This document shows, piece by piece, positions 1 through 64,000 of a stretch of DNA of 64,000 nucleotides. Position numbers and translations under genes: made by a program. The DNA is taken from NCBI GenBank assembly GCA_013288485.1, contig JABDBW010000003.1, positions 1 to 64,000 on the forward strand. Reading direction: 5' to 3'. The notes under the pieces are model-generated. The model was not told the DNA's origin. It was given only the letters and a program-made list of their open reading frames with translations, and did not search any database. Position 1 is the first letter of the stretch, and the number at the start of each line of letters is the position of its first letter. Origin of the DNA: Bacteroidota bacterium (lineage in GTDB: Bacteria; Bacteroidota; Bacteroidia; Sphingobacteriales; Sphingobacteriaceae).

Positions 1-430
1 CCTTAAAGCTATTTAATAACTTAATCAAGAGTGACTTATCTATGACTGTACTTTTGTCTATTTCTTTTAATGATGTTGTAGTTTTAATAATAGTAGTACT
101 TTTCGCTACTACCGCCGTTCCATAGGCTGAAACCATAAACATTTGTACATTCTTGCCACTAATTTGATGCACGTTGACTTTTAACCCGATAATGCAGTTA
201 GCGCCTATTTCAGATGCTTTAGATTGCAAAATTTGGAGTGCGCTATCATTCACAATTTGAAGTTTCTTTTCATAACTGTTAGAACGTCCACCGAATATAT
301 CAGTAAGTCCCGCACTAATATCGCTTAAGAATCCGGCGCCTATTACCACATTTGAAAAGATCGGCTTTAAATAGGTTTCTATATCCCATCCTTGTAATGA
401 TTCAGTTGTCGAAATTAAAATTTTCTTCAT
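1..430 (-). CDS. YbjQ/UPF0145-like heavy-metal-binding-domain protein (3' end runs off the window)
   Basis: Manual reverse translation: MKKILISTTESLQGWDIETYLKPIFSNVVIGAGFLSDISAGLTDIFGGRSNSYEKKLQIVNDSALQILQSKASEIGANCIIGLKVNVHQISGKNVQMFMVSAYGTAVV...; typical YbjQ pattern. Not in the ORF list because it is truncated. Confidence 0.75.
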   Translation of the reverse strand, partial: MKKILISTTESLQGWDIETYLKPIFSNVVIGAGFLSDISAGLTDIFGGRSNSYEKKLQIVNDSALQILQSKASEIGANCIIGLKVNVHQISGKNVQMFMVSAYGTAVVAKSTTIIKTTTSLKEIDKSTVIDKSLLIKLLNSFK

Positions 431-523
431 TTGTAGATATGGTTTAAGTTTAGTAACGCTAATATAAACATCAAATCGAGATTTGAATATCTATTTATAA
501 ATCAATAATTTTTCTGTCCCTCC

Positions 524-649
524 CCGCTGGCGCAAGTATGCAGCGCAAGCCAAAAGCGCGGTGTACTTGTGCCTATACCAACAAACAGGTAATAATATTG
601 GCACAAGTACGCTTGCCCACTTGCCGCCGCTGCATACTTGCGCCAGCGG
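524..649. repeat. REPIN/MITE-like hairpin with 22-bp perfect terminal inverted repeats
   Basis: CCGCTGGCGCAAGTATGCAGCG (524-545) and its exact reverse complement CGCTGCATACTTGCGCCAGCGG (628-649), with a nested GTACTTGTGCC/GGCACAAGTAC pair. Confidence 0.8.
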
Positions 650-718
650 TGGTGGTAGGATTTATAATATTGCAAATCCAACTAACTCGTGATTATATTT
701 GACCTGTAATAATTAAAT

Positions 719-1057
719 ATGGCCTATAACGAACAACTTGCCGATAAAATAAGAGAAGCATTAGCTGACCGTGACTTACCCGACGTAGAAGAAAAGAAAA
801 TGTTTCGCGGAATATGCTTTATGGTAAATGGCAAAATGTGTGTTTGCGCCAGTGGCGATGAAATGCTTTGCCGTATAGGCCCTGCTTATAAAGACGCGCT
901 CGAAAAACCTGGTGTCCGTGGTATGATCCGCAATGGAAAGGCTTTAAAAGATTTTGTATTTGTAAGCGATGAAGCTATGAAAACAAAAACGGAATTTGAT
1001 AATTGGATAGCACAAGCCCTCGCGTTCAATAAATTTGCAAAGGCAACCAAAAAATAA
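719..1057 (+). CDS. TfoX N-terminal domain family protein
   Basis: MAYNEQLADKIREAL...EKKMFRGICFMVNGKMCVCASGDEMLCRIGP, TfoX_N pattern. Confidence 0.8.
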   Translation: MAYNEQLADKIREALADRDLPDVEEKKMFRGICFMVNGKMCVCASGDEMLCRIGPAYKDALEKPGVRGMIRNGKALKDFVFVSDEAMKTKTEFDNWIAQALAFNKFAKATKK

Positions 1058-1093
1058 TTTGGATGCTATCACAGAATCTGCGGGGACAGTATG

Positions 1094-1288
1094 TTATTTT
1101 TTAAGTACGAGGCTCAGAAATTCTTCTATGTCAATTACATTGACTTTGGGGAAGTCGATCGACTTTAGAATTTTAAAATGTTGATCATTACTAACAATAA
1201 AATCAGCGGCCCCCACTATAGCAGCATCCGCATACTTCTCGCCTTTGTTGGTGTTGTCACCAACAAAGATTCCTGGAGAATAAATTAA
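1094..1288 (-). pseudogene. C-terminal remnant of a PIN-domain protein
   Basis: Reverse-strand reading ...YSPGIFVGDNTNKGEKYADAAIVGAADFIVSNDQHFKILKSIDFPKVNVIDIEEFLSLVLKK*; PIN C-terminal half (ADFIVSND) with no upstream half; frame closed by TGA at 1289-1291. Confidence 0.6.
1244..1267. repeat. REP-like hairpin, copy 1
   Basis: TTTGTTGGTG-TTGT-CACCAACAAA, inverted relative to copies 2 and 3. Confidence 0.7.
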
Positions 1289-1812
1289 TCATTAAGATGA
1301 GTTAATAATTCAAATTCATCATACCCGGTTGCATAAAAATTTGCGGAGGAGTATTTATAGTTTTCGGATAAATCTGCTAACTTCCATTTATCCTGCAATG
1401 GGTTATTGTGTATATAATCCAACTTTTGATCAAAAACCGCAGATGTCCATAAGTCAATACTTAATGAATTTCGCTCCCAAAACTGGTATTGCCTGTCTTT
1501 ATCATTTACCAAAAAGTTATTTAGCCTGATGTCAGCAGTATCTGCAAGCCTGAATTTCATTTGTTGTGCCGTGAATTTTAAAAATCGCATTTGTATGTTT
1601 TCCCGCTTAAACCCGTCCTGTATCTGCCAAATTAAATGGATGTGGTTGGGCATTATTACAAAGGCGTATACCACAATACTTTTTTCTTTTTTAAGAAATT
1701 GCAGGCTTTTAATAATAATATCTTTAAATACATCGTCTTTTAGCAAATGCTTCCACTCTAAAATAGTAGCGGTGAAGAATTGTGGATGATAGTCGAAATT
1801 AATTATTGGCAT
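1285..1812 (-). mobile_element. REP-associated tyrosine transposase (RAYT, Y1_Tnp/IS200-like)
   Basis: 175 aa with HxH motif MPNHIHLIW and Tyr motif DYIHNNPLQDKWKL; flanked by REP-like hairpins. Confidence 0.88.
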
Positions 1813-1837
1813 TGTGCTAATTTATAAAATATTGCTG

Positions 1838-1905
1838 CTTGTTGGTGACAACACCAACAAGGGCGGGCAGAAATATTGGTGCTTGTTGGTGACAACACCA
1901 ACAAG
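1838..1905. repeat. REP-like hairpins, copies 2 and 3 (direct tandem)
   Basis: CTTGTTGGTG-ACAA-CACCAACAAG at 1838-1861 and 1882-1905, each followed by GGCG. Confidence 0.75.
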
Positions 1906-2034
1906 GGCGATGACTCACCGCAAAAAACTTCTTCCCCTTATAGTTGTTCCCCTAAAATTTAACCGCTAAAATTGCGTTGTTACATAATTGTTAAACGGCT
2001 ATGATTTTGAGCCATAATTTTACATCTTTGCCGC

Positions 2035-4344
2035 ATGTTCAGACGTATAAAAAACAAATACCTTCGGTACCTCCTCATCTTTATTTACGCCGTAATTATC
2101 TTTTTTTGCTGTATTGAATTAAATTTTTTATGGCTGTTTGGCTATACGCCCGATATGCAGGATATAAAAAACCCAAAATTATCGGTGGGCTCACAAGTGT
2201 ATACGGCCGATGGTAAATTAATTGGCGAATATTACCGGGAGAACCGCTCCCCGGTATCTTATAAAGAGATCTCCCCCAGCCTCGTAAACGCGTTGGTTGC
2301 TACCGAGGATGTTCGTTTTTATAAACATGGCGCGGTTGATTTTTTCTCTTTCTTTACCAGCATTCTTTCAACCGCCAAAGGCGACAAGCGGGGCGGCAGT
2401 ACCATTACCCAGCAACTGGCGAAAAACCTGTATGAAACCCGTAAACGAACTTCGCAGGGCTTATTAAAGCATGTCCCGGTAATCCGCACATTGGTTTTTA
2501 AATGTAAAGAATGGCTAACCGCCTATAAACTGGAACATGTTTACAACAAGCAGGAAATACTTACCTTATACCTGAATACGGTTCCGTTTGGGAATAATTC
2601 GTTCGGTATAAAAACCGCTACTTTAAAGTTTTTTAATAAAACGCCCGATGCGGTTAATCCTGCCGAAGCGGCCACATTAATAGGTATGCTTAAAGCTACT
2701 TCAACTTATAATCCTATTAATAATCCCGATAAGTCTTTAGACCGCCGGAACACGGTATTGAGCCAAATGGAAAAATACAACTATTTAAGTGCGGCCGATT
2801 ATAATACCTATACTAAAATGCCCATCGGCCTCAATTTAAGTTATGTAGAGGACGATTCGCATGGCGACTCGTATATCCGCGAGGCTGTTGAACGCTGGCT
2901 GAAAAAATGGTGCCATGAAAATGATTATAACCTGTATGAAGACGGTTTGAAAATATATACCACCATTGATTCGCGCCTGCAGCAATATGCCGAAGAGGCC
3001 GTGGCTGAAAAAATGAAGATGCTTCAAAAACGTTTTGACGGTATTTGGGGCAAAACAAACCCCTGGCGCGACTCGAAAGGCAAGGAGATAAAGGATTTTT
3101 TACCCAAAGCCGAACAGCATTTGCCCATCTATAAGTTACTGGTAGCCAAATATCATGGCGACATTAACCAAATAAACCAATACTTTGAAAAACCTAAACG
3201 CATGACGGTGTTTACCTGGAACGGCGAAAAGGATACAACATTTTCGAGCGCGGATTCTATAAAATATTATACCCGCATTTTAAATACCGGCATGATGACC
3301 ATTGAACCATCCACCGGGAAAATAAAGGTTTGGGTAGGTGGCATTAATCATAAATATTTTAATTACGACCACGTAAATCAATCAAAACGACAAGCCGGTT
3401 CAACTTTTAAACCCTTTGCCTATTTAACCGCGCTGGATAACGGGTATTCTCCCTGCGATACTTTTATTGACAAGCCGGTATCTATCAAATATAATGATGG
3501 CGGTAAAGACCAGGTTTGGGCGCCAAACAATGCCGATTTTAAGTTCACGTACCAGAAAATGTCATTACGGTGGGCTATGGGGAAATCGGTAAATTCTATC
3601 ACCGCGCAGGTAACCGAGAAAGTTGGGTGGGATAAAATTGTTGATTACGCGCATAAGTGCGGTATTGAGAGTCCGTTAAAATCAGTTCCATCGGTTTCAT
3701 TGGGTTCTAATGATGTGTCGGTGTATGAAATGGTACGCGCCTACAGCACCTTTCTGAACAAAGGTGAACGGGTGGACCCGTTGCTGGTAACAAAAATAAC
3801 CGACCAGAACGGCAATATATTACAGGAGTTTGCCTTAAAAACCGAAAGGGTAATAAGCGAAGAGGTAGCATGGCTAATGTTGTACATGTTCAGGGGTGGA
3901 ATGGAAGAACCGGACGGTACATCGCTGGCTTTATGGGAATACCCCGGCCTGTGGAAAAAAGAGAACCAGATAGGCGGTAAAACAGGTACATCATCTGATT
4001 ATGTTGATGGGTGGTACATGGGTATTACCAAGGACCTGGTAACCGGTATATGGGTAGGCGCCGATGACCGCAGCGTACATTTCACAACATCCGAAAGCGG
4101 CGAGGGTTCGCATACCGCCCTGCCTATTTTTGGCAGTTTTATGCAAAGGGTTTATGCCGATCCGGAATCAGGCTATACTTATGGACTTTTCCCGAAACCG
4201 TGGACAACCATAACGAAAAACTACGATTGCCCTTCGCCAAGGCTCAAGGTTGATACGACTGCGACAGATAGCCTGGATATGCCGGCAGATACTTCCCGGG
4301 GAGAGCCGCTCCCTGAATTAAAACAAGCCGGTATTAACCAATAG
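2035..4344 (+). CDS. Penicillin-binding protein 1A-type transglycosylase/transpeptidase
   Basis: GT51 motifs (EDVRFYKHGAVD, GGSTITQQLAKN) and transpeptidase motifs (RQAGSTFKPFAYL, KSVN, GGKTGTSSDYVDGWYMG). Confidence 0.95.
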   Translation: MFRRIKNKYLRYLLIFIYAVIIFFCCIELNFLWLFGYTPDMQDIKNPKLSVGSQVYTADGKLIGEYYRENRSPVSYKEISPSLVNALVATEDVRFYKHGAVDFFSFFTSILSTAKGDKRGGSTITQQLAKNLYETRKRTSQGLLKHVPVIRTLVFKCKEWLTAYKLEHVYNKQEILTLYLNTVPFGNNSFGIKTATLKFFNKTPDAVNPAEAATLIGMLKATSTYNPINNPDKSLDRRNTVLSQMEKYNYLSAADYNTYTKMPIGLNLSYVEDDSHGDSYIREAVERWLKKWCHENDYNLYEDGLKIYTTIDSRLQQYAEEAVAEKMKMLQKRFDGIWGKTNPWRDSKGKEIKDFLPKAEQHLPIYKLLVAKYHGDINQINQYFEKPKRMTVFTWNGEKDTTFSSADSIKYYTRILNTGMMTIEPSTGKIKVWVGGINHKYFNYDHVNQSKRQAGSTFKPFAYLTALDNGYSPCDTFIDKPVSIKYNDGGKDQVWAPNNADFKFTYQKMSLRWAMGKSVNSITAQVTEKVGWDKIVDYAHKCGIESPLKSVPSVSLGSNDVSVYEMVRAYSTFLNKGERVDPLLVTKITDQNGNILQEFALKTERVISEEVAWLMLYMFRGGMEEPDGTSLALWEYPGLWKKENQIGGKTGTSSDYVDGWYMGITKDLVTGIWVGADDRSVHFTTSESGEGSHTALPIFGSFMQRVYADPESGYTYGLFPKPWTTITKNYDCPSPRLKVDTTATDSLDMPADTSRGEPLPELKQAGINQ

Positions 4345-4405
4345 CAAATATTAAACTTTTTATACTGATGCATTTATTTAAATTAGCGGTGACATATTTT
4401 AATTT

Positions 4406-7400
4406 ATGGATAAAAACTACCCCCTTATAAATAAAACGAAAAAGTATTTATTGATCTTAATTTGTTTTGCGGGCCTGGTATTTTCAAGCCCTGCAGCACA
4501 GGCTCAATACTTCGGGCAAAATAAGGTTCGTTATAAAAATTTAAAGTTCCAGGTTTACCGTACCCCCCACTTCGAGATATACTATTATTTAAAAAATGAT
4601 AGTATGATCAAACGTTTTGCGCAGGAAAGTGAATTATGGTACACGCTGCACCAACAGGTTTTCAGGGATACGTTCAGAACGCCTAATCCTATTATTCTGT
4701 ATGCTAACCATCCCGATTTTCAACAAACTACGGCTATTGACGGGGAGATAGATGTGGGCACAGGCGGTGTTACCGAAGGTTTAAAAAACAGGGTGGTTAT
4801 GCCTGTTATGGAAAACAACGAAATGACGAGGCACGTTATCGGCCACGAGCTGGTACATGCTTTTCAGTATCATTTGCTGTTGGGTAAGGAAGATGTAAAT
4901 TATGAAAACATAAATAATTTGCCCTTGTGGATGATAGAGGGCATGGCCGAGTACCTTTCCCTGGGTAAAAGAGATTCGTACACGGCAATGTGGATACGGG
5001 ATGCCTATTTAAACCACGACATACCAACAGTAAGGGACCTTACCGAAAGCACCAAGTATTTCCCTTACCGCTACGGCGAAGCGTTCTGGAGTTTCATTGG
5101 GTCGACGTATGGAGATACAATAATTACGCCCTTTTTTAAAAACACGGCTCGTTTTGGTTTGAATTATGGCATCAGGCGAACCTTTGGATATGATGATAAA
5201 ACACTATCCAAACTTTGGAAAAACGCTATAGAAGCCACCTATAAACCTTATTTAAAAGATACTGTACAAAAACCTGTAGGCCAGTTAATTATAAGTGATA
5301 AAAACTCGGGCAAGATGAACATTGCCCCCGCTATAAGCCCTGATGGCAAGTACCTTGCATTTTTATCGGAAAAAAACCTGTTTACTATTGATCTTTTCCT
5401 CGCTGATGCAAAAACCGGGGCGATCATAAAAAAACTCACCAGCAAGGTATCAAATACACACATTGATGAGTTCAATTTTATAGAATCAGCCGGTACCTGG
5501 TCGCCTGATGGTAAAAAGTTTGCCTTTAGCGTATTTAACAAGGGGAGAAATCGTATGCTGGTTGTTGAGGTGCCAAGCGGGCGCGTATTGGAAGATATTT
5601 CAATGGGCAAGGCCGAACAGTTTAGTAACCTGTCATGGTCGCCTAAAGGAGATGAGATGGTTTTCCAGGGATTAGCTGAAGGGCAGAGTGATCTGTATCT
5701 GTATAATTTTAAATCAAAAAAGATCACACAACTAACCAATGATAAGTATTCAGATAATCAGCCAAGTTTTTCAAGAGATGGCAAAAAAATTGTTTTCGCC
5801 AGTGACCGGACTACTTATGATCAGTCTCTTTCGCAGGATATAACTTTCAATTTGGCGGAATATGACCTTGCTACAGGGAAGGTCAGGGATATTAAATTAT
5901 TTAACGGCGCAAATAATTTAAACCCGCAATATTCGTCGGACGATACACAGATATACTTTTTATCAAACCGCGACGGTTTCCGCAATATGTACCGCTACAC
6001 CATAAGTACCGGTAAGGTAGAACAAATGACCGATCTGTTCACCGGCATTTGCGGAATAACAGAGTTTTCTCCGGCATTAAGCCTGTCGGCAAATAATGAC
6101 ATTGTTTACTCCTATTACCGCTCGCAAAAATATTCCATTTACAATGCCAAAGCATCAGACTTTGCAGCTAAACCCGTTGATGGAAATGATATTAATTTTG
6201 ACGCTGCCATGCTTCCGCCCGCCCGCGCTGTGGGTGTCGATCTGATCAACTCAAACCTTAACAATTACCTGGCTTATCAAAAAATGGCTGTTGATTCTAT
6301 AAAAGATCAGCCATATAAACCAAAATTTAAACTGGATTATTTGGCCAGCAGCGGTATTGGTGCGTCGGTAAGTTCATTTGGTACCGGGTTGGCAAGCGGC
6401 GTTCAGGGTGTTTTTAGCGATATTTTGGGGCGAAATCAAATTTACGTGGGCGCTGCCATAAATGGGGAGATATATGATTTTGGCGCCCAGGCTATATATA
6501 TTAACCAGGAAGGCCGCTGGAACATTGGCGGCGGCATATCACATATCCCCTACCAGTTTGCTAATTATAATGTGGTAAATACCACTTATCCGGTAAACGG
6601 GAAAAATATACCGGCCACCGAAGAACGATATGATATTATCCGTATTTTCCAGGACCAGGTATCTTTGTTTACCTCCTATCCTATTGCAAAAACAAGCCGG
6701 GTTGAATTTGGCGGCGGCGCTTCGCAATACTATTACAGGGTTGACCGTTACAGCACTTTTTACGATACAACGGGTAATATAATAGATTATCAAAAAAATC
6801 ATATATCAAATTCAGCTTATAATGCCGACCCATTAAACGGCGGCGCGCTTTTAAATCCGTTTACTGTTTTCCAGGTAAATACGGCATTGGTTGGTGATAA
6901 CTCATTTTTCGGTGTAGCTTCCCCCCTTAACGGGTTCCGCTACCGGCTGGAAGCTGAGTACGATTTTGGTACCTACAAGTTTTTTGCACCTACTATCGAT
7001 CTGCGCAAATATGTGCGCGTTGCGCCGGTAACCTTTGCCGCCCGGCTATATGGTTATGGCCGTTTCGGTAATTCAAACGGGTTATATCCTTTATATGTTG
7101 GGTATCCTTTTTTAATACGGGGGTATGAAGCACAAACATTTTATAATGGCAATGGCAAACCAAGCAATGGGTTTACTATTGATCAACTATCCGGTACCCG
7201 TACTGCAGTAGCTAATTTTGAAGTACGTTTACCATTTACGGGCCCTGAAAGGCTTTCGGAGATTAAATCAAAATTCTTTTTCTCAGAGCTTAATTTCTTT
7301 TTTGATGCAGGTTTAGCATGGAATGCCGGTAACCAGGTAAAATTCCAGATGACGCCCGACAAGATAGGCACGGATGCAGCCGGCAACGCTGTTTATAATA

Positions 7401-7552
7401 CCAATGAGCGTGTTCCGGCGTTGAGCAGCGGTATATCATTACGGGTAAATGTTTTTGGTTATTTTGTATTAGAGCCTTACCTGGCTGTACCATTTAACCG
7501 TAACGACGTTGATAAACCGGTATTTGGCTTAGGGTTTACACCCGGATGGTAG
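4406..7552 (+). CDS. Secreted HExxH metallopeptidase-like / TolB-type WD40-like propeller / C-terminal beta-barrel-like protein
   Basis: Signal peptide; HVIGHELVHAFQYH...LWMIEGMAEYLS; PD40-type repeats (ISPDGKYLAFLSEK, WSPDGKKFAFSV, FSRDGKKIVFASDR); C-terminal barrel-like beta-rich region ending FGLGFTPGW. Confidence 0.82.
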   Translation: MDKNYPLINKTKKYLLILICFAGLVFSSPAAQAQYFGQNKVRYKNLKFQVYRTPHFEIYYYLKNDSMIKRFAQESELWYTLHQQVFRDTFRTPNPIILYANHPDFQQTTAIDGEIDVGTGGVTEGLKNRVVMPVMENNEMTRHVIGHELVHAFQYHLLLGKEDVNYENINNLPLWMIEGMAEYLSLGKRDSYTAMWIRDAYLNHDIPTVRDLTESTKYFPYRYGEAFWSFIGSTYGDTIITPFFKNTARFGLNYGIRRTFGYDDKTLSKLWKNAIEATYKPYLKDTVQKPVGQLIISDKNSGKMNIAPAISPDGKYLAFLSEKNLFTIDLFLADAKTGAIIKKLTSKVSNTHIDEFNFIESAGTWSPDGKKFAFSVFNKGRNRMLVVEVPSGRVLEDISMGKAEQFSNLSWSPKGDEMVFQGLAEGQSDLYLYNFKSKKITQLTNDKYSDNQPSFSRDGKKIVFASDRTTYDQSLSQDITFNLAEYDLATGKVRDIKLFNGANNLNPQYSSDDTQIYFLSNRDGFRNMYRYTISTGKVEQMTDLFTGICGITEFSPALSLSANNDIVYSYYRSQKYSIYNAKASDFAAKPVDGNDINFDAAMLPPARAVGVDLINSNLNNYLAYQKMAVDSIKDQPYKPKFKLDYLASSGIGASVSSFGTGLASGVQGVFSDILGRNQIYVGAAINGEIYDFGAQAIYINQEGRWNIGGGISHIPYQFANYNVVNTTYPVNGKNIPATEERYDIIRIFQDQVSLFTSYPIAKTSRVEFGGGASQYYYRVDRYSTFYDTTGNIIDYQKNHISNSAYNADPLNGGALLNPFTVFQVNTALVGDNSFFGVASPLNGFRYRLEAEYDFGTYKFFAPTIDLRKYVRVAPVTFAARLYGYGRFGNSNGLYPLYVGYPFLIRGYEAQTFYNGNGKPSNGFTIDQLSGTRTAVANFEVRLPFTGPERLSEIKSKFFFSELNFFFDAGLAWNAGNQVKFQMTPDKIGTDAAGNAVYNTNERVPALSSGISLRVNVFGYFVLEPYLAVPFNRNDVDKPVFGLGFTPGW

Positions 7553-7603
7553 TTAAAGCGCTTAAACATAATAACCGTTTTGGGGTTATGTAATTATTTA
7601 ATC

Positions 7604-8227
7604 ATGAGAAAAACTGTCTTTATTGTTTGCATTATTTTAAACCCCTGCCTATTATTTGCCCAAACCCCTGCTCTAAAAACACCCGATCCGACAGTTGCCG
7701 TAGCACAGCCAGCCAAACCATCAAAATCATCCTTGAAAATAATAGCAGGCACAAATATGCTGGCAGCAAATGATATTGTTACCAACCTTTCCCGCTCAAA
7801 AGAACTGAGTACATTTTATCGGATCGTAGAGGCTGCAGGGCTGAATGAAACGTTTAACAGTAAAGGGCCTATTACCGTTTTTGTACCCAACGACCAGGCA
7901 TTTGCAAACCTTCCACCGGGCAAATTAGACACTTTGTTAAAAACGGAACATAAATATGACCTGATCGCATTAATTACCTATCATGTTCTTCCCGGAAAAA
8001 TTACAGCAAAGGAGATTGGCAGACAAATTAATTCAAATAAGGGACAAGCAACTTTTATTACACTTACGGGCAGTAAACTAACCGCTAAACTTAACGCTGA
8101 CCGGAATATTATTTTAATTGATGAAAATGGCGGCCAAAGTGTTATCAGCCGGTTTGATATTAGTCAGAACAATGGTTTGATAGATATTATTGCGTCGGTG
8201 TTGGTTCCTAAATTTAAAAACCTGTAA
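7604..8227 (+). CDS. Fasciclin-domain secreted protein
   Basis: GPITVFVPNDQAFANLPPGKLDTLL...LITYHVLPGKI; ATG at 7604 gives a clean signal peptide (the listed ORF starts at 7580). Confidence 0.9.
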   Translation: MRKTVFIVCIILNPCLLFAQTPALKTPDPTVAVAQPAKPSKSSLKIIAGTNMLAANDIVTNLSRSKELSTFYRIVEAAGLNETFNSKGPITVFVPNDQAFANLPPGKLDTLLKTEHKYDLIALITYHVLPGKITAKEIGRQINSNKGQATFITLTGSKLTAKLNADRNIILIDENGGQSVISRFDISQNNGLIDIIASVLVPKFKNL

Positions 8228-8278
8228 ACAAACCGCGTTAAATACATTTACGTATTTAGTTTAAAAGCAATAATAGAT

Positions 8279-8761
8279 ATGAAAATGAAAAAATTAGTTT
8301 TAGCAATGGTTACCATAGGTATGGTTACAGCATTTGGCTGCCAGAATAGTAATGGGCAGGATAATTCAAAAAGATTAAGCAAACCCGCCGCCGAATGGAA
8401 AAAGCAGCTTACCCCGAACCAATATTATATAATGGTTGAAAGCGGGACCGAGCCGCCTTTTCACAATGCCTACTATAACAACCACGAAAAAGGGGTTTAT
8501 GTGAGTGCCGCCACCGGCGAGGTATTATTCAGTTCGGACGATAAGTACGATAGCGGCACAGGGTGGCCAAGCTTTGTTAAACCGGTTGACCCAAAAAAGA
8601 TAAAAGTAGTTACCGACAATAGCGATGGCATGACCCGCGATGAAGTTATAGAACGAAGCACGGGCCTTCACCTGGGCCATGTTTTTGACGACGGCCCTGC
8701 CGACAGGGGCGGAAAAAGATATTGCATGAATTCGGGCGCGCTTAAATTCATTAAAAAATAG
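8279..8761 (+). CDS. msrB: Peptide-methionine (R)-S-oxide reductase, lipoprotein-type
   Basis: GEVLFSSDDKYDSGTGWPSFVKPV...HLGHVFDDGPADRGGKRYCMNSGAL; N-terminal lipobox-like ...AFGCQNS. Confidence 0.93.
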   Translation: MKMKKLVLAMVTIGMVTAFGCQNSNGQDNSKRLSKPAAEWKKQLTPNQYYIMVESGTEPPFHNAYYNNHEKGVYVSAATGEVLFSSDDKYDSGTGWPSFVKPVDPKKIKVVTDNSDGMTRDEVIERSTGLHLGHVFDDGPADRGGKRYCMNSGALKFIKK

Positions 8762-9113
8762 CCGGTACGCGGCCGGCATTTAAATTAATAGAAGGGCGCA
8801 GCTGCGGCCTGGAACGTAAGCCGCTTTCAAAGTTTAATCCAATGGTCAGGTCTACCCAGTCAGGGTTTACGGGCCTGATCATTTTTTCTTTTTGGGGCCT
8901 GGTATAAGTGCTAACTGTTTTAAAACGTTGCATGGCCTGCTCTTCTGTATTTATCTCTTCAAAATAAACCAGCCTGTTCAATTGCTGCGCGCCATCAAAA
9001 AACAAAGTGGGCATTTCGCCGTAAAATTTAAGGGTTTTTAAAAGATCTGAACATAGGCCCACATGCAGGTTATTCCGGTTTCTGTCTGTAATAATGTAAA
9101 TAAAGCGTTTCAT
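8751..9113 (-). CDS. GIY-YIG nuclease superfamily protein (divergent)
   Basis: MKRFIYIITDRNRNNLHVGLCSDLLKTLKFY...LNRLVYFEEINTEEQAMQRFKTVSTYTRPQKEKMI. Confidence 0.7.
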   Translation of the reverse strand: MKRFIYIITDRNRNNLHVGLCSDLLKTLKFYGEMPTLFFDGAQQLNRLVYFEEINTEEQAMQRFKTVSTYTRPQKEKMIRPVNPDWVDLTIGLNFESGLRSRPQLRPSINLNAGRVPAIF

Positions 9114-9197
9114 TTTAAATAAAATTTCTTTGGTTAAAAAATAATTACTAATTTTATGAGCATAAAAATACTAATTATTTTAGCAAATCCAAATTTT

Positions 9198-9971
9198 ATG
9201 GCAAAAATTTCATCAAATATTAAATTTCTAAGGAAAAAGAAAGGCCTCACCCAGCAGCAGTTTGCTGACCAGGTAGGTATAAAAAGATCATTAGTAGGCG
9301 CATACGAAGAAGAAAGAGCCGAGCCTAAATACGAATTGCTAAAAAAAATAGCATCGTTTTTTGAAATCACGGTTGATGACTTTATTAAAGAAACCATTGA
9401 TGATAAATGGATGGCCAAACCAAAAGCCACCCAGGGCAATCTGCGGATACTAAGTATATCGGTTGACAAGGAAGATAACGAAAATATTGAAATGGTACCT
9501 TTAAAAGCCAGTGCGGGGTATATGAATGGCTATGCCGATCCGGAATATGTAGCGCAGCTGCCCAAATTATATTTACCCATGTTTAAGCAGGGCACCTACC
9601 GGGGATTTGAAATAAAGGGCGACTCTATGCTTCCGCTGGTATCGGGCACAACTATTATAGGTGAATATGTAGAAAACTGGGCCGATATAAAGCCTGCCGA
9701 AACCTATGTTATTATATCAAAAAGCGACGGGGTTGTATATAAACGTATAGGCGGTAAATTTAAGGATAACAAAAAACTGAAGCTGGTATCAGACAACCCG
9801 GTATACGACCCTTACGAGATAAACGGGGAAGATATATTAGAGGTATGGAAAGCGAAGGCCTATATATCAACCCATTTTCCGTTACCTGCGCCCGAACCAA
9901 CTATGGAAAGCTTAACCGGCATGATGGCGCAGATGCAGCGCTCTATAGCTAAATTACAAGGCAACAATTAA
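9198..9971 (+). CDS. XRE-family HTH / S24 (LexA-like) transcriptional regulator
   Basis: HTH IKFLRKKKGLTQQQFADQVGIKRSLVGAYEE; S24 dyad region IKGDSMLPL...VVYKRI. ATG at 9198 preferred over 9156. Confidence 0.88.
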   Translation: MAKISSNIKFLRKKKGLTQQQFADQVGIKRSLVGAYEEERAEPKYELLKKIASFFEITVDDFIKETIDDKWMAKPKATQGNLRILSISVDKEDNENIEMVPLKASAGYMNGYADPEYVAQLPKLYLPMFKQGTYRGFEIKGDSMLPLVSGTTIIGEYVENWADIKPAETYVIISKSDGVVYKRIGGKFKDNKKLKLVSDNPVYDPYEINGEDILEVWKAKAYISTHFPLPAPEPTMESLTGMMAQMQRSIAKLQGNN

Positions 9972-10039
9972 GTTACATAGCGAATATTAAACCTTAACCC
10001 AATATCTTTATCATACTGAAACAAGTAAAAACCGAAAAG

Positions 10040-10402
10040 ATGAAAAAATTATTTTTAATGTGCGCTTTTGTAATGGGAGTTAGCGCGGTGAGCTTTGCCC
10101 AGGGCAGAGGTGGCCAAAGAACTCCTGAACAACAGTTAGCCCAGGTTAAAACAATGATAGCCCCTTTAACGCTTACAGACGACCAGGCTGCTAAACTTAC
10201 AGTTGTTTATACAGCTTCTTCTAAAAGCATGGATAGTTTAAGAGCTGCTGTGCCCGACAGGGCTACCCGCCAGCCGGTACAAACTTCAATACAGACAGCA
10301 ACTGCTGCTAAAGTTAACGCTATTTTAACGCTGGAACAGTCTGCTGCTTTGAAAAAAGCACAGGATGCAAGGCGCGCCCAAATGCAGGGTGGCGGTAATT
10401 AA
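10040..10402 (+). CDS. Small secreted LTxxQ-motif (Spy/CpxP-like) protein, paralog 1
   Basis: Signal MKKLFLMCAFVMGVSAVSFAQGR; LTDDQ and LTLEQ motifs; paralog of the next two ORFs. Confidence 0.7.
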   Translation: MKKLFLMCAFVMGVSAVSFAQGRGGQRTPEQQLAQVKTMIAPLTLTDDQAAKLTVVYTASSKSMDSLRAAVPDRATRQPVQTSIQTATAAKVNAILTLEQSAALKKAQDARRAQMQGGGN

Positions 10403-10420
10403 CCACATTCTTATTTAAAT

Positions 10421-10463
10421 AAAAAGAGCGTATGTCTAATTTTGGCAGGCGCTCTTTTTATTT
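10421..10463 (+). terminator. Intrinsic terminator
   Basis: AAAAAGAGCG...CGCTCTTTTTATTTTT hairpin with T tract. Confidence 0.75.
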
Positions 10464-10609
10464 TTAATGGTAAGAACTGGCGCAGGTACCTTCGCGATTA
10501 ATATTAATTGGTCTATAGAATATGGCTTTTGGTCGCATTTTATTTTAATTGGTACGATATATTTATACATTTAACCCAACAAAATTTAAATTATTAAAAA
10601 ACGAGAAAA

Positions 10610-10975
10610 ATGAAAAAATTATTTTTAGTATGTGCTTTCCTAATAGGTATAAGCGCGGTTAGCTTCGCGCAGGGCAGAGGACAAAGGCAAACTCCTGAAC
10701 AACGGGTTGCTACATTAAAAACATCATTATCCCTGACTGATGACCAGGTAGCTAAAGCTACAGTTATTTTTACGGCTGAGACTAAATCCAATGATAGCTT
10801 AAGAACTGCAATGGCTGGTGGCGACAGGGCTGCAATGAGGCCCGCACGGGCTGCAATAACCGCGGCTACCAACGCTAAGGTTATGGCTATTTTAACTCCT
10901 GACCAGGTTACAATTTACAAAAAACAATTGGCTGATCAGGCTGCCGCACAAGCTGCAAGGGCTGGTGGTAATTAA
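10610..10975 (+). CDS. Small secreted LTxxQ-motif (Spy/CpxP-like) protein, paralog 2
   Basis: MKKLFLVCAFLIGISAVSFAQGRGQRQTPEQ...LSLTDDQVAK...LTPDQ. Confidence 0.72.
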   Translation: MKKLFLVCAFLIGISAVSFAQGRGQRQTPEQRVATLKTSLSLTDDQVAKATVIFTAETKSNDSLRTAMAGGDRAAMRPARAAITAATNAKVMAILTPDQVTIYKKQLADQAAAQAARAGGN

Positions 10976-10991
10976 GATTTTACCAGTATTT

Positions 10992-11028
10992 AAAAAAAGC
11001 GCCACTAAAATTAGTTGGCGCTTTTTTA
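10992..11028 (+). terminator. Intrinsic terminator
   Basis: AAAAAAAGCGCCA...TTGGCGCTTTTTT. Confidence 0.8.
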
Positions 11029-11095
11029 TGATAATTAATATAATGAGACAGTTATATTAGCTTAACAAATTTCAATTATTTAAAACCGAGAAAAA

Positions 11096-11464
11096 ATGAA
11101 AAAATTATTATTAGTATGCGCTTTCCTAATAGGAATAAGCGCGGTTAGCTTCGCCCAGGGCAGGCAAAGACAAACTCCTGACGAGATGGTTGCCTCTTTA
11201 AAAACGTCATTATCCCTTAATGATGACCAGGCAGCTAAAGTTAAAGTTATTTATGCCGGCCAGGCTAAAGTTATGGATAGCTTAAGAACTGTAATGCAAA
11301 ATGGCGGCGATATGGCTGCTATGAGGCCTGCCTTTACAAAAATGAATGATGCAACCAATGCTAAAATTATGGCTGTTTTAACGCCAGATCAAGCTACTGC
11401 CTACAAAAAGATACTTGATGATCGCGCTGCAGCAATGAAAGCAAGAATGAATGGCGGTAATTAA
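11096..11464 (+). CDS. Small secreted LTxxQ-motif (Spy/CpxP-like) protein, paralog 3
   Basis: MKKLLLVCAFLIGISAVSFAQGRQRQTPDE...LSLNDDQAAK...LTPDQ. Confidence 0.72.
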   Translation: MKKLLLVCAFLIGISAVSFAQGRQRQTPDEMVASLKTSLSLNDDQAAKVKVIYAGQAKVMDSLRTVMQNGGDMAAMRPAFTKMNDATNAKIMAVLTPDQATAYKKILDDRAAAMKARMNGGN

Positions 11465-11488
11465 CCGTAAAAAATCACATCAAAAAGA

Positions 11489-11522
11489 AAAGCTCCGATA
11501 AACCGGGGCTTTTTTTATTTTT
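11489..11522 (+). terminator. Intrinsic terminator
   Basis: AAAAGCTCCGATAAACCGGGGCTTTTTTTATTTTT. Confidence 0.65.
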
Positions 11523-11537
11523 ATCGAAAATTACAGT

Positions 11538-12677
11538 TTGGGATCAGCAGAGCAATATATTGAAGGCAGGCTTGCCGAACGGCGGGCAAACGGCGCATAC
11601 AGAACTTTAAAACCTGGAAGCACTCTCATTGATTTTTGCTCGAACGATTACCTGGGATTCTCCCGATCGGCTATACTTAAAGAAAAAATTAATGAGGAAA
11701 TAACTAATAGCGGCCATATTTTAAATGGTTCAACCGGGTCAAGGTTAATATCGGGAAATTTGGCTTATACAGAAAATTTAGAACAGGAGATCGCGGATAT
11801 GTTTAAAAGCGAAGCCGCTTTACTGTTCAATTCTGGTTATGATGCCAACCTCGGTTTACTCTCTTCCCTACCCCAACGCGGTGATACTATAATAACAGAT
11901 GAACTGATACATGCCTCGGTTATTGACGGGGCCCGCCTAAGTCATGCTAACCGCTATACTTTTAAGCATAATGATCTAACAAGCCTGGAGGCCAAATTAC
12001 AGCACGCCAAAGGCAATTGCTATGTAGTTATTGAAAGCATATACTCCATGGATGGCGATACCCCGCCCATAATTGAATTGTTAACACTAACAGAAAAATA
12101 CGACGCGCATTTAATTGTTGATGAGGCCCATGCTGTTGGCCTGCATAAAACAGGGCTCGTTACAGAGCTTAAGCTCGAAAAAAGAATATTTGCCCGTGTA
12201 GTAACTTTCGGTAAGGCATTAGGGTGTCATGGCGCGATTATTTTGGGCAGTAACTTATTGCGTGAATACCTGGTTAACTTTGCGCGGCCGTTTATTTATA
12301 CTACAGCAGCCCCATTTCATCAGCTGGCTTCTATAAAAATGGCCTGCAGGTTATTGCAGGTAGCAGGTACAGAGATCGCGGCGCTTCAAAACAATGTTAG
12401 TTTATTTAAAGAAAAATTGCATTTATCAACAGCCTACAGTTTAATTAATAGTGAAAGCGCTATTCAATGTCTCCTTTTAAAAAGCAACGGGGCCGCGGTA
12501 AAAACAGCCGGACATTTGCAAAATAACGGCCTCGATGTTCGCGCTATACTTAGCCCCACAGTAGCTCAGGGAAGTGAGAGGATAAGAATATGCCTGCACT
12601 CATTCAATACAGCCAATGAAATTACCTTATTGACCAATACAATCAATAACCTAATAACCAATAATTTAATAACTTAA
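11538..12677 (+). CDS. bioF: 8-amino-7-oxononanoate synthase family PLP enzyme
   Basis: FCSNDYLGFS, NGSTGSRLISGN, IVDEAHAVGLH, TFGKALGCHGA; followed by bioD. Confidence 0.88.
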   Translation: MGSAEQYIEGRLAERRANGAYRTLKPGSTLIDFCSNDYLGFSRSAILKEKINEEITNSGHILNGSTGSRLISGNLAYTENLEQEIADMFKSEAALLFNSGYDANLGLLSSLPQRGDTIITDELIHASVIDGARLSHANRYTFKHNDLTSLEAKLQHAKGNCYVVIESIYSMDGDTPPIIELLTLTEKYDAHLIVDEAHAVGLHKTGLVTELKLEKRIFARVVTFGKALGCHGAIILGSNLLREYLVNFARPFIYTTAAPFHQLASIKMACRLLQVAGTEIAALQNNVSLFKEKLHLSTAYSLINSESAIQCLLLKSNGAAVKTAGHLQNNGLDVRAILSPTVAQGSERIRICLHSFNTANEITLLTNTINNLITNNLIT

Positions 12678-12678
12678 T

Positions 12679-13287
12679 ATGCCCAATAAACCACTATTTG
12701 TTACCGGTATTGGTACCGGTATTGGTAAAACTATAGTATCGGCTATTTTAACAGAAAAATTAAAAGCGGATTACTGGAAACCCATACAAGCAGGCGACCT
12801 GGATAATAGTGATACGTTAAAAGTTGAAAGTTTAATAACCAACACCGTTTCTAAAATTCACCCGGAAGCGTACCGGTTAACAGAACCCTATTCGCCCCAT
12901 AAAGCAGCCGATATGGATGGTATTACGATAGATGAAAAAAATATCATGCTTCCTGTTACAGATAATCAATTAATTATTGAAGGGGCAGGCGGGCTGATGG
13001 TGCCTTTAAACAATAATTTTTTAATGATAGACCTTATACAGCAGTTAAACGCTGAGGTGGTTTTGGTGGTAAAGCATTATTTAGGCAGTATAAATCATAC
13101 ACTCCTTTCGTTGGCAGCATTATATAGCAGGGATATACCTGTTAAAGCCCTTATTTTTAATGGCAACAGCGATGAGTATTCCGAACAACTGATCGTTAAT
13201 TATTTTAAAGCAGGTACAGTAATATCAATTCCTGTAATTGATATCCTAAATAAAGAAAATATAGCCCGGCTGGAAATAGAACTATAA
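12679..13287 (+). CDS. bioD: Dethiobiotin synthetase
   Basis: FVTGIGTGIGKTIVSAIL, YWKPIQAGD, IEGAGGLMVPL. Confidence 0.93.
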   Translation: MPNKPLFVTGIGTGIGKTIVSAILTEKLKADYWKPIQAGDLDNSDTLKVESLITNTVSKIHPEAYRLTEPYSPHKAADMDGITIDEKNIMLPVTDNQLIIEGAGGLMVPLNNNFLMIDLIQQLNAEVVLVVKHYLGSINHTLLSLAALYSRDIPVKALIFNGNSDEYSEQLIVNYFKAGTVISIPVIDILNKENIARLEIEL

Positions 13288-13992
13288 AGTGTTGTATTGA
13301 GTGATCAGTTTAGCCAGGTCGGCATCGTTTTTTAAATTAAGGTTATTTGCCTTTATATAACTCTCCAATTCAGCTTGCTTGTTTCCTAACGCAGCCTCTA
13401 CCGCTTTTTTATCTTTTTTAATACGAACAGCTTTGCCATCAATTAAAAGGTAGTAATCAATATTATCAACTACTTCACGGGTAGTAATGGCGCTGCCCAT
13501 ATTGGCTTTGTATTCTGTTATGGTCTTTGCATTTTTTCTGAGTAATTTAACTTTCCCGTCGCTTAATACCTGGAAAAAAGCATTGTCCGAAGTTTTGCCA
13601 TTGCCCGGGAAAATACTAAAACTCGCCAATGTACCCTCAGGTGTAATAATTGTAAATGCTGTTGCAGGCTGATCAAATTCACCGGATTTCGTATTCCCCG
13701 CTATTTGGGTAAATAATTTATCTTTAAATTCATCATATTTTATTAATTTGTCTTTTACAACATTGCCATCTGCAAATGTAACATCTCCCTTTACCCAATC
13801 TGGGTTAAAAAAAGGGTTGCCCACCAAGCCGGTATATTCCGAAAATCCTACAGTCGTGCCCCCTTGTAAGGACATAACTCCGCTCCCTGAATTTAGACCT
13901 CCATTTGTTGGGCTGATCGTTTGTGATTTTACTATAGTAGCTGAGACACTAAATGCCACTACCGCGATAATTGTTTTTAAATTGAATTTCAT
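13282..13992 (-). CDS. Secreted protein of unknown function
   Basis: Signal-peptide-like N-terminus MKFNLKTIIAVVAFSVSATIVKSQ; no family recognised. Confidence 0.7.
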   Translation of the reverse strand: MKFNLKTIIAVVAFSVSATIVKSQTISPTNGGLNSGSGVMSLQGGTTVGFSEYTGLVGNPFFNPDWVKGDVTFADGNVVKDKLIKYDEFKDKLFTQIAGNTKSGEFDQPATAFTIITPEGTLASFSIFPGNGKTSDNAFFQVLSDGKVKLLRKNAKTITEYKANMGSAITTREVVDNIDYYLLIDGKAVRIKKDKKAVEAALGNKQAELESYIKANNLNLKNDADLAKLITQYNTL

Positions 13993-14131
13993 AAGATTAT
14001 TTTTGATGCGTAGATTATTATTAGTATGTAAAGGTTATAAGTTGAGACTTGTAAATATACGTCATTTAATTATTAACTTAAAATATAGTTAACGAAAAAA
14101 TGAATACTTTAGTACATAAAAGTTAGTTTGT

Positions 14132-15025
14132 ATGAAGAATATTACGGTAATAGGTTCAGGAACAATGGGCAACGGCATCGCGCATACTTTTGCACAGCAT
14201 GGTTTTGAAGTATCGTTGGTTGATGTAAGTACCGGTGCCTTGCAACGTGCCATGCAAACTATAAACGGTAACCTGGACAAACAGGTAAACAAGGGCCTGA
14301 TTGATGAGCAGGCAAAGCTGGATACTTTAGCTAACATCAAGACTTTTACTGATATAAAAATGGGCGCTGCAAATGCCGGCCTTGTTGTTGAAGCTGCTAC
14401 TGAAGACATGGGTATTAAATTAAATTTATTTAAACAGCTAAGCGAAATTTGCTCCGAAAATACCATACTGGCTTCCAACACCTCTTCTATATCCATTACA
14501 AAAATAGCATCGGTAACAAAAAACCCCGGTAAGGTAATTGGTATGCATTTTATGAACCCGGTACCATTAATGAAACTGGTTGAGGTAATAAGAGGAAAAT
14601 ATACAAGTGATGAAGTTACCCGCACTATAATGAAGCTGTCGAAACAACTGGATAAAATCCCGGTAGAAGTAAATGACGCACCCGGCTTTGTGGCTAACCG
14701 TATTTTAATGCCGATGATAAATGAAGCCATATATACCCTGTATGAAGGTATTGCGGGTGTTGAAGAAATAGATACGGTAATGAAATTAGGTATGTCGCAC
14801 CCGATGGGCCCTTTGCAACTGGCCGATTTTATAGGCCTTGATGTATGCCTGGCCATAATAAATGTATTATATACCGGTTTTAATAATAAAAAATATACCC
14901 CTTGTCCGTTGCTTGTTGATTTGGTTTCGGCAGGAAACCTGGGTATAAAATCAGGGAGTGGGTTTTATACATACACAGTCGGAAACAAAGAATTGGTAGT
15001 GGCTGATAGATTTAAAAGGACTTAG
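14132..15025 (+). CDS. 3-hydroxybutyryl-CoA dehydrogenase
   Basis: ITVIGSGTMGNGIAHTFAQHG, GMHFMNPVPLMKLVEVIRG, NDAPGFVANRILMPMINEA. Confidence 0.93.
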   Translation: MKNITVIGSGTMGNGIAHTFAQHGFEVSLVDVSTGALQRAMQTINGNLDKQVNKGLIDEQAKLDTLANIKTFTDIKMGAANAGLVVEAATEDMGIKLNLFKQLSEICSENTILASNTSSISITKIASVTKNPGKVIGMHFMNPVPLMKLVEVIRGKYTSDEVTRTIMKLSKQLDKIPVEVNDAPGFVANRILMPMINEAIYTLYEGIAGVEEIDTVMKLGMSHPMGPLQLADFIGLDVCLAIINVLYTGFNNKKYTPCPLLVDLVSAGNLGIKSGSGFYTYTVGNKELVVADRFKRT

Positions 15026-15073
15026 TTTTAAACTTTCTTTGTTATTATTTGTCAATAAATAAAACATTGACCC

Positions 15074-15367
15074 ATGAAAAGAATAGCAAAAATTGGAATA
15101 TTATTAACCTTAGCCATCACTTTATTTTCCTCGTGTTATGGGGGTTATTATTATGTCTCCGCCCGACCGGCTGAACCTTATTATGTAAGGCCCGCATCTC
15201 CTTATTACGGAGCAGTTTGGATTGACGGCGAATGGGACTGGCAAAACGGAAGGTATGCCTATATAGGCGGCCACTGGGAAAAACCGCACCCCGGCCGCGT
15301 ATGGATCAGGGGCAGCTGGCAGCAGGGCTCTCGCGGCTATGCATGGCATAGAGGTTATTGGAAATAG
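15074..15367 (+). CDS. YXWGXW-repeat-type small lipoprotein
   Basis: Lipobox-like FSSCYGG; repeated WIDGEWDW/YIGGHWEKPHPGRVWIRGSWQ/YAWHRGYWK. Confidence 0.75.
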   Translation: MKRIAKIGILLTLAITLFSSCYGGYYYVSARPAEPYYVRPASPYYGAVWIDGEWDWQNGRYAYIGGHWEKPHPGRVWIRGSWQQGSRGYAWHRGYWK

Positions 15368-15374
15368 CACCTAT

Positions 15375-15413
15375 AAAAAGGTCGGCCTATTGTTTTATAA
15401 GCCGACCTTTTTT
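15375..15413. terminator. Bidirectional terminator between convergent genes
   Basis: AAAAAGGTCGGC...GCCGACCTTTTTT. Confidence 0.8.
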
Positions 15414-15416
15414 AGC

Positions 15417-18400
15417 TTACCGGGTCAGATCAATCAACATATTGACCAATAGCTTTGCAGCAATGGGGTCAGTTCGGCTTTTTTCTGTTAATACTTCCGA
15501 TAATATGATCGTCCCGTTATCTTTTATTTTTATTATCGGGTATCCCCTTATGCCGTCTAAATGAGCCATTCTTTCCTCAATTTGCCCCTGCAAATAGCCA
15601 TGTACCTTAGTGAACGATGCCGGTGCCTCAACTTTGGGATCGCGGGTAATACGGAAAGCGTCAGCAATTACTGAAGGCATCTCCCTTTTATTATTGGTAA
15701 ATAAACGGGTATCTAAAGGTTCTATACCGTTAAATATTGCTGATTCGGGAATATCCATACTCATAACCTCGCCGGCGCTTTTTATAATTCCGCGTACATA
15801 TTCAGGGTAAAGCTGGTGCGCGTAGTTGCCACACCGGGTTAATAATATCTTTGCCCCCCGCCCTATTAATTCCCTGATCTGCCTGGTTTCTGTGGCATTC
15901 GTGTTTACAGAATCTAAACCCGACAAAATATATACATCAGCTTTTTGTTTAAGCAGATCAGCCAATGACGCCGAAGATGTGTATTTGATACCCAGGAAAT
16001 CAAGTGATGGGGAAACCATTTTATTAAGGTCAAGTACTGCAATCTTTTTTCCGGATAATTTATTGGCATTTTCAAAGTCTTTCTTCACCAACAAAACATC
16101 ATAACTATTTTCTGAAACTGTTTTGCCATTTTCAACTAATTTTAATATCAATTTGCCTTCTATTCTTGAGGTGGGTAAATTTTGTGGGACTATAATTTGA
16201 GGATCAACCCAGTACCGGGTATAATGTTCAACAGCCGGTATAGCTAAACTACCCTGGGTTATTTTATTACCGGTATTATTTACCAATTGCCATTGTAAAG
16301 TGGAAGCCTGCAAAACTGAACCATCCTCTTTATCATTTATAATACATATACGGGTTGATAGCGGAGCGCCCGCATAAAAATGCCTTCCCCATAATTCAGC
16401 TGAGATCAGCACCGGTTGCAAAGCATTTTTCATCGCATAATATACCGGAAATGACTTTATTTTATTGGTGAGATAAGAATTAGTGAACCAGGTTACCAAT
16501 GAAAAATGAAGTTCTCCGGCAGCTTTGTCATTACTTCTGCGAAGCGCTTCGGCAAGCTCTTTAGTATTAAAGGCTTCTATCTTTGAAAAATAATAAGGAT
16601 CATTATATTCATAACCATATTTACCAACCAACGCTGAAGAGGTTTGATGAACATAATTATAAAAACGGGTAGGGTGCCCGGTTTCGTCTGTATAACCTGT
16701 TGAAAGTTCCTGGCTTATTAATGGTCGCCCCGGATTTTTGAACCTTTTTTGCCATTCGCCGTTAAAATATTCGAACAATGAATTATCATACCAGTTGATG
16801 TAAGAGTGTATATCATCAATATCACCATCATCAATGTCGGTATAAAAATCTGCACCGAATCTTTTAGTATTACGCCTGTAGTTAGAGTCGAAAACGATAG
16901 ATCGTGTAGGATCAATAACCCGCATTTGTTTTACTACGTCTGATATGATCTTCATTTTTACTTTTGCACGCGCTATATCCGGATCATTATCATAAAATTT
17001 CATTTCGTTATTTACCGTCCACAGTAGTAACGACGGGTGATTTCGGTACTTTTTCAGCAGGCCAAAAAATTCATCTTTCCAGAGATCGACAAGCTTTTGA
17101 TCGGGCATACTGCTTTGCAAAAACAGCCAGGTCCAGGTACCCTCATAGCTTACGCCAATGCCATTCTCGTCCGAAGCATTTAACCAGGTCTCATTATAAG
17201 GTACAGTATGGCTTCGTGTCACCATAACATTACCGGCTTTCATCAGCTTGCAAAATTTATCAGCGAGCGCCGAATCATTGGGCGCCAGCGGCATGGCGGT
17301 TTGATTAGCGCCCCGCAACCAGTATTTTTTACCATTTAAATAAAAGTAATCGCCAATTGCTTTAAAGGTTCGGAAGCCCGAACGTATATTTTTTTTATCT
17401 ATCGCTTTACTATCTTTTGCAAGCAGAGAAAATTTGAAATTATATAAATTGGGGTGCTCGGGCGACCATAGTTTTGGCTTTAACCCGGTTATGGTATAAG
17501 TAAATGTTTTTTCTTCGCCCGGCTGCAGTTCTAATTGTTTAAATGATATGTCTTTATATAAAGCCTCTTTTAATTTAGCGCCGTTGATAGCAGTTGAAAG
17601 TGAAAATGCCTGCCTTGTTTTGTTGTAATTTTTTATGGTAACATCAATATCAGCGCCGTTAAGGTTAGGTTTAATAAACACATCCTCAATTCTAACCGGA
17701 TCGGTAATTATTAATGATACCGGCTGCCATATTCCTCCCGGGTCGTCACCAAACATACCGTGGGCCAGGTCTTTCAGCATTTTTTCTGTTACTTCTACAC
17801 TCACAGCAACGTCAACTATTTTATTGGCATCCTTTATATTTTTAATATAGTTTTTGCCAACTTTTACAGCGACAAGGTTCTTGCCCGGCTTTAACAGCCC
17901 GGTAACATCCAGCTTAATATCACCGAACATGCCTATATGTGTACCCGCTTTTATGCCATTTACCCACACTTCGGCTACTTTTGATATGGCATCAAAAGTT
18001 AATTGCAGGTGTTTACCTTTTATATTTTCGGGTAATTGTACCCATTGCCGGTACCAGCCCGAATTTGTTTTTTTATAATCAAAAGTATAGGCTTCGCAGC
18101 GATCTGTTTCCTTTTGATAATAGTTGTCTGCCACACCCTTGCTGCCCGAATTATATCGTTCGCCATGCAGCCAAACCCTTATCGGGTTCCAAAAATCAGG
18201 CACATGCATTACGTGCCAGTTATTGTCGGCATGGCCGGGTGATACGGCCTGCGCATCATCTTCTGTTTCATAGTCGGGCGAAAAAAGCCATTTGCCATCC
18301 AACGATATTGTTGTGCGCTTACTATTAACAGTTGGGATAGTTATGGGTTTATAGGTTGCCCGTTGCTGTTTACGCAAGGTCTCTTTATCCAACGGGGGTA

Positions 18401-19043
18401 CGGCATATTCCTTTACGGGTAAGGATAATATTTCATTTTTATTGAGCGATTGTATTGACATGTTACCAAACTCATTGGTTATCCAGCTGCCGCCTAATGT
18501 AACTTTGCCGGCAGGTGCCAGGTTTGATGATTTATCAACAACATCAATACGGGGCAGGCTTTCATTATTCATAAAAACACGTATCCGGCTACCGGCAAGC
18601 TGTATCCTGAAATTATACCATTTGCCGGGAGTCGGCTGAAAATCCAACTCCCGCAAAGCCAGAAAATCATCTCCGCCCATATAACCAAGTCTTGCCAGGT
18701 ATAAAAATTTTTGCATCCCCCCCTTTAGCATTAACAGGTAACGGTCGTCACGGTTGGCGGCCCGAAATCCCGCACATATCTGCACCTGGTTTGCTGCATC
18801 AGGTACCCTGGCCCTGAATTTCACTTCGTAGTCGGCCCAGTTATTTTCACCAAAACACAGGTAGGCATCCTTTGTGGTTAAAACCGAGTTTTCAATCTTA
18901 CTTATCCCCCGCCCCACTTTATCATATTTCGAAGTTTGCGTGTCAAACTTTTCTGTAAGTTTAAATTCAGATTGCGCCTGAACATTTGATATGATGAACA
19001 GGAATAAAAGCGAATTGGATAAGCGATAAATATGTTTTTTCAT
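15417..19043 (-). CDS. Glycoside hydrolase family 2 enzyme with N-terminal LamG/DUF1080-like domain and C-terminal GATase-like region
   Basis: GH2 signatures (LWTVNNEMKFYD acid/base region, LISQELSTGY nucleophile region). Start MKKHIYRLSN at 19043 preferred over 19085. Confidence 0.87.
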   Translation of the reverse strand: MKKHIYRLSNSLLFLFIISNVQAQSEFKLTEKFDTQTSKYDKVGRGISKIENSVLTTKDAYLCFGENNWADYEVKFRARVPDAANQVQICAGFRAANRDDRYLLMLKGGMQKFLYLARLGYMGGDDFLALRELDFQPTPGKWYNFRIQLAGSRIRVFMNNESLPRIDVVDKSSNLAPAGKVTLGGSWITNEFGNMSIQSLNKNEILSLPVKEYAVPPLDKETLRKQQRATYKPITIPTVNSKRTTISLDGKWLFSPDYETEDDAQAVSPGHADNNWHVMHVPDFWNPIRVWLHGERYNSGSKGVADNYYQKETDRCEAYTFDYKKTNSGWYRQWVQLPENIKGKHLQLTFDAISKVAEVWVNGIKAGTHIGMFGDIKLDVTGLLKPGKNLVAVKVGKNYIKNIKDANKIVDVAVSVEVTEKMLKDLAHGMFGDDPGGIWQPVSLIITDPVRIEDVFIKPNLNGADIDVTIKNYNKTRQAFSLSTAINGAKLKEALYKDISFKQLELQPGEEKTFTYTITGLKPKLWSPEHPNLYNFKFSLLAKDSKAIDKKNIRSGFRTFKAIGDYFYLNGKKYWLRGANQTAMPLAPNDSALADKFCKLMKAGNVMVTRSHTVPYNETWLNASDENGIGVSYEGTWTWLFLQSSMPDQKLVDLWKDEFFGLLKKYRNHPSLLLWTVNNEMKFYDNDPDIARAKVKMKIISDVVKQMRVIDPTRSIVFDSNYRRNTKRFGADFYTDIDDGDIDDIHSYINWYDNSLFEYFNGEWQKRFKNPGRPLISQELSTGYTDETGHPTRFYNYVHQTSSALVGKYGYEYNDPYYFSKIEAFNTKELAEALRRSNDKAAGELHFSLVTWFTNSYLTNKIKSFPVYYAMKNALQPVLISAELWGRHFYAGAPLSTRICIINDKEDGSVLQASTLQWQLVNNTGNKITQGSLAIPAVEHYTRYWVDPQIIVPQNLPTSRIEGKLILKLVENGKTVSENSYDVLLVKKDFENANKLSGKKIAVLDLNKMVSPSLDFLGIKYTSSASLADLLKQKADVYILSGLDSVNTNATETRQIRELIGRGAKILLTRCGNYAHQLYPEYVRGIIKSAGEVMSMDIPESAIFNGIEPLDTRLFTNNKREMPSVIADAFRITRDPKVEAPASFTKVHGYLQGQIEERMAHLDGIRGYPIIKIKDNGTIILSEVLTEKSRTDPIAAKLLVNMLIDLTR

Positions 19044-19379
19044 TTTAATTATAGGTATTATGTTCTGATTTGCAGAATGCAGCAAACAAACTTAGAAATA
19101 ATATGCTAACGTTGTTATCAATATATTCAACCTTATCTGTTTCGGTTTCGTATAAGGAAAATATCAAAGCTAATAGCTGGCGTGTCGGCAACCTTTCTTC
19201 TATGTATAAATTATGTTGAATTCATGATTTTAACATAATTGAGACTTAATTGATTAGACAATATTGTAAAACCATATTATAAATATTAACAGGTAATTAA
19301 TTATAATTGAAGATAATTTAATAAATACAGGCAAGTGTAAATTAACCTTCTGTGTTTTTTAATTATATTCAAACATTAA

Positions 19380-21893
19380 TTGCAAGCCGTTAAACCTATG
19401 CTACAACTTCTATTTCGGGGTAAATACGTTAAATGGCTGTTGAACTACTACACCGTATTATTTTTATTAAGCGTTCCAATAACCATTTTTGCCGAAGGAA
19501 GTAAAGAGTTATCGTCAAACGGCGGCAACAGGGCCTTTCTTTTATCAAGCACTACAAGTAACCTTTCGTTCCCGTTCCCAACACTTGGTACCATGAAGGT
19601 TTATGTAAAGGCAGGCGAAACCATTTATGTGGGTTCAAGCGCCCAGGGCATGGGCGCAGGAACTATTAATTTAAGGGCCCCTGATGGCAGTACTTATACC
19701 AGCGGTACATCTGCAACCGTGGGGCTTATCGCTAACCGCAGCCAGGAACTTGCGGGTCCGCAACCTAATGCAGGTGGATATACCCCTTATACACGTACAG
19801 CTTCGGCCAACCAGCAGGGCGTTTGGGAAATTGATTTTATTTCACCAAGCAATGGAATTGACCAGGAATCGACCCCTTCCCCTACCGCTGCTAATAGCAG
19901 CTGGATACAGCCTGTAGGCCAATATATTGCGGCATTTGATGTATCGGTAAGAGATGTGAGTAATTCGTTTTTTTTAACCGGAAGGGTGTATACCAATGTT
20001 TTCTCAGGTATAATAAGCGCTTTTAATGCGGGCTTTAATGGAATTATGCATATACTAACCAAGGACGGTTACCAATATATACTTGATAACAACGGGCAGG
20101 CTGGCAATGGTTTTACATTTTTTGTTAATAATAAAGGTTTCAGGGCCGGCGCAGCTGCCAGTTACCAGAGCGTTAACAGTACCAGTAACCCAAATGTGCA
20201 GGATCCCAGGCTGCCCGATACGCAATCAGATATCACTCATAAAATATTTTTTAATACGCCCGCCGCTGATCTTCCGGCAACCGCTAATGTGCCGGGCGGC
20301 GGTACTACCTGGCTGGTGAACCCACCGTTTGTACCCAGTATGAACGGGATGATCTTTATCGGAACTGAGGGTACAATAGGAAAAGCAGGCACCTCACCTT
20401 TAGGCGGCTCCATAAGCTTTACTGCAACAGCAAACGGAAGCTATACTATAGCTATTGATGTTAATAATAATGGTGTTTTTAACGACCCTATTGACCGTAT
20501 ATTAACAGGATCGGTTAAAACAGGAGGCAACCAGATAAGCTGGGATGGCTTAGACGGATTAGGCAATAAAGTACCGGCAAGTACAACCAGCTATGCGGTA
20601 AATGTTACTTTAGTATTGTATAGTGCGGAGGTGCACTTTCCGTTTTTTGATGTGGAACGTAATGTTAACGGCATTTTATTAACCCGGGTTAACGGCACTA
20701 ACTCACCCGATTATACCATGTATTGGGACGACAGCCCTATTACGGTAGTGGGAACCCCTTCCAATCCAATAAAAAACTTAACCGGCATTAATAGCCTGGT
20801 TAATGGCCATAAATGGGGAAGCCCGACTACCGATCCTTTTAATGAAAATGATTTCGGGAACAATACAAGCCTGGATAGCTGGGCGTATGTGATCAGTCCC
20901 CCCATAAACGCGTCTCTTACTTTCCAGATACGTGAGGCTGATCTGGAAGTGGTAAGTGTGGCGTCAAATTCCGGTTGCGTGGGCCAAAAGGTAAATTATA
21001 CCGTAGTTGTAAGAAATAACGGGCCCAGCGATGTTACCGGCAGCATATTTTCGTTCAGTTATCCGAATGAGATATCGGGTCTTGCGGTTACAAATGTGCA
21101 AACCACGGCTACAGCTACAGTAACGGCTGAAACAAAAGCTAATAATCTATACAAGGCCACGCTTAATATGACCAATGGCGCGGCAAGTACCTTTACCTTA
21201 ACAGGGACAGTTACCGGTGTACCTTCAAGCGGCACCATTGATATATCTGCAGGAATTTTACGTCCTGCGGATGTTACTGATCCTGATGCTACTGACCCCG
21301 ATAGTGCCCCTCCCAGCGACCCGCTGGATGAATGTAACGCCGCACCGTCAGGGCCTGGTTGCAACAATATTAAAACCAATAGCACAATATTTACGATGGC
21401 TCCAAATGCCGGGGCCGATACCCTGGTTATGCAAAACACAGTAGCTACACTTATGGCCAATATGAGCGGAACATGGGCGCAAATAGGCAATACGCCTTCT
21501 ATTGCTAATATCAATTCACCTGTAACCGCCACCACTACTATAACCGGTTTAACAACTTTAGGCCAATACAATTTTTCGTTCACCAATGCGAATGGCTGTG
21601 CGGATACAGTTGCTATTGTGGTTGCACCTTCTGATTTAAGTATTCCTAATATTATTACACCAAACGGTGATGGGAAAAATGACACTTTCGAAGTTCCGGG
21701 ATTATTATTTTACCCGAGCAGTGAATTGCTGATATTTAACCGCTGGGGCAATGAAGTTTACCGTTCAGAAAGTTATGCCAATTCATGGAACGGCAGCGGC
21801 CTGGCAGGGGGCACTTATTATTACATACTGAACAGGAAGGATAAAAAGGGCAAAATTATCACATTTAAGGGCTGGATCTATTTAAAGCGATAA
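19380..21893 (+). CDS. Large secreted protein with DUF11-like repeat and gliding-motility-associated C-terminal (CHU_C, type B T9SS) domain
   Basis: C-terminus IPNIITPNGDGKNDTFEVPGLLFYPSSELLIFNRWGNEVYRSESYANSWNGSGLAGGTYYYILN. Confidence 0.9.
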   Translation: MQAVKPMLQLLFRGKYVKWLLNYYTVLFLLSVPITIFAEGSKELSSNGGNRAFLLSSTTSNLSFPFPTLGTMKVYVKAGETIYVGSSAQGMGAGTINLRAPDGSTYTSGTSATVGLIANRSQELAGPQPNAGGYTPYTRTASANQQGVWEIDFISPSNGIDQESTPSPTAANSSWIQPVGQYIAAFDVSVRDVSNSFFLTGRVYTNVFSGIISAFNAGFNGIMHILTKDGYQYILDNNGQAGNGFTFFVNNKGFRAGAAASYQSVNSTSNPNVQDPRLPDTQSDITHKIFFNTPAADLPATANVPGGGTTWLVNPPFVPSMNGMIFIGTEGTIGKAGTSPLGGSISFTATANGSYTIAIDVNNNGVFNDPIDRILTGSVKTGGNQISWDGLDGLGNKVPASTTSYAVNVTLVLYSAEVHFPFFDVERNVNGILLTRVNGTNSPDYTMYWDDSPITVVGTPSNPIKNLTGINSLVNGHKWGSPTTDPFNENDFGNNTSLDSWAYVISPPINASLTFQIREADLEVVSVASNSGCVGQKVNYTVVVRNNGPSDVTGSIFSFSYPNEISGLAVTNVQTTATATVTAETKANNLYKATLNMTNGAASTFTLTGTVTGVPSSGTIDISAGILRPADVTDPDATDPDSAPPSDPLDECNAAPSGPGCNNIKTNSTIFTMAPNAGADTLVMQNTVATLMANMSGTWAQIGNTPSIANINSPVTATTTITGLTTLGQYNFSFTNANGCADTVAIVVAPSDLSIPNIITPNGDGKNDTFEVPGLLFYPSSELLIFNRWGNEVYRSESYANSWNGSGLAGGTYYYILNRKDKKGKIITFKGWIYLKR

Positions 21894-21894
21894 G

Positions 21895-22875
21895 ATGAAG
21901 TTTTTGATAAAATATATCCTGCCTGTTATTATGGTTTTTGGTTTTACCAAAGGCTATGCCCAGCAAACCATGCAATTTAGCGAGTATATGTTTAACGGGA
22001 TGTCAGTTAACCCCGCATACGCCGGGTATAAAGAGGATTGGACGTTAAATTTAAGCGGCCGCCTTCAATGGACAGGTGTTGACGGTGCGCCCAAAACCAG
22101 TACCTTATCTGTTGATGGCGTAACAGACGGCTATAAAAAAAATGTTGGTATTGGCTTTTTAGTTACCAATGACCGCCTGGGACCTGAAAATAATTCGGCG
22201 GCCTATATTAATTATGCTTACCGGATACGTTTGGACGCGGCCGACACCAAACGTTTATGTTTTGGTATTGCCGCCGGGGGCATAGAGTACACCATTAATG
22301 GTTCACTTTTTAACGCGGCCGATATTACCGACGGCAGTATACAGTCGGGCGCACAAAGTAATTTTACACCCGATTTTAGGGCAGGAGCTTATTATTATTC
22401 ACCTTTTTTTTATATGGGAGCCTCGGTACTTAATCTTCTCCCTCAAACTAATTTAAACCCTAATTCGGCAATTGTACCGCAGGTAAGGACTTTATATGTA
22501 ACCACAGGTTTCATGGTTCCCATATCGCCGGCCATAAGCTGGAAACCTGCGGTAATGTTTAAAGAAGATTTTAAGGGGCCTACCAACATGGATGTGTCCA
22601 GCTTTTTTTTAATTGGTAAGGTATTATGGCTGGGCGCAGCGTATAGTTCAAGCGTAACGTTATGGAACAAACCCAACCTGCAAAGTGACTTAAATAAAAA
22701 CGACGCGTTTACCGGAATGATAGACATCAGTGTAAACTCGCGGATACGTGTAGGATATGCTTATGATATTGTAACAAGCCAGTTGCCGGGTTTTCAGAAC
22801 GGGTCGCATGAAGTTTCTATTAGCATTGGCTTCGGAAGAAGAAATGGAAGAATATTAAGCCCACGTTATTTTTAA
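21895..22875 (+). CDS. PorP/SprF family type IX secretion system membrane protein
   Basis: QQTMQFSEYMFNGMSVNPAYAGYKEDWTLNLSGRLQWTGVDGAP; adjacent to a CHU_C gene. Confidence 0.92.
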   Translation: MKFLIKYILPVIMVFGFTKGYAQQTMQFSEYMFNGMSVNPAYAGYKEDWTLNLSGRLQWTGVDGAPKTSTLSVDGVTDGYKKNVGIGFLVTNDRLGPENNSAAYINYAYRIRLDAADTKRLCFGIAAGGIEYTINGSLFNAADITDGSIQSGAQSNFTPDFRAGAYYYSPFFYMGASVLNLLPQTNLNPNSAIVPQVRTLYVTTGFMVPISPAISWKPAVMFKEDFKGPTNMDVSSFFLIGKVLWLGAAYSSSVTLWNKPNLQSDLNKNDAFTGMIDISVNSRIRVGYAYDIVTSQLPGFQNGSHEVSISIGFGRRNGRILSPRYF

Positions 22876-22881
22876 AATAAT

Positions 22882-24642
22882 ATGAAAAAAATAGCTGTAC
22901 TTATTCTATTAATAATTAATGTTATAGCACTGGCCAACGCGCAGGAACAGCCCACTAAAAAAAATATTGCCGATAATTTTTTTGAACGGTACGAGTACGC
23001 TAAGGCGGTAGTTATTTATTTAGAACTGGCCGCCCAAAATAACCCCAAAATACATGCTGTTGAGCGCATTGCAGATTGTTACCGCCTGATGGAAGATTAT
23101 GACAACGCTGAAACATGGTACCAAAAAGCAACAGCCTATCCTGACGCGGCAATTATAGATTATTATTATTATGCCGAGATTTTATTACGTAACAAAAAAT
23201 TTAAAGAAGCTAAGGAACAGTATAAGGAATATTATGATAAAGCAGAAAACGCCGATCAGCTTCAATTTAAATTAGCGGCATGTGATTCGGCTGCTGCATG
23301 GGTAAAATTAACCAGCCATTATACCATAAAAAACGAACAGCGGTTTAATTCCAAATACTCCGACTGGGGCCTGAACTATTTTGGAAAAACAGGGTTTATT
23401 TTTACATCCGACCGTAAAGTAACCGACAAGAAAACTGCAGTTTATGAGCGTAACGGTAACGGCTATTTCAAATTATACCAATCGGATGGCGATACAATTA
23501 TTCCATTTCTGTTGAATACAAAAAATAAGGCATTTTTTGATGGCCAATACAACATCGGGCCAATGGTTGTTAACACCGCCCAGGATACGGCCTATATTAC
23601 TATTACCACCACCGTTCCTAAGCACTCGTTGCCCACTGACAAAAAGGAGAAAGGCAGCACACAAATTTTATATACCCGCCGCCTGCAATTGATAATGGCA
23701 ACAAAAACTAATGGGCAATGGGGTAATTTTGTGGGCTTTCCGTATAATAATATAAATAAGTATTCGGTTGGTAATGCAACGCTGTCAAAAGCCGGGGATG
23801 TGATCTATTTTACATCGGATATGCCGGGGGGCGAAGGAAAAACTGATATATGGTACTGCGTTAAACAAAGCAATGGTAGTTGGGACAAACCGGTTAATTG
23901 CGGTAAAATCATTAACACCAAACAAGATGAGTCTTTCCCTGTCATCAATAGTGATGGCGCTTTATATTTTTCATCAAATGGTTTGCCCGGAATGGGCGGC
24001 CTTGATATTTTCAGGGCCAAAGGCGCCAAAGACAACTGGGACAAACCCGAAAATTTAAAATATCCTATAAACAGCACCAGTGATGATTTTTATTACGTGA
24101 AACAGGATAACTTAAGCGGGTTCTTTTCCTCGAACCGTGAAAGCGGGCAGGGAAGCGATGATATTTATAGTTTTAGTTACAAACCTCCTGTCGTGATTGT
24201 AGCAGCACCGAAAATAGTTGTGCAACCAATACAACCCATACAACAACCGGTAATAAAAAACCCAATATTGAATTTAAAAAAGGGTGAAAGTTTAGTTTTA
24301 AAGAATATTTACTATGATCTTAACAAATCAGACATACGCCCGGATGCTGCGGTTGAACTGGATAAGCTGGCAGCAATATTAAAAGATCACCCTACTATAC
24401 GTTTGGAACTATCCTCTCATACCGATTCGAGGGCGCCTGCTGCTTATAACATGGCCCTATCAAACCGCAGGGCAGCATCGGCAGTCGCTTATTTAGTAAA
24501 GCAAGGTATTTCGGCAGGCAGGTTGGTGCCCAAAGGCTATGGCGAGACCCGTTTGCTTAATCAATGCGTTAAGGGCGTACACTGTACCGAAGCGGAGCAC
24601 CAATTAAACCGGCGAACTGAAGTTAAAATATTAAGCGAGTAA
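22882..24642 (+). CDS. OmpA family protein with TPR and PD40-like repeats (T9SS/PorE-type)
   Basis: N-terminal TPR-like; C-terminal LNKSDIRPDAAVELDKLAAILKDHPTIRLELSSHTDSR...NRRTEVKIL. Confidence 0.9.
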   Translation: MKKIAVLILLIINVIALANAQEQPTKKNIADNFFERYEYAKAVVIYLELAAQNNPKIHAVERIADCYRLMEDYDNAETWYQKATAYPDAAIIDYYYYAEILLRNKKFKEAKEQYKEYYDKAENADQLQFKLAACDSAAAWVKLTSHYTIKNEQRFNSKYSDWGLNYFGKTGFIFTSDRKVTDKKTAVYERNGNGYFKLYQSDGDTIIPFLLNTKNKAFFDGQYNIGPMVVNTAQDTAYITITTTVPKHSLPTDKKEKGSTQILYTRRLQLIMATKTNGQWGNFVGFPYNNINKYSVGNATLSKAGDVIYFTSDMPGGEGKTDIWYCVKQSNGSWDKPVNCGKIINTKQDESFPVINSDGALYFSSNGLPGMGGLDIFRAKGAKDNWDKPENLKYPINSTSDDFYYVKQDNLSGFFSSNRESGQGSDDIYSFSYKPPVVIVAAPKIVVQPIQPIQQPVIKNPILNLKKGESLVLKNIYYDLNKSDIRPDAAVELDKLAAILKDHPTIRLELSSHTDSRAPAAYNMALSNRRAASAVAYLVKQGISAGRLVPKGYGETRLLNQCVKGVHCTEAEHQLNRRTEVKILSE

Positions 24643-24812
24643 CCCCCTTCTATTTTATTAACTAACCCATGTATTTCAAACATGAACAGAACAAAACCAC
24701 TGTTGTCGGGTTATGCCTTTGCAGCAATGTTGTTGTAATGTAAATTTTAGCGTTGAATAGATGTTTAAACATCTATTTGTATTACATTTGTTCTAAATAA
24801 AACAATCAAATC

Positions 24813-25349
24813 ATGGCAACAGCAACAAAATGGGTACTTGACCCAATGCACTCAGAAGTACAGTTTAAGGTAAAACACCTGGTTATATCAACTGTAAGCG
24901 GCTTTTTTAAAAGTTTTGAAGGATCATTAACAAATGACAATGACGACTTTGAAGGCGCAGCAATTGAATTTACATTAGATATTAACAGCATCGACACTAA
25001 TCAAACCCAGCGCGATGAGCATTTAAAATCAGCTGAGTTTTTTGACGCGGCAAAATATCCGCATATTAAATTCAAATCCTCTTCATTTACAAAAACTGAT
25101 GATGATAATTATAAATTAGCCGGCGACCTTACCATTAAAGATGTAACCAAACCGGTTACGCTTGATGTTGAATACGGCGGCTCGGCAGCTGATTTTTACG
25201 GAAACATAAAAGCCGGTTTTGAAGTTAGCGGTAAAATAAACCGTAAAGACTTTGGCTTAACCTGGGATGGCGTTACCGAAGCAGGCGCAATTGTAGTTGG
25301 TGAAGATATTAAGATCACTATAAACGCTCAATTTGCAAAACAAGCGTAA
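24813..25349 (+). CDS. YceI family protein
   Basis: WVLDPMHSEVQFKVKHLVISTVSGFFKSFEG...GDLTIKDVTKPVTLDVEY...INRKDFGLTWD. Confidence 0.93.
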   Translation: MATATKWVLDPMHSEVQFKVKHLVISTVSGFFKSFEGSLTNDNDDFEGAAIEFTLDINSIDTNQTQRDEHLKSAEFFDAAKYPHIKFKSSSFTKTDDDNYKLAGDLTIKDVTKPVTLDVEYGGSAADFYGNIKAGFEVSGKINRKDFGLTWDGVTEAGAIVVGEDIKITINAQFAKQA

Positions 25350-25358
25350 TTGATTTCG

Positions 25359-25376
25359 TCCCGATAGCAATCGGGA
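25359..25376. repeat. REP-like palindrome TCCCGATAGCAATCGGGA
   Basis: Perfect 7-bp arms, 4-nt loop; same CCCGAT/ATCGGG arms recur near 45752, 45779 and 46250. Confidence 0.6.
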
Positions 25377-25418
25377 TCGGATGTTCAATTTCGAAATTAT
25401 ATGATTTACTGGTATATT

Positions 25419-25450
25419 ATAAATGCAATCCGATATTGGATTGCATTTAT
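25419..25450. promoter_or_regulatory. 13-bp-arm palindrome upstream of the PIN toxin-antitoxin pair
   Basis: ATAAATGCAATCC-GATATT-GGATTGCATTTAT. Confidence 0.5.
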
Positions 25451-25492
25451 GGTATATAAGGATTTTAACTTCACAATTCAAAGTAAATATGT

Positions 25493-25500
25493 TAATTTTG
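25493..25500 (+). promoter_or_regulatory. Candidate Bacteroidetes -7 box (TAnnTTTG) of the TA operon
   Basis: TAATTTTG about 18 nt upstream of ATG 25519; no clear -33 TTG. Confidence 0.3.
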
Positions 25501-25518
25501 ATGTAACATTAATTGGCA

Positions 25519-25755
25519 ATGAAAACATTAAACATTTCTATATCAGATATTGAGTATAAAAAATTTGGTTTACAGAACGATCGGCTTACTTTTACAGATT
25601 TCGTTGACCTGATTAGTAATGAGTTATCGCGTCAAAACCTTAACAGGTGCATTGAACTTGCAGAAAAATATGGATTGTCGAAATTGACAATGGACGATAT
25701 TAGCAAAGAAGTAAAAGCTGTAAGAAAAAATGCAAAAAATAATACTCGATACTAA
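25519..25755 (+). CDS. Putative antitoxin partner of the downstream PIN toxin
   Basis: 78-aa ORF overlapping the PIN ORF by 26 bp; ATG at 25519 preferred over TTG 25513. Confidence 0.65.
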   Translation: MKTLNISISDIEYKKFGLQNDRLTFTDFVDLISNELSRQNLNRCIELAEKYGLSKLTMDDISKEVKAVRKNAKNNTRY

Positions 25756-26149
25756 TGTCTTAGTCTCAGGCTTAATTCAAAAAAACTATCCTTACCTAAT
25801 TATCTACGAGGTTTTTAATAGTAATCAAATTGAGCTTTGTATTTCAGATATACTAATGTTTGAATATTATGAAGTATTAAATCGTAAAAAGTTTTCAAAA
25901 TATCCCGATTTTCTTATCAAAGCTGAAGCATTACTTGTTGATATTGAAAAAAAGGCGATACTATTCAAACCCACTACAATTCTTAATATAATTGATGATT
26001 CAGCAGATAACCGGCTTTTAGAACTTGCAGAAGAATGCGAGGCTAATTTTCTGATAACAGGCAATACAAACGATTTTAAAATTACAAATTACAAAAAAAC
26101 TCAAATAATATCACCCAAAGAATATTACGAAAATCACTGTCCATATTAA
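25730..26149 (+). CDS. PIN-domain toxin (putative ribonuclease)
   Basis: MQKIILDTNVLVSGLIQKNYP...DDSADNRLLELAEECEANFLITGNTNDF. Confidence 0.88.
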   Translation: MQKIILDTNVLVSGLIQKNYPYLIIYEVFNSNQIELCISDILMFEYYEVLNRKKFSKYPDFLIKAEALLVDIEKKAILFKPTTILNIIDDSADNRLLELAEECEANFLITGNTNDFKITNYKKTQIISPKEYYENHCPY

Positions 26150-26228
26150 ATTAGTAATAAGGCATAAATATTGTAAAGCTAAAATGCGAAACGTCCGGTA
26201 GTAATGGGATGAAATCTGAAATTAAGAC

Positions 26229-26849
26229 ATGCTAATCAAGATATATCCCGAAAATCCAAATCCAAAATCTATTGAACAGATAGTTGATGTATTACGCAAA
26301 GGGGGGCTAATCATCTATCCTACTGATACGGTTTATGGTTTGGGATGTGACATTACGAATCACAAGGCTATTGAAGCTATTTGCAGGATAAGGAACATAC
26401 TGCCCGATAAGGCCAACTTCTCGTTTATATGCTATGATCTGAGCCATATATCAGATTATATTAAGCCTATAGACAATACCACGTTCAGGGTGTTAAAAAA
26501 GGCCTTACCCGGGCCATTTACCTTTATTTTTAATGCCAACCACAATGTACCCAAACTATTAAGCTCCAATAAAAAAACAGTAGGCATAAGGGTTCCTGAT
26601 AATGATATAGCGCGCTGTATAGTGAAAGAGCTGGGGAATCCTATTCTTTCAACCTCTATTAAAGATGATGACGAGATCATTGAGTACTCTACCGATCCTG
26701 AACTGATCCATGAAAAATACCAGGACCTGGTTGATATGGTGATAGATGGCGGCTATGGTGATAATATTGCGTCCACTGTGGTTGACTGCACATCGGGCAA
26801 CTTTGATATTATACGAGAAGGTAAAGGGGAATTAGAGTTGTATTTATAA
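26229..26849 (+). CDS. L-threonylcarbamoyladenylate synthase (YrdC/Sua5 family)
   Basis: [31 protein letters not shown]...[14 protein letters not shown]. Confidence 0.92.
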
Positions 26850-27620
26850 TGACGGCTTAATTGAACTAATAAACGCCGGTATCTTATTTAAATAATTTTC
26901 CTGTTCCAAAAGTTTCACAAATTTACTGCCTACTATTGCGCCGTTGGCATATTCGCAGGCTTTTTTAAATGTAGCGTTATCAGCTATGCCAAACCCGATA
27001 ATGGTCGGGTTCTTCAATTGCATGGCTTTAATACGCTTGTAATAATCCTCAATACTGTCTGATACATCTAAATTTCCCCCGGTTATAGATGAAGATGAAA
27101 GCAGGTAGATAAAACTATTGCTTAACTCATCAATTTTGCGGATGCGATCAGCCGATGTTTGCGGGGTTACTAAAAAAATATTGCTCAGGTTATTATCCTT
27201 AAAAAAACCGGCGTACAGGGTTTCATACTCGTACATAGGCAAATCGGGTACAATAACGCCGTCTATACCTGCTTCGGCTGCTTTTTTGCAGAATCGCTCC
27301 ACACCAAATTGTACTATAGGGTTAACATAACCCATTAACAATATAGGGATGGTTACCCGTTTACGCAGGTCTTTTAATTGCTCAAACAGTAAATTAAGGG
27401 TCATCCCGTTATCCAGCGCTTGTTGCGAGCTATGCTGAATGGTTGGCCCGTCGGCTACAGGATCAGAATAAGGAAAGCCTATCTCCAAAAAATCGGCTCC
27501 GGCTTTTTCCAGCGCTAGGGCAATATCAACTGTAGTATCCAGTTCCGGATAACCGGCTGTGTAGTAAATGGATAATAGATTGTTATTCTTAGTAGCAAAA
27601 AGCTTATTCAGACGGTTCAT
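26844..27620 (-). CDS. trpA: Tryptophan synthase alpha subunit
   Basis: [44 protein letters not shown]. Confidence 0.96.
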
Positions 27621-27630
27621 TTGCAGTTTT

Positions 27631-27695
27631 TAGTTGATGGTTCATAGTTCATGGTGATTGTTACTATGAACTATCAACCATGATCCATGAACTAT
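27631..27695. repeat. Inverted heptamer-word array, locus 1 (trpB-trpA intergenic)
   Basis: + strand TAGTTGA TGGTTCA TAGTTCA TGG (27631-27654), 10-nt spacer, TATGAAC TATCAAC CATGATC CATGAAC TA. Confidence 0.7.
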
Positions 27696-28877
27696 TTAAA
27701 AGCCAAAGTATTTTATATATGTATCCAGGTCTTTATCGCCCCTACCCGAAAGACAGATAATCACGTTATCATCTTTCTTAAATTTCATTTTCTCTAACTG
27801 CGCCAGCGCGTGCGCCGATTCAATAGCCGGGATGATGCCTTCCAACTGGCAGCATAATAAGCCTGCCTGCAGGGCTTCATCATCGGTAACACTCGCATAT
27901 TGAGCTCGGTTTATTTTGTACAGGTGCGCGTGCTGCGGGCCTATACCGGGATAATCTAATCCCGCTGATATAGAATAGGGCTCAACCACCTGCCCGTCGT
28001 CGGTTTGCATGAGTATGGTACGGCTACCATGCAAAACCCCTTCCCTGCCCAAAAAGGTAGTCGCTGCCGAATGACCGCTGTTTACACCTTTTCCGGCCGC
28101 CTCAACCGCGATGAGTTTAACGCTTTCATCATCTAAAAAATGATAAAACATACCCATAGCGTTGCTGCCGCCCCCAACGCAGGCCATCACATATTCGGGC
28201 AACTCTTTACCGGTATGTTCCAATAATTGCTTTTTAGCTTCGAGGGATATAATAGACTGGAACCGCGCCACCATATCAGGGTAAGGATATGGCCCAACAA
28301 CTGATCCGATTATATAATGCGTATCAACCGGGTTGGCTATCCAGTCGCGCAGGGCCTCATTGGTGGCGTCCTTCAATGTTTTACTGCCCGACCTTGCCGG
28401 AACTACCTTTGCGCCCAGCATCTTCATACGCGACACGTTAGGGGCCTGCCTCGCCATATCAACCTCGCCCATATAAACCACGCATTCAATACCTTTTAAC
28501 GCGCAAACGGTCGCCGTTGCAACGCCATGCTGACCCGCGCCTGTTTCGGCTATGATACGTTTTTTACCCAGGCGTTGGGCAAGCAATATCTGGCCGATAG
28601 CATTATTAATTTTATGCGATCCGGTATGGTTAAGGTCCTCTCGTTTTAAAAATATGTTGGCCCCGTATTTTTCTGAATACCTTTTAGCATAATACAGCGG
28701 AGAGGGCCTGCCCACATAATCTTTTAAAAGCAGGTCAAATTCAGCCTTAAAATCAGCATCATTTATAATACTTAAATATTTTTGCCGCAATTCTTCCACA
28801 TTGGGGTACAGCATTTCCGGCACATACGCGCCTCCAAAATCGCCGTAATATCCTTGATCGTTAACTCCGTATTTCAT
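27696..28877 (-). CDS. trpB: Tryptophan synthase beta subunit
   Basis: [48 protein letters not shown]. Confidence 0.97.
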
Positions 28878-29502
28878 GCGCGGTATATTGTTTTAACAGG
28901 TTAAATGCCTGTTTTAATTTTTCTATATCTTTCATACCCGGCGCTGTTTCAAAACGGCTGTTTAGGTCAACGCCATAAAATTGGGGATGTGTAATTTTTT
29001 TTATTTCTTCTAAATTATCCAAACTTACCCCACCACTTAAAAAAAACGGCAAGTTTAACTTATATTTATCTAAAATGTTCCAGTTAAATGTTTGGCCCGA
29101 GCCGCCGTGTATAGCTGTCTTTGTATCAAACAGTATGTAATCAACTTTATCGGCATAAGCGTTCAGTTGGTTGAAATCAAAATCATTATCCAAGCCAAAC
29201 GCTTTTATAACAGTAACCTTATTTCTGAATGAGTCGGCAAATTCAGGACTTTCCTTACCATGCAATTGTATGGCATTAAAGCCATAATTATCAATAAGCG
29301 TGTTAATATTTTCCTTTATTTCATCAACCAAAACAGCGGTTTTGTAAACAGGTGCCGGGATATCATTTAATACTTCGGCAGACATATCGCCAATAAACCT
29401 GGGCGAATGTTCATAACTGATAAAGCCCATGTAATCGGGGCCCAAACCTGCCACTGCTTTAATATTTTCAGGATCTATTAATCCGCAAACCTTTATTTTC
29501 AT
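28861..29502 (-). CDS. trpF: Phosphoribosylanthranilate isomerase
   Basis: [28 protein letters not shown]...[11 protein letters not shown]...LSGGVSLDN. Confidence 0.93.
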
Positions 29503-29503
29503 T

Positions 29504-30493
29504 TTAGTTATCCAACAGGTTTTTAAAACTTGCTAATGCCTTTTTACTTAACAAGGAGTTTTCTGCTTCATAAAAACAATCGCCAAAGCTGTTTTGCGGA
29601 TTTATTGTTTTAATGGCCAATGCCGCGTTCGCTAAAACCACATTGCTTTGCGCGGTAGTGCAATCTCCCATTAACACCTGCATAAAAATAGCTGCCGATT
29701 CGCTAACGGTGTTTCCGCCTGTAATTGCCGAGGGATCGATCCTTTCAAATCCAATGCTTTTTAAGGTATTTATCTTTTCTCCATCAACCGAAAAAGTTTT
29801 AAAATCGCAGGTTAACGAAATTTCATCATAACCGTCAAGCGCGTTCAATATGGTATATTTTCTGTCAGACCGCTGATAAAGATAAGCATACATCCGCGCC
29901 AGTTCTAAATTATACACCCCCACCAGTTGATTTTTTGGCATAGCCGGGTTAACCATTGGGCCGAGCATATTAAAAAATGTTTTAACACCCAGTTCTTTTC
30001 GTATAGGCGCCACCGTTTTCATTGCCGGGTGAAATAAAGGAGCGTGCAAAAAACAAATATTAGCAGTATCAATGCTGCGCCTGAGTGCATCGGCATTATT
30101 GGTGAATTGGTAGCCCAGGTATTCCATCACATTCGAGGAGCCGCAGCCGGAAGAAACCCCATAATTGCCATGTTTGGCTACTTTATAGCCTGCACCCGCA
30201 ACCACGAACGAAGCAAGGGTAGATATATTAAACGTGTCCTTTCCATCACCACCGGTTCCGCAAAGATCGATAAGGTCGCCCGACTCCAGGTCAATAGCAA
30301 GGCAAAGCTCCAGCATGGCATCCCTGAAACCCTCTAATTCGTTAACGGTAATATTGCGCATACAATAAGCCGTCATAAACGCGGCCATTTGTGAGTTATT
30401 ATATAACCCCTGCGATATCAATGTTAAAATATCACGCGCCTGTTCGCGGGTAAGTGTTTTATTTTCAAAAAGATGGTTTAAAATAGGTTTCAT
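29504..30493 (-). CDS. trpD: Anthranilate phosphoribosyltransferase
   Basis: DLCGTGGDGKDTFNISTLASFVVAGAGYKVAKHGNYGVSSGCGSSNVMEYLG. Confidence 0.96.
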   Translation of the reverse strand: MKPILNHLFENKTLTREQARDILTLISQGLYNNSQMAAFMTAYCMRNITVNELEGFRDAMLELCLAIDLESGDLIDLCGTGGDGKDTFNISTLASFVVAGAGYKVAKHGNYGVSSGCGSSNVMEYLGYQFTNNADALRRSIDTANICFLHAPLFHPAMKTVAPIRKELGVKTFFNMLGPMVNPAMPKNQLVGVYNLELARMYAYLYQRSDRKYTILNALDGYDEISLTCDFKTFSVDGEKINTLKSIGFERIDPSAITGGNTVSESAAIFMQVLMGDCTTAQSNVVLANAALAIKTINPQNSFGDCFYEAENSLLSKKALASFKNLLDN

Positions 30494-30531
30494 ATAGGGG
30501 TTCAGTTAAAAAGATCATTAAACGTTTAAAC

Positions 30532-30560
30532 AAAAAAAGGCTACCCAACGGCAACCCTTT
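30532..30560 (-). terminator. Attenuator-type terminator of the trp leader
   Basis: Minus strand AAAGGGTTGCC-GTTG-GGTAGCCTTTTTTTG: imperfect stem plus U tract between leader peptide and trpD. Confidence 0.65.
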
Positions 30561-30589
30561 AACTATAATTTAAATAACATAGGTTTGCC

Positions 30590-30643
30590 TTACGATTTCC
30601 CGTTAAGCCACCACCAATTATTGTTTAAACTTTTAATTATCAT
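30590..30643 (-). CDS. trpL: Trp leader peptide MIIKSLNNNWWWLNGKS*
   Basis: Minus-strand ATGATAATTAAAAGTTTAAACAATAATTGGTGGTGGCTTAACGGGAAATCGTAA with three consecutive TGG codons, 97 nt upstream of trpD. Confidence 0.82.
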   Translation of the reverse strand: MIIKSLNNNWWWLNGKS

Positions 30644-30713
30644 TTATGCACAAATATGGAAATAGTTTTTTCTAAAAGCAAGTATAATGATAAATTTACG
30701 GTGATGTTGGATT

Positions 30714-30898
30714 AGTTATTGGGTTATTAAGTTATTAGTTACTTGGCCCAGTACGACTTATAAACTTAATAATTAACTTGATCAACTATATACTCAATAA
30801 CTCAATAACTCAATAACTCAATAACTCAATAACTCAATAACTCAATAACTCAATAACTCAATAACTCAATAACTCAATAATTCAATAACTCAATAACC
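30714..30898. repeat. Inverted octamer-word array: left arm AGTTATTG GGTTATTA AGTTATTA (30714-30737), right arm (CAATAACT)x13 (30795-30898)
   Basis: Exact 8-nt periodicity; right array ends 4 nt before the ATG of the Kir channel ORF. Confidence 0.9.
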
Positions 30899-30902
30899 CC
30901 CC

Positions 30903-31853
30903 ATGGCCATACATAAACGAAAATTTAATCCCGAAGATGACCTGGGGTTCGGTACACAGCCGGTTATTAAAAGCCAGCGTTTAATAAACCAGGACGGATC
31001 TGTAAATGTAAAGCGCAAAGGGCTGTCTTTTTTTAACACTTCAAACAGTTATCACACACTAATTACAATGGGTTGGAGCAAATTCTGGCTGCTGGTGTTT
31101 ACCTGTTACTTAACCGCTAATATAATTTTTGCTTTTATTTATGTATTTATCGGAAACGATTCGATGTATGGCGCTACCACGGGTGCTGATTTTTTCCATC
31201 ATTTTATGGATGCTTTCTTTTTTTCGGCTCAAACCATATCAACGGTGGGTTACGGCCATATCAGCCCCAAAGGAATGCTGGCTAATAGCGTGGCGGCGTT
31301 AGAGTCGATGACGGGCCTTTTGGCCTTCGCTTTAGCTACGGGCTTGCTATATGGACGTTTTTCAAGGCCATCGGCAAAAATTAAATACAGTAAACACCTT
31401 ATTGTTGCCCCTTACAGGGAAAATAGCAGGGGCATTATGTTCCGGCTGGCCAACGTGCGCAGAAACACGCTTATTGACCTGCAAATGGAAGTAATATTCT
31501 CGTATAATGAGGATGTTGACGGAAAAAAGATAAGAAGGTTTATATCGCTCGAACTGGAAAGAAAGCGGGTAAGCATACTCACACTAAGCTGGACTGTTGT
31601 ACATCCGCTTGACGATGATAGCCCGTTAAAAGATATAACACCCGAAGAAATGGCAAGCACAGAAGCCGGCTTTGCTGTATTATTGAAAGCATTTGACGAT
31701 ACTTTTTCACAAACGGTGCATTCACGCACCTCTTACCAATATAACGAAATAGTATGGGGGGCGAAATTTAAACCTGCTTTCGACAGAGATGAAGAGGGAC
31801 GCTTCGTTTTAAATTTGAGTAAGATTGATGACCATGAGGTTGTTAATAGTTGA
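30903..31853 (+). CDS. Bacterial inward-rectifier potassium channel (KirBac-like)
   Basis: Selectivity filter TISTVGYGHISP; Kir cytoplasmic domain FRLANVRRNTLIDLQMEVIFSY...LSWTVVHPLDDDSPL. Confidence 0.93.
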   Translation: MAIHKRKFNPEDDLGFGTQPVIKSQRLINQDGSVNVKRKGLSFFNTSNSYHTLITMGWSKFWLLVFTCYLTANIIFAFIYVFIGNDSMYGATTGADFFHHFMDAFFFSAQTISTVGYGHISPKGMLANSVAALESMTGLLAFALATGLLYGRFSRPSAKIKYSKHLIVAPYRENSRGIMFRLANVRRNTLIDLQMEVIFSYNEDVDGKKIRRFISLELERKRVSILTLSWTVVHPLDDDSPLKDITPEEMASTEAGFAVLLKAFDDTFSQTVHSRTSYQYNEIVWGAKFKPAFDRDEEGRFVLNLSKIDDHEVVNS

Positions 31854-31925
31854 TGGTTCATAGTTCATGGCTTGTTTGTTTTTATTAGGAATAATTTCCA
31901 TGAACTATCAACTATTAACCATGAT
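31843..31925. repeat. Inverted heptamer-word array, locus 2
   Basis: + strand TTAATAG TTGATGG TTCATAG TTCATGG, 27-nt spacer, CCATGAA CTATCAA CTATTAA CCATGAT. Confidence 0.78.
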
Positions 31926-31929
31926 CTGT

Positions 31930-32745
31930 TTATTTCAACAACGAATCCTTCTCTTTAGCAAACACATTATAAACCAGTTTATCAAGCCAGCCCGGTAAAA
32001 ACTTGCTTAAAAATACGGTAAGCTTTCCCTGCCCGGTCATGATGAGCATGCGTTCGCGATTTTCCACGCCGTCGGCAATGATCTTGGCCACCTCATCTGA
32101 CGTCATCATTTTTTGTTCTTCCAAGGTGCTTTCTCCTTGTTGACCACCATCCTTATTTAAAGCCGTATTACGGATGTTTGACGCTGTAAAACCCGGACAG
32201 GCAGTCATAACATGTACACCTGTTTTTAAATTCTCTACCCGTAAAGCATCAAGGAAACCGTTCATGGCAAATTTGGAGGCCGAATAACCGGTCCGCCCGG
32301 GCAAGCCTTTATAGCCGGCTATGGATGATATGCCAACTATGGAGCCTTTTGTTTTCAGTATCTCGGGCAAGGCGTATTTAGTGCAGTATACCGTACCCCA
32401 AAAGTTTACCTCCATCACTGTTTTTAAAACCTTTACATCGGTATCTTTAAACAGAGCCCGCATGGATATACCCGCGTTATTTATTAATATATCAATTTTA
32501 CCAAATGTTAGGGTGGCTTGTTTTATTAAATTTTCGCAATCTTCTGCTTTGGTTACATCGCATTCAACAGCTATTGCTTTAATGTTGTATTGCTGACTAA
32601 GTGATTGCGCTATTTCGCATAAAGTAACGTATTGCCGTGCACCTAAAACCAGGTTAGCGCCCCGGCGGGCAAATTCTGCCGCTAATGATTTACCGATGCC
32701 TGATGAGCCGCCGGTTATAATTACAGTTTTATCGTTCAACTTCAT
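31930..32745 (-). CDS. SDR family oxidoreductase
   Basis: VIITGGSSGIGKSLAAEFARRGA; NNAGISM; GYSASKFAMNGF. Confidence 0.94.
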   Translation of the reverse strand: MKLNDKTVIITGGSSGIGKSLAAEFARRGANLVLGARQYVTLCEIAQSLSQQYNIKAIAVECDVTKAEDCENLIKQATLTFGKIDILINNAGISMRALFKDTDVKVLKTVMEVNFWGTVYCTKYALPEILKTKGSIVGISSIAGYKGLPGRTGYSASKFAMNGFLDALRVENLKTGVHVMTACPGFTASNIRNTALNKDGGQQGESTLEEQKMMTSDEVAKIIADGVENRERMLIMTGQGKLTVFLSKFLPGWLDKLVYNVFAKEKDSLLK

Positions 32746-33562
32746 AATTTGCCGGGTACAACTGTATACTTCCCATTCTTACTTCGGGCAATTTAAACAG
32801 GTACTTGGCAGCGAATATAAGCATAGCTCCATAAAAATTCTTTAGGTATTGCCAGCTAAATTTTTGCAGGCTATTGCTTTTAAAGTTGATAATATAGGTT
32901 TTGGGGAAGTAATAATTTTTAAACCCGGCCAATCTCATGCGATATGAAAGGTCGATATTATGGCCGTACATGAAAAAACGTTCGTCGAATAAGCCGGTTT
33001 CATTTAAAACAGATTTCCGCACCAGCATAAAACCATCATTCAATATGTCAATTTCTGATGTTTGAAACTCCTCAACCCAGGCTTTATGATTACGGTTGGT
33101 TAAGCGTGATTTTGGAAGATTTTTACCAAAACCTATCATTTTAACAAACGCTACCCATTGTTTGGTTAATCCCCGGTTTGATTCGGGCAAAAAACTGCCT
33201 TGCGGGCCCAGCATACGTACACTCAAACCACTTGCATCACGATGATCATCCATAAAATCAATAACTTTACCCAATGTCTCATTGCCGCAAATAGTATCCG
33301 CACTGACCAATAAAATATACTCTCCTTTGGACGCTTCGATAGCCTGGTTACTTGCCCGGGCAACACCTTCGTTAATTGAATTTGCAACTAAGCGGATTTC
33401 GGGGTATTCCGTTGAAAGCATTTCAACTGAATTATCTGTTGACGCATTGTCAACTATAATCAACTCATAATCAATAGCATTACCGGCCTTAATTAAAGAG
33501 TTTAGGGCGAGTTTTATTAAATCACAACGATTGTGATTAACAATAATAACCGATAGTTTCAT
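32729..33562 (-). CDS. Glycosyltransferase family 2
   Basis: LSVIIVNHNRCDLIKLALNSL...ELIIVDNASTDNSVEML...ILLVSADT. Confidence 0.94.
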   Translation of the reverse strand: MKLSVIIVNHNRCDLIKLALNSLIKAGNAIDYELIIVDNASTDNSVEMLSTEYPEIRLVANSINEGVARASNQAIEASKGEYILLVSADTICGNETLGKVIDFMDDHRDASGLSVRMLGPQGSFLPESNRGLTKQWVAFVKMIGFGKNLPKSRLTNRNHKAWVEEFQTSEIDILNDGFMLVRKSVLNETGLFDERFFMYGHNIDLSYRMRLAGFKNYYFPKTYIINFKSNSLQKFSWQYLKNFYGAMLIFAAKYLFKLPEVRMGSIQLYPANYEVER

Positions 33563-33564
33563 AC

Positions 33565-34182
33565 TTACCTGGATAAAGAATTTTCATACGGAACACGTGT
33601 AGCGATAGAGCGACCTAAAGTGATCTCGTCTACGTACTCCAATTCTCCTCCAAATGCTATGCCACGGGCAATTGTTGAGATACTGATATTAAAATGTTTT
33701 AAACGTTTATGTAAATAAAACAGGGTAGTATCCCCTTCCATGGTAGCGCTTAACGCGAAAATAACCTCTTTTACTTCATCGTTATTCAGCCGCTCAACAA
33801 GCGTATCTACTTCGAGGTCGGTAGGGCCAATACCATCCATCGGCGAAATTAACCCGCCTAATACATGGTACACGCCATTATACTGGCTGGTGTTTTCAAT
33901 GGCCATTACATCGCGGGTATCCTCAACCACACAGATCATGCTGCGGTCGCGTTTGGGAGCGGCGCATATTTCGCAAACCGGCTGATCGGATATATTATGG
34001 CAAACCTTACAAAATTGAATCTCGTTACGGAGCTTACTTATAGCAGCGCTAAATTTTTCCACATCATCCTTATCCCGGTTAAGCAAGTGCAATACGAGGC
34101 GTAAAGCTGTTTTTTGCCCTACCCCGGGCAATTTGGCAAATTCGGCGACAGCATTCTCAAGTAACTTCGATGAAAAGTTCAT
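33565..34182 (-). CDS. recR: Recombination mediator protein RecR
   Basis: LLENAVAEFAKLPGVGQKTALRLVLHLL; CKVCHNISDQPVCEIC; Toprim VVEDTRDVMAIE. Start MNFSSKLLE at 34182 rather than 34257. Confidence 0.95.
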   Translation of the reverse strand: MNFSSKLLENAVAEFAKLPGVGQKTALRLVLHLLNRDKDDVEKFSAAISKLRNEIQFCKVCHNISDQPVCEICAAPKRDRSMICVVEDTRDVMAIENTSQYNGVYHVLGGLISPMDGIGPTDLEVDTLVERLNNDEVKEVIFALSATMEGDTTLFYLHKRLKHFNISISTIARGIAFGGELEYVDEITLGRSIATRVPYENSLSR

Positions 34183-34234
34183 GTTGCGAAGATAGTGAAT
34201 AGTCCGAAAGTCGGGAAGTCCGAAAGGTCTTTTC

Positions 34235-34263
34235 ATAGCGATGGGTTTAAAACCCATCGCTAT
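34235..34263. repeat. 29-nt palindrome ATAGCGATGGGTTT-A-AAACCCATCGCTAT
   Basis: Perfect 14-bp arms. Confidence 0.75.
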
Positions 34264-34339
34264 AGAGGTTATTATCTCAAAATTGCTTTTTTTGTATATA
34301 CAAACTAGTATGTATAAATTGCCTTCTTAATAACACGCT

Positions 34340-35821
34340 ATGTCACCAGCAATCTTACTCTCATTTATTATAGGCTACTTTCTGGTGTTATTAGTAATAT
34401 CCTGGCTTACATCAAGAAAATCATCCGATAATGATACCTTTTTTGTAGCCAACCGAAACTCAAAATGGTATTTGGTTGCATTTGGAATGATCGGTACCGC
34501 GTTAAGCGGCGTAACCTTTATATCCGTACCCGGTAAAGTTGGCGCGGTTACGGGCGATCAGTTTGAATATTTCCAGTTTGTATTGGGCAACGCGGCAGGG
34601 TTTATTATTATCGCTACGGTTTTATTGCCGCTATATTATCGTTTAAAGCTAACCTCTATATACAGCTATATTGAAGGCGCTTTAGGTATATGGAGCTATA
34701 AAACCGCCGCAGGTATATTTTTAATAAGCCGAATAATCGGCTCATCATTCAGGTTGTACCTGGTGGTTATAGTTTTGCAGAAATTTATTTTTGATAGTTA
34801 TCATATCCCCTTTGCGATAACTGTGCTGATATGTTTATTGCTGATATGGGCATATACTTTCCGAGGCGGCTTAAAAACCATTATTATTACCGATAGCCTG
34901 CAAACGCTATTTTTAGTATCATCGGTCTTCCTGTCGATATTCTTTATTTGCAGGGCCATGAATTTAAATATTTTTGAAGCTGCTGATGCGATTAAGAACA
35001 GCAGTTACTCAAAAATATTCTTCTTTAATAACTTTTTAAGCAGCCACTTTCACTTCAGCAAGCAGTTTATTGGCGGCTTGTTTATTACCGTTGGCATGAC
35101 CGGGCTCGACCAGGACCTGATGCAAAAAAACCTGAGCCTTAAAAACATCCACGAAGCGCAAAAAAACATGTTTAGCTTTACGGCTGTATTTGTGGTTATT
35201 AATATTTTCTTTTTAAGCGTTGGCGCTTTGCTGTACTTATATGCCGCTCGATACGGAATAAAAGTTGAAAAAACCGATTACCTCTTCCCTACTATCGCAT
35301 TGCAATATTTACGGGGAATACCTGCAACTGTATTTATGCTGGGACTTACCGCCGCCACATTTGCCACAACCGATTCGGCCCTTACCGCCCTAACCACTTC
35401 GTTTTGTGTTGATTTTTTAGGTTTTAATAAGAGCGGCGACAACAATAGTAAGAAAAGGATTAATACCCGCCATTATGTGCATATTGTCTTTTCGGGATTG
35501 ATTTTTTTAACCATTATAATTTTTAATGCCATTAATAATAAGGCGGTTGTAACGGCAATTTTTTCGGTAGCGTCATATACTTACGGCCCGCTGCTGGGTT
35601 TATATGCCTTTGGCTTGTTTGTTGGCGGCAGACAGGTTAAGGATAAGCTGGTGCCATTTATATGTTTATTATCGCCCGCTATATGTTATTACCTAAGCAC
35701 ACACTCGGCAAAACTATTTGGCTATACTTTTGATAATGAGCTTATCCTCGTCAACGGATTTATTACATTTGCAGGGTTGCTGTTGAGTTCATCGGCGAAA
35801 ACAAAAGCGGCGGTGGTGTAA
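34340..35821 (+). CDS. Sodium:solute symporter family transporter
   Basis: FVANRNSKWYLVAFGMIGTALSGVTFISVPGKVG...TVGMTGLDQDLMQKNLS; multi-TM. Confidence 0.92.
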   Translation: MSPAILLSFIIGYFLVLLVISWLTSRKSSDNDTFFVANRNSKWYLVAFGMIGTALSGVTFISVPGKVGAVTGDQFEYFQFVLGNAAGFIIIATVLLPLYYRLKLTSIYSYIEGALGIWSYKTAAGIFLISRIIGSSFRLYLVVIVLQKFIFDSYHIPFAITVLICLLLIWAYTFRGGLKTIIITDSLQTLFLVSSVFLSIFFICRAMNLNIFEAADAIKNSSYSKIFFFNNFLSSHFHFSKQFIGGLFITVGMTGLDQDLMQKNLSLKNIHEAQKNMFSFTAVFVVINIFFLSVGALLYLYAARYGIKVEKTDYLFPTIALQYLRGIPATVFMLGLTAATFATTDSALTALTTSFCVDFLGFNKSGDNNSKKRINTRHYVHIVFSGLIFLTIIIFNAINNKAVVTAIFSVASYTYGPLLGLYAFGLFVGGRQVKDKLVPFICLLSPAICYYLSTHSAKLFGYTFDNELILVNGFITFAGLLLSSSAKTKAAVV

Positions 35822-35843
35822 TTATACTACATTTAACATAAAT

Positions 35844-36551
35844 ATGACCGGAGAAGAAAAAATAAGACAAGCATTCGAAAACAAGAACTGGCAAGAAATT
35901 AAGGTAACTGATTCCTGGCAGATATTTAAAATAATGGCCGAGTTTGTTGACGGCTTTGAAAAATTAGCTAAAATAGGCCCTTGCGTATCCATATTTGGCT
36001 CGGCGCGCACGCATAACGATAACCCCTACTACAAACTGGCTGAAGACACCGCCCGCCTGCTTACAGAGCGCGGCTATGGTGTAATATCAGGCGGCGGCCC
36101 CGGCGTAATGGAAGCTGCCAATAAAGGAGCTTACGAGGCAGGAGGTAAATCGGTAGGATTGAATATTGAACTACCCTTTGAGCAATTTCACAACAAATAT
36201 ATTGACCGGGATAAGATACTGGAGTTCGATTATTTCTTTATCCGCAAGGTAATGTTCATGAAATACTCGCAGGGGTTTATTATACTGCCGGGCGGGTTTG
36301 GTACCCTGGATGAATCGTTCGAGGCGATAACCTTGATACAAACAGGTAAAATTGCCCGTTTCCCCATTGTATTTGTTGGCGTTGAATACTGGGGTGGCTT
36401 ATTTAACTGGATAAAAGAAAAAATGCTCGACCAGGAACACAACATCCACCCGGATGACTTGAACTTATACCGTGTAGTTGATACTGCACAGGAAGCTGTT
36501 GAGCATATCTTCCGTTTCTACGATAAATATGTGCTGAAACCGAATTTTTAA
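35844..36551 (+). CDS. LOG/TIGR00730 family Rossmann-fold protein
   Basis: VSIFGSARTHNDNPYYKLAEDTARLL...GVISGGGPGVMEAANKGAYEAGG...PGGFGTLDE. Confidence 0.93.
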   Translation: MTGEEKIRQAFENKNWQEIKVTDSWQIFKIMAEFVDGFEKLAKIGPCVSIFGSARTHNDNPYYKLAEDTARLLTERGYGVISGGGPGVMEAANKGAYEAGGKSVGLNIELPFEQFHNKYIDRDKILEFDYFFIRKVMFMKYSQGFIILPGGFGTLDESFEAITLIQTGKIARFPIVFVGVEYWGGLFNWIKEKMLDQEHNIHPDDLNLYRVVDTAQEAVEHIFRFYDKYVLKPNF

Positions 36552-36602
36552 AAAGAAAACAGTATTACGATATGTAATTTCGTGATTATAACTTATTTTC
36601 TC

Positions 36603-37265
36603 ATGAAAAGACCAATTATTATATTGCTAATTGTAGGATGCTTTTTATTCTTTGCCTGGGTAATAGCCGGGGCCACTCATATCCTGAGTATTTACCATCT
36701 CCCAACTACGTCAAACCAGCCTACCTATAACCCGGGCGATATTATAATAGCATCGGCGTTAAAAAAGCCAAATAATAACTCGCTTATTCTTTTTAAAAGA
36801 CCTGATAACAGTACCTGGGTATTCAGATGTATCGGAAAAGAGGGTGATGTAATAGAAATTAGGAATGCCACAGTTTATTTAAATGGCAAATTGTTGAACG
36901 AGCCATTTGCATGGAATGAGTATTACATTACAAAAGACCAGTTGCAAAGGATAATGGGATATGTGGACAAAAACAAAAATACGGTAAAACCCATAAATGA
37001 CAGTTTATTTTCAATTGCTTTAACAAGTGCCGAATTAAAGGAATACAATCTTAATTTAAAGCTTTATACTGCATCAAAAGACAGTATAAATCCAAGTATT
37101 TTTCCGGAGTTTAAAAAATTAGGATACAATGAAGATAACCTGGGTCCTGTAAAAGTTCCAAAAAACTGTTATTTTGTTTTAGGGGACAGCAGGCATGATG
37201 CAATGGATTCGCGCTATATTGGATTTGTAAAAGAAGACGAAATAATTTCAACAGTAATAAAATAG
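36603..37265 (+). CDS. Signal peptidase I (S26)-like protein, atypical
   Basis: SNQPTYNPGDIIIAS, WVFRCIGKEGDVIEIRNATVYLNG, YFVLGDSRHDAMDSRYIGFV. Confidence 0.8.
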   Translation: MKRPIIILLIVGCFLFFAWVIAGATHILSIYHLPTTSNQPTYNPGDIIIASALKKPNNNSLILFKRPDNSTWVFRCIGKEGDVIEIRNATVYLNGKLLNEPFAWNEYYITKDQLQRIMGYVDKNKNTVKPINDSLFSIALTSAELKEYNLNLKLYTASKDSINPSIFPEFKKLGYNEDNLGPVKVPKNCYFVLGDSRHDAMDSRYIGFVKEDEIISTVIK

Positions 37266-37268
37266 CAA

Positions 37269-37301
37269 TAAAAAAAGCGATAAGATTAACCCATCGCTTT
37301 T
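37269..37301. terminator. Candidate bidirectional terminator
   Basis: AAAAAAAGCGATaagattaaccCATCGCTTTTG. Confidence 0.6.
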
Positions 37302-37323
37302 GTATATAAATAAAGTCTCCCGT

Positions 37324-39333
37324 TTACTTTACAGTTGCAACATACGGATTGCTTGCCAATTCGATCATGTTAATTACCTCACTATATACTTTCACTGAAG
37401 AGCCGGAATAGCCAGTATATTTAAAACGTATATTTCCATTTTTGTCAATAATAAATTTTGTAGGTATGCCGCTCACATCAAAAGCGCTAACCACTTTTCC
37501 CTGTTTTCCGTCGGCATTTTTTTCGTCCATTAGCACATGGAAAGTATATATATTGTTAGTGATAAACTTTTTAACCTGGCTAACGTAATCATTGCCCGTT
37601 TCCCAGGTATCAACAAACAAAAACACCACATTAGGATCATCCTTATATTTATTCACAGCCATTTGCATACCCGGAAAAGACATCTTGCAGGGGCCGCACC
37701 AGGTAGCCCAAAAATCAACAACTACTGTTTTTCCTTTCAGGTCATTTAATGATACAACCTTTCCATCCATGCCCTTTAAAGTAAAAGCAGGCGCTGGTGT
37801 GTTTATCATATCTTTTGAAAAATCAACAACTGTATTTGCAGCCTCTTTTTTTACATTTTCTTCTTCTTTATTAAATTCTTCCTGTAGTTTTTGTCGTTGT
37901 TTTTGTATTCTCTCATCATTTAGTTTTTGTAATGAAGCAATGTACTGGTCATATCCTTTATCGCTCCCGTTAATTTTAATGTAGCATTCTTTTAACATTG
38001 CTTCCCATTCGTCTGATGCCCCGGGAGACTTCATAGCCGTTTCAGCCACTTCTTTAGCTTGAGCATAGTCCTTACCGGCCATCACTATTTGTGCATAATG
38101 AAGCGTTACGGGGCCACCGCCTTTGGTAATTTGCTTATCATACAGCGGTTTCTGTACTTTTAATGCTTCGTCGTATTTGCCCTCTTTGTACAATATATAG
38201 GCATAAGTGTCGCCAACCATATAAGTAAAACCCTGTATATTGCTCTTTGCCTGCTCTGGTGTCATATATGAGCCAACTACCGGATTACTTACCAGTGCAT
38301 TAACGATATCCACTGATTGTTTAGACAATCTTTCTGCCATCTCTAAATTCTCGCCTTTTTCCGCCTCTTGCCAGGCAACACTATTCAGTGTTTGAAATAA
38401 CATTGTCTTGTCATTAATTAAAGCTATATATTTTTCACACGATGCAATATCATTAATTTTAAGGTACCCTAATACAAGTTGTCTTCTTATCAATTCATAT
38501 ATACTACCTGGTTGATCCAAAGCATTTTCAGGGAATTTATGCAAGAATGCCTGGTATAATGAATCCTGTTTCTTTACATCTTTTTCTCTAAGAATATTAT
38601 TTATTATTTCGTTCTTTGTTACGTTTCCATCAGGGTATCTCCGCTTTATCATTGCCAGCAATGAGTCGGCTTCCGGTTTCTTCTTTTGCATGGTTAATAT
38701 GGAAACCGCCATGGTCATATCTTTTTCGTTATTGCTATTTTTAAGTTCCCCCACTTTATCCTTTAGCAAAGCCATATCCTCCTGATCTGTTGACATTGAT
38801 AAAGCCCTGTAATAACCCATACCATATTCTTTTTCGCTTTCGGGGAATGTGGCTATTTCCTGTTTATAAAGTTTAAGAACCTGTGCTTTGTCGGCCGGTA
38901 CTTTGGCAAACGCGTTACCCATACCCATGTAAAATAACGCTTCCGACGCGTACGCACCCTGTATTGGTTGTTTTTCATTATACACCATATAGAAATAACC
39001 TTTGCCATTGTTATTATCTACCATAGTATCTTTATGGATTTTAAAAAAGAAGCCTTTTGCCGCCACCGAAATAGTTAAATATCCTTTTAATAATTTACCC
39101 TCAAGTTTTAGTTCGATATCTGCAGCGGGGTTTTTTTTGCCATCTACATAATAAACCGTGGCCTTAATATCCTGCTTACCATCGAGTTTTGTTCCCACAG
39201 GGTCATACGTGACACTGATGGGTTGCCCCTGCGACGGATATTGTTCCGAAATGGTTAAATGACTGTTTTGCGCGAATAAAGTTTGACATACCAGCATTGC
39301 CGGTAATACCAATAAGTAATTTAGGTTTTTCAT
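37324..39333 (-). CDS. TlpA/thioredoxin-like domain protein with TPR-like N-terminal region
   Basis: [45 protein letters not shown]-terminal signal peptide. Confidence 0.92.
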
Positions 39334-39429
39334 TTTTAAAAGTGTGGTTTTAGAGTTTAAACTAAATTATTAGTCAAGGTAAGAAATATTTAATTAATTT
39401 TTCCAAATTTCTTTATTTATTTTGCGCTC

Positions 39430-40653
39430 ATGCACCGACCTAAAAAACAGGCTGCCTTAGGCTTTATTTTCGCAACACTCCTTATCGACGTTATGGGCCT
39501 GGCGATCATCATTCCCGTCTTTCCCAAATTATTGATGCACCTGATACATGGTAGTGTAAGCGATGTTTCGATCTATGGCGGATGGTTAACCGCGGCATAC
39601 GCCATTATGCAATTTCTTTGCTCACCCCTGATAGGCAACTTGAGCGATAAATATGGCCGCAGGCCGGTGTTGCTATGCTCATTGGTAGGTTTTGGCATCG
39701 ACTATTTATTTTTAGCCTTCGCACCTACTATTGGCTTATTGTTTATTGGACGGATCATTGCGGGTTTTACCGGGGCAAGTTTTACTACGGCCAACGCTTA
39801 TATTGCTGATATAAGCACACCCGAAAAGAGGGCGGCCAACTTTGGCCTGGTGGGCGTAGCCTTTGGCCTGGGGTTTATTATAGGGCCGGTTATTGGTGGT
39901 ATATTAGGTAAATACAACGTACACTACCCTTTCCTGGCAGCAGCCGGTTTGGCTTTTCTCAATGCTATCTACGGCTACTTTATTTTGCCGGAATCATTGG
40001 CTCCCGAAAACCGGAGGCCGCTTGAGTTAAAAAAGATCAACCCGTTTACCTCATTAATTCAATTGAAAAAATATAAATCAGTTATCGGCCTGGCTGTATC
40101 TTTATTCCTTATTTACTTTGCCGTACAGGCTGTGCAAAGCGTATGGACCTATTATACCATGTATAAATTTAACTGGAGCGAGACTATGGTGGGTATTTCG
40201 TTGGGTGTGGTTGGATTTTTAGTGGCGCTGGTGCAGGGTGGCCTGATCAGGTTTATCAACCCAAAATTGGGCAACGAACGAAGTATATGGGTAGGCTTGG
40301 TGCTTTATAGTATTGGCTTACTGTTATTTGCGTTTGCTTCAGAGGGATGGATGATGTTCGCTTTCCTGGTACCCTATTGTTTGGGCGGAATAGCTGGCCC
40401 CGCTTTACAGGGATATATGAGCAACAGCGTACCCGCCAATGAGCAAGGCAACCTGCAAGGCGGATTAACGGGATTAATGAGTTTGAGCGCTGTTTTCGGT
40501 CCCTGGTTGATGACATTGGCGTTTCATTATTTTACAAGTAAGGCCGCCCCTTTTCAATTTCCCGGCGCCCCTTTTGCCATTGGCTCAATTTTAATGCTTT
40601 TAAGTGCTATATTGGCAATATTATCATTTAAGAAAAATAAACAGGTGCTTTAA
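39430..40653 (+). CDS. MFS transporter, TCR/Tet-like
   Basis: [36 protein letters not shown]; multi-TM. Confidence 0.92.
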
Positions 40654-40689
40654 ACATCCTGCTATTTCGGGTGTTGTGTATTATCCTTT

Positions 40690-41937
40690 ATGAATATAAA
40701 AGACAAAACTAAAACATCTGCCGCGCTCGGTTTTATTTTCATCACCATTTTTATTGATGTATTAGGGTTGGGTATTATTATCCCGGTATTGCCTAAACTG
40801 CTCCAAACGCTGGGTCATATTAATGTAAACAGGGCTTCTGAGTATATAGGCTGGCTTACTTTTGTTTATGCTTCCATGCAGTTAATTTTTGCCAGTATAA
40901 TGGGCAATCTTAGCGACAGGTATGGCCGGCGGCCTATTTTGCTGATCTCTTTATTTGGTTTCGGCCTCGATTACGCTGTTATGGCCTTTGCGCCAACAAT
41001 AGCGTGGCTGTTTGTAGGCCGTACGATAGCGGGCATTTGCGGTGCAAGCACATCTACTGCAACAGCCTACATTGCCGATGTAAGTACCGGCAATAAAAGA
41101 TCGGCTAATTTCGGCCTGATTGGCGCGGCATCAGCTATCGGCTTAATATTTGGGATTGCTTTGGGCGCGTACCTTTTCGCTATCAATATAAGATTGCCTT
41201 TTATAGCCGCCGCCGCCTTTGCACTCGGAAATGCCTTGTATGGGTTGTTTGTACTGCCCGAATCATTGGCAAAAGAGCACCGGAGAAAGTTTGAATGGAG
41301 TCGGGCAAATCCGTTGTTGTCATTACAACGAATTTATAAAAAACAACCCGCGCTTGCCAGTTTACTAACTGCAACCGCCATAATTTATATTGCTCAAAAA
41401 GCTGTGGAGTATTTATTATCAACTTTTATTTACGAAAAATTTGACTGGACGCCTGCGAGTGTAGGTACGCTCGGTCTGTTTGTCGGTTTGGTTTTATTCG
41501 GAATACAGGCAGGCTTGATACGTTATACGGTACCCAAATTCGGCCAGAAAAAAAATATAATAGCCGGGTTGATATTTTACGCCGTTGGTTTAGCGCTCAT
41601 TGCAATTGCCGGCAAAGGATGGATGCTTTATTTATGTATGATACCCTATTGCCTCGGTGGATTATCAGGACCAACATTACAAAGCATGGCAAGTGAAGAA
41701 GTGGCCAAAAATGAGCAGGGGGAGCTGCAGGGCGCATTTTCTATCCTGAACAGCTTCAGTCTTATTATCGGGCCGCTTGTGTTTAGCTACGTATTTTTCT
41801 TCTTTACGAAAAAGGGCTCGGCTGATTATTTTCCGGGGGCGCCTTATGTACTGGCGGCTGTTTTAATGCTCATCAGTGTGTTTCTTGCTATAAAAAGTTT
41901 TAAAAAACCGGTTAAAAAAGTTAGGGTTAATAGCTAA
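40690..41937 (+). CDS. MFS transporter, TCR/Tet-like (tandem paralog)
   Basis: GFIFITIFIDVLGLGIIIPVLP; GNLSDRYGRRPILL. Confidence 0.92.
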   Translation: MNIKDKTKTSAALGFIFITIFIDVLGLGIIIPVLPKLLQTLGHINVNRASEYIGWLTFVYASMQLIFASIMGNLSDRYGRRPILLISLFGFGLDYAVMAFAPTIAWLFVGRTIAGICGASTSTATAYIADVSTGNKRSANFGLIGAASAIGLIFGIALGAYLFAINIRLPFIAAAAFALGNALYGLFVLPESLAKEHRRKFEWSRANPLLSLQRIYKKQPALASLLTATAIIYIAQKAVEYLLSTFIYEKFDWTPASVGTLGLFVGLVLFGIQAGLIRYTVPKFGQKKNIIAGLIFYAVGLALIAIAGKGWMLYLCMIPYCLGGLSGPTLQSMASEEVAKNEQGELQGAFSILNSFSLIIGPLVFSYVFFFFTKKGSADYFPGAPYVLAAVLMLISVFLAIKSFKKPVKKVRVNS

Positions 41938-41941
41938 TTGC

Positions 41942-42535
41942 TTAATCCAGCCCGCTCACACCGCCTGATATGACAAACTTCATCATATCGGCCGCATTTT
42001 TATTGATCGGTTTTACCTTATCGGCCGATATAATAATTACCTGACCGGCAAATGAATACGAATAGGGAAAGTAAACCGCTACTTCGCCCGGCAAATTTAG
42101 CTTGGCGAGGTCCTTTTGTACAAGGAAGCCTATTTTTTTTAAACCGAACTCATTAACTTCCACAATAACCGCTTCATTAAACTTCTTCTCATCTCCAACA
42201 AATGCTTCGGTAAGGTCCTTTATTGATGAGTACAGGAAATTAAAAAACGGCAAACGGTTTATCCACCTATTAAACCAGCGTTTAATAGGATCGGTTATTA
42301 CGCTGGTCACCAATATCCCTGCTATCATGATGATCACAAAAACATTTAATATACCCAAACCAGGTATGTACATAGGTTTACCCTTACTGTCTGTCCATAA
42401 AAAGTCGCTCAAATTTAAGGCGCTGTCAATACTTGAAACAGCCCAGAATATTAGAAACGCGGCAGCGCCGAGCGGCACAACCACTATAAGCCCCTTAAAA
42501 AAATAGTTCAATAAAGCTTTAGCTATGTTTTTCAT
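41942..42535 (-). CDS. DUF502 family membrane protein
   Basis: YFFKGLIVVVPLGAAAFLIFW...IPGLGILNVFVIIMIAGILVTS...LPFFNFLYSSIKDL. Confidence 0.88.
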   Translation of the reverse strand: MKNIAKALLNYFFKGLIVVVPLGAAAFLIFWAVSSIDSALNLSDFLWTDSKGKPMYIPGLGILNVFVIIMIAGILVTSVITDPIKRWFNRWINRLPFFNFLYSSIKDLTEAFVGDEKKFNEAVIVEVNEFGLKKIGFLVQKDLAKLNLPGEVAVYFPYSYSFAGQVIIISADKVKPINKNAADMMKFVISGGVSGLD

Positions 42536-42548
42536 TCCCCTTTATTTT

Positions 42549-45011
42549 CTACTCATAAAAATACACTCTTTTTACCCTTTGCGAAATATTAGTTAAAATC
42601 TCATACGGAATAGTACCTATTTGGGTTGCAAGTTCTTCTATCCTATGCTGTTCATTAAAAATGATCACTTCGTCACCTTCTTTAACCTCCACGTTGCTTA
42701 CATCTATCATACACAGATCCATAGAAACATTACCGATGGTTGGTACCAGGACGCCATTTACCAGCATTTTGCCTACGCCGTTACCAAACGCACGCAGGTA
42801 ACCGTCGGCATAGCCTATGCGCACGGTGGCTATGCGGCCATCTTTTATCATTACACCATTCCGCCCATAGCCTACCGTATCGCCTGCAGGCACTTTTTTT
42901 ACTTGTGATATACTGGTTTTCAAACTGGTAATGGGCTGCAAGGCATTATCAGAAGCCGCCACCGCGGCGTCTATACCGTATAGGCCAATACCCAGCCGCA
43001 CCATATCAAACTGGGCCGAGGGCCAACGGGTAATAGCCGATGTATTAGACAGGTGTTTCATTATTTTATAACCCAAACACTTCTCTATTTTTTTGGCTGC
43101 TTTTTCAAACCTGCTGATCTGTTTAGCGGTAAACTCATCATGTTCCGCAGCCTCACTGGCAGCCAGGTGTGAGAAAACAGAACAAATACGCACGTACTTA
43201 TTTACTTCCAGCATATCGCATAATACTTCTACATCAAAAGGCTCAAAACCCAGGCGATGCATACCCGTATCAATTTTTAAGTGTGCAGGGTAGTTTACCA
43301 AGTCGTTTTGCCGCACATATTTTATAAAATCATCAAACAACCCGAAACTAAAAATCACGGGCTCCAGTTTATATTCTGTTAGTTTATCAAATGCCGATTG
43401 CTCGGCATTAAGCACCATAATAGGCAGGTTAATGCCGGCCTGCCGCAAAGAGACACCTTCGTCGGTGTAGGCAACCGCCAAATAATCAACTTTATTGTAT
43501 TGCAGCATATTTGCTAATTCAAACGTCCCGCTGCCATAGCTGAAAGCCTTGACCATAGCCATTACCTTTACGCCCGGCTTTAGTTTTGATTTGTAATAGT
43601 TCAAATTGCCCAGCAAAGCGTTCAGGTTGATCTCCATTACCGTTTCGTGCGTTTTTTGGCTTAAAGCCCGGCTCACCCGCTCAAATTCAAAACTGCGGGA
43701 GCCTTTAATCAATATGGCTTCTTCTTTAAAATTAAGCGCAAATAATTGGTTAAGCAATGTGGCAGTATCTGCATAAAAATGCTTTTCGGGCATATCAAAA
43801 TATGCTTCATATTTTTCCAGCGCAGCGCCTACCCCAATAAATTTGTTAATGTTTTTTGATTTTATCAGTTCGGCAACCTGTTTATACAAAACATCTTCCT
43901 GCAAGCCCGATTGAAATATATCCGATAGTATCACCGTCTTTTTTTGATGCTGATTTTGCTGGTTCAAAAAATTAAGCGCGATTTCTAACGATTGTATATC
44001 CGAATTATAAGAATCATCAATAACCGAGCAATCATTTATCCCCATTTTAAGCTCCAGGCGCATACTTACCGGGTTAAGGCGCTCCATGCGTTTATCTGTT
44101 TCAGCGGGCGAATAATCTAAAGCTAACAGTGTTGCCCAGCAAACTATAGCATTTTCTATTGATGCCTGGTCAAGAAACGGAATAAGGCACTCAATCTCGT
44201 TTTCTTTAAACCTGGCGCGCAGGTAATAATTTTTCTTTATTACAGTTTCGCTAAAAACATACAGATCAGCCTGTTTGAAATTCCTGCTCCAGGTAAAACA
44301 TTTCCCCTCGGGCATATCCTTTTTATAATCGAGCAACTGGTCGTAATTGTGAATAAGCAAACTGCAGTTTTTAAACAGCTTTAATTTTTCAAGCACTTTT
44401 TCGCGGGTATTTTCAAAACCCTCGTCATGGGCTGTACCCAGGTGGGTTAACACACCGATGGAGGGTTTTATAATGGCTTCCAACTTATCCATTTCGCCCG
44501 GCAGGGAGATACCCGCTTCAAATATTCCCAGGTTGTTATTATCATTGATCTGCCATACAGAAAGCGGTACGCCAATTTGCGAATTATAACTTTTGGGGTT
44601 ACGCACAATATTTTTATCTATTGCCATTAACTGGTACAGCCATTCTTTAACAATAGTTTTACCGTTGCTGCCTGTTATACCTATAACTTCGAGGTTAAAC
44701 CGGGCCCGATGGTATGCAGCCAGCATTTGCAGGGCTGCAAGTACATCAATTACAATTAAAAAATTGGCATCGGGCAGTTTGAGTTCAGGGCCCTCCTTTA
44801 CCACAAAGTTGCGTACACCGGCAGCATAAGCCCCGGCAATAAACTCATGGCCGTTGCGCCTGCCGCTCAGGGCAAAAAATAAACCTTCGGCAGCAGTATT
44901 AATTCGGCGACTATCGGTAAGTAATACACTAATGGTATCATCGTTCACCAAATCGCCCCCGGCATTAATAATTTGCTTAACTTCTTTTATGGAATACTGG
45001 TTGCTTAGCAT
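42549..45011 (-). CDS. Bifunctional UDP-MurNAc-tripeptide:D-Ala-D-Ala ligase / alanine racemase (MurF-Alr fusion)
   Basis: N-terminal Mur ligase GITGSNGKTIVKEWLYQL; C-terminal Alr MAMVKAFSYGSG...KIDTGMHRLGF...RIGYADGY. Confidence 0.95.
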   Translation of the reverse strand: MLSNQYSIKEVKQIINAGGDLVNDDTISVLLTDSRRINTAAEGLFFALSGRRNGHEFIAGAYAAGVRNFVVKEGPELKLPDANFLIVIDVLAALQMLAAYHRARFNLEVIGITGSNGKTIVKEWLYQLMAIDKNIVRNPKSYNSQIGVPLSVWQINDNNNLGIFEAGISLPGEMDKLEAIIKPSIGVLTHLGTAHDEGFENTREKVLEKLKLFKNCSLLIHNYDQLLDYKKDMPEGKCFTWSRNFKQADLYVFSETVIKKNYYLRARFKENEIECLIPFLDQASIENAIVCWATLLALDYSPAETDKRMERLNPVSMRLELKMGINDCSVIDDSYNSDIQSLEIALNFLNQQNQHQKKTVILSDIFQSGLQEDVLYKQVAELIKSKNINKFIGVGAALEKYEAYFDMPEKHFYADTATLLNQLFALNFKEEAILIKGSRSFEFERVSRALSQKTHETVMEINLNALLGNLNYYKSKLKPGVKVMAMVKAFSYGSGTFELANMLQYNKVDYLAVAYTDEGVSLRQAGINLPIMVLNAEQSAFDKLTEYKLEPVIFSFGLFDDFIKYVRQNDLVNYPAHLKIDTGMHRLGFEPFDVEVLCDMLEVNKYVRICSVFSHLAASEAAEHDEFTAKQISRFEKAAKKIEKCLGYKIMKHLSNTSAITRWPSAQFDMVRLGIGLYGIDAAVAASDNALQPITSLKTSISQVKKVPAGDTVGYGRNGVMIKDGRIATVRIGYADGYLRAFGNGVGKMLVNGVLVPTIGNVSMDLCMIDVSNVEVKEGDEVIIFNEQHRIEELATQIGTIPYEILTNISQRVKRVYFYE

Positions 45012-45062
45012 GATGCCACTAATTTGCTTATATTTCTGTGAATAGAAGAATTTTTAACAACT

Positions 45063-45554
45063 TTGGTTTTAATGGATATCCCCCAAAAGCAAAAAATAAC
45101 GGACGAGAAGAGCGCCTTAACTAAAGCCGAACATTATTGTGCCTACCAGGAACGCTCGCAGCAGGAAGTGAGGGATAAACTATTTGAATGGGGTTTGCGG
45201 CCGCAGGTTGCCGAGGGTATTATTTCGCAGTTAATTACAAGTGGCTTTCTGAACGAGGAACGCTTTGCAAAAGCTTATACTGCGGGCAAGTTTAACCAGA
45301 AAGCATGGGGACGCCTAAAAATAAAACAGGGTTTAAAATTAAAAAAGGTGTCTGATGTTTTGATAAAAAAAGCATTGGAAACCCTTAACCCCGATGCCTA
45401 TCTGCAAACCCTGGAAAAGGTGATACAAAAGAAAAGTGCTTTGATCGCCGAAAAAGATCCCTACAAACGCCGGTATAAACTGCAACAATATGCCCGTGGG
45501 CGTGGCTTTGAAACCGACCTGGTAATGGATGTTTTGAAAGACAATGGTTTATAG
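45063..45554 (+). CDS. recX: Regulatory protein RecX
   Basis: AEHYCAYQERSQQEVRDKLFEWGL...LITSGFLNEERFAKAYTAGKFNQKAWGRLKIKQGL. Confidence 0.9.
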   Translation: MVLMDIPQKQKITDEKSALTKAEHYCAYQERSQQEVRDKLFEWGLRPQVAEGIISQLITSGFLNEERFAKAYTAGKFNQKAWGRLKIKQGLKLKKVSDVLIKKALETLNPDAYLQTLEKVIQKKSALIAEKDPYKRRYKLQQYARGRGFETDLVMDVLKDNGL

Positions 45555-45580
45555 TTTTTCAAAAAAATTAAAGGTTTTAC

Positions 45581-45610
45581 TTGTAGAATATGCATTTCTA
45601 TCTATATTTG
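45581..45610 (+). promoter_or_regulatory. Bacteroidetes-type promoter of tRNA-Gly
   Basis: TTG (45581-45583), 19 nt, TATATTTG (45603-45610) matching TTG-N~19-TAnnTTTG. Confidence 0.6.
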
Positions 45611-45620
45611 CACTCCCAAT

Positions 45621-45693
<73 letters not shown>

Positions 45694-45694
45694 C

Positions 45695-45729
45695 AAAATC
45701 CCTTCTGACCAGCAGAGGGGTTTTATTTT
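45695..45729 (+). terminator. Terminator after tRNA-Gly
   Basis: AAAATCCCTTCTGACCAGCAGAGGGGTTTTATTTTT. Confidence 0.6.
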
Positions 45730-45751
45730 TAAAAGGTTAACGCCTGCCCAG

Positions 45752-45767
45752 TCCCGATGCATCGGGA
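45752..45767. repeat. REP-like perfect palindrome TCCCGATGCATCGGGA
   Basis: 16-nt perfect palindrome directly abutting tRNA-Leu fragment A. Confidence 0.65.
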
Positions 45768-45820
45768 TGGTAGACACGCCCCGATTTAAATCGGGGTTCC
45801 CGTCAAAGGAGTGCGGGATT
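45768..45820 (+). pseudogene. Truncated tRNA-Leu-like fragment A
   Basis: TGGTAGACACGCCCCGATTTAAATCGGGGTTCCCGTCAAAGGAGTGCGGGATT: D arm through variable/T arm start; no acceptor stem. Confidence 0.8.
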
Positions 45821-45843
45821 GGTTAGGTTAAAAATTATCACCT

Positions 45844-45928
45844 GCTCGGGTGGTGGAACTGGTAGACACGCAGGACTTAAAATCCTGTGCCCGTCAAAGG
45901 CGTGCGGGTTCGATTCCCGCCCCGAGTA
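45844..45928 (+). tRNA. tRNA-Leu(TAA)
   Basis: GCTCGGG...CCCGAGT acceptor; anticodon arm CAGGA-CTTAAAA-TCCTG; long variable arm TGCCCGTCAAAGGCGTG. Confidence 0.95.
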
Positions 45929-45931
45929 CAA

Positions 45932-45966
45932 CAAAAGCCGCTCATCTGGCGATGGGTGGCTTTTGT
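45932..45966 (+). terminator. Terminator after tRNA-Leu
   Basis: CAAAAGCCGCTCATCTGGCGATGGGTGGCTTTTG. Confidence 0.55.
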
Positions 45967-45982
45967 TATTTTATATTTATTT

Positions 45983-46237
45983 ATGTTTTATACTTACATA
46001 TTACAATCCACGAAAAGTGGCCGTTATTATGTCGGCCACACTTCAAACATTGAAGAAAGATTAGGAAGACATAATACAGGAAAAGTAACTGCCACTAAAA
46101 ATAAAGGCCCTTGGATAGTTATGTGTTATGAAGTATATGAAACAAAAGGCGAAGCTAATTCAAGGGAACTTTATATTAAATCTATGAAAAACCGGGCTTT
46201 CATTGAAAATTTAATTAAGAATTTTAAAAATAACTAA
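45983..46237 (+). CDS. GIY-YIG nuclease (UPF0213-like)
   Basis: MFYTYILQSTKSGRYYVGHTSNIEERLGRHNTGKVTATKNKGPWIVMCYEVYETKGEANSRELYIKSMKNR; ATG at 45983 (the longer listed ORF translates tRNA sequence at its N-terminus). Confidence 0.9.
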   Translation: MFYTYILQSTKSGRYYVGHTSNIEERLGRHNTGKVTATKNKGPWIVMCYEVYETKGEANSRELYIKSMKNRAFIENLIKNFKNN

Positions 46238-46238
46238 C

Positions 46239-46308
46239 TGGTAGACACGCCCCGATTTAAATCGGGGTTCCCGTCAAAGGAATGCGGGTTCGATTCCCGC
46301 CCTGGGTA
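46239..46308 (+). pseudogene. 5'-truncated tRNA-Leu-like fragment B
   Basis: TGGTAGACACGCCCCGATTTAAATCGGGGTTCCCGTCAAAGGAATGCGGGTTCGATTCCCGCCCTGGGTA: lacks 5' acceptor strand and start of D arm. Confidence 0.85.
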
Positions 46309-46350
46309 AAAAGCCTTTCGGATAAATCCGGAGGGCTTTGTTTTTTTTGC
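46309..46350 (+). terminator. Terminator after tRNA-Leu fragment B
   Basis: AAAAGCCTTTCGGATAAATCCGGAGGGCTTTGTTTTTTTT. Confidence 0.65.
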
Positions 46351-46440
46351 AGGGTCAACTGTTCAAAAAACAAAAAACAGCCATATTAATTTTACCATCT
46401 ACCCTATTTTTTATACCTTGAAATTTATAAACCAAATATC

Positions 46441-47373
46441 ATGACCTTAAATAGAATGGCCTTGTTTTTTACAGGTATTTTAATCTTGTTTACCAGCCTG
46501 GCATGGTCACAAATACCCGCAGATACCAATTCATTACATGGGGTAATTGATTTCCATGCGCATACGGGGCCTGATGCTACACCGCGCTCAATAAACGACC
46601 TGCAGTTAGTTCGCCTTGCCAAACAGGCGGGCATGAGGGGGCTTGTCCTCAAAAATCATTATTTCATGACTGCCGACAGGGCTGAATTGGCTATGGAAGA
46701 GGTGGGTGGTATAGAGGTTTTTGGTGGTATTGTTTTGAACCGATCCGCAGGCGGCATTAATGCCGAAGCCGTGCGCCGTATGGTGCAGTTTGAGGGACAT
46801 CGCGGCAAAGTTATATGGCTGCCCACCATTGACGCGGAAAACGCCGTCGGTCACGCGCCGGGGCACCAGCCGTATGTTTCGGTGGTGAAAGACGGTAAGC
46901 CGGTACCTGAACTCGCCGAAGTATTTCTATTAGCGGCACAAAACAACCTGGTGCTGGAAACGGGCCATTCATCGCCTGAAGAATCGCTGACCCTAATAGC
47001 GGCAGCAAAACAAGCCGGCGTAAAAAATATTGTGGTAACACATGTTCTGTTACAAGGCGCGAACATTGATCAAATGAAACAAATGGCCGCTATGGGCGCT
47101 GTTATGGAGTGCTGCTTTCAACCCGGTGGCTTGCCCGGCGCGCCGGTTAACAGCCCGGTATCGGTATCTGCCTGCGCGCGGGCTATTAAAGCTATAGGCG
47201 CCGAACATTTCATTATTGATTCTGACCTCGGCCAAAAAGGTAATCCGCTGCACCCTGATGGATTGCGGGCATTTATATCGGCGCTTAAAGCTGATGGATT
47301 AAGCGAACATGAGATCGATTTGGTTGCCCGTAAAAACCCTGCAAAGCTATTGGGCCTAGATGTTGGCAAATAA
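46441..47373 (+). CDS. Secreted DUF6282-like amidohydrolase-type protein
   Basis: GVIDFHAHTGPDATPRSINDLQLVRLAKQAGMRGLVLKNHYFMTADRAEL...GGIVLNRSAGGIN...DSDLGQKGNPLHPDGL. Confidence 0.8.
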   Translation: MTLNRMALFFTGILILFTSLAWSQIPADTNSLHGVIDFHAHTGPDATPRSINDLQLVRLAKQAGMRGLVLKNHYFMTADRAELAMEEVGGIEVFGGIVLNRSAGGINAEAVRRMVQFEGHRGKVIWLPTIDAENAVGHAPGHQPYVSVVKDGKPVPELAEVFLLAAQNNLVLETGHSSPEESLTLIAAAKQAGVKNIVVTHVLLQGANIDQMKQMAAMGAVMECCFQPGGLPGAPVNSPVSVSACARAIKAIGAEHFIIDSDLGQKGNPLHPDGLRAFISALKADGLSEHEIDLVARKNPAKLLGLDVGK

Positions 47374-47401
47374 AAATATTCGGGATGTGCCTTCAGTATT
47401 T

Positions 47402-48169
47402 TCACAATTGCATGGCAAATGCTAAACCGGGTGCGCCATCCTGGTAAGTGGGCATAAGCATAGAACTTCTTCCCTGTTTATCTTTATGAGTTAGCAAATT
47501 ACGTATAGAAGGGTAAACCAGGTAGGCCGCTTTGGTAGAAAGTATACCAAAACCGGCACCCGCAACTACATCGCTAAACCAATGCGCACGGTCATATAAC
47601 CTCAAAACAGCGGTAGTTGTGGCAATGCTGTAGCCCAGCACACCATATAAGGGAGATTTCTCACTATACTCCTGCGCCAAGTATTCGGCCGCAAGGAAGG
47701 CGGCGCCGGAGTGGCCTGAGGGAAAAGAAAGCGGATCGGTACTGTAGGGACGCTGGCGGTGCGCTACGTATTTTAAGCCATCGGTAATGGTTAGTATCCC
47801 TCCTGATAAAATGGCCAACGCGGTGCGGTCAACAAACCTGTTTTTACCTTCAACACCGGCAAGGTTTAAGCCATATACCAACACAATGGGAGACAACTGG
47901 AGATAATCATCAACAGTTGTATTAAAAGTAGGTGAACTTCGTTCTATGCGCCCTTTAACATAATAATCAATGTTGCGCACTGGTTTTACCACAAATGACA
48001 AAACCCCATACCCTACCAATATCACAGGTGGAAGGTAGGATCCCGGTTTATTGTATAACCTCTTTACGGTATCGGGCGCGGTTGTAAGGTCTTTTTTTAC
48101 ACTATCCGCCATTTGTGCATTTGCCCCGGAAGCTACTATACAGAACAATGCAAATATGATCTTTTTCAT
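47402..48169 (-). CDS. PAP2 family phosphatase-like protein
   Basis: KYVAHRQRPYSTDPLSFPSGHSGAAFLAAEYLAQE...LRLYDRAHWFSDVVAGAGFG. Confidence 0.92.
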   Translation of the reverse strand: MKKIIFALFCIVASGANAQMADSVKKDLTTAPDTVKRLYNKPGSYLPPVILVGYGVLSFVVKPVRNIDYYVKGRIERSSPTFNTTVDDYLQLSPIVLVYGLNLAGVEGKNRFVDRTALAILSGGILTITDGLKYVAHRQRPYSTDPLSFPSGHSGAAFLAAEYLAQEYSEKSPLYGVLGYSIATTTAVLRLYDRAHWFSDVVAGAGFGILSTKAAYLVYPSIRNLLTHKDKQGRSSMLMPTYQDGAPGLAFAMQL

Positions 48170-48238
48170 AAGTTGCCTTTAGACGTTTAACAATGTACAA
48201 TCAGGTTTATTTTCTACCCAACCCGCCGGGCTTAAAGA

Positions 48239-48445
48239 TCAATGATCGGATAAACTGGTACGGTTAATTCTTTCGAGCGTTCCGTTTTCATTAATTGCAT
48301 ATCTCGCATTTGTGGTATCGGTATCTATCCTGAATTTTATATTTTCTTTGAATTTTGGACCATCAGTTGCCTGGGTTTTTTGGGCGCCCAACGGAATTAT
48401 AATTCCTCCTAATAATAACACAGCCTTTATAGTAATATATAACAT
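48239..48445 (-). CDS. Small secreted protein of unknown function
   Basis: 68 aa with signal-peptide-like N-terminus. Confidence 0.5.
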   Translation of the reverse strand: MLYITIKAVLLLGGIIIPLGAQKTQATDGPKFKENIKFRIDTDTTNARYAINENGTLERINRTSLSDH

Positions 48446-48689
48446 CTTAATAATTTTTTAATTTATACAGATGTTTATCCAAAAAGAGTGCCGAAAACAT
48501 GCCGGTAAACCTGAACCGTGTTTTACCACTGGTAAATGACATTTTTATTATTTTACTGTTCGATCTATACTATCAAAATGAGTGGTTTTTTTCAATTTGA
48601 TAAACAACTTTTAACAAAATGGATGTTTTTCTGAACACTATCCAGCGAGGAGCACCCCGGGTGGGTATAATTAATCCCCTGTTTGTCAA

Positions 48690-49673
48690 TTATTTATTGC
48701 TAAAATATTCAATGGAATTTAATAACGGCGAGCCTCCGCTGTTGCCTACACCTGCAGTGATATATATTTTTTTATCAAAATAAATGGCCCCTGTGGCATG
48801 TCTGCCTGCAACAAGCGGGGGCAGCCTGGTAAATTCGTCGGTTTTAACGTTGTACGCTTCCACTTCATTATGTGATATTTTTTGCGCCGTACTTTCTCCG
48901 GCAATAACCAATATTTCGTTTTTTACAACTACCAGGGCGTTTCCCGCCCGTAGTGTAGGCAGTTTGGCATTGGCTGTACCCCATTGGCCGGTTTTAAAAT
49001 CATAGACATCAACTTCGGCAATTGTATTATTCAACAGCTTTTTTTCCATCGCGTTTGATTGTACGCCTGCTATGCAGTATAACTTATGGCCAACAACCGC
49101 TGCCCTGAAATGGTCGCGCGCAATTGGCGCGTCGGGCAATTGTTTCCATTGGCCGGTTTTCGGGTCGTATTCATCAAACCAGGAAACGTTTCCGGTCCAG
49201 TGGCCATCCAGAATACCGCAAACCAGGTAAAATTTATTTTTATAAACCACTACCCCACCCGAACCACGCTGCCGCTCTTTAGGTATCTCTGCCCCTATTC
49301 GCCAGCTATCTGCCGCAGGATTATAGATATAAATATTGGCCACAGGTTTTTCGTGCGGAAAGCCACCGGTCATGGCGCCGCAAATGTAAATTTCATCTTT
49401 ATATACAATGGCTTGAAAATGGTTCAGTTCAATGGGCGGCTTTGTGGCACTTGTCCAGGCAGATGTTGCAGGGTCAAATACATTTACGTTTTTTAACCCC
49501 CGCCCGCCTACCAGGTAAAACTTTCCTTTTACGTTAACAAAATCACATTCTTCCCTGGGTATAAATGCGCCGTTTGTATTGAGTATTTTCCAGGCATATC
49601 CTTTAAATTGTGCCTGGGCGGCACCTGTGATCAATAAAACTATAGTTAAAATAAGCAGGTTGATCTTTTTCAT
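48690..49673 (-). CDS. Kelch-repeat secreted protein
   Basis: Repeated kelch blades (FYLVGGRGLKNVNVFDPATSAWTS, IYICGAMTGG, LYCIAGVQSN, ILVIAGEST). Start at MKKINLLIL (49673). Confidence 0.9.
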   Translation of the reverse strand: MKKINLLILTIVLLITGAAQAQFKGYAWKILNTNGAFIPREECDFVNVKGKFYLVGGRGLKNVNVFDPATSAWTSATKPPIELNHFQAIVYKDEIYICGAMTGGFPHEKPVANIYIYNPAADSWRIGAEIPKERQRGSGGVVVYKNKFYLVCGILDGHWTGNVSWFDEYDPKTGQWKQLPDAPIARDHFRAAVVGHKLYCIAGVQSNAMEKKLLNNTIAEVDVYDFKTGQWGTANAKLPTLRAGNALVVVKNEILVIAGESTAQKISHNEVEAYNVKTDEFTRLPPLVAGRHATGAIYFDKKIYITAGVGNSGGSPLLNSIEYFSNK

Positions 49674-49761
49674 AATTAAGGTTTTGATGAACGAACGGCT
49701 AAAGGTAGCAGAATAAACAGGTTCATTCAAACAGGATAACGGGGCGAAAGAGACAAATTCC

Positions 49762-51429
49762 CTATTTTCTTTTCACGGATTGCAGCGAGAGAATTTCCTT
49801 TGTTCTTTTCAGGGCGTTTTCAAAAGTGAGGGTAACGTTCGCCTTGCCTATTTGAAATAATAAGCGCGATTTTTTTAGTTCGTTCCTCACCTGTTCGTTT
49901 ACTACTTCGGCGAGGATCAGTTTACTGCCCTTTCTTTTTATTTCGTTGTTTACTTCTTTCAGTATCCTGATACCTGTAGCATCAATCACCGGTACGTTCT
50001 TCATCCTGATAATGAGTATGGCGGCCGGCTCTTCAATTATTTTCATGGTATCCCTGAATTTGTAGGCCGCTCCAAAGAACAACGGGCCGTTTATTTCAAA
50101 AACATCCACACCTTCAGGCAATTCGTATGATTGGAGTGTATCTTCAGACGAATCGTCTGCCTGGAAAACAGATTGCTGTACCGAACTTGTTTGCATCATT
50201 TTTCGCATAAACATAAACGCGGCCAGGATCATCCCTATTTCAATAGCGACGGTAAGGTCTACTAAAACGGTCAATAGAAAAGTCATGAGTAAAACGACAG
50301 CATCACTTCTTGATCCTTTAAGTATCGCTATGAAATTTTCCGCCTCGCTCATATTCCAGGCCACAACAACTAATATGCCGCCTAATGCAGCCATAGGTAT
50401 CAGCGCCGCCCATTTACCCACAAATAGCATAATTATCAACAGCGTAAACGCGTGAATGATGCCTGCAACAGGCGTTCTTCCTCCATTTTTTACATTTGTG
50501 GCGGTACGGGCAATGGCCCCGGTTGCAGGGATACCCCCAAAAACAGAAGAGCAGATATTGGCAACGCCCTGCGCTATCAATTCTGTATTTGAGCGATGGT
50601 TCCCTCCAGTCATTCCATCAGCCACCACAGCCGATAGCAGCGATTCAATACTTCCCAGCAAAGCAATAGTAAACGCTGGCCTGATCAGCTGTTGAAAAGC
50701 GGCGAAGCTTACTGCCGGTATAACAGGGCGCGGTAACGACGAAGCTATGGGCCCAAAGCGGCTGCCTATAGTTTCTACGGGGAGATTAAAATAACGGACA
50801 GCCAACGTGGTGACTATAATAGCTATTAATGATCCGGGTACTTTGTGGGTGATTTTTGACCAAAACAGGGTTACAATCAGCGTGAACAAACCTATACCTG
50901 CCGCGTATACATTTACGGAAGATACATGATGGCCATAACTCCCCCATTTACTGATAAAATCAGCCGGGACACTTCCCATTTTTAATCCCAAAAAATCCTT
51001 GACTTGTGAGGAAAATATAATTACCGCTATGCCCGTGGTAAAACCAACTATGAGCGGATAAGGGATAAATTTAATTACATTACCCAATTTGGCAATGCCC
51101 ATAATGATTAGGAATATGCCCGCCATAAATGTGGCTACCACTAAGCCGTTTACCCCAAACTGCTGTACAATTCCATACACCACAACTATAAAGGCGCCCG
51201 TTGGGCCGCCGATCTGGACACGGCTTCCCCCTAATGCAGATATGATAAACCCTGCAATAATGGCTGTAAAAATCCCTTTTTCGGGCGATACGCCCGAAGC
51301 GATAGCAAAGGCTATAGCCAAAGGTAAAGCCACTATGCCTACAATTATACCGGCAACCGCGTCCTTATAAAATTGCGCTCTCGTATAATTCTTTAGCGTG
51401 TCGATAATTTTGGGCCTGAAAAGGTTCAT
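49762..51429 (-). CDS. SulP family anion transporter with C-terminal STAS domain
   Basis: AGIIVGIVALPLAIAFAIASGVSPEKGIFTAIIAGFI...GGSRVQIGGPTGAFIVV; STAS VPVIDATGIRILKEV. Confidence 0.95.
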   Translation of the reverse strand: MNLFRPKIIDTLKNYTRAQFYKDAVAGIIVGIVALPLAIAFAIASGVSPEKGIFTAIIAGFIISALGGSRVQIGGPTGAFIVVVYGIVQQFGVNGLVVATFMAGIFLIIMGIAKLGNVIKFIPYPLIVGFTTGIAVIIFSSQVKDFLGLKMGSVPADFISKWGSYGHHVSSVNVYAAGIGLFTLIVTLFWSKITHKVPGSLIAIIVTTLAVRYFNLPVETIGSRFGPIASSLPRPVIPAVSFAAFQQLIRPAFTIALLGSIESLLSAVVADGMTGGNHRSNTELIAQGVANICSSVFGGIPATGAIARTATNVKNGGRTPVAGIIHAFTLLIIMLFVGKWAALIPMAALGGILVVVAWNMSEAENFIAILKGSRSDAVVLLMTFLLTVLVDLTVAIEIGMILAAFMFMRKMMQTSSVQQSVFQADDSSEDTLQSYELPEGVDVFEINGPLFFGAAYKFRDTMKIIEEPAAILIIRMKNVPVIDATGIRILKEVNNEIKRKGSKLILAEVVNEQVRNELKKSRLLFQIGKANVTLTFENALKRTKEILSLQSVKRK

Positions 51430-51433
51430 CTCT

Positions 51434-52129
51434 TTATCTTTTAATCCACATTTTTAACAGGGTGTCATAAGAAACATCAACCAGGCAATAGCCTGGCGGT
51501 ATTTCATCTTCTGTGCTGTGGAAGGTAACAAGGCGGGTGCCCGAAGGTTTCTCATCAAGCGCGGCAAACAAGTATTGTGTATAATAAGTGTATAAGCTAA
51601 AAGAAGTTTCTATAGTATCGTCAATACGATTATCGGGGTCAAGATTTTCATAAAATGAATTATAAAAATAAAAATGGTCAAACTCTTTTAAGTTTACACG
51701 GGTGACGTTGCCATGTGAAAACCAGGCGTTATTAAGCCCGGTATATTTCCTGGCCTCCTCTGCAAAATAAACCAATTCCTGTCGTTGTTCAATGCCATAA
51801 AAAAACGTTTCCGGATAATAATGGGCGGCTGCCAGGCAAAACTTGCCTACGCCGCTGCCTATATCCAGTACCCTGGCATCGGGTCCGGCCAAAAACTCAG
51901 CGGCTTTACGTGCAACGGCCAGGGGTGTAAATTGCTTGAGCGACATTAATTGAAAGTGTTCCGGGTAAACCCAGTCGAAGGCGGCATCGTTATAAAATAA
52001 AGCAGCGCCTGTATCTTTTTGTTTTATAGGAGATAGTAACCGGTTGTAGCGAATGGAATCAGCATCCGGAGGGAAATTTGAATAAGGGTATACTTTGAGC
52101 ATCTGCAAATTTATTACCAAACGCTGCAC
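51434..52129 (-). CDS. Class I SAM-dependent methyltransferase
   Basis: ARVLDIGSGVGKFCLAAAHYYPETFFYGIEQRQELV. Confidence 0.88.
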   Translation of the reverse strand: MQRLVINLQMLKVYPYSNFPPDADSIRYNRLLSPIKQKDTGAALFYNDAAFDWVYPEHFQLMSLKQFTPLAVARKAAEFLAGPDARVLDIGSGVGKFCLAAAHYYPETFFYGIEQRQELVYFAEEARKYTGLNNAWFSHGNVTRVNLKEFDHFYFYNSFYENLDPDNRIDDTIETSFSLYTYYTQYLFAALDEKPSGTRLVTFHSTEDEIPPGYCLVDVSYDTLLKMWIKR

Positions 52130-52238
52130 GCTTTATGGTGCTAAATCACTCCAAAAAATGATCTTTATCACTTTTTTATAAACTCTTATCTTTTTGACAT
52201 GGGTTTATCGGGGATTTACATGTAGAAACGCAAAATTT

Positions 52239-52946
52239 TTACAAATTCTTGCTGCTGATATAACTTTGCAAAGATTGGCGATACCTATCGCCGATAGGTA
52301 TTTCGTGGCCCTGAATAGTTAGCTGCGTTTTTTGAACAGAATCGATCTTATTTAAGGCTATAATATAAGATTTATGTACCCTCATAAATTTTCCGGCATC
52401 CAGTTTATCTTCAATAACTTTCAGGCCCAGGCGGGTAACTACCATATTTCCGTTGGTCATATTAATACGCGCGTAATCTTTTAACCCCTCAATATAGGCT
52501 ATCTCGTGCAGCATTATTTTAACCAGCGAGTAATTGGCATTAACAAATACATGGTCAGTTTCGATAACGGGAGCTTTGCCGGCCAGTGTTATCATCCTGA
52601 ACATAGTATGCGCCTTTTGTACCGCTTTTAAAAACCGGGAGAAAGCGACAGGTTTTAACACGTAATCTACCACATCCAGGTTAAAGCCATCAATAGCATG
52701 TTCTTCGTAAGCCGTAACCAGTATGACAAGCGGAAGAGGTTTAATTAAGCGCAGAAATTCGAGGCCGTTCACACCCGGCATTTGTATATCTAAAAAAATC
52801 AGGTCGATAGTACGCTCACTAAGCACTACCATCGCTTCGGCAGCGCTGCGGCAGGCAGCCACCAGGTTTAAGATCGGGACTTGCCTGATATTGTCTTCCA
52901 GCAGATCAAGCGCAAGGGGCTCGTCATCTACAATTAAACAGTTCAT
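52239..52946 (-). CDS. LytTR-family response regulator
   Basis: Receiver MNCLIVDDEPLALDLLEDNI...DLIFLDIQMPGVNGLEFL...ILVTAYEEHAIDGFNLDVVDYVLKPV; LytTR EIAYIEGLKDYARI...FMRVHKSYIIALNKI. Confidence 0.95.
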   Translation of the reverse strand: MNCLIVDDEPLALDLLEDNIRQVPILNLVAACRSAAEAMVVLSERTIDLIFLDIQMPGVNGLEFLRLIKPLPLVILVTAYEEHAIDGFNLDVVDYVLKPVAFSRFLKAVQKAHTMFRMITLAGKAPVIETDHVFVNANYSLVKIMLHEIAYIEGLKDYARINMTNGNMVVTRLGLKVIEDKLDAGKFMRVHKSYIIALNKIDSVQKTQLTIQGHEIPIGDRYRQSLQSYISSKNL

Positions 52947-53137
52947 TTTTCGTGAGGTTTAGGGGCATAATGACGTTAGATGATTTCCCATGTAAATGGT
53001 TTAATCTTTCGGTAAATAATTTTATGATTTAAGCCCGTTTCGTCGCAAAAAACCGCATGTTGATAATAAAAAATCAAGCATACGTCTCATTTAACATTTG
53101 TTAACACTAATCTTTTTCAACTTAGCTGCATAATTCT

Positions 53138-55951
53138 ATGAAAAAACTTATCCCTATCTTTCTTTTTTTATGTACAATTGCCTTTACCGCAAGTGCCCAA
53201 CGGGCGCTTAAAACAAAGGCGCGCGTAAGTGGCTTATATACCACAACGCTTGATATTACCTTAGATAGCCTGGCTCATCAATATCACGTACGCTTTATTT
53301 TTAACCGCGACTTTATAGGCCGGTTTGATGTGGTGGAACGGTTTTCTAACGAACCCCTGAAAAATGTAATAATCCAATTATGCAAGGATAACGACCTCCA
53401 TTATTACGTTGATGAGGATCAAAGCATCTATATTGTTAAAGACCCGCAAGATGTGGCCGTTTTAAAAAGAGAACGCGCAAACGTCCCGGAAGCATCAGAT
53501 GATAAAAAAAGTACGACGAATGAAGTAACACCAACGGTTACCAAAAAAGTTGAAAAGGCCGTGAAAACCGTGAAACCAAAGCCACAGGCTACAAACTTTA
53601 CCATATCAGGAAGAGTGATAGACCAGGGTACGGGCGAATCGCTGCCGGCATCGATCATTTCGGTGCGTAATACCAATATAAGCACTACGGCCAATGTGGA
53701 TGGTTATTTCACCATTTTAAATGTCCCGGCTGATACTTGTCAATTAACCGTTACCTATATGGGTTATAAGGAAGATACCTTTGTCCTTACGCCCGATAAT
53801 ATTAAAGCGCCAATAATTATCGGCCTGTTTGCTACCAACAAGGACCTGGACGAAGTTATTATTAACGATAAAAGAACAGAGTCGCTGATGAGCACCGATA
53901 AGCGCCTGGTAAGTGTGCTCCAAATTTCGCCTATAAAACTGGATGAGTTGCCCAATATTGGCGAAAAGGATATTTTACGCTCATTCCAGCTAATGCCGGG
54001 AATAAGTGCCAGTAATGAGTCGTCATCGGGGGTTTATGTACGCGGCGGTACGCCCGACCAAAACCTGGTGCTTTTTGATGGTTTTACAGTTTACCAGGTC
54101 GACCACCTGTATGGGTTTTTCAGTGCTTTTAACAGTAACGCTGTAAAGGACGTTACTTTATATAAAGGCGGTTTCCCGGCTAAATATGGCGGCCGCCTCT
54201 CGAGCGTTACGGATATGGTGGGTAAAGAGGGTAATAAAAAAGAGGCCGATTTTGGCGTCGACCTGAGTTTATTGAGCACGAACGCATTTGCCGAATTGCC
54301 AATTGGCGATAAATCTACCCTGTTATTGGCTTTACGCCGGTCGTACCAGGGCCCGTTATATGATAAAATATTCAAAAAATTTACCAGTTCGCAAATATCC
54401 GGCAATGGTGGCGGCGGCACAGGCGGCCCGCCAAGAGGTGGTGGTTTCCGTGGCGGCGGCGGCAGATTTGGTACTGTTAGCGTACCCACGTCCTACTTTT
54501 ATGACCTGAATGCCAAATACACCTATGCGGCTGATAAAAAAGACCTTTTTTCATGGAGTTTGTACCAGGGTGATGATGACCTGGATAATAGCAGGAGCTT
54601 TAATTTCCCCTCTTTATTTTTAACTAACGGCAGCGCGAGCAATGTCGATAAAACCACCTATGGTAATTTAGGGTCGAGCTTAAAATGGTCAAGGCAATGG
54701 AACTCAAAACTGTATTCAAACACCCTGGTTAGTTACTCTAATTATCATAGTAAAACCGTTAACAGTTCGCAATTAACTACAACGGATAGCTCGGCCGTTG
54801 CGCATACGGTTAGTACCGGTACATTCGAATCAAACAATGTGAAAGATGTGAGCTTTAAATCGGACTGGGAATTGCAGGTGACAAATAATACTAAATTATT
54901 GTTTGGCGCCTTTGCTTCGCGCCAGGCTGTGGATTACAATTATAGCCAGAATGATACCAGCGTATTAATAAATCAGCAGCGTACGGCAATAACCGGCGGG
55001 GGCTATGCTGAAATAGACCTTAACCCGACGGATAAGCTGCAAATTAAACCCGGGCTGCGAACAACCTATTATGACCAAACGGGTAAGGTTTACATCGAAC
55101 CGCGCCTATCGGCAACTTATACTGTTACAGACAATCTTACCTTAAAAGCTTCGACAGGAAGATTTAATCAATTTACTGATAAAGTGATCAGGGAGGATGT
55201 ATTATCGGGCAACAGGGATTTCTGGGTGCTGGCCAATGGCAATACGATACCGGTAAGTTCAGCGAACCATTTTATTGGAGGCTTCAGCTACGAAACAAAG
55301 CAGTTTCTTTTTGATGTGGAAGGTTATTATAAACAACTGGATGGCATTACCGAATATTCTGAACGGGAAACCGGCAACCGGCGTACGGCAATTACGCTCG
55401 AACAGCATTTTTATACGGGTTCGGGATATAGCCGGGGTATAGAATTTCTGCTGCAAAAAACGCATGGTAATTATACCGGATGGATAAGCTATACGCTTGC
55501 ACAGGCTACCAATCATTTTGATGTGTATGGCGGCGATTTCCCGGCCAACCAGGATGTAAGGGATGAATTTAAAATGGTACATGTATACCGGTACCAGCGA
55601 TGGGCGTTTTCTGCTTCCTGGATATTCGCGACGGGGCGCCCTTATACCGCCCCGTTAAGCAGTTTCACTGTTAACGATTTTACAGGCAGCAGCCGAAACT
55701 TTTTAACCATCAGCGCCGAAAATGGCGAGCGGCTGCCTAACTATAGCCGACTGGATGCCGCTGTTACTTATGATATTATTAAACTGGATAGCCGCAAAGC
55801 CGGCAGTATTGGTTTTTCGCTATTCAATTTATACAACCGTGCCAATGTATGGTATAAACAATATACCATAATTAATAACCAGGTGATCACTTCGGATGTT
55901 GATTACCTGGGTTTTACACCTAATATTACACTTAGTTTACGATGGAAATAA
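53138..55951 (+). CDS. TonB-dependent receptor with STN-like N-terminus and carboxypeptidase-regulatory-like domain
   Basis: STN-like LDSLAHQYHVRFIFNRDF; FTISGRVIDQGTGESLPASIISV; plug LPNIGEKDILRSFQLMPGISASNESSSGVYVRGGTPDQNLVLFDG. Confidence 0.93.
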   Translation: MKKLIPIFLFLCTIAFTASAQRALKTKARVSGLYTTTLDITLDSLAHQYHVRFIFNRDFIGRFDVVERFSNEPLKNVIIQLCKDNDLHYYVDEDQSIYIVKDPQDVAVLKRERANVPEASDDKKSTTNEVTPTVTKKVEKAVKTVKPKPQATNFTISGRVIDQGTGESLPASIISVRNTNISTTANVDGYFTILNVPADTCQLTVTYMGYKEDTFVLTPDNIKAPIIIGLFATNKDLDEVIINDKRTESLMSTDKRLVSVLQISPIKLDELPNIGEKDILRSFQLMPGISASNESSSGVYVRGGTPDQNLVLFDGFTVYQVDHLYGFFSAFNSNAVKDVTLYKGGFPAKYGGRLSSVTDMVGKEGNKKEADFGVDLSLLSTNAFAELPIGDKSTLLLALRRSYQGPLYDKIFKKFTSSQISGNGGGGTGGPPRGGGFRGGGGRFGTVSVPTSYFYDLNAKYTYAADKKDLFSWSLYQGDDDLDNSRSFNFPSLFLTNGSASNVDKTTYGNLGSSLKWSRQWNSKLYSNTLVSYSNYHSKTVNSSQLTTTDSSAVAHTVSTGTFESNNVKDVSFKSDWELQVTNNTKLLFGAFASRQAVDYNYSQNDTSVLINQQRTAITGGGYAEIDLNPTDKLQIKPGLRTTYYDQTGKVYIEPRLSATYTVTDNLTLKASTGRFNQFTDKVIREDVLSGNRDFWVLANGNTIPVSSANHFIGGFSYETKQFLFDVEGYYKQLDGITEYSERETGNRRTAITLEQHFYTGSGYSRGIEFLLQKTHGNYTGWISYTLAQATNHFDVYGGDFPANQDVRDEFKMVHVYRYQRWAFSASWIFATGRPYTAPLSSFTVNDFTGSSRNFLTISAENGERLPNYSRLDAAVTYDIIKLDSRKAGSIGFSLFNLYNRANVWYKQYTIINNQVITSDVDYLGFTPNITLSLRWK

Positions 55952-56757
55952 AAAAATTAACGCCCTGGTTTATTATCGCCGCATTATTTTTGGCGGCAGG
56001 CGGGTTTTTATCCTCCTGCCAAAAAACAAATACCGGTGTATCGGGTATTAACAGGCCCGTTGTTGAAGCCTATCTTGTGCCCGGAACCAAAACATTGGTC
56101 AGGGTTTATTATCAAAAATACCTGGATGATACCATTACTTATGGTTACCCCATACCGGGGCTTAAATTAAGTATCTCTGACGGAACAAATACCGTACAAT
56201 TAGCAGAAACCACACCCGGCAATTATAGCTGGAACGATACTACTTTTGTAAAATTTAAAAAAACATATTCGCTCAACTTTATCTACCAGGGAAATACTAT
56301 TTCGGCACAAACCACCGTGCCCGACAGGCCTACGGGGTTCAGGGCATCTGATACGCTGCAGCTGGTCACTTTTCGTGGAGCGGGAATAACACCAACAAAT
56401 ATATTTACACCTGTCGTCTTTAGCTGGGATAATTCGGCGGCGTGGCTTTATTTGATCGCATTTAAAGATGTAAGCGCGGTACAATACCCCCTTAGTTCAA
56501 ATTCAAGGCCCTATCATGATTCCGAGGTGCTGTTGGGGCAAACGGCTACTTATCAAACCCAGCCCTTTAGTTTTACTTACACCGGGAATTATAAAGTACT
56601 GCTTTTTCATATTAACCAGGAATATAGCGATGCTATTACCTCCAGCGGTGGGTCGTCGCTTAGTTTAACCAATCCATCAACCAATGTGGTGAACGGGTTG
56701 GGCATTTTTACATCAATGAGTGCCGACACGCTTAATTTGGATGTAAAACTTCATTAG
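55942..56757 (+). CDS. DUF4249-like lipoprotein
   Basis: Lipobox FLSSCQKT; overlaps the TonB receptor by 10 bp; RPVVEAYLVPGTKTLVRVYYQKYLDD pattern. Confidence 0.75.
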   Translation: MEIKKLTPWFIIAALFLAAGGFLSSCQKTNTGVSGINRPVVEAYLVPGTKTLVRVYYQKYLDDTITYGYPIPGLKLSISDGTNTVQLAETTPGNYSWNDTTFVKFKKTYSLNFIYQGNTISAQTTVPDRPTGFRASDTLQLVTFRGAGITPTNIFTPVVFSWDNSAAWLYLIAFKDVSAVQYPLSSNSRPYHDSEVLLGQTATYQTQPFSFTYTGNYKVLLFHINQEYSDAITSSGGSSLSLTNPSTNVVNGLGIFTSMSADTLNLDVKLH

Positions 56758-56765
56758 CCCCCTCT

Positions 56766-56797
56766 AAATCTCCTCCGCCTAAAGGCGGAGAGACTTT
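56766..56797. terminator. Palindromic hairpin after DUF4249 gene
   Basis: CTCCGCCT-AA-AGGCGGAG core (56773-56790) within AAATCTC...GAGACTTT. Confidence 0.5.
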
Positions 56798-56868
56798 AGA
56801 TTGATCACTATTTTTTACTACGCTTAAATACCATTTTTCGTATTTTAGCTTTACTTAATACCTATCCT

Positions 56869-58047
56869 ATGCATAAACTTAAAGCCATATTCAGTAATCA
56901 ATATTTTATTATTTTTTTATGGTTTGGCTTGAGTTTTTTTGCTGTTGCAAAAGGCCTTTTATTGGCGCCCGGCATAACGAGTTATGAAAATTATATAATT
57001 TACAAGTATAATTTTTTAAATCTTATACACCAGCATAGCCTGTTTGGCCTCCGGCCGGGGTGGAATATCGACCTTAACCATTACGGGCCTGTATTTGGGT
57101 TGATAATTGCACCTTTCGCTTGTTTTCCTGATAAACCAGGGGTTATACTATGGGTTTTATTTAATGCATGGATATTGTATAAAGCCATTAGGATGCTTCC
57201 TTTAAAGCAGGCACAGCAGCTGGCGATATTGTTGATATGCGCAAACAGTATGATGGGTTCATCAGGCAACGTACAGGTTAACGCGCTTGTAGCGGCGCTT
57301 ATTTTATTCAGTTTTATATTTATAAGGCGCAAACAGGATTTTTGGGCCGCCTTTGCCATCATGCTGGGCGCTTTTATAAAACTTTACGGAATTGTGGGTC
57401 TTGCTTTCTTTTTCTTTTCGGATAATAAGATCAAATTTATGTTGAGCATACTATTTTGGTCGGTTGTGTTATTTATTATGCCTATGCTTGTTTCGTCGCC
57501 GGCCTTTATTATTATTACCTATCACGACTGGTACTATGACCTGCTCGTTAAAAACGCCTATAATGAAACCGCTGTACGCACTTACGTATGCGTAATGGGT
57601 ATGATCAGCACTATATTTCATTATAAACATTTGCCAAATATGCCGGTGCTTATTCCCGCATTATTTTTATTCGGGCTATCGTACATAAGAACAAAATATT
57701 GGACCGATCTGCAATACCAGCTATTAATAGTGGCTTCAACCCTCATCTTTACCGTAATATTCAGCACCGGCTCTGAGCCGCCAACCTATATTATCGGATT
57801 TATAGGTGTAGCCATCTGGTTCGTCAATATAAACGGGCCGGCCAGTAAATTTGAATGGTTTTTATTGGTGTTTGCATTGGCCGTAACCAGTTTTTCGAAC
57901 TCAGATATTATGCCACGATACATCAGGGATACTTACATTTTACCTTACAAACTAATCGCCCTGCCCTGCCTGCTGGTATGGCTCAAAATTATCTATGAAT
58001 TGTTAACCCGTAAATTCGAGAATAAGCCGTCCGCAACAAGCGCTTAA
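56869..58047 (+). CDS. GT87/DUF2029-like integral membrane protein
   Basis: Multi-TM; LNHYGPVFGLIIAPFACFPDKPGVILWVLFNAWILY. Confidence 0.78.
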   Translation: MHKLKAIFSNQYFIIFLWFGLSFFAVAKGLLLAPGITSYENYIIYKYNFLNLIHQHSLFGLRPGWNIDLNHYGPVFGLIIAPFACFPDKPGVILWVLFNAWILYKAIRMLPLKQAQQLAILLICANSMMGSSGNVQVNALVAALILFSFIFIRRKQDFWAAFAIMLGAFIKLYGIVGLAFFFFSDNKIKFMLSILFWSVVLFIMPMLVSSPAFIIITYHDWYYDLLVKNAYNETAVRTYVCVMGMISTIFHYKHLPNMPVLIPALFLFGLSYIRTKYWTDLQYQLLIVASTLIFTVIFSTGSEPPTYIIGFIGVAIWFVNINGPASKFEWFLLVFALAVTSFSNSDIMPRYIRDTYILPYKLIALPCLLVWLKIIYELLTRKFENKPSATSA

Positions 58048-58067
58048 CTATTCGCATTAAAGAAAGA

Positions 58068-59183
58068 TCAATTACTCTTAAACCTCGGCTCCATAAAAGG
58101 ATATTGATAAACATCGGCCACTGCTTTACAGGTTACCGAACCATCAAATGTATTTAATCCTTTTAACAGTGCGGGGTTATCAATAAACGCTTTATTGTAC
58201 CCTTTGTTAGCAATTTGCAGGGCATACCCTAAGGTGGCATTGGTAAGCGCTATGGTAGAGGTATTGGGCACGGCGCCAGGCATATTACCTACCGAATAAT
58301 GCAATACATTATGTTTTATATATACAGGGTCGTCATGTGTTGTTACCCGGTCGGCAGTTTCAAACATCCCGCCCTGGTCAATAGCCACATCCACAATAAC
58401 CGAACCCGGCTCCATTGAAGCGATCATAGCCGCAGTAATCAGTTTAGGCGATTTAGCTCCCGGAATTAATACCGCCCCTATTACCAAATCTGAGTTTTTT
58501 ACAGCCTTCGCGATATTGCTCGCGTTTGATGCCAGCGTTGATACCTGGTAACCAAATATATCATCCAGCTGGCGCAGCCTGTCGAGGTTATTATCAATAA
58601 TGGTTACATCGGCCCCTAACCCTATGGCTATCCTGGCAGCGTTTGTACCTGCTACCCCCCCGCCTATAATAGTTACTTTGCCGCGGCGCACGCCCGGTAC
58701 GCCGCTTAGTAAAACACCTTTACCACCGTTTGGTTTTTCGAGATAACTTGCGCCCACCTGTACCGCCATACGGCCTGCAACTTCGCTCATGGGGGTAAGC
58801 AGCGGCAGCGTTCCGTTGGTTAATTGTATAGTTTCGTAAGCTATTGCGGTAACCTTATTATCCAGCAAGGCGGTTGTTAAACCCGGTTCGGCCGCCAGGT
58901 GCAGGTAGGTGAACAGGATCAATTTATCGCGAAAATATTGAAACTCGCTTTCAACAGGCTCTTTTACTTTCATTACCATATCAGCGGCCCATGCTTCCGC
59001 AGCAGTATCAACCAGTGTTGCCCCTGCTTTTTTATAGGTGGCATCGGTAAAGCCCGAACCTTCGCCTGCTGTTTTTTGAATAGTTACGGGGTGCCCAGCT
59101 GCGGTTAACGCTTCAACTCCTGCGGGGGTAACCGCGACACGATTTTCGTTGTTTTTAATTTCTGTTGGAATGCCGATCGTCAT
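58068..59183 (-). CDS. ald: Alanine dehydrogenase
   Basis: [33 protein letters not shown]...[30 protein letters not shown]. Confidence 0.96.
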
Positions 59184-59540
59184 TTCAAATTGTTATTTAT
59201 GAGATAAACCAAACCATTAAAATTGAACCCAAAAAAAAAGAGAGTGCCCCTTTTTTTGAGTACAAAATTGATTTAGCGTTAATTCTATGAGTCAGTTATT
59301 ACTGGCGGCAAAAATAAGGAATAAATTCGCTATGGAAGATTTTACGTTCAATTTTATTAAAACAGAGTTGTTTGTTGAAATAACATGACAAAATCGGGGA
59401 GCAATTAAATTCTTTTAAATGTTTTTTAAAAACTTAACATTCAATGGGTTGTTAACATAAATATAATATTAAACTCACATTATATTAACCTAACTTTGCG
59501 CAAATAATCACAACCTTTATAAGAATTTCGAGATTTCCCC

Positions 59541-59939
59541 ATGAAAAAAGATAAAACTAATGCCTTAGCAAAAAAAGCAAAGAAGGCTGTTAAAAAAGAA
59601 TTAAGTGATAAATTGGCTGCAAAGATCAAAACTATAATCAGCGAATTTGAGCCCGATCTGAAAAAAGCAGAAAAAACGGTTAAAAAAGCTGCTAAATACC
59701 TGGCGAAAAAATTATCAAAAGCTACAACGGCTAAACCGGCTGCTGCTAAAGCGAAAGTGACTCCATCAGTAGCTAAAGCACCTACGGTTCCGGCGGCTAA
59801 AAAACCTGTAGCAGCAAGCCCTGCCAGGCCCGCAGTAAAAGCGCCTGCAAAAGTTGCTGTTAAACCAAGCCCGGCCATTCCTGCAAAGGCGGCCCCTGCA
59901 AAAGTAGCTGCTAAACCAGCCTCTCCTGCTAAAAAGTAA
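59541..59939 (+). CDS. Lys/Ala/Pro-rich histone H1-like basic protein
   Basis: KKAKKAVKKELSDKLAAKIKTI... followed by KPAAAKAKV...PARPAVKAPAKVAVKPSPAIPAKAAPAKVAAKPASPAKK. Confidence 0.75.
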   Translation: MKKDKTNALAKKAKKAVKKELSDKLAAKIKTIISEFEPDLKKAEKTVKKAAKYLAKKLSKATTAKPAAAKAKVTPSVAKAPTVPAAKKPVAASPARPAVKAPAKVAVKPSPAIPAKAAPAKVAAKPASPAKK

Positions 59940-59987
59940 TATACTCCTGTCATTCCGTATTTAATCCGTTATGACAGGAGACTATTT

Positions 59988-60350
59988 TTATCCCATACTA
60001 TAGAAAAACTGTTCCCCAACAATTTTTCCATTTTTAACTTCAAATACGGCAATTTCATTCATTGGCATACGACCGTGCTCTTTATAGGTAACATCCATCT
60101 CCATAGTAACTGTAAAATGATTACCTGTAACTAAGGGATCGGATATTTTGCCGCTGTGTATCTCTTCAACCATTTCCAGCCAGCCGTGTGTTTTTGCCAA
60201 AACATTGGCTTTACCTGTAACTAAGGCCCTCGGCGCGCCCTCCGGCTCCTTGCTTACAATGTTTTCATCGTACAACTCGTTTATAGCGTCAACATTTTTG
60301 CCTTCGCGGCAATATTGAACTAATTTGTCTGCAACTTCCTGTGTATTCAT
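59988..60350 (-). CDS. SnoaL/NTF2-like domain protein
   Basis: VADKLVQYCREGKNVDAINELYDENIVSKEPEG...MNEIAVFEVKNGKIVGEQFFY. Confidence 0.85.
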   Translation of the reverse strand: MNTQEVADKLVQYCREGKNVDAINELYDENIVSKEPEGAPRALVTGKANVLAKTHGWLEMVEEIHSGKISDPLVTGNHFTVTMEMDVTYKEHGRMPMNEIAVFEVKNGKIVGEQFFYSMG

Positions 60351-60431
60351 ACTATTTATTTTTAGGTGATAATTTTAGTTAAATCTATAACTTTTTTAAT
60401 GTGCCGCTCTTATTTCCCGGTTAAATTTAGG

Positions 60432-61370
60432 TTAATTTTTTTTGCCGATAACGTTCAATATAACGGCGCTGTTATGGGTGATGCCCAATGTTTTGCCCGG
60501 TATTGCCTGCACATATACTTTAAGGTATCCATCAACTATCCCTTTTATGATCCGGTTGGTTGATTCTTTGAACTCGTCAAAAACCGTTATCAGCGATTTC
60601 TGAAAATGCAGCCGGCCCTGTGTATCAACAGTCACATAAAACGAATAATAAAAATCCTGGTAGGCTTTATGGATGGTGATATCATATTCCGGCGACATAT
60701 ATTCGTCCGAATTATCATACCTGTTCATGACATTTATTTCCACTTTCTTTTTTACCACGGTTACCAGCGGGCTTTTACTTTTTAAAATTACAGGCTCGCG
60801 CGCGGCAAAAAAACTGTCGGCATGAGCGTTAACCTCGTTAACCCGCTTTATAATGTACAAGCTGTCTATCTTTCGCGTTTTTTGTAATTCGCCAGGGGTT
60901 TTATGCAGCACATTTTTCATATAATCAGCCGAATAAAACAGCATATAATTTCTTGAACTATCATAGTAAATAGTATCAGTTACAACATTCAGCACCCTGA
61001 ACACTAAGCTGTCTTTTGTAACTTTTAACGCCTTTAGCCAGGTATTGGCTACGCTGAATATGGAATCATGATCTAACGTAACTGTAAAGGTTAAAAAGCG
61101 CTTTTCAAAGGGGTCATATATGCTTGCTTTATTATTGGGCAGGAATGATAATTTCCATTCGGGGTATAGCTGATAGCCGTCTTTATTAAAAGAAAGACCT
61201 GTATCAAAATACCGGTGCACCTCGGTAAAATTTATACCTGTTACCCGCTTAAAGGAAACTTGTTTTTTATCTTTATCAAATTTAGATACACATGATGAAA
61301 GAGCAGCAAAGGCCAGGATAAACGTGAAAATATAATAAAGCCGGGGTGGTGAAAGTGAAGCGGGTAGCAT
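60432..61370 (-). CDS. Lipoprotein of unknown function
   Basis: Lipobox-like ALSSCVSKFDKDKK; single long ORF. Confidence 0.65.
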   Translation of the reverse strand: MLPASLSPPRLYYIFTFILAFAALSSCVSKFDKDKKQVSFKRVTGINFTEVHRYFDTGLSFNKDGYQLYPEWKLSFLPNNKASIYDPFEKRFLTFTVTLDHDSIFSVANTWLKALKVTKDSLVFRVLNVVTDTIYYDSSRNYMLFYSADYMKNVLHKTPGELQKTRKIDSLYIIKRVNEVNAHADSFFAAREPVILKSKSPLVTVVKKKVEINVMNRYDNSDEYMSPEYDITIHKAYQDFYYSFYVTVDTQGRLHFQKSLITVFDEFKESTNRIIKGIVDGYLKVYVQAIPGKTLGITHNSAVILNVIGKKN

Positions 61371-61538
61371 GATGTAAAAATGCAGATTTATATTTTAATC
61401 CGAAACCCTGTATAAAACCTAATCAAGTTTAATTGTCAAAATAGACTGACTGGTCAATATCAATTTTATCTTCCTCAAATCCAGAAGAAATATTACTTAC
61501 CTGAAAAACAATTTTTGATGGAGAAAAGCCGGCATTTT

Positions 61539-61796
61539 TTACGCAGGCTTATTGATCTTTTCAGAAATTACATCAATGCAGTTTCCTACGTTGTACATTT
61601 TTTCGGCAGCGTCAAAATCAATTTCAATATTGTATTGCGCTTCCGCGTCTATAATAATATCAACCAGGTTGGCCGAGTTAATATTTAAATCTTTTATAAG
61701 GTCGGTTTGTTCATTGATCCCATCTAACATGGCTTTGCTTTCGGTATATGGGGCCAGTACTTTTTTTAGTTCAATTAAAATTTCTTTTCTGTTCAT
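61539..61796 (-). CDS. Acyl carrier protein
   Basis: DLIKDLNINSANLVDIIIDAEAQYNIEIDFDAAEKMYNVGNCIDVI. Confidence 0.9.
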   Translation of the reverse strand: MNRKEILIELKKVLAPYTESKAMLDGINEQTDLIKDLNINSANLVDIIIDAEAQYNIEIDFDAAEKMYNVGNCIDVISEKINKPA

Positions 61797-63070
61797 TAGT
61801 TGTTCTTATATTTTGAAATAATTAAACAGCTGTTAACATCGCCAAAACCAAAATTAGCTTTCGCAACTGTGTTAATCACCTTGTCTACCTTTGCAGTTGG
61901 CAAATTGTTTGCCCCAATTATATCTAAAATTTCCGGTATTGGGTCTTCTAAGTTCAAATTAGGGTGAACAAAGTTATATTTTAACTGCAATACTGCTGCA
62001 ACTGTTTCAATTGACCCTGCCGCGCTTAACGAATGCCCTATCATTGATTTTAATGAATTAACAAACGGAAAATCACCCCCCGTGCGGTTTAATGCCCGCG
62101 ACCAGTTTTCAATTTCAAGTTTATCAGCTATTGTAGCGGTTAAATGGCCGCTTATCAAATCTATATCGGCAGCCGTAACAGTCGAATCAGCCATTGCTTC
62201 CCTGATGCACCGGATCACACCCTCCGGGCCGGGCGCCGTCATGCTGCCGCCGTTCCGTTGTCCGCCTGAATTCGTCGATCCCCCTAATATTTCACCGTAA
62301 ATTTTAGCGCCGCGCGCTAAAGCAAAATCAAGGTCCTCCAACACCAACGCGCCGGCGCCCGATCCCGGTACAAAGCCACCCGCCGATAAACTCATGGGGC
62401 GTGATGCTTTCTCGGGCTCATCATTAAACTTGCGCGATAGTACCCGCATAGAATCAAAACCGCCAAAAACATAACGGTCAACATATTCGCTGCTGCCAAC
62501 TACCATACGTTTGGCCATGCCGTACTTAATATACTCATATCCCATTAAAATAGACTGCGTACCCGTAGCGCAGGCGGCAGAGTTGTTAATGATCTTATTG
62601 CCCAGGCCCAGCCTGCCCGAAATATAAGCGGTGATCCCGCTGTTCATTATCTGCTCAACAACGCGCGAACCCAGTTTCTTCGACTCTTTGGCATCAACCC
62701 GGGTTATGGCAATTTTTATCACATCCGTATCGGCAACGCTGCTGCCAAATACACAGCCGGTTTCCCAAAGGGTTTCTTCGCTTACAATTTCATTGCCGGC
62801 ATCTGTCCACGCGTCAAGGGCGGCTTTTATTCCATAGGCAATACCTTTACCTTTTAAGCCATACAGGCTGGTTTCGGTAATATAGTTATGCAGCTGTTCC
62901 CATTCAAATTCAGGAATACCGCTTACCTGGCAATTAAATTTAAGGTCGGCGTATTCAGGAACAAAGCGGATACCGGAAATACCGTTTTGTATGGCATGCA
63001 AAAAATCGGGGATGGTTAACCCATTTGGCGCAACAACACCCAGGCCCGTAATTACAACTCGGTTATTCAT
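61796..63070 (-). CDS. Beta-ketoacyl-ACP synthase (FabF/KAS II-like)
   Basis: VVITGLGVVAPNG; NNSAACATGTQSILMGYEYI; LKSMIGHSLSAAGSIE. Confidence 0.93.
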   Translation of the reverse strand: MNNRVVITGLGVVAPNGLTIPDFLHAIQNGISGIRFVPEYADLKFNCQVSGIPEFEWEQLHNYITETSLYGLKGKGIAYGIKAALDAWTDAGNEIVSEETLWETGCVFGSSVADTDVIKIAITRVDAKESKKLGSRVVEQIMNSGITAYISGRLGLGNKIINNSAACATGTQSILMGYEYIKYGMAKRMVVGSSEYVDRYVFGGFDSMRVLSRKFNDEPEKASRPMSLSAGGFVPGSGAGALVLEDLDFALARGAKIYGEILGGSTNSGGQRNGGSMTAPGPEGVIRCIREAMADSTVTAADIDLISGHLTATIADKLEIENWSRALNRTGGDFPFVNSLKSMIGHSLSAAGSIETVAAVLQLKYNFVHPNLNLEDPIPEILDIIGANNLPTAKVDKVINTVAKANFGFGDVNSCLIISKYKNN

Positions 63071-63535
63071 TTATTGATCTTTTTTAACAGCATTTTTTAT
63101 AATACCCGAAAACACTCCTTTTGCAACCGGTTCACCGCTTTCATTGTGCATTGCTATCAAACATTTCAGTTTGCCAAACCGAAAATATTGTTTTTTTGAA
63201 GTTACTGTAACTTTTTCGCCGGGCAATACCATTTTAAAAAAGGAAACATCGGTTGAGGTTAGCAAAGGGAATGAGCCTTCATCCATAATAATATCTTTTT
63301 GCGCCCCGCTAAGCATTAAGTGTATGCCCAATACTACCAGGCCTATCTGTGCCATTATCTCGGTAATAATAACACCAGGCGTTACCGGGTTACCAGGAAA
63401 ATGATCTTCATAAAAATAGGAGTTACTTTTCAATGTGTAATCGCCCACAACGCCATTTTCATCCAGGGAGGATATATTATCCACGAATAAAAAGGATGAT
63501 TTATAGGGAAGGTATTTTAAAATGTCATTGGTCAT
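63071..63535 (-). CDS. 3-hydroxyacyl-ACP dehydratase (FabZ/FabA-like hotdog)
   Basis: LPYKSSFLFVDNI...YFYEDHFPGNPVTPGVIITEIMAQIGLVVLG. Confidence 0.9.
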   Translation of the reverse strand: MTNDILKYLPYKSSFLFVDNISSLDENGVVGDYTLKSNSYFYEDHFPGNPVTPGVIITEIMAQIGLVVLGIHLMLSGAQKDIIMDEGSFPLLTSTDVSFFKMVLPGEKVTVTSKKQYFRFGKLKCLIAMHNESGEPVAKGVFSGIIKNAVKKDQ

Positions 63536-63554
63536 TGGTCATTGGTCATTGGTC
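63525..63554. repeat. Heptamer tandem array (TCATTGG)x4.3
   Basis: TCATTGGTCATTGGTCATTGGTCATTGGTC. Confidence 0.9.
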
Positions 63555-63911
63555 TTTTCTGCCAATGAATTTGATGTATGCGTTAAGTTTTATATGGATT
63601 GTTTCCAATTTATTTAATAACACTTGATATTAGTCATCTGTTATCAGACTCCTTGTGTTTGATTTTTTTATCCAACTCTTGGTTTCAATTACCGAACCCC
63701 GGCTGAAATAGCAAAAATTCTTATTTTCTTTATGGTGATATCGTCCAAATCCCTCTGCGATATTAGCGCTAATTGAATCGGCCGATCTCGTCAGTTGTTT
63801 ACCAACTGTATCCTTTGTAAAATAATCCCATGTAGCCACTATGAACCATATCTCATCAGCAAATGCTTCTGATAATGTATATATTTCTAAATCTTCTAAT
63901 CTATTACTCAT
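63546..63911 (-). pseudogene. Four-helix-bundle (23S rRNA IVS/S23-type) protein with internal in-frame TAA
   Basis: LEIYTLSEAFADEIWFIV...VGKQLTRSADSISANIAEGFGRYHHKENKNFCYFSRGSVIETKSWIKKSNTRSLITDD*YQVLLNKLETIHIKLNAYIKFIGRKDQ*: typical C-terminal helix continues in frame after the stop (63630-63632). Confidence 0.8.
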
Positions 63912-63930
63912 TTAATTAGTAAATAACACA

Positions 63931-63960
63931 ACTAATGACAAGTGACTAATGACCTATGAC
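63931..63960. repeat. Degenerate heptamer array TAATGAC AAGTGAC TAATGAC CTATGAC, inverted relative to 63525-63554
   Basis: 7-nt periodic NNNTGAC words; the left array reads CAATGAC on the minus strand. Confidence 0.65.
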
Positions 63961-63967
63961 AGCCTTA

Positions 63968-64000
63968 CTACCTGCAATGTTCTCCCCCATCCACATGAAT
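63968..64000 (-). CDS. C-terminal end of a probable SDR/FabG-type reductase (truncated by the window)
   Basis: Minus strand ...IHVDGGEHCR*, resembling the (V)I.VDGG C-terminus of FabG-type SDRs; only 11 codons visible. Confidence 0.45.
   Translation of the reverse strand: MHVDGGEHCR

Follow-up and report, generated by a model that had tools for sequence, protein, structure and literature searches.

Islands and prophages that target tRNA genes are kilobases long, encode an integrase of the tyrosine or serine type, and restore the same tRNA through a short attachment-site overlap. The structure-specific nucleases of the UPF0213, Slx1 and HIGLE types are repair genes or uncharacterised stand-alone genes with no tie to tRNA genes.

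Group I introns with endonuclease genes occur in bacterial tRNA genes, and insertion into the anticodon arm of tRNA-Leu(UAA) is the classic case (PMC3984707). In T-even phages, the free-standing GIY-YIG homing endonuclease SegB lies by a tRNA cluster (PMC2988022, PMC13096335). In fungal mitochondria, mobile ORFs bring a foreign gene end, as in atp6 of Allomyces and atp6, atp9, cox2 and nad3 of Glomus; they encode a free-standing homing endonuclease, of the GIY-YIG type in atp9, and the native part of the gene is displaced downstream of the ORF (PMC3630166). REP/RAYT systems comprise dispersed intergenic palindromes whose type follows the resident nuclease, and the nuclease gene is itself flanked by palindromes (PMC2817692, PMC8266576).

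Here we analyse a tRNA-Leu locus in the window, that is, the whole stretch of 64,000 nucleotides under study, from a 62%-complete MAG (G000) which is Mucilaginibacter-like and has its nearest named matches in Mucilaginibacter. We consider it probable that the locus carries a small mobile element that has a single-domain GIY-YIG nuclease at its core, invades tRNA genes and brings a replacement with it, cleavage and mobility being inferred from sequence comparison.

Anatomy of the interrupted tRNA-Leu locus

The host tRNA-Gly(gcc) gene (45621..45694; ARAGORN, Rfam tRNA 70.5 bits) lies just upstream of the locus and, like the genes and repeats of the locus itself, is on the plus strand. The order tRNA-Gly then tRNA-Leu is kept in nearly all members of the genus, and tRNA-Gly anchors the empty-site comparison given in the next section. 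It is followed by the 5' half of a split host tRNA-Leu gene (45746..45817, read from the sequence), which ends before the T loop and consists, in order, of the acceptor 5' strand GCCCAG, a D-arm palindrome, the remainder of the D arm, an anticodon palindrome and the variable arm. The D-arm palindrome TCCCGATGCATCGGGA (45752..45767), a second palindrome of the 5' half, replaces the 5' side of the D arm. The anticodon palindrome CCCCGATTTAAATCGGGG (left copy 45779..45796, right copy 46250..46267), located by repeat and pattern search, replaces the anticodon arm; it is 18 nt long and perfect in both halves, where the native gene has CAGGACTTAAAATCCTG.

Next come an intact inner tRNA-Leu(taa) with the foreign acceptor GCTCGGG/CCCGAGT (45844..45929; ARAGORN, Rfam 59.1 bits), its terminator-like hairpin AAAAGCCGCTCATCTGGCGATGGGTGGCTTTT with a T-rich tract (45932..45970), and an ORF of 84 aa for a GIY-YIG nuclease (45983..46237; PF01541, E 1.1e-18). 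The 3' half of the split gene (46238..46308) then begins in the D arm, includes the anticodon palindrome and ends with the acceptor 3' strand CCTGGGTA. A terminator-like hairpin with a T-run (46309..46349) stands in the same place as in empty sites and presumably served the tRNA-Leu gene as terminator before the split. Acceptor stem and variable arm are where the inner tRNA and the halves differ.

The two halves share a direct repeat of 57 nt with 93% identity (repeat family D2; 45768..45824 and 46239..46295), whose exact core of 43 nt lies at 45768-45810 and 46239-46281; an exact repeat of this length framing an ORF is far beyond chance. A preliminary description of the locus had already noted this 43-nt match and the ORF stop 1 nt before the right-hand fragment, and both were found in place, as were the intact tRNA-Leu(TAA), terminator and GIY-YIG ORF that it had put between the fragments (ARAGORN, PF01541). 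It had treated the fragments as simple truncated repeats; they are instead what is left of a single tRNA-Leu gene, its 5' half on the left and its 3' half on the right. The repeat is real, and the tRNA-derived sequence extends wider, from 45746 on the left and to 46308 on the right. The start of the left fragment in the D arm is apparent only and coincides with the end of TCCCGATGCATCGGGA, and the shared block, taken for plain tRNA, has its anticodon stem exchanged for the palindrome, which had gone unseen. The anticodon-palindrome pattern has four matches in the window versus 0.03 expected, and the palindromes may be the most informative part of the locus.

A search of positions 45550-46400 with cmscan (E up to 1) gave no match to a group I intron family, on the basis of which a group I intron between the halves was rejected. 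No integrase gene lies between the halves, where the 84-aa GIY-YIG ORF is the sole notable one. An assembly artefact was likewise rejected, as isolate genomes and single-contig assemblies show this anatomy too. More than a hundred loci, by a good margin, repeat it. An intergenic palindrome copy, TCCCGATAGCAATCGGGA, was also observed at 25358-25377 of the window, 9 nt past an ORF stop.

The split host gene and the foreign inner tRNA

We compared the locus with one genome per species, ranking relatives by protein identity of the neighbouring gene. The genus has kept the tRNA-Gly/tRNA-Leu pair (matched in 95 of 101 genomes), and at most of the loci inspected tRNA-Leu is single and uninterrupted; the empty sites in sister genomes for which the preliminary description had proposed to look are therefore common. 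In G325 (80% identity), the upstream flank is nearly identical to that of the window and the site is empty (L289), with a tRNA-Leu reading GCCCAGG..TTCCCGTCAAAGGAGT..CCTGGGT. The window halves have the acceptor GCCCAG/CCTGGGT and the variable arm TTCCCGTCAAAGG of this gene, and past the palindrome the 3' half agrees with the native G325 tRNA in 40 of 41 bases.

The inner tRNA, GCTCGGG..TGCCCGTCAAAGGCGT..CCCGAGT, differs from the G325-type tRNA-Leu at six positions by count. All 86 of its bases are identical to the same-locus tRNA-Leu of G014, G077, G338 and G339 (68-72% identity), and it is also exact in a tRNA-Leu of G030; the exact matches were found in L268, L272, L275, L276 and L269. Since the halves are of the G325 type and the inner tRNA is of a distant Mucilaginibacter type, the comparison shows, at the level of sequence, that the host tRNA-Leu(UAA) gene is split and that the inner tRNA, which would now do its work, is foreign. 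G030 has two tRNA-Leu(taa) genes (L269 on C6, L004 on C125), which represent both sequence types of the window cassette.

In G008 and Pedobacter montanisoli, as in the window, each half is the pairing partner of the other, and the inner tRNA of neither. G008 also has a feature that speaks against the proposed element: the acceptor stem is foreign, yet the same unusual variable arm is present as in the host halves, so that gene conversion or a near donor is needed.

Intermediate states occur at the same locus. In G061 the ORF is frame-shifted and two left copies bear palindromes; G064 retains an ORF remnant, and G105, G328 and G018 show scars without an ORF. The locus is thus occupied, decayed or empty among Mucilaginibacter species, and this patchy occupation, together with degraded ORFs and scars, is the pattern of gain, decay and loss expected of a putative homing gene. 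It should be added that G105 contains two tRNA-Gly/tRNA-Leu loci 15 kb apart (G105:C4:204688 and 219701), both of which match the interrupted layout of the window; one of them, L057, has a left half and no ORF.

Distribution, nuclease subfamilies and their palindromes

A search with the window protein gave matches in 36 of 60 relatives, and a search with an alignment gave matches in 141 of 197 genomes of the class. The survey set comprised 252 distinct ORFs. ARAGORN placed a tRNA within 200 nt on the same strand for 161 of these ORFs and on the opposite strand for 2. With a tRNA library, 230 ORFs (91%) adjoin tRNA-derived sequence in the sense orientation, 143 of them on both sides, versus 2 and 2 in the antisense control. 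The subset found by the window protein alone was checked separately because the survey alignment was built from such loci, and there 43 of 48 adjoin tRNA-derived sequence. The tRNA halves were found to go with the GIY-YIG gene rather than independently of it, and neither of the two observations that the preliminary description had named as refuting it was made. Its idea of tRNA replacement gains from the split host gene, the foreign type of the inner tRNA and the class-wide recurrence of the arrangement with the nuclease gene.

More than 20 anticodon types are represented, the commonest being Met, Ala, Val, Asn, Leu and Asp. The 3' half usually abuts or overlaps the ORF stop and runs to the tRNA 3' end in 124 of 164 cases, and the 5' half is absent at about half of the loci (70/128). 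The first base of the 3' halves varies between tRNA position 1 and about position 60, which does not fit the D-arm cut suggested earlier. At the anticodon position of the halves, the hairpin is rewritten in 74 cases and native in 3, and this constancy indicates the anticodon arm as the insertion point. With few exceptions the rewritten stem reads TCCCGA/TCGGGA or differs little from it, regardless of the tRNA, and its loop retains the anticodon triplet 27 times versus 12 expected.

In the named set, Bacteroidota account for 80 matches and Ignavibacteriota for 4; the others come from single genomes in other phyla, possibly through MAG contamination. No tblastn match was obtained in phages or plasmids, and 2.9 million viral contigs gave three matches; a phage or plasmid vehicle was rejected on these grounds. 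Occurring by more than 20 kinds of tRNA gene across Bacteroidota, these candidate mobile elements are apparently undescribed: our search covered the open literature, as distinct from subscription journals and preprints, and found no published description of such an element.

Several loci depart from the usual layout. At L134 (G201:C9:905000-911600), ten near-identical tandem units, each a GIY-YIG ORF with a 3' tRNA-Met fragment, follow one intact tRNA-Met with a period of 457 nt. At L028 (G044:C84), the ORF lies directly downstream of the tmRNA gene, and the targets may therefore extend past tRNA genes. The order is reversed at L014 (G043:C4), L044 (G030:C94), L011 and L034, where a palindromic 5' tRNA fragment precedes the ORF and the intact tRNA follows. 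In the tRNA-Asn cassettes L022, L025 and L021, the ORF runs into the tRNA fragment, giving tRNA-encoded C-termini such as LAQLVRVPHVRD. At L013 and L026, ARAGORN, misled by the shift of the anticodon in the rewritten arm, reads the 3' tRNA-Val copy as 'tRNA-Stop(tta)', and such copies are likely mis-annotated as suppressor tRNA in public genomes.

The 84-aa protein consists of one GIY-YIG domain (PF01541, 67.7 bits versus a cutoff of 22.6). Residues Y5, Y16, G18, R26, H30, E62 and K66 are invariant or nearly so (alignments A1 and A3), and the conserved Tyr, Tyr, Arg and Glu of the superfamily active site are among them. The AlphaFold model has a pLDDT of 94.6, and Foldseek ranks UPF0213 BH0048 (1zg2) first, followed by HIGLE and Slx1 and then I-TevI. 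Between homologues pN is 0.13-0.29, far below pS, with saturated synonymous sites (dN/dS 0.05-0.12 where dS is finite), indicating that the protein is maintained under purifying selection.

On a tree of 149 proteins (86 columns), anticodon labels change 61 times versus 110.3 in shuffled data (0/200 as low), a clustering to which vertical inheritance at fixed loci also adds. Well-supported Met, Val, Asn, Ala and Ser groups each span many genera, and copies within one genome (e.g., Leu, Val and Met in G021) sit in separate isotype clades. The predicted nuclease subfamilies are thereby shown to go with particular tRNA isotypes, which is what target-specific homing enzymes would show. The palindrome class also follows the tree, with 10 changes versus 23.5 shuffled (0/500). 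Cassettes of the large Met clade have TCCGNN..NNCGGA, whereas TCCCGA is found in Met cassettes whose nucleases belong elsewhere on the tree, showing that the stem follows the predicted nuclease subfamily and not the tRNA.

Proposed mechanism, alternatives and known systems

We propose that the element entered the sole tRNA-Leu(UAA) gene of the host in its anticodon arm, an event that would have left it flanked by two gene halves whose anticodon stems are rewritten as palindromes. The nuclease would cut tRNA genes of the isotype that it prefers, the anticodon arm being the probable site, and repair from the element-bearing allele, with the tRNA halves as homology arms, would copy the element across (homing). 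The complete tRNA-Leu and terminator that come with the cassette would let the cell keep an essential tRNA and survive, after which it could no longer lose the cassette. As for the rewritten anticodon hairpins, they would either protect the halves from the enzyme or be its cognate hairpin. We infer, with less certainty, that the nuclease has in the palindrome its cognate hairpin or site, or else a cleavage-resistant version of it, and that the same activity spreads solo palindromes.

Two features expected of a homing gene were found, namely empty sites at the same locus and related nucleases at the same target across genomes. It should be noted that the inner tRNA keeps its native anticodon arm, whereas both halves have theirs rewritten; one would expect it to be attacked as well, unless recognition depends on a wider context. 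The number of left copies at a locus does not correlate with that of right copies (rho −0.06 over 111 loci), so the arrays are not simple serial insertions; serial nested self-insertion, which predicts equal numbers, was rejected as their general source. The counts at L162 (3 and 4) and L036 (2 and 3) do look like serial nested insertion.

A second reading, which we regard as possible and hold tentatively, makes the palindrome (TCCCGA..TCGGGA or TCCGTT..AACGGA) the primary mobile unit, jumping into hairpin loops. The GIY-YIG protein might then have the RAYT/TnpA-REP role, with one cognate palindrome per clade and the tRNA cassettes as the autonomous form. On the same tentative footing, the loops invaded genome-wide could be those of anticodon arms, terminators and RNase P RNA, with cassettes persisting by hostage-taking because an essential tRNA gene is replaced by one that the element carries.

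The agreement of palindrome stem with nuclease clade rather than with tRNA speaks for such a role, and so do the dispersed palindromes. In the window genome CCCGATNNNNATCGGG has 25 copies, the intergenic copy mentioned above being one of them, versus 0 in the reversed control. Among 37 genomes of the genus, the median number of palindromes of the two types is 10 where a nuclease was detected and 1 where none was (p = 2.5e-4, kinship uncorrected), and all six genomes with at least six TCCGTT palindromes carry a tRNA-Met cassette of that palindrome type, these six having been inspected after their counts were known. Dispersed copies favour hairpin contexts (mean run 3.65 versus 2.71, 0/500 shuffles), and one, TCCGTTAGCTAACGGA (L307 699-714; G021:C1:464698), lies inside a class A RNase P RNA gene that still scores 240.8 bits. 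No match to the Y1 (HUH) transposase family PF01797 was found in the window genome, for which a RAYT was accordingly rejected as the source of palindromes; this MAG is, however, only 62% complete. The system is thus probably not a RAYT one, though it may work like one.

Other observations fit the palindrome-centred reading less well. The TCCCG..CGGGA family is not enriched everywhere (16 versus 18 in the control for G028, 19 versus 13 for G050), G022 has 20 palindromes and no detected nuclease, and G004, one of the six TCCGTT-rich genomes, has a tRNA-Met cassette with palindromes and no nuclease detected at the loci read. The correlations also come from a single genus. GIY-YIG enzymes are hydrolases, and we know of no integration chemistry for them.

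Local duplication and decay, in which the tRNA was duplicated in place, the GIY-YIG gene came between by chance and the redundant copy decayed, seems unlikely to us. The inner tRNA and the fragments share the 3' acceptor strand at 58 of 65 testable loci, as duplication would have it, and for most isotypes the inner tRNA is too like the halves for a foreign origin to be told from a local one; tandem arrays such as the ten copies in G201 show that local amplification occurs, and the uncorrelated left and right copy numbers also agree with it. For the window locus duplication is already disfavoured, since the inner tRNA matches distant species and the halves pair together, here as in G008 and P. 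montanisoli, and not with the inner tRNA. Nor would it account for the tie of one protein family to many isotypes with isotype-specific clades, and decay would not rewrite anticodon stems to the same TCCCGA/TCGGGA.

It is very improbable that the ORF is a host repair gene of the UPF0213/Slx1 kind that uses tRNA genes as expression sites, with the fragments as by-products of recombination. UPF0213 and Slx1 are indeed the nearest solved structures, the ORF is under purifying selection and it reads in the tRNA direction (161:2), but its patchy presence in the genus, frequent decay and empty sites are unlike a fixed host gene, and single genomes hold several copies in separate clades tied to separate tRNAs. 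A role in defence, with the cassette giving spare tRNAs or decoy halves against anticodon nucleases of phages or rivals, is scarcely credible: anticodon arms are the altered part and SegB adjoins T6 tRNA genes involved in evading Septu (PMC13096335), but the halves are separated genes, each lacking one acceptor strand and unable to take the tRNA fold, their neighbourhood showed no sign of defence, and decoys need no nuclease gene.

Should the proposed homing element be confirmed, Bacteroidota would harbour widespread minimal selfish elements of about 0.5 kb with one protein of 80-90 aa, which rewrite essential tRNA genes and move tRNA genes horizontally; the nuclease would be a candidate enzyme for the dispersed palindromes of these genomes. 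The elements would have remained unnamed because the ORF is annotated as 'GIY-YIG nuclease' while the halves escape notice or are mis-called, as in the ARAGORN 'tRNA-Stop' calls. Genera with cultured members include Mucilaginibacter, Pedobacter and Flavobacterium.

Compared with known systems, the locus resembles tRNA-targeting integrative elements in its target and in the partial tRNA duplicate at one end, and differs from them in an insert of less than 0.5 kb, without integrase, that brings a complete tRNA gene. With group I introns it shares a probable anticodon-arm insertion in tRNA-Leu(UAA) and a homing-type endonuclease gene; unlike them, it has no intron match, and the split tRNA is not spliced but replaced by a second one. 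The closest folds and sequences to the 84-aa protein are those of the UPF0213, Slx1 and HIGLE nucleases.

As in T-even phages, a small GIY-YIG gene lies by tRNA genes; the phage-borne homing endonucleases, which spread by breaks and repair, are larger, have DNA-binding regions, and are accompanied by no split tRNA, replacement tRNA or palindromes. As in REP/RAYT systems, dispersed palindromes match those flanking the nuclease gene (CCCGATNNNNATCGGG, and the TCCGTT type in its carriers), whereas the REP/RAYT enzyme is a Y1/HUH tyrosine transposase and here a GIY-YIG protein accompanies cassettes in tRNA genes.

If confirmed, the element would be a bacterial counterpart of the gene-replacing mobile ORFs of fungi, to which we point as a likeness of working, with no claim of homology. 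The window locus has, like them, a foreign replacement and a displaced native part after the ORF. The fungal ORFs act on mitochondrial protein genes and a hybrid gene results, whereas here bacterial tRNA genes are concerned, usually a whole tRNA is supplied, and palindromes mark the displaced halves.
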